15,497 bases of DNA from Candidatus Delongbacteria bacterium (GTDB lineage: Bacteria; UBA4055). The notes beneath the pieces are model-generated. The model did no database searches, was not told where the DNA came from, and saw only the letters and a program-made list of their open reading frames with translations. Made by a program: the position numbers and the translations under genes. Below are positions 1 through 15,497 of this stretch, in pieces. The DNA lies in assembly GCA_016937995.1 (NCBI GenBank), contig JAFGVM010000093.1, positions 1-15,497 on the forward strand. Direction: 5' to 3'. The stretch's first letter is position 1. Every line of letters begins with the position of its first letter.

Positions 1-107
1 CGCTTTTTGCCATGACCGTTGTGTACACTTCCACAACATTGGCAAAATGGCGCAACGTGATCATCTATGGGTCCGAATGCTTTAGCATTAATACCACACT
101 TGACCAT
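1..107 (-). CDS. Possible partial small Cys-rich protein (5' end only)
   Basis: From the ATG at 105-107 an open frame runs off the left edge, giving about 35 residues. It begins MVKCGINAKAFGPIDD and includes a CQCCG...HNGH cluster that could bind zinc. An in-frame TAA lies directly before the ATG, so the start cannot be further upstream. There is no convincing ribosome binding site. The start codon also lies inside the likely promoter of the divergent lipoprotein gene, which weakens the call. I do not recognise the family. The Cys/His cluster and the uninterrupted frame are the only support. Confidence 0.3.
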   Translation of the reverse strand, partial: MVKCGINAKAFGPIDDHVAPFCQCCGSVHNGHGKK

Positions 108-128
108 TTAAGTAATTTTTCATATTTT
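100..128 (+). promoter_or_regulatory. Sigma70-type promoter of the small lipoprotein gene
   Basis: TTGACC (100-105) and TATTTT (123-128) are separated by exactly 17 bp. Transcription would start near 135, leaving a leader of about 30 nt that contains the AGGGAT ribosome binding site before the ATG at 166. Confidence 0.55.
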
Positions 129-165
129 TAGCAAGGAAATAAAATAAAGAACAACAGGGATAATA

Positions 166-600
166 ATGAAGAAGTATATATTTATTTTAATCAGTATAAT
201 GATCATATTTCTAGGTTGTACAAAAAACAACAGTAGTACCACAAAAGATTACCAGGTACCTGACAGTGTAATGACCGTAGAAAAATATGCTGATCTGGAT
301 TTTGAGCTTGCTTCAATGCTCTGTGAAAAATACTATTCAAAACTCAAAGACAAAGAATACGAGGAAGTAAAAGAAATCTATAATGATTTTTTGCAGGAAA
401 AAAACTCTATTTACAAAAAGTATGGAGTCACTGATCCTTATGAAAATGCTGCCTGGGCAAAAAAAAATACAAAAGAGCTGAAGGAATACAGAAGAAATCA
501 TCAAGAGATAAATTACTATGTAATATTTCCCGAAATAAGAGAAGCCAATGTTACAATATACCGTTTAGCCAGAGCAGAAAATAAGTTAAAATTCAAGTAA
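166..600 (+). CDS. Small predicted lipoprotein, function unknown
   Basis: This encodes a 144-residue protein. The first 17 residues are a lipoprotein signal: two Lys, a hydrophobic stretch (IFILISIMIIF), and the lipobox FLGC with Cys18 as the likely lipidated residue. The mature part is short, hydrophilic and rich in Lys, Glu and Tyr. It is probably mostly helical, with stretches such as KEYEEVKEIYNDFLQEK. It has no domain I recognise, and a periplasm-facing, membrane-anchored location is inferred only from the signal. An AGGGAT site lies 6 nt before the ATG, and a -35/-10 pair lies upstream. The gene stands alone and ends one base before a strong bidirectional terminator shared with pyrH. 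Confidence 0.85.
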   Translation: MKKYIFILISIMIIFLGCTKNNSSTTKDYQVPDSVMTVEKYADLDFELASMLCEKYYSKLKDKEYEEVKEIYNDFLQEKNSIYKKYGVTDPYENAAWAKKNTKELKEYRRNHQEINYYVIFPEIREANVTIYRLARAENKLKFK

Positions 601-630
601 GAAAAAGCCGTTCAAATGAACGGCTTTTTC
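601..630. terminator. Bidirectional intrinsic terminator between the lipoprotein gene and pyrH
   Basis: A perfect 13-bp stem (GAAAAAGCCGTTC, 601-613, with GAACGGCTTTTTC, 618-630) closes on a 4-nt AAAT loop. The A-run on one arm and T-run on the other let it act in both directions. It starts directly after the lipoprotein stop and lies 43 bp past the pyrH stop, so it serves both convergent genes. Confidence 0.92.
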
Positions 631-667
631 AAAATACTGACACTATTTTTACAAACTAGTGACGATG

Positions 668-676
668 TGTCTCTAC
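668..676 (-). repeat. Half-copy of the GTAGAGAC repeat at the pyrH stop
   Basis: On the minus strand GTAGAGACA matches one arm of the 28-29-nt palindromes at 3362-3390 and 5276-5304. The TAG stop of pyrH (673-675) is part of the motif. A 9-nt match alone is weak evidence; its position at a gene end, as at 14191, gives it weight. Confidence 0.4.
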
Positions 677-1386
677 TCACTGACAATAGAACCTACTTTA
701 TCTCCCATAATGAACCTCTGAAGATCACCGTTCTTTAACAGATTCACAACTCCTATCTTCAGCTTATTCTCCATACAGAAACTGATGGCAGTAGTATCCA
801 GAACCCTAAGATTCTTATTAAGCACATCAATATACGAAATAGTATCAAATTTCTTAGCATCAGGGTTATTAACAGGATCAGAATCATAAACACCATCAAC
901 TTTAGTCGCTTTAATGATTATCTCAGCTCCGATCTCTCTCGCTCTAAGTACAGCTGCTGTATCGGTTGTAAAGTAAGGATTCCCTGTACCGCCTCCAAAG
1001 ATCACGATACGGCCTTTTTCAAAATGCCTTAAAGCTTTCCTGATAATAATAGGTTCAGCTATTGACTGCATAGGGATTGCACTTTGAATAATAGTTTCAA
1101 TACCTTCAAGTTCAAGTGCGTTCTGAATTGCTATAGAATTAATTATAGTTGCCAGCATACCCATTTGATCAGCCTGAACCCTGTCCATGTTTTTAGCGTG
1201 ATCACTAAGACCTCTGAATATATTACCACCACCAATAACGATACCTATTTCAACTCCAAGACTATATATTTTTTTAACCTGTTGAGCAGTATTCTTAACT
1301 ACTTCAGGATCAATACCATATCCCTGACTCCCTACAAGTGCCTCACCTGACAATTTGAGTAATATCCTCTTATATTTTGCACCCAT
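673..1386 (-). CDS. pyrH: UMP kinase
   Basis: This is the cytosolic hexameric UMP kinase of the amino-acid-kinase fold, which phosphorylates UMP to UDP with ATP in pyrimidine synthesis. Family motifs are in order: LKLSGE (residues 10-15), GGGNIFRG (52-59), ADQMGMLAT (72-80), [10 protein letters not shown] (133-142) and [10 protein letters not shown] (162-171). The length of 237 residues is normal. I place the start at the ATG at 1384-1386, because the TTG four codons upstream overlaps the Shine-Dalgarno GGAGAGG. The gene follows tsf but is cut off from it by a terminator, so it probably has its own promoter, which I could not find with confidence. The TAG stop lies inside a GTAGAGACA motif that recurs in the window as a palindromic repeat. 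Confidence 0.97.
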
Positions 1387-1435
1387 AACCCTCTCCAAAT
1401 TTTATATACATCAATCTAACGATATAAATTAAATT

Positions 1436-1463
1436 AAAAAAAAAGGCTTTTTACAAAGCCTTT
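1436..1463 (-). terminator. Intrinsic terminator after tsf
   Basis: Read on the minus strand, a perfect 9-bp stem AAAGGCTTT/AAAGCCTTT (1455-1463 with 1442-1450) and a 4-nt loop are followed by an unbroken T-run. The hairpin begins 7 bp past the tsf TAA. It separates the rpsB-tsf unit from pyrH. Confidence 0.9.
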
Positions 1464-1470
1464 CAAATGA

Positions 1471-2316
1471 TTATCCTATCTGGTAACGAACAAATTTTTT
1501 CACAGCGATCTTAGTTCCCGCTTCCTTTGCAACGTTAGCAATAAGTTCTTTTACCTGCATTTTTTCCTTCACATACTCCTGCTCAAGTAAACATACATCG
1601 GCAAGGATCTTACCTTTTCTACCCTCAACGATCATATCTAAAATGTTCTCAGGCTTATTTTTATTCTTAGGATCTTCTTTAAGCATACTCTTAATTAGCT
1701 CTAACTCACTCTTAACAAATTCAGGATCAAGATCTTCTTCAGAAATTGATCTAGGTGCTAAAGAAGCGATCTGAAGAGTAAGATTCTTAGCAAGTTCGTT
1801 GATCTTATCATCATCAGCTTTTGCTTTATCTTCTATTTCAAGATCAAGAACAACACCGACTTTCTTATTTGAATGAATGTAATAAGCTACTTTATCACCA
1901 ACAATTCTTGTATGGTCCATTACAGTAATATTTTCACCAAGTTTAGCTCTGGCTTCGATCAATTCTTCAGTTATCTCTTCACTCTCGATCTTGTCTGCCT
2001 GATCATTAAAAATAAGATCAGAAACTTTCTCACCGAACTCAACAAATTTCTCAGTATTTGTAACCGGTTCAGTTTCACAAGTTAACTGGAGCATTGATAC
2101 TATTTTAGAATCGTCAGACATTTTACAAAAAATTCGACCTTCCTTAGTCTCATTTCCAAGTCTTTTAGCAGCTTTTGCCATCCCTTTTTCTCTAAGGATC
2201 TTTACTGCTTCATCCATATCACCATTTGCTTCTGCAAGTGCTTTTTTACAGTCCATCATTGGAGATCCGGTTGATTTTCTCAGGTCCCCTACCATTTTAG
2301 CTGTTATTTCTGCCAT
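1471..2316 (-). CDS. tsf: Elongation factor Ts
   Basis: EF-Ts exchanges GDP for GTP on EF-Tu in the cytosol. The N-terminal UBA-like module is typical (MAEITAKMVGDLRKSTGSP, then MMDCKKALAEANGDMDEA). The C-terminal part carries the usual VEGRKGKILADVCLLEQ and ends in FVRYQIG. The length of 281 residues is normal. One point is odd: the strongly conserved TDFV EF-Tu contact reads T82-E83-P84-V85, and the bases confirm this (ACT GAA CCG GTT). In E. coli EF-Ts the matching Asp80 and Phe81 contact EF-Tu, so Phe to Pro is unexpected. The gene lies 48 bp after rpsB with its own CGGAGAT ribosome binding site, and a terminator ends the unit. Confidence 0.97.
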   Translation of the reverse strand: MAEITAKMVGDLRKSTGSPMMDCKKALAEANGDMDEAVKILREKGMAKAAKRLGNETKEGRIFCKMSDDSKIVSMLQLTCETEPVTNTEKFVEFGEKVSDLIFNDQADKIESEEITEELIEARAKLGENITVMDHTRIVGDKVAYYIHSNKKVGVVLDLEIEDKAKADDDKINELAKNLTLQIASLAPRSISEEDLDPEFVKSELELIKSMLKEDPKNKNKPENILDMIVEGRKGKILADVCLLEQEYVKEKMQVKELIANVAKEAGTKIAVKKFVRYQIG

Positions 2317-2364
2317 AATTTATCTCCGAAATTTTCTTTTATTAATAATTTTACCTGTTCCTTT

Positions 2365-3219
2365 TTAAGCTGTTGCTTCTGACGGTGTTTCATCTTTATC
2401 ATCTGCAATCTTTTCATCCTTTACATCCCCGTCTTTCTTTACCGGTTTTCTTAAAGGTCTTTTAGGAGCTCTTTTCGTTTCTTCATTCGGAGTTGAACTG
2501 GTCGATTTTTTACCTTCATCCGCTAATTTAATATTTGCCACCTGACTTGCTTCAAGAATTGAATCACTGAAAACCTTAGTGATCAATCCGATAGATTTGA
2601 AAGCATCATCATTTGCAGGAATAATATAATCCAGACCGTCAATGTCTGAATTTGTATCAACAATAGCAAAAATAGGTATATTTAACTTCTTTGCTTCTTT
2701 GATCGCAATTGATTCTTTTTGTGTATCAACCACAAATATCGCATTAGGAATAACTTTCATTGTTCTAACACCTTCAAGAACCTTATGAAGTTTTGCTTTT
2801 GTTTTTTCAATAACAATTATCTCTTTCTTACTTATCTTCTCATAAGTACCGTCAACAGCTTTCTTCTCATACTCTTCAAGAGTTCTGATAGAATTTCTTA
2901 TTGTCTGAAAATTAGTTAAAAATCCACCTAACCATCTTTCAGTTACCCAGTTCATACCACATCTTTGTGCTTCTTCTTTAAGAAGGTCTTTCGCTTGAGC
3001 TTTGGTACCTACAAAAAGTATCTTACCTCTTTTTGAAATGATCTTCATCGCTGCGTTACAAGCTTCTTCGATCTTAAGAACTGTTTTGTTCAGATCGATC
3101 AAGTGAATACCTTTCTTCTTTGTAAAGATGTACTGCTTCATTTTCGGGTTCCATCTTTTAGAAAGATGACCGAAGTGCGATCCTGCTAACAATAGCTGTT
3201 GTGCTGTTACTCTTGGCAT
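2365..3219 (-). CDS. rpsB: 30S ribosomal protein S2
   Basis: S2 binds late to the back of the 30S subunit, next to S1. The family signature is plain: LLLAGSHFGHLSKRWNPKM, GIHLIDLNKT, FVGTKAQAKD, WLGGFLTNFQTI, and IPIFAIVDTNSDIDGLDYIIPANDD. I place the start at ATG 3217-3219 (MPRVTAQQ), which follows a perfect AAGGAG (3225-3230). The longer open frame starting at 3264 has no ribosome binding site and runs through a hairpin region. The 284-residue product has a core of about 238 residues plus a charged, low-complexity tail of 46 residues, first basic (Arg/Lys/Pro) and then acidic (Asp/Glu). It is co-transcribed with tsf, and its leader contains alternative hairpins suited to autoregulation. Confidence 0.97.
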   Translation of the reverse strand: MPRVTAQQLLLAGSHFGHLSKRWNPKMKQYIFTKKKGIHLIDLNKTVLKIEEACNAAMKIISKRGKILFVGTKAQAKDLLKEEAQRCGMNWVTERWLGGFLTNFQTIRNSIRTLEEYEKKAVDGTYEKISKKEIIVIEKTKAKLHKVLEGVRTMKVIPNAIFVVDTQKESIAIKEAKKLNIPIFAIVDTNSDIDGLDYIIPANDDAFKSIGLITKVFSDSILEASQVANIKLADEGKKSTSSTPNEETKRAPKRPLRKPVKKDGDVKDEKIADDKDETPSEATA

Positions 3220-3249
3220 TGTGTCTCCTTTTAATTTTGGGGTTGTTAA

Positions 3250-3282
3250 CACCTTACGGTGCATCCGTAATCATTTACGGAT
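3250..3282 (-). promoter_or_regulatory. Candidate rpsB leader with mutually exclusive hairpins
   Basis: On the RNA strand three elements follow each other: ATCCGTAA (3282-3275), TTACGGAT (3270-3263) and CCGTAA (3259-3254). The middle element can pair with the first (8 bp, 4-nt loop) or the third (6 bp, 5-nt loop), but not both. If it pairs with the first, the small CACC/GGTG hairpin (3250-3261) can also form. The structure ends about 20 nt before the AAGGAG of rpsB. This is the shape expected of an S2-responsive leader; that function is inferred. Confidence 0.45.
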
Positions 3283-3300
3283 TATCATGCTTCAATCATC

Positions 3301-3339
3301 CCTTTGAAAGCTACACTTACGTGCACCCCTGTCAAAGGT
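3301..3339 (-). promoter_or_regulatory. Candidate rpsB-tsf promoter flanked by an inverted repeat
   Basis: On the minus strand a consensus TTGACA (3335-3330) is followed after 16 bp by TAGCTT (3313-3308), a weak -10. The two arms of a 7-bp inverted repeat, CCTTTGA (3301-3307) and TCAAAGG (3333-3339), lie just downstream of the -10 and over the -35. That layout could form an operator. Transcription from here would include the hairpins at 3250-3282. Confidence 0.35.
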
Positions 3340-3361
3340 CATGAGCATGTTTCTATTTATG

Positions 3362-3390
3362 GTAGAGACGCTCCAGTAGAGCGTCTTTAC
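3362..3390. repeat. 29-nt palindromic repeat, GTAGAGACG family
   Basis: GTAGAGACGCTC, a 5-nt loop (CAGTA) and GAGCGTCTTTAC form a 12-bp stem with one mismatch. It sits in the 322-bp gap between rpsI and rpsB (3220-3541), which otherwise holds only the rpsB promoter and leader and no gene I can support. A copy of identical length lies at 5276-5304. Confidence 0.75.
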
Positions 3391-3541
3391 GGAATTATCT
3401 GATTATTAAGAAGTGTTAAGGGATTGCTTAGTATCAAGTATTTTCAGGAGTAATTTGATTTTTGTGAATGAACTTAGTGACCTAAGTGACATGATTAAAA
3501 ACAAATTACGACACCAAAATACGCAGATAATAAGCGATCGA

Positions 3542-3943
3542 TTAACGCTTCGAGAATTGGAATTTCTTTCTTGCGCCGGCAAGACCATACTTCCTTCTCT
3601 CTTTCTCTCTAGAGTCTCTGGTAAGCATTCCAACTACTTTCAGATTAGATTTAAGATCTTTATCATAAACCGCTAAAGCTCTTGAAATTCCTAAACGGGT
3701 CGCACCTGCCTGACCTGATAATCCGCCGCCTCTAACATTAACAAAAATATCGAATTTACCGATATTACCTGTAATTTCAAGAGGTTGTTCAAGATCCATC
3801 TGAAGTATTTTTTTCTTAAAATATTCTAAGCTGTCAGTATCGTTAACAACGATCTTTCCTGATCCGGGCTTAATCCTTACTCTTGCTGTGGCACTTTTTC
3901 TTCTGCCTACTGCTGTAAAAAATCCTTGAGCGTTTACTTTCAT
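3542..3943 (-). CDS. rpsI: 30S ribosomal protein S9
   Basis: S9 binds 16S rRNA in the 30S head, and its C-terminal tail reaches the P-site tRNA. The 133 residues show AVGRRKSATARVRIKPGSG near the start, GGGLSGQAGATRLGISRAL in the middle, and the basic tail ending KKFQFSKR. The terminal Lys-Arg is the conserved P-site contact. The start has an AGGA site about 10 nt upstream. The gene follows rplM by 22 bp, the near-universal L13-S9 pair. I see no terminator directly after the stop, so transcription could continue toward rpsB. Confidence 0.97.
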   Translation of the reverse strand: MKVNAQGFFTAVGRRKSATARVRIKPGSGKIVVNDTDSLEYFKKKILQMDLEQPLEITGNIGKFDIFVNVRGGGLSGQAGATRLGISRALAVYDKDLKSNLKVVGMLTRDSREKERRKYGLAGARKKFQFSKR

Positions 3944-3965
3944 TTATATCATTCCTGTATTATTT

Positions 3966-4388
3966 TTATAGTTCCTGGGGTAATTGAGCTGAATGTGGAT
4001 GTTCGTTACCAACGTACACTTTCAATCTTTTCATTCTTCTTGCTCTCATCTTGTTCTTTGGAAGCATTCTGCTTACAGCTTTAGAGATGATCCTTTCAGG
4101 ATGTTTCTCTCTCAGGTCTTCAACTGTCTGCATCCTTCCACCACCAGGATATCCTGTATAGTGAAAATATTCTTTTGCAGTTTCTTTGTTGCCGGTCAGA
4201 AAAACTTTCTCAGCATTTACAACTACAACAAAATCTCCAAGATCAATGTGAGGTGTAAATATCGGCTTTTCTTTTCCGATAAGCTTTACAGCGATCTGAG
4301 TAGCTATTCTACCTAAAGTTTTACCTTCAGCATTTACAACATACCATTTTCGGTCGATATCGGTATGTTTTGCACTATAGGTTTTCAT
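3966..4388 (-). CDS. rplM: 50S ribosomal protein L13
   Basis: L13 is an early-assembling large-subunit protein. The product of 140 residues has the usual motifs: RKWYVVNAEGKTLGRIAT, DLGDFVVVVNAEKVFLTGNK, YFHYTGYPGG, LPKNKMRARRMKRLKVYVG, and a C-terminal HPHSAQLPQEL. I place the start at ATG 4386-4388 (MKTYSAKHTD), which has GGAG 6 nt upstream. An in-frame ATG at 4436 would add 16 residues with no family counterpart. It is first in the rplM-rpsI unit, driven by a 17-bp-spaced promoter, and has a leader of about 120 nt with two hairpins. Confidence 0.97.
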   Translation of the reverse strand: MKTYSAKHTDIDRKWYVVNAEGKTLGRIATQIAVKLIGKEKPIFTPHIDLGDFVVVVNAEKVFLTGNKETAKEYFHYTGYPGGGRMQTVEDLREKHPERIISKAVSRMLPKNKMRARRMKRLKVYVGNEHPHSAQLPQEL

Positions 4389-4437
4389 TTTTTCTCCGTT
4401 TTTTCTATTATTTAAAGTTATTTTCGTCACTGTCATC

Positions 4438-4496
4438 GTTTATCTGCTTAGATAAACTGCCGGTGTTTCATAGTTAATTTGTGCTTAATAATTAAC
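4438..4496 (-). promoter_or_regulatory. Candidate rplM leader with two hairpins
   Basis: In RNA order the leader forms a 7-bp stem GTTAATT/AATTAAC (4473-4479 with 4490-4496, 10-nt loop). It then forms an 8-bp stem GTTTATCT/AGATAAAC (4438-4445 with 4450-4457, 4-nt loop). Both lie between the promoter and the start codon. Ribosomal protein leaders, including L13 ones, are known in Bacteroidia. I cannot say from sequence whether this matches that family. Confidence 0.4.
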
Positions 4497-4515
4497 CGTT
4501 CACGCAGCGCACACA

Positions 4516-4544
4516 AATATAACAAACGCGATCTAAATACGCAA
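4516..4544 (-). promoter_or_regulatory. Promoter of rplM-rpsI
   Basis: On the minus strand TTGCGT (4544-4539) and TATATT (4521-4516) are spaced by exactly 17 bp. The same bases also fit TTG-N20-TATATTTG, the Bacteroidetes -33/-7 form, so this site cannot tell the two promoter types apart. A 14-bp palindrome TTGATAAATATCAA (4564-4577) lies about 20 bp upstream and may be an operator. Confidence 0.55.
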
Positions 4545-4602
4545 CTAAAATATTTCTGTTATTTTGATAAATATCAAGGATTTAAAAAAACATTTAAGGG
4601 CT

Positions 4603-5199
4603 TTACTTTCCTTCCTTTTTTCTTTTTGCGGCGATTTCAGGATATAATTCTTTTAAACAATCAGGGCATATCGAATGTGAGAATTTTGCATCGGAACGTG
4701 TACTTAAATATTCCTCAACTTGAGCCCAGTAACCTTCATCATCCCTTACTTTTTTACATGATGAACATATAGGGATAATGCCATGAAGTGTTTCGATCTC
4801 GCTTCTGAGATGATTTATCACTATCTTTAATTTAAGCATTTTAGTAATATCTCTGATCTCTTCAATTACAAACTTAATTTCATTATTTTCATCAAAAATA
4901 GGAGTAGCTGTTATCTCTTCAAAAACTTCAACTCCGTCATAAATATGCTTGTGAACGACTTGCTGGTTAGTTTTTGTTTTAAAACATTCTTTTACAGGAC
5001 ATTCTTCACCATTTTCCCAGCAGGGTTTCGATGAATCATGAGTTAATGCAAAACAGCTTGAACCACAAGTTTGTTTAGTTTTAAATATTTCTGCAGCTTT
5101 ATTGTTTGTGGAAATAACTTTAAAATCTTTATCTATCACAATAACCGCAAAAGAAAGATTATCATAAACATTACAACCTATTTTTTCACAATCTTTCAT
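4603..5199 (-). CDS. Cys-rich PAS-domain protein with C-terminal zinc-ribbon-like module
   Basis: This encodes 198 residues. Residues 12-120 form a PAS domain (NLSFAVIVIDKDFKVISTNN at 14-33, ending IEEIRDITK). Inserted in it is a cysteine set, C45-x3-C49-x10-C60-x6-C67-x4-C72, with C4 and C9 near the start. A short helix follows. The final module GIIPICSSCKKVRDDEGYW continues to H175, C178 and C181, so C145/C148/C178/C181 can bind a metal. That module is known at the ends of many PAS, kinase and response-regulator proteins. No kinase, GGDEF or DNA-binding effector is present, so the protein probably signals through a partner. Redox or metal sensing is my inference. The ribosome binding site is AGAGGT. 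It has no operon partner in the window. Confidence 0.85.
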   Translation of the reverse strand: MKDCEKIGCNVYDNLSFAVIVIDKDFKVISTNNKAAEIFKTKQTCGSSCFALTHDSSKPCWENGEECPVKECFKTKTNQQVVHKHIYDGVEVFEEITATPIFDENNEIKFVIEEIRDITKMLKLKIVINHLRSEIETLHGIIPICSSCKKVRDDEGYWAQVEEYLSTRSDAKFSHSICPDCLKELYPEIAAKRKKEGK

Positions 5200-5248
5200 A
5201 ATTATACCTCTTTTTTTTAATATACGAAATAAACAGGTGTAACAAAAT

Positions 5249-5264
5249 GATAATAATTACTATC
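5249..5264. promoter_or_regulatory. Near-perfect 16-bp palindrome upstream of the PAS gene
   Basis: GATAATAATTACTATC is palindromic except for one mismatched pair and lies 50-65 bp upstream of the PAS gene start. It could be a repressor or activator site, or chance in AT-rich DNA. Confidence 0.25.
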
Positions 5265-5275
5265 ACGCAAAAACA

Positions 5276-5304
5276 GTAAAGACGTTGCTGAGCAATGTCT
5301 CTAC
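5276..5304. repeat. 29-nt palindromic repeat, GTAGAGACG family
   Basis: GTAAAGACGTTGCT and AGCAATGTCTCTAC pair around a single G. The ends match those of the copy at 3362-3390, which has the same length and an unrelated stem core. It lies between lepB and the PAS gene. Confidence 0.75.
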
Positions 5305-5310
5305 AAACCT

Positions 5311-5338
5311 CTGACTTCTAATTTCTGACTTCTGACTT
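5311..5338. repeat. Three direct CTGACTT repeats at the lepB 3' end
   Basis: CTGACTT occurs at 5311-5317, 5325-5331 and 5332-5338, giving a short degenerate tandem array. The last copy touches the lepB TAA stop (5338-5340). No gene lies here. Confidence 0.5.
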
Positions 5339-6180
5339 TATTGAATAAAGTATCCAATCCTTGACCAGCGAATAGCTTTCAGAAGCGGTGCTTCAGAATC
5401 CCAGGAGAAGTAAACCATGATAGGTTTACCAACAATGTAATCCTCTTCAACAAAACCCCAGTAGCGACTATCGTAACTGTTATCTCTGTTATCACCCATC
5501 ATAAAATAACAACCTTCGGGTACTGTTAAAGGGCCAAAATTATCTCTATTTCCTAAATTTTGAAAAACTCCCGGTTGTTTGTAATCTTCCGGTAACACTC
5601 TAAGGTCCGTAAATCTTGGTTTAGCTTTTCCCTCCTCGAACATTGGATCTATTTCAACCGTATCGTAAAATTCTCCGAATCTTTTATCATCAACATAAAC
5701 TTCCTTATTTTTTACCTCGACCGTCTGACCAGGCAAAGCAATACATCTTTTAACGTAATACAACCATTGATCATACTGCTCATCGAAATGCTTGAAAACA
5801 ACTACATCACCTTGTTTGATCTTTTTAAAAATAGGTGTTTTAACCCATGGGATACTGAATCCTATCTCAGTGAAAGGAATTCCGATCCAGTCAGGTGTTC
5901 TGAAACCATAAATGAACTTATTGACCAAAAGCATATCGCCAACTCTAAGAGTCCTTTCCATTGATCCTGTAGGTATTCTGTAAGCTGATACTATGAATGA
6001 CATTATTAAAAAAAGCATTATTATGAGACCTATTACAGATCTAAAAATCTTTTTTAGGTTACTATTTTTCGTTTCATCATACGATGATGCATCATTTGCT
6101 ATTAAAAATAATGACAGTAGAAACTTAATTATTTTTGAAATACTTCCTATAACTGATTTGTCACTTTTCTTCTCTTCCAT
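5338..6180 (-). CDS. lepB: Signal peptidase I
   Basis: This membrane-bound serine protease removes signal peptides from Sec- and Tat-exported proteins, which here would include the exported products further along the window. There are 280 residues. A cytoplasmic N-terminus leads into a strong transmembrane segment (about 47-67). Next comes box B, RIPTGSM, with catalytic Ser73, then YYVKRCIALPGQ with catalytic Lys144, and box E, GDNRDNSYDSRYWG, at 229-242. The N-terminal 20-30 region (KFLLSLFLIA) may be a second hydrophobic segment. The ribosome binding site AGAGGAA precedes the ATG, and a near-consensus promoter lies just upstream. It is a single-gene unit; the TAA stop abuts a CTGACTT repeat. 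Confidence 0.95.
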   Translation of the reverse strand: MEEKKSDKSVIGSISKIIKFLLSLFLIANDASSYDETKNSNLKKIFRSVIGLIIMLFLIMSFIVSAYRIPTGSMERTLRVGDMLLVNKFIYGFRTPDWIGIPFTEIGFSIPWVKTPIFKKIKQGDVVVFKHFDEQYDQWLYYVKRCIALPGQTVEVKNKEVYVDDKRFGEFYDTVEIDPMFEEGKAKPRFTDLRVLPEDYKQPGVFQNLGNRDNFGPLTVPEGCYFMMGDNRDNSYDSRYWGFVEEDYIVGKPIMVYFSWDSEAPLLKAIRWSRIGYFIQ

Positions 6181-6211
6181 TTATTCCTCTGTTGGTAGAC
6201 TTATTGCATGG

Positions 6212-6240
6212 ATAATATGAAAATTGAAACTAATAGTCAA
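6212..6240 (-). promoter_or_regulatory. Strong sigma70-type promoter of lepB
   Basis: On the minus strand TTGACT (6240-6235), a 17-bp spacer and TATTAT (6217-6212) match the general consensus at 10 of 12 positions. Initiation near 6205 leaves a 25-nt leader holding the AGAGGAA ribosome binding site of lepB. Confidence 0.75.
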
Positions 6241-6286
6241 TTTCATAAATCTTTAAACTGAAAAAAAAACAAAACGTTCTGTGTAT

Positions 6287-6314
6287 TATGAGACGTAAAG
6301 TGTTACGTCTCTAC
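6287..6314. repeat. Palindromic repeat, GTAGAGACG family, divergent copy
   Basis: TATGAGACGTAA, AGTG and TTACGTCTCTAC pair perfectly over the inner nine bases on each side (GAGACGTAA/TTACGTCTC). The right end matches the family end CGTCTCTAC. It lies between the antiporter stop and the lepB promoter. Confidence 0.7.
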
Positions 6315-6325
6315 AACGTCTTGTA

Positions 6326-6379
6326 TATTGGACATTCCTGCCTGTCCCGATTTATCGGGATGTTGGTTATTGGATATTC
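6326..6379. repeat. TCCCGAT hairpin flanked by TATTGGAYATTC direct repeats
   Basis: A perfect 7-bp hairpin TCCCGAT-TT-ATCGGGA (6345-6360) is bracketed by TATTGGACATTC (6326-6337) and TATTGGATATTC (6368-6379), which differ at one base. It ends 6 bp past the antiporter stop, so it could also stop or stabilise that transcript, although no T-run follows. Confidence 0.6.
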
Positions 6380-6385
6380 ATTCTT

Positions 6386-8521
6386 TTATAATTTGAAGAA
6401 TTCCCAGACTTGACCCTGAGAAGTCCTAGAAAGCAGATCATCCACAAATTCTTTCTTATGAAGATAGGTTGATATTCCTGCTAAAACCCTGATATGCGGG
6501 TCATTCTTTTTTGTTGATGAAACAAGCAATATGATAACCTTTGTAGGCAAACCATCTATAGAGTCAAAATCAATTCCATTTTTTTTAAAACCAACTGCCA
6601 GTTGAACCTGTTCAGTTCCCTCTGTTCTTGCATGTGGTATTGCAAGACCATTCTGCATACCTGTGCTGATAACACTTTCTCTTGCCATCACTTCATTAAA
6701 GATATCATCCTTATTTATGATCTTCCCGTTCTTTTCCAAAAGATCAACTAGCTCTCTGATCACTTCTTCTTTTGTATTTCCTTTAAGGTCCATTTCTATA
6801 CAATTCGGATCCAATATCTTTGTAATATCAATATTTACTCTGGCTTTTTTATCGGGCATTACAGTTTTTCTCAACTCATCTGGATTGGTCATGTCCTTTA
6901 ATTTATCGAGATTATATTTCAATTTCATGAATGATTCATAGATCATTGTTCTTACAAATGACATATCCTCAGCTTTAGTATTGAAAATTATCCTATCTGA
7001 AAATTTATCAAGCCTTACAAAAATATCATCCTTTCTAATATGGTAAATTTCATAATCCAATGTCATTTTGTTGATAAAGAAACCTTCATTGTCGAAATAT
7101 TTTATAATATACGATTCAAAGAACTCAGTTCTTTCGGAATTATCCAAATACAATTCATATGATTCACTTGTCATATCTTTTACTTCTTTTCTAGTTCCGC
7201 GTTTTTTATCTTTCAATACCATATTGAGTAGTGGTGGGGGAATTAATATACTCATAAGGATCATCAGTATTACTATTCCATAGATCTCGGAGTCAATGAA
7301 ATTGTTTGATAGACCAATACCTGCTATAATAAAGCCTACTTCACCTCTGGGGACCATCCCTAAACCGATCCGTAAACTTCCCAGCTTATTAAAACCGGTA
7401 AATAATGCGGGAATACCGCAACCGAATATTTTTCCAAGAATAGCAACAATACCATAAGCAAAACCGATATATAACATTTTACTGTCAATGGCGTTAATAT
7501 TTACCAACATACCCATAACGGTAAAAAATATAGGAACAAAAAATACTTTCAATGGATGGATAGTGTCTTGAATAACATAATTAATATCAGTATTTGATAA
7601 GGTTAATCCCATTACATAGGCACCTATTATCATTGCAAGACCTGCGCTTTCAAATATTCCTGCTAAAAACAATGCAAATCCGAATGATAGAACGGTGAAA
7701 GTATATTTATCTTTAAATATTTTGAGGAACTTACTTATCTTATTCGACAAAAGTAATCCTACCACTGTAAATCCAATCCAAACAATGACAGCTTTGAATG
7801 AGATCACACTTATCTCCACCCAATCAATAGCCCCACCCACCGTAACCACAGTCGAAACACCTAAGATGACAGCCAACAAAATAATACCTAACACATCATC
7901 TATTATAGCTGCTGATAAGATCGTAACACCTTCTGGTGACTCCATATATTTTTTCTTTGATAATATCCTAGCAGTTAACCCGACAGAAGTAGCTGTACTT
8001 ATTACACCGAGAAACAAACATTTTGGATCCAAAAAATGAAGATCGAAAAGATACATTCCTGCTAAAACACCCGGAAAGAAAGTACCAACAAGTCCTCCGA
8101 TCCCAACTATAGAACCGGTAATTGAATATTTTTTTAATAAATTGATGTCCGTTTCCAACCCTGCTATGAATAGTAACATAATGGATGCTATTACAGATAC
8201 TCCATATATCTCCGAACTAATTGGAATTGCTCCATCATTCAAAGGGAAAAAGCCATTCGGGAATCCTAAAAAAGGAAGAGGAATCTTCCCAAGCATATAC
8301 GGACCTATCAATATCCCGGCAGTCAATTCACCCAGTGTAGTAGGTAAATTAAACTTTTCAAATAAAAGTCCGAATCCTCTTGCAGCAAATATTATCAGTC
8401 CAAGATGAAAAACAAAAGAGGTCATTAAATGTATAATGTTATCCTGCTTGGGAACATGCTCCGATGCAAAGATCATTGTTGAAGACAGTAGAACATAGAC
8501 TACAATATTTTTTAAGTTCAT
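6386..8521 (-). CDS. Cation:proton antiporter fused to a PTS EIIA domain
   Basis: This encodes 711 residues. An N-terminal signal-like segment (1-20) precedes a CPA2/Kef-like antiporter region of about 12 membrane segments (30-435). It includes LPTTLGELTAGILIGP, GLETDINLL, the paired acids AAIIDDVLGI (D208-D209) expected for ion exchange, and PRGEVGFI (391-398). A soluble linker (440-560) leads to a fructose/nitrogen-type EIIA domain (565-711) with GLAIPHAR, where His630 is the usual phosphorylation site. Such fusions are known. The likely role is monovalent cation/proton exchange gated by phosphorylation or nutrient state, which is inference. The start overlaps the upstream lipoprotein stop as ATGA, so translation is probably coupled. 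No convincing ribosome binding site is visible. Confidence 0.9.
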   Translation of the reverse strand: MNLKNIVVYVLLSSTMIFASEHVPKQDNIIHLMTSFVFHLGLIIFAARGFGLLFEKFNLPTTLGELTAGILIGPYMLGKIPLPFLGFPNGFFPLNDGAIPISSEIYGVSVIASIMLLFIAGLETDINLLKKYSITGSIVGIGGLVGTFFPGVLAGMYLFDLHFLDPKCLFLGVISTATSVGLTARILSKKKYMESPEGVTILSAAIIDDVLGIILLAVILGVSTVVTVGGAIDWVEISVISFKAVIVWIGFTVVGLLLSNKISKFLKIFKDKYTFTVLSFGFALFLAGIFESAGLAMIIGAYVMGLTLSNTDINYVIQDTIHPLKVFFVPIFFTVMGMLVNINAIDSKMLYIGFAYGIVAILGKIFGCGIPALFTGFNKLGSLRIGLGMVPRGEVGFIIAGIGLSNNFIDSEIYGIVILMILMSILIPPPLLNMVLKDKKRGTRKEVKDMTSESYELYLDNSERTEFFESYIIKYFDNEGFFINKMTLDYEIYHIRKDDIFVRLDKFSDRIIFNTKAEDMSFVRTMIYESFMKLKYNLDKLKDMTNPDELRKTVMPDKKARVNIDITKILDPNCIEMDLKGNTKEEVIRELVDLLEKNGKIINKDDIFNEVMARESVISTGMQNGLAIPHARTEGTEQVQLAVGFKKNGIDFDSIDGLPTKVIILLVSSTKKNDPHIRVLAGISTYLHKKEFVDDLLSRTSQGQVWEFFKL

Positions 8522-9348
8522 TTAAAATTTTCCAGATTTTTTATGATTATCTTTCCACGGATATAATCATAAAGATAAACATTGTTTTTGTCAATAGCCG
8601 AAGAATAGATATCTGTAGAGGATAAATCTATATCTGTAGTTTTTTTTGAATGCTGTAAAGATACTTCAATTGTAAAAATTGCAAGCTTACCATTTTCGTT
8701 AGTTAAAATGACCGGTCTATCTTCAACTATAGACATATTCCCGTAGTTGTTTTCAGACGGAAGGAATATTTCATTCAACTTATTCAGATCACAGTCAAAT
8801 ATTGCTAAGATTTTGGTAGAGTTATCAATAACATATATTTTTTCAGATGCAACAGATAATGAACTCTGACCGAATTTTGATCCATTGGAATTTGAAGAAC
8901 TTATATTTATTTCGGATATTTTTTTTGATTTAGTGTTGATCGAATAGAGCATTTGACCTTCCTGATTTGACCTGGAAGTGACTATCAGATCATTTCCTAT
9001 CTTCGCAATTTTATCCGGGCTGAATACTTTAAAAGTATCAACAATAGAATTATCTTTTAACTTAAATATTTCATCGTAAGTATTCGAATAGTAAATATCT
9101 TCACCGTCTAAAACAAAATCCAGCACAAAGTCCCTTCCATTTATATCAATATCTGAGACTGTTACTAGAGAATCACCATCTATCTTCTGAATAGATGAAT
9201 TCGTGGAATTTAGAACATACGGTTCATTATCATACAATTTGATCATGTTTATTGCACCATGAGAAGAAGTATCAATGATAATGTCTTCCTGAATTGAACT
9301 GCATGAAACAAGTATGAGTAAAAAAGCGATTAAAAATAGAATTTTCAT
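8518..9348 (-). CDS. Predicted lipoprotein with beta-propeller-like repeats
   Basis: This encodes 276 residues. The signal is short and hydrophobic, with lipobox LVSC and lipidated Cys16. The mature protein is nearly all beta. Blades recur about every 40 residues: DGEDIYYSNTYDEIFKL, GNDLIVTSRSNQEGQMLYSI, SEKIYVIDNSTKILAIF, NGKLAIFTI and KNNVYLYDYIRGKIII. These suggest a small propeller sensing or binding something at the membrane. It lies 20 bp after the beta-helix gene and overlaps the antiporter by four bases (ATGA), so the three look like one operon. No obvious ribosome binding site precedes its ATG. It is the only gene here ending in TGA; reading through that TGA would add just two residues before a TAA. 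Confidence 0.8.
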   Translation of the reverse strand: MKILFLIAFLLILVSCSSIQEDIIIDTSSHGAINMIKLYDNEPYVLNSTNSSIQKIDGDSLVTVSDIDINGRDFVLDFVLDGEDIYYSNTYDEIFKLKDNSIVDTFKVFSPDKIAKIGNDLIVTSRSNQEGQMLYSINTKSKKISEINISSSNSNGSKFGQSSLSVASEKIYVIDNSTKILAIFDCDLNKLNEIFLPSENNYGNMSIVEDRPVILTNENGKLAIFTIEVSLQHSKKTTDIDLSSTDIYSSAIDKNNVYLYDYIRGKIIIKNLENFK

Positions 9349-9368
9349 AATTTATTATTACATTCTTG

Positions 9369-10769
9369 TTATTTCAACAGTAAAAATTTACCGTTCATGG
9401 TCTTATCGGGCATTGCAACCTTGACAAAATAAAGACCTGAAACATACTTGTCAAGCATCAGGTCATATTCATTCGATCCCTTTCTTGCATTACTATACTC
9501 GATCTTCTCGAGAAGATCACCCTTGATACTATAAATAAATATATCCGCTGTACAATTATCCTGAGCAGAAAATGTTATCCTGGTTGCTGGATTTGCAGGA
9601 TTTGGATAAATAGTTAACAGATCTGTGCTTATTGGAGTATTCGCTATGGATGTTGGTGTCTGATCCTCAAAAGCTCCCATGTCAACTTTATTATTAACAA
9701 TTCTTGGATTACCGAGAAGATCGAACTCGGGATGGTTCAAATTAAATTCAGCACCTGCTCCTGCATCCTCACAGACGGAATTATCTAATAGAATCCCTGG
9801 TAAATGTTGAGTATCATCAAATGATGGATCTCTGTCTATATTACCATTATATCTCTCTATTCCTTCAATATTATTGTTATACGTAAAATATTCTTTATTG
9901 TAGTGAATTTGCGAAATTAATCCACCGGGACTGTTCCTGATAATATTGTTCACAAAATATGGTTTTGATCTGAATGTAAATATTGCTCCAGGGACATAAA
10001 GTCCATTAAATTCAGATATATAATTATCAATCGCAGTATTATTATAGAAAAAAGAATAAGAATTAATAAAACAAGCTACAGGTCCATTATAACGGGCATA
10101 ATTTTCATAGAATAGATTATTGTTGATCTTAGCCTGAGTGTTTACTGCTCCTATAGCTGCACCATAATTTGCAGAATTATAACGAAAAATATTATTTTCA
10201 ACTGTCAGTTTGGAAAAATTACTTATAACTAATGCACCTCCATAGTATTTTGTAATATTCCATTCATCATACTCGATCTTCTTTGCATATTCTATAACAC
10301 AATATTTGATCGAAGAACTGTCATTTGTTGAGAGAGTATTGTTGAATAAAATGCCTTTCCAGGATCCATTAACAACAGTAAAATCATCAACCGGATCAGG
10401 TTTTTCTGCTGTGAATACTATTCTTTCATCAGGTGTTCCTTCAGCTATAAGAGTTCCCTGAACATCTAAACAGTAAGGACCGGTAAAATTAAATACTGTT
10501 CCGGGTGAAATATTCAGAGTAATACTATCTTCAACAGTGATATCTCCAGTAACTGAAACAGAGTCAGCTCTTATCACAGTATTCCTGCTTATATTTCCAT
10601 GTAGCTCTACCCTATCACCTTCAATTTGATCGTTATATATTTTCTCCTGCTTAGTTTCTTTCTCTTCCGGAATGTAATACGTTTCGCATCCATAACCGGT
10701 CGCAGGAGAACCATCTTCTAATCTGAAATCAAGATTATCCGGATCTTTCAGCTGAGGATCGATATTCAT
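9369..10769 (-). CDS. C-terminal part of a split beta-helix protein with a sorting-domain tail
   Basis: This encodes 466 residues from the first ATG. The opening MNIDPQLKDPDNLDFRLEDG is the usual closing motif of a parallel beta-helix, so the true reading begins upstream: the frame is open to 10820 and reads APPSEWTDAGSAPFNNI before that ATG. Residues 50-310 form a second beta-helix rich in NNxF and YNN turns, closed by IDRDPSF and VDMGAFE (363-369). Residues 380-466 are a sorting or FlgD-like tail (TIYPNPANPATRITF, VSGLYFVKV, KFLLLK), as found in type IX secretion substrates and FCB relatives. There is no signal peptide and no ribosome binding site at 10769, so independent translation is doubtful. 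It is in frame with the fragment at 10833-11495. Confidence 0.75.
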   Translation of the reverse strand: MNIDPQLKDPDNLDFRLEDGSPATGYGCETYYIPEEKETKQEKIYNDQIEGDRVELHGNISRNTVIRADSVSVTGDITVEDSITLNISPGTVFNFTGPYCLDVQGTLIAEGTPDERIVFTAEKPDPVDDFTVVNGSWKGILFNNTLSTNDSSSIKYCVIEYAKKIEYDEWNITKYYGGALVISNFSKLTVENNIFRYNSANYGAAIGAVNTQAKINNNLFYENYARYNGPVACFINSYSFFYNNTAIDNYISEFNGLYVPGAIFTFRSKPYFVNNIIRNSPGGLISQIHYNKEYFTYNNNIEGIERYNGNIDRDPSFDDTQHLPGILLDNSVCEDAGAGAEFNLNHPEFDLLGNPRIVNNKVDMGAFEDQTPTSIANTPISTDLLTIYPNPANPATRITFSAQDNCTADIFIYSIKGDLLEKIEYSNARKGSNEYDLMLDKYVSGLYFVKVAMPDKTMNGKFLLLK

Positions 10770-10832
10770 AATGTTATTAAAAGGTGCCGAACCGGCATCT
10801 GTCCACTCGGATGGTGGAGCTCAACCGTACTC

Positions 10833-11495
10833 TCAAAGCATAGAGAAGTGTACTAAGGGTTCATCTTCATAACGTTCGTTATAACTCCAATTATCTTGCA
10901 ATAAAGGATAACCATACCATTCAAAAGGAGAGAAGGCATAACTGGTACCTGTACGCAGATAATAAGATGGGATAGAATTGTTGAACGGAAAGTCAATGTC
11001 TGTTGAGATACAATTAACAACTAGATTATTATTCAGGAACATGTCTTTTCCTGCTCCGTCCATTCTGACTCCGTAATCGATCGAATTATAGAATGTAATA
11101 TTCCTGACTGATCCGTAAGGGATGTAATATCCGCCCATTCCGTCAGGTGAGCCGCAGTATCTGAGTGTTCCATTGATTATCACACAGCTGTCAATATCAA
11201 GTATGTTAGGCGTATTCCCGAATTGGATCTGACCATTTTTAAGATCAATGATCGCTCCATTCCCCTTTATTCTAACATTTATTTCGTTTACATAATCATC
11301 ATTAAAAGTAAAAGGATTATTAAAATAACCTAAAAAGAGTCCACCAGTATAAAGTTTTCCTTTTTCCAGAACTACAAGCTTATCATATCCCTCACCGGGA
11401 CCTGATCGGTCAAATGCTTCCTTCAAGGTCATTGATGATATGTTTACGAGCATGATCAGTAATGTTAGTATGAATGATCTCACCAAGACTCCCAT
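10833..11495 (-). CDS. N-terminal part of a split secreted beta-helix protein
   Basis: This encodes 220 residues up to the first TGA. A signal peptide (RSFILTLLIMLVNISS) leads into a right-handed beta-helix fold with short repeating strands: NVRIKGNGAIIDLKNGQIQF, CVIINGTLRYCGSPDG, GSVRNITFYNSIDYGVRMDG and DMFLNNNLVVNC. This resembles polysaccharide- or surface-associated helix proteins; no catalytic motif is visible. The start is uncertain. The ATG at 11495 has no ribosome binding site, whereas GTG at 11481-11483 follows GGGAG by 5 nt and still leaves the whole signal peptide. The C-terminal sorting tail is missing from this fragment and lies beyond the TGA codons. It heads the operon with the lipoprotein and antiporter. 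Confidence 0.7.
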   Translation of the reverse strand: MGVLVRSFILTLLIMLVNISSMTLKEAFDRSGPGEGYDKLVVLEKGKLYTGGLFLGYFNNPFTFNDDYVNEINVRIKGNGAIIDLKNGQIQFGNTPNILDIDSCVIINGTLRYCGSPDGMGGYYIPYGSVRNITFYNSIDYGVRMDGAGKDMFLNNNLVVNCISTDIDFPFNNSIPSYYLRTGTSYAFSPFEWYGYPLLQDNWSYNERYEDEPLVHFSML

Positions 11496-11510
11496 TTATT
11501 GTTTTCACAT

Positions 11511-11539
11511 AAAGTAAAATATTATTCAAAAGGAATCAA
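11511..11539 (-). promoter_or_regulatory. Possible promoter of the beta-helix operon
   Basis: On the minus strand TTGATT (11539-11534) and TACTTT (11516-11511) are spaced 17 bp. Initiation near 11504 would leave a leader of about 20 nt for the GTG start at 11483 but only about 9 nt for the ATG at 11495. That mildly favours the GTG. The -10 is poor. Confidence 0.3.
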
Positions 11540-11566
11540 GTTGAATTAATGGTGTTTTATCCAAAC

Positions 11567-11590
11567 TACCTCCTCTGTGACTCTGTGAGA
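11567..11590. repeat. CTCTGTGACTCTGTGAGA short direct repeat
   Basis: In the divergent gap between the beta-helix operon and the HEAT/GND gene, CTACCTCCTCTGTGACTCTGTGAGA contains CTCTGTGA twice in tandem (one base apart). Similar strings recur in other FCB genomes from my general recollection, which I cannot verify here. No gene lies in this gap. Confidence 0.35.
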
Positions 11591-11607
11591 ACAAAATATT
11601 TAATCTT

Positions 11608-11636
11608 TTGCTTATTATACAGATTTTTCGTAAAAT
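11608..11636 (+). promoter_or_regulatory. Promoter of the HEAT/GND-repeat gene
   Basis: TTGCTT (11608-11613) and TAAAAT (11631-11636) are spaced by exactly 17 bp. A start near 11643 leaves a leader of about 20 nt carrying the AAAGGGA ribosome binding site. Confidence 0.5.
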
Positions 11637-11662
11637 AAACCTAATCCAAAAAAGGGAATTAT

Positions 11663-14194
11663 ATGAAATATTTACTTCTTACATTATTGACAGCTGCTTT
11701 ATTACTTTCAGCAAATGAATATCAAACCTCCAAATACGATACTTTATTTATAAAAGCTTCAGCATCATATCATAATCATCAGAAATATGTAGAACCTGCA
11801 AGATTGCAGATAATCGAACTTGGTGAAGAGATAATGCCGTTCCTTGTTGAGCAGGTTGGCAGCAGACAGCCCAGAGAATATCATGCTATGAGAGATCTTT
11901 TCGGTAGGATCGACAGTAAAAATTCATCCAGGTATTTGATGGATAAGATCAGGCTTATGGACAAGAAGACTTATGGGACAGCAGTGGAATTTCTTGGAAG
12001 ATCAGGTTATAAAAAAGGTCTTGAATTCCTGGCTCCATTTTTACAGGAAGATTCAACCTGGATAAAACTTTCAACTCTGAAAGGAATTGGTGATCTTAAA
12101 GATCCTGCTTCATTAAAATATTTGAGACCTTTTAAAGAAGATAATGATTTTAAAATACGATGGCATACTGCCGCAGCTCTGGGTAAAATAAATACAATTG
12201 AAGCCGACAGAGAACTTGTTTCTATGCTGAATGACAGTTTACAGCTTGTATCCCACACAGCTTTGCACTACCTGGATAATCATTTGAAAAAAGATTCAGT
12301 CGGTATAAGATTCAAAGTTATTTCAAGAACAATGGATTCACCTTTGATCAAGCTGTTACAACAGAAGTACATTGAGAACAAAGTAGTTGATCTTATCTCA
12401 GAGAAAAAGATAGAAACTTCAACTCAGGACACTATTAAACTGATGACAATAAATGATCTTGTTTCTGATAATTCAGTGATATATAATGCTTTAGGGCAAA
12501 TTTATATGGATAAGAATGATTACTTCTTACCAGTGAAGACAGAAAAAGAGTTATTCCTCTTCCCTTCTGTAGCAGAAATGTTCGAAGATCCGATGAAACA
12601 GATATCTGTTCCTGAAAAAACTAAAGATGATTACAAAGATTTCCCAAATATTGATTTTTCAAATCTATCGCAAGAATTCAATGCTTCAACTGAGAATAAT
12701 GAAATAAAAGAAATCGATCTGAATATTTTCACTTACAAAGCTAAAGAAGTTCAGATTATTTTCGATAAGACATGGGAAAAGTATCCTGACATGAAAAAGA
12801 TCATCGATAAGATATCTAATCCTGTAACAGAGGAACGATCTAAAGAAACGGCCGATAAAAGCTCTGATGGACTTGAGGATGATGATATTTCAGTAATGAT
12901 CAGATCAAGGCTAAACGAAAGAAAATATTCTGAAGAAAGTAAAAAATTCTACAAAGAGACTTTAAAAGATATTCAATTACAATATATCATTGAAGCCGGG
13001 ATATCTTCCTACACAGATTTTCTTGGACTGCTTGAGCATTGTAAAAAGAACAAACTTGAAGCAACGACAATGGATACTTCTCTTGGTAGAATCGCTGTTG
13101 GAACTGATGGTGATGATATCTACGAAGGTGAATATTTTCTTATAATTGATCAGGTTGGAAATGACACTTACAAATTAGATAACAGCAAGAACAGATTCAA
13201 CTACATTATTGACCTGAAAGGAAATGACAGGTATATCTCTGCTGAATACGGACCGGCATCAACTTTTAACGGAATTTCATTACTCTATGAAGGTGAAGGT
13301 GATGATATCTATGAATGTACTAATAATTCTTTAGCTTTTGCTGAGTATGGTTTTGCAGTACTGCTTGAAGCAGGTGGAAATGATAAATATCTATCTCTGA
13401 AAAGCTCTCAGGCTTCAGCTTCTTTTGGCTATGCTTGTCTTTGGGATAACGGTGGAAATGACGTATATCTCGGAGAGGAAAAAACTCAGGCATTTGCAGG
13501 AGTAAGCGGATATTCAGTTCTTGTCGATGAGAACGGTAATGACAACTATACATTATCTGGGACACAGGTAGATGTTCTGAGATACAGTGATCACTTTATT
13601 TCAATGGGTCAGGGATTTTCTATAGGCGACAGGGATAATGCTGCCGGCGGAATGGCATTCCTTTTCGATAAACAGGGAAATGATAATTACATCTCTGATA
13701 TATTCGGTCAGGGAGGTGCTTACTGGTTCGCACTCGGAGTTCTCTATGACTTCAAAGGTAACGACAATTATATTTCATACCAATACTCTATAGGTTCCGG
13801 AGTTCACTTAGCTTTTGGCACAGTAATAGATCTTGAAGGTGATGACAGTTATAAATCCAAAGGTGTTTCCATAGGTTGCGGTCATGATTATGCCGGTGGA
13901 ATGTTCTTTGACCTAAAAGGTAATGACAGCTATCAGGCTGAATCCCTTTCAATAGGTGCGGGAAATGCTGATGCAATATCAATTTTCTTTGATGGGCAGG
14001 GTGACGATCTGTACGGAGCTCATCAGGCTAATACAATGGGCTGGTCAGACTGGAGAAGAGATACAGGCTATATAAGTTTATTCATCGAAATGTCAGGTAA
14101 TGATAAATACGGTTCTGCATTCGGAGCAAACAATCAGAAATGGTATCAAGCTACCTGGGGAGTTGGAATGGACTTTGATTTTAAGGTAAGGTAG
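11663..14194 (+). CDS. Exported HEAT-repeat protein with a GND-Y repeat solenoid
   Basis: This encodes 843 residues. A Sec signal (MKYLLLTLLTAALLLSA, cleavage near 17) is followed by HEAT-like helical repeats at about 40-220 (ELGEEIMPFLVEQV, STLKGIGDLKDPASLKYLRP, HTAAALGKINTIEADRELV). A charged helical linker extends to about 470. From 480 to 815 there are 13 copies of G-[ND]-D-x-Y at 483, 499, 520, 546, 572, 598, 625, 672, 699, 726, 753, 780 and 812. The spacing is 26-27 residues through most of the array, with one 20-residue insert after 625. Each copy sits in a strand-turn unit with Gly/Asp-rich turns, suggesting a beta-solenoid with a calcium-binding ladder. The function is unknown; an extracytoplasmic structural or binding role is inferred. 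The TAG stop lies inside a GTAGAGACG motif. Confidence 0.85.
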   Translation: MKYLLLTLLTAALLLSANEYQTSKYDTLFIKASASYHNHQKYVEPARLQIIELGEEIMPFLVEQVGSRQPREYHAMRDLFGRIDSKNSSRYLMDKIRLMDKKTYGTAVEFLGRSGYKKGLEFLAPFLQEDSTWIKLSTLKGIGDLKDPASLKYLRPFKEDNDFKIRWHTAAALGKINTIEADRELVSMLNDSLQLVSHTALHYLDNHLKKDSVGIRFKVISRTMDSPLIKLLQQKYIENKVVDLISEKKIETSTQDTIKLMTINDLVSDNSVIYNALGQIYMDKNDYFLPVKTEKELFLFPSVAEMFEDPMKQISVPEKTKDDYKDFPNIDFSNLSQEFNASTENNEIKEIDLNIFTYKAKEVQIIFDKTWEKYPDMKKIIDKISNPVTEERSKETADKSSDGLEDDDISVMIRSRLNERKYSEESKKFYKETLKDIQLQYIIEAGISSYTDFLGLLEHCKKNKLEATTMDTSLGRIAVGTDGDDIYEGEYFLIIDQVGNDTYKLDNSKNRFNYIIDLKGNDRYISAEYGPASTFNGISLLYEGEGDDIYECTNNSLAFAEYGFAVLLEAGGNDKYLSLKSSQASASFGYACLWDNGGNDVYLGEEKTQAFAGVSGYSVLVDENGNDNYTLSGTQVDVLRYSDHFISMGQGFSIGDRDNAAGGMAFLFDKQGNDNYISDIFGQGGAYWFALGVLYDFKGNDNYISYQYSIGSGVHLAFGTVIDLEGDDSYKSKGVSIGCGHDYAGGMFFDLKGNDSYQAESLSIGAGNADAISIFFDGQGDDLYGAHQANTMGWSDWRRDTGYISLFIEMSGNDKYGSAFGANNQKWYQATWGVGMDFDFKVR

Positions 14195-14201
14195 AGACGT
14201 T
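14191..14201 (+). repeat. Half-copy of the GTAGAGACG repeat at the stop of the 843-aa gene
   Basis: GTAGAGACGTT matches one arm of the palindromic family (compare GTAAAGACGTT at 5276). The gene's TAG stop (14192-14194) is bases 2-4 of the motif, exactly as at pyrH. No second arm follows. Confidence 0.5.
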
Positions 14202-14318
14202 GAATCTAAAATAAAGCTCGAAAATTTGCACTTTTACTTTTCAAATAATATTAACTTGCTTAAATATAAAACAGTTAGTAAATTCTATAAACCACAACAA
14301 ATAGGCATGTATTAATAA

Positions 14319-15437
14319 ATGAAAAAGATTGAATTTGAAGAAATTATTTATAAGGGAATTCCAAGCCTTCAATTAAAATTTAAATATAATACTGTAATTC
14401 TCAATTTGATCAAGAAAATTCCAGGCAGAATATGGGATAATGATTTAAAATGCTGGATTATTCCTAAAACAAACAATTATGATAAGCTATATGAACTTTT
14501 CTCTGACAAAGCAGAATTAATTTTTGAAGAAAAGAATGAAATTGAGATAAATAAACCAGAAACTAACAAAACGGAATTTTATACTTCAAATGGTGTGGAT
14601 ATCCCATTTGATTACATAAAATTGCTCGAAATTAAAAGATATGCAGCACCAACAAAAAAGACATATATCGCTAATTTTAAAAGATTTGTAAACTACTATA
14701 AGAATATTGATCCCTTGAATATCACTAAAGATCAGATTAGGGATTATATGCTTTTTTTGATCGAAAAAAGAAATTTATCAGCATCAGCGCAAAATCAAGC
14801 TATCAATGCTATTAAATTTTATTATGAAAAAGTTCTAAATCAAAAAAGAGAAGTATATCGGATAGAAAGACCACGTAAGGCAAAGAAATTACCTGTTGTG
14901 TTAAGCATTGAAGAAATAACTGAAATATTAAAATCAATAAAGAACTTAAAGCACAAATGCATAATTTATACAATTTATTCTGCCGGATTAAGACTTGGAG
15001 AAGTAATAACACTGAAAATCAAAGACATCGACTATGACAGGAAGCAGATATTCATTCAGTCTGCCAAAGGCAATAAAGATCGATACACTCTTCTATCAGA
15101 TACTATTGTAAGTCTTTTACAAAAATATTTTGCTGAATATAAACCTAAAGAATATGTGTTTGAAGGTCAAAAAGGTGGACAGTATAGCAGAAAAAGTGTG
15201 CAGAATATATTAAAAAATGCTTTAAAAAACACTAACATAAAAAAACCAGCTTCTATTCACACTCTAAGACATAGCTTTGCAACCCATCTTCTTGAAGATG
15301 GTACAGATTTAAGATATATCCAGGAATTGCTGGGACATCAAAGTATGAAGACTACTCAGATATATACTCATATTACAAAGAAAGGATTCGATAAAATAAA
15401 GAGTCCACTAGACAATATAAAATTCGATGAAGAATAG
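14319..15437 (+). CDS. Tyrosine recombinase (integrase) with N-terminal HARP-like segment
   Basis: This encodes 372 residues. Residues 1-68 are an extra N-terminal segment (LQLKFKYNTVILNLIKKIPG, then RIWDNDLKCWIIPK) resembling the HARP-like arm module seen in Bacteroidota integrases. Residues 95-175 are the SAM-like core-binding domain. The catalytic domain carries the full set: Arg225 (SAGLRLGEVI), Lys250 (SAKGNKDRY), His314 and Arg317 (HTLRHSFATHLLEDG), His340 (LLGHQSMKTT) and the nucleophile Tyr349. The end, HITKKGFDKIKSPLDNI, is also typical. It is intact and probably active in cutting and rejoining DNA. The ribosome binding site is weak. No partner gene is visible; the right flank is cut by the window end. 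Genes like this sit in mobile islands or invertible and integron-like loci. Confidence 0.92.
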   Translation: MKKIEFEEIIYKGIPSLQLKFKYNTVILNLIKKIPGRIWDNDLKCWIIPKTNNYDKLYELFSDKAELIFEEKNEIEINKPETNKTEFYTSNGVDIPFDYIKLLEIKRYAAPTKKTYIANFKRFVNYYKNIDPLNITKDQIRDYMLFLIEKRNLSASAQNQAINAIKFYYEKVLNQKREVYRIERPRKAKKLPVVLSIEEITEILKSIKNLKHKCIIYTIYSAGLRLGEVITLKIKDIDYDRKQIFIQSAKGNKDRYTLLSDTIVSLLQKYFAEYKPKEYVFEGQKGGQYSRKSVQNILKNALKNTNIKKPASIHTLRHSFATHLLEDGTDLRYIQELLGHQSMKTTQIYTHITKKGFDKIKSPLDNIKFDEE

Positions 15438-15448
15438 CAAAACATACG

Positions 15449-15497
15449 CATATACCACCATTTTGGACGGCTATCCGCAATTAGAGACTATTTCTAA
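15449..15497 (+). other. Candidate recombination-site region beside the integrase, truncated
   Basis: Just after the integrase stop come CCATTTTGG, a small CGG-CTAT-CCG hairpin and an imperfect palindrome TTAGA...TCTAA (15481-15497). Integrase attachment sites usually lie in this position. No second copy of this sequence is present in the window, so no att pair can be defined. Confidence 0.25.

Follow-up and report, generated by a model that had tools for sequence, protein, structure and literature searches.

A candidate exported beta-helix selenoprotein with two closely spaced UGA codons in Delongbacteria

A gene with two in-frame TGA codons in a Delongbacteria genome most probably encodes a secreted or surface-anchored selenoprotein, with two selenocysteines (Sec), a beta-helix and a type IX sorting tail. 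We put the probability of this reading at about 0.9, a figure that does not extend to a redox role. The gene lies on the minus strand of the window, by which we mean the whole stretch of 15,497 nucleotides that was analysed. Its frame runs from the ATG at 11495 to the TAA at 9369-9371 (coding 11495-9372) and is open apart from the two TGAs, which read tca on the plus strand. The original prediction had placed these TGAs in one frame, four codons apart, and had seen no frameshift between the two gene halves; the 708-codon open frame confirms both. It had also divided the functions between the halves, and indeed a segment resembling a signal peptide precedes the UGAs and the sorting tail follows them. 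The features of the gene are as follows.

9369..11495, minus strand: whole gene, candidate secreted beta-helix selenoprotein; 708 codons including the two in-frame TGAs, then the TAA stop; homologues were aligned over its length.
11433..11495, minus strand: N-terminal hydrophobic segment, signal-peptide-like (about residues 1-21), from the sequence; a helix at residues 2-19 in the first structure model.
10680..11435, minus strand: N-terminal domain, predicted parallel beta-helix with both Sec sites (about residues 21-272); conserved family core.
10833..10835, minus strand: UGA1, codon 221; TGA in 6 genes, Cys in 15 and Pro in 1 (with a TGA two codons on).
10821..10823, minus strand: UGA2, codon 225; TGA in 22/22 UGA-bearing genes counted.
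9666..10610, minus strand: second beta-helix-like region (about residues 296-610), lacking in the short homologues.
9399..9611, minus strand: C-terminal type IX secretion sorting domain, Por_Secre_tail (residues 629-699); Pfam PF18962 and TIGR04183.

The sorting tail scored over the cut-offs of both models (PF18962, 37.5 bits against 27; TIGR04183, 28.8 against 23), and the sorting-tail region has more than 40 other matches elsewhere in the window's genome. A genome-wide reassignment of UGA was ruled out: the code is unchanged globally, because TGA is the normal stop of the window gene at 8518-9348 and Trp is encoded by TGG in the candidate gene, which has five such codons. On the plus strand, the window also encodes an 843-residue protein with HEAT repeats, many GNDxY-like repeats and a signal-peptide-like start (11663-14194) and a tyrosine recombinase of the phage integrase family (14319-15437; PF00589, 143.8 bits).

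When related genomes were searched with the read-through protein, in-frame TGAs were found in G002, G009, G010, G004 and G007 (three full-length copies and one short). The proteins of G002 and G009 are 64% and 55% identical to that of the window. A profile of the N-terminal domain led to further relatives in G222, G351, G110, G113 and G115, and 10 of the 20 genomes in the phylum of G222 are carriers, G222 and G351 included. A scan of genome contigs gave one relative only. Altogether 22 UGA-bearing genes were counted: the window gene, 8 from genomes of its own family and 13 from genomes of other families. All 22 have TGA at site 2, and they come from at least three phyla, since G113 is the sole genome of its phylum among the genomes searched. 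On the sequence comparison, this conservation is far beyond chance.

With U for TGA, the window motif is MLUEYGUAPPSEW (U-E-Y-G-U). The same UxxxU arrangement is found in the double-UGA relatives as MLUEYGUGPPQEW, RLUEYGUAGPFTW, MLUEYGUAMPAPW, FLUEYGUIVPYAW and KLUDTGUSAPSSW, while Cys stands at site 1 of MMCDEGUTAPEEW and RLCETGUSEPIPW from the same family. In total, site 1 is UGA in 6 genes, Cys in 15 and Pro in the gene G007a, whose motif LVPEUGUTVPQVW is of the type U-x-U. Outside the window's family the motifs are LCEYGU, LCEYAU, LCPYGU, LCWSU and NCGGU; G113 and G115 have Cys three residues before Sec instead of four (CxxU). Site 2 has no simple Cys homologue; the only all-Cys counterpart is distant, a remote UGA-free relative in G007 with WQCCESCGGG in the corresponding stretch (CCESC). 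Exchange between Sec and Cys is a pattern by which selenoproteins are recognised, and the interchange of UGA and Cys at site 1 matches it. A tree of the domain implies about four changes at site 1 and gives too little support to decide which of Cys and Sec came first there.

G007 (L046, L047, L048, L049 and L081) has four UGA copies, in which site 1 is UGA, a shifted UGA, Cys and Cys, together with the UGA-free CCESC relative; at the G007a locus (L046:3524-5623, plus strand) the first UGA has moved two codons downstream (PEUGU). Two overlapping contigs of G110 (the end of L139, and L140:1-500) have few differences, with CPYGU in one and a TAG replacing the Tyr codon beside the UGA in the other, which is either a strain variant or a contig-end error.

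These comparisons bear on how the TGAs were first interpreted. The top-ranked explanation had been a young pseudogene or a population polymorphism. We weighed it together with sequencing error, as a reading in which an ordinary beta-helix gene has only lately acquired two nonsense changes. Two TGAs so near each other in a single gene would fit such an event. However, the same TGAs occur in independent assemblies from other genera and phyla, in relatives with 26-67% identity, and the downstream half is still under intact selection. The pN/pS of the window gene against G002 is 0.26 before UGA1 and 0.29 after UGA2, and against G009 it is 0.34 and 0.35; the synonymous sites are near saturation, so these values are to be read only as ratios of raw proportions. 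With purifying selection equal on both sides of the TGAs, both halves of the gene are kept as one protein, and decay or error is extremely improbable.

The comparisons also tell against Trp, which the original prediction had suggested for both sites, naming an alignment of homologues for TGG as a check. The homologues have UGA or Cys at these positions, with Pro once at site 1, and Trp was found at neither site in any homologue compared. Second place had gone to readthrough, which would insert Trp or some other standard amino acid and yield two products, one short and secreted, the other long and anchored. The signal-peptide-like segment before the UGAs and the sorting tail behind them would suit it. 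This reading is nevertheless opposed by the presence of Cys at site 1, by the SECIS-like hairpin and the Sec machinery described below, and by the short homologues, in which a UGA precedes the tail as well; we consider it very improbable. An arrangement of two genes, with a stop at UGA1 and reinitiation at the ATG at 10769, is very improbable. An ATG-start ORF does exist at 9369-10769, but its ATG (NNIMNIDP) is not conserved, G002 having NNITNIDP and G009 NNITDTDP, and the stretch from the UGAs to this ATG is conserved as protein and under purifying selection. Recoding of UGA, which had been listed as one option, is supported here, specifically as selenocysteine.

A possible recoding element lies just downstream of the UGAs, with a second candidate nearer to them.

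10785..10797 (loop 10790-10792), minus strand: SECIS-like hairpin tgccg-GTT-cggca, 28 nt after UGA2 and 40 nt after UGA1.
10802..10818, minus strand: second, upstream hairpin, a possible but weak element for UGA1; its register shifts between homologues.

The published bSECIS model has a loop of 3-9 nt, a stem of 4-16 bp, a G in the first two loop positions and a distance of 16-37 nt from the UGA (PMC13188914). The hairpin at 10785-10797, with its 5-bp stem and GUU loop, matches this model for loop, stem and spacing from UGA2 (PMC13188914). UGA2 with the next 57 nt folds at -12.4 kcal/mol, and the 5-bp hairpin alone has -5.3 kcal/mol, which is above the limit of -7.5 if that limit means the hairpin alone. 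Synonymous-codon nulls for the hairpin gave p values from 0.003 to 0.32 per gene. Because these per-gene tests are weak, the case for the hairpin rests on covariation rather than on single-gene energies. In eight Delongbacteria genes with a hairpin at this place, all cells of the comparison pair, with changes on both sides in 3 of the 5 pairs, and sliding the hairpin partner in the same eight genes lets the pairing fall to 20-40%. In G002 and G007d the encoded residues depart from the common ones (GSA to SLA in G002) and the stem is still kept.

Hairpins were also seen elsewhere in the family. A ninth gene, G007c, with Cys at site 1, has a nearer hairpin (gtggca-GTC-tgccac) at 20 nt. In the second phylum, that of G222, a hairpin like ctggcc-GGA-ggccag lies at 20-22 nt, and those of G113 and G115 lie at 16 and 17 nt with the loops AGTT and GTT. 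The UGA of G110 is at a contig end, and the overlapping contig has a similar stretch in which the hairpin is less clear. The distance from UGA1 to the hairpin, 40 nt in the window gene (43 in G004 and 34 in G007a), is mostly outside the range of 16-37 nt. The upstream hairpin at 10802-10818 was not counted as evidence: it changes register between homologues, a loop G is present in only 3 of the 7 double-UGA genes, and conserved Pro and Trp codons fix its core, so that the protein constrains it. UGA1 would thus be decoded either through one hairpin shared with UGA2 or through two.

The window's genome encodes machinery for Sec insertion. It has a tRNA-Sec with the anticodon TCA (UCA; 58.4 bits, cut-off 47), SelB (334 bits, cut-off 242) and SelD (354 bits, over the cut-off), the last with an in-frame TGA of its own followed by the hairpin aagtcc-GGA-ggactt at 17 nt. 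This UGA-containing SelD serves as an internal control for the reading of UGA as Sec in this genome. In the window's phylum, hits over the cut-off were obtained for tRNA-Sec in 10 of 13 genomes, for SelB in 11 and for SelD in 12, of which 11 have the in-frame TGA. SelB over the cut-off was not found in the carriers G009 and G010, whose assemblies are both fragmented drafts, G009 in 320 contigs (86% complete) and G010 in 230 (91% complete). In the phylum of G222, SelB passed the cut-off in 8/10 carriers compared to 3/10 non-carriers (one-sided exact p of about 0.035).

From the sequence evidence as a whole we strongly infer Sec insertion at the UGAs. The tRNA-Sec, SelB and the SECIS hairpin would together decode both UGAs as selenocysteine. 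The resulting U-E-Y-G-U motif would occupy a loop of a parallel beta-helix, close to the C-terminal end of that helix, and the protein would be exported from the cytoplasm by means of its type IX sorting tail. A minor short form arising from failed Sec insertion is possible.

The N-terminal domain was modelled with confidence by AlphaFold2 from 23 homologues, with Cys standing in for selenocysteine (pLDDT 89.4, pTM 0.89). The domain is predicted to be a right-handed parallel beta-helix, and the Sec motif sits in a loop near its C-terminal end in the model. The best VIA-align match, which covers most of the domain (188 residues, Z 14.3, rmsd 3.2), was 7dmk, a PL6 alginate lyase; many pectate lyases were matched as well, with Z values of 10-14 against right-handed parallel beta-helices. 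Foldseek alone gave weak E-values and no strong match, and a sequence search for solved relatives gave one marginal match. Despite the likeness in predicted fold, the protein has no sequence family match to PL6 alginate lyases or pectate lyases at Pfam cut-offs, and we know of no counterpart of the Sec motif loop in their beta-helices.

The Sec domain forms the family's core, because the short homologues (342-347 residues) consist of this domain and the sorting tail, and G113 and G115 have the domain alone. At about 245 residues, these last two (L142:2506-3240 and L143:1947-2675) are minimal versions that have CxxU and lack a sorting tail. The closest relative, in G002 (L043:3701-5752, minus strand), keeps UxxxU and ends in a different tail, Fn3-like by its sequence, instead of a type IX sorting domain.

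Regarding the function of the motif, the invariant Sec is almost always preceded, at a distance of three or four residues, by a Cys or another Sec. On this spacing, the most likely role is that of a redox couple outside the cytoplasm, in which the pair would form a selenylsulfide, or a diselenide in UxxxU. Alternatively, the same selenoprotein may use the U/C motif as a ligand site for a soft metal or metalloid, a reading that we hold to be possible and rather unlikely. The 2026 catalogue contains double-Sec metal-binding families (MbdU and a UxxU metal-binding protein), and the variable spacing (UxxxU, UxU, CxxxU, CxxU, CCESC) would be tolerable for a ligand site. On the other hand, site 2 is always Sec, as is usual with a catalytic Sec, and the gene neighbourhoods of the copies examined had no conserved neighbours of any kind, metal-related ones included, except with the closest relative. 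A structural cross-link would take the small remainder.

Among known systems, some of the closest are bacterial selenoproteins with C-x-x-U or U-x-x-U motifs. Our protein resembles GrdA, SelW-like and Prx-like UxxU proteins: its in-frame UGA has another Cys or Sec within a few residues, Sec and Cys replace each other among homologues, and a bSECIS-like hairpin follows downstream (PMC13188914, Table 1). It differs from them in its predicted scaffold, a parallel beta-helix and not a Trx-like fold, in the UxxxU or CxxxU spacing of most family members and in the type IX sorting tail. Two Sec per protein are also found in the rhodanese/DsbD fusion-like TsoB (UxxxxU), the FmdB family (UxxU) and MbdU; in TsoB and FmdB they are close together, as here, whereas the domains of all three differ from those of the window protein. 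With type A cargo of the type IX system (TIGR04183/PF18962) it shares the C-terminal sorting domain over curated cut-offs, but the 2026 catalogue lists no selenoprotein as such cargo.

None of the 119 selenoprotein families in that catalogue matches the gene, and the catalogue contains no beta-helix and no UxxxU or CxxxU motif. Likewise, no selenoprotein family of NCBIfam release 20.0 was matched over its curated cut-off; only sorting-tail and choice-of-anchor models matched the protein, and none of any kind matched the Sec domain. Nothing was found in the open-licence literature on UxxxU/CxxxU motifs or on selenocysteine in Delongbacteria. Judged against these three sources, we rate this as a new selenoprotein family with a new scaffold and an unusual double-Sec motif.

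The wider picture, for which we see about even odds, is a widespread family of exported beta-helix selenoproteins. In it, some Delongbacteria would insert two Sec twelve bases apart, possibly using one SECIS hairpin for both UGAs (28 and 40 nt), and the cell surface would thereby carry a diselenide or a metal site. The family would add to the selenoproteins a scaffold and a location (secreted, with a type IX tail) absent from the current catalogue, and it comes from phyla that have been little studied. Since gene prediction programs break genes of this kind at the UGA, the family has probably been mis-annotated. It provides a natural system in which to learn how bacteria decode two close UGAs with one hairpin or two, and it suggests that these organisms may carry out Sec chemistry outside the cell.
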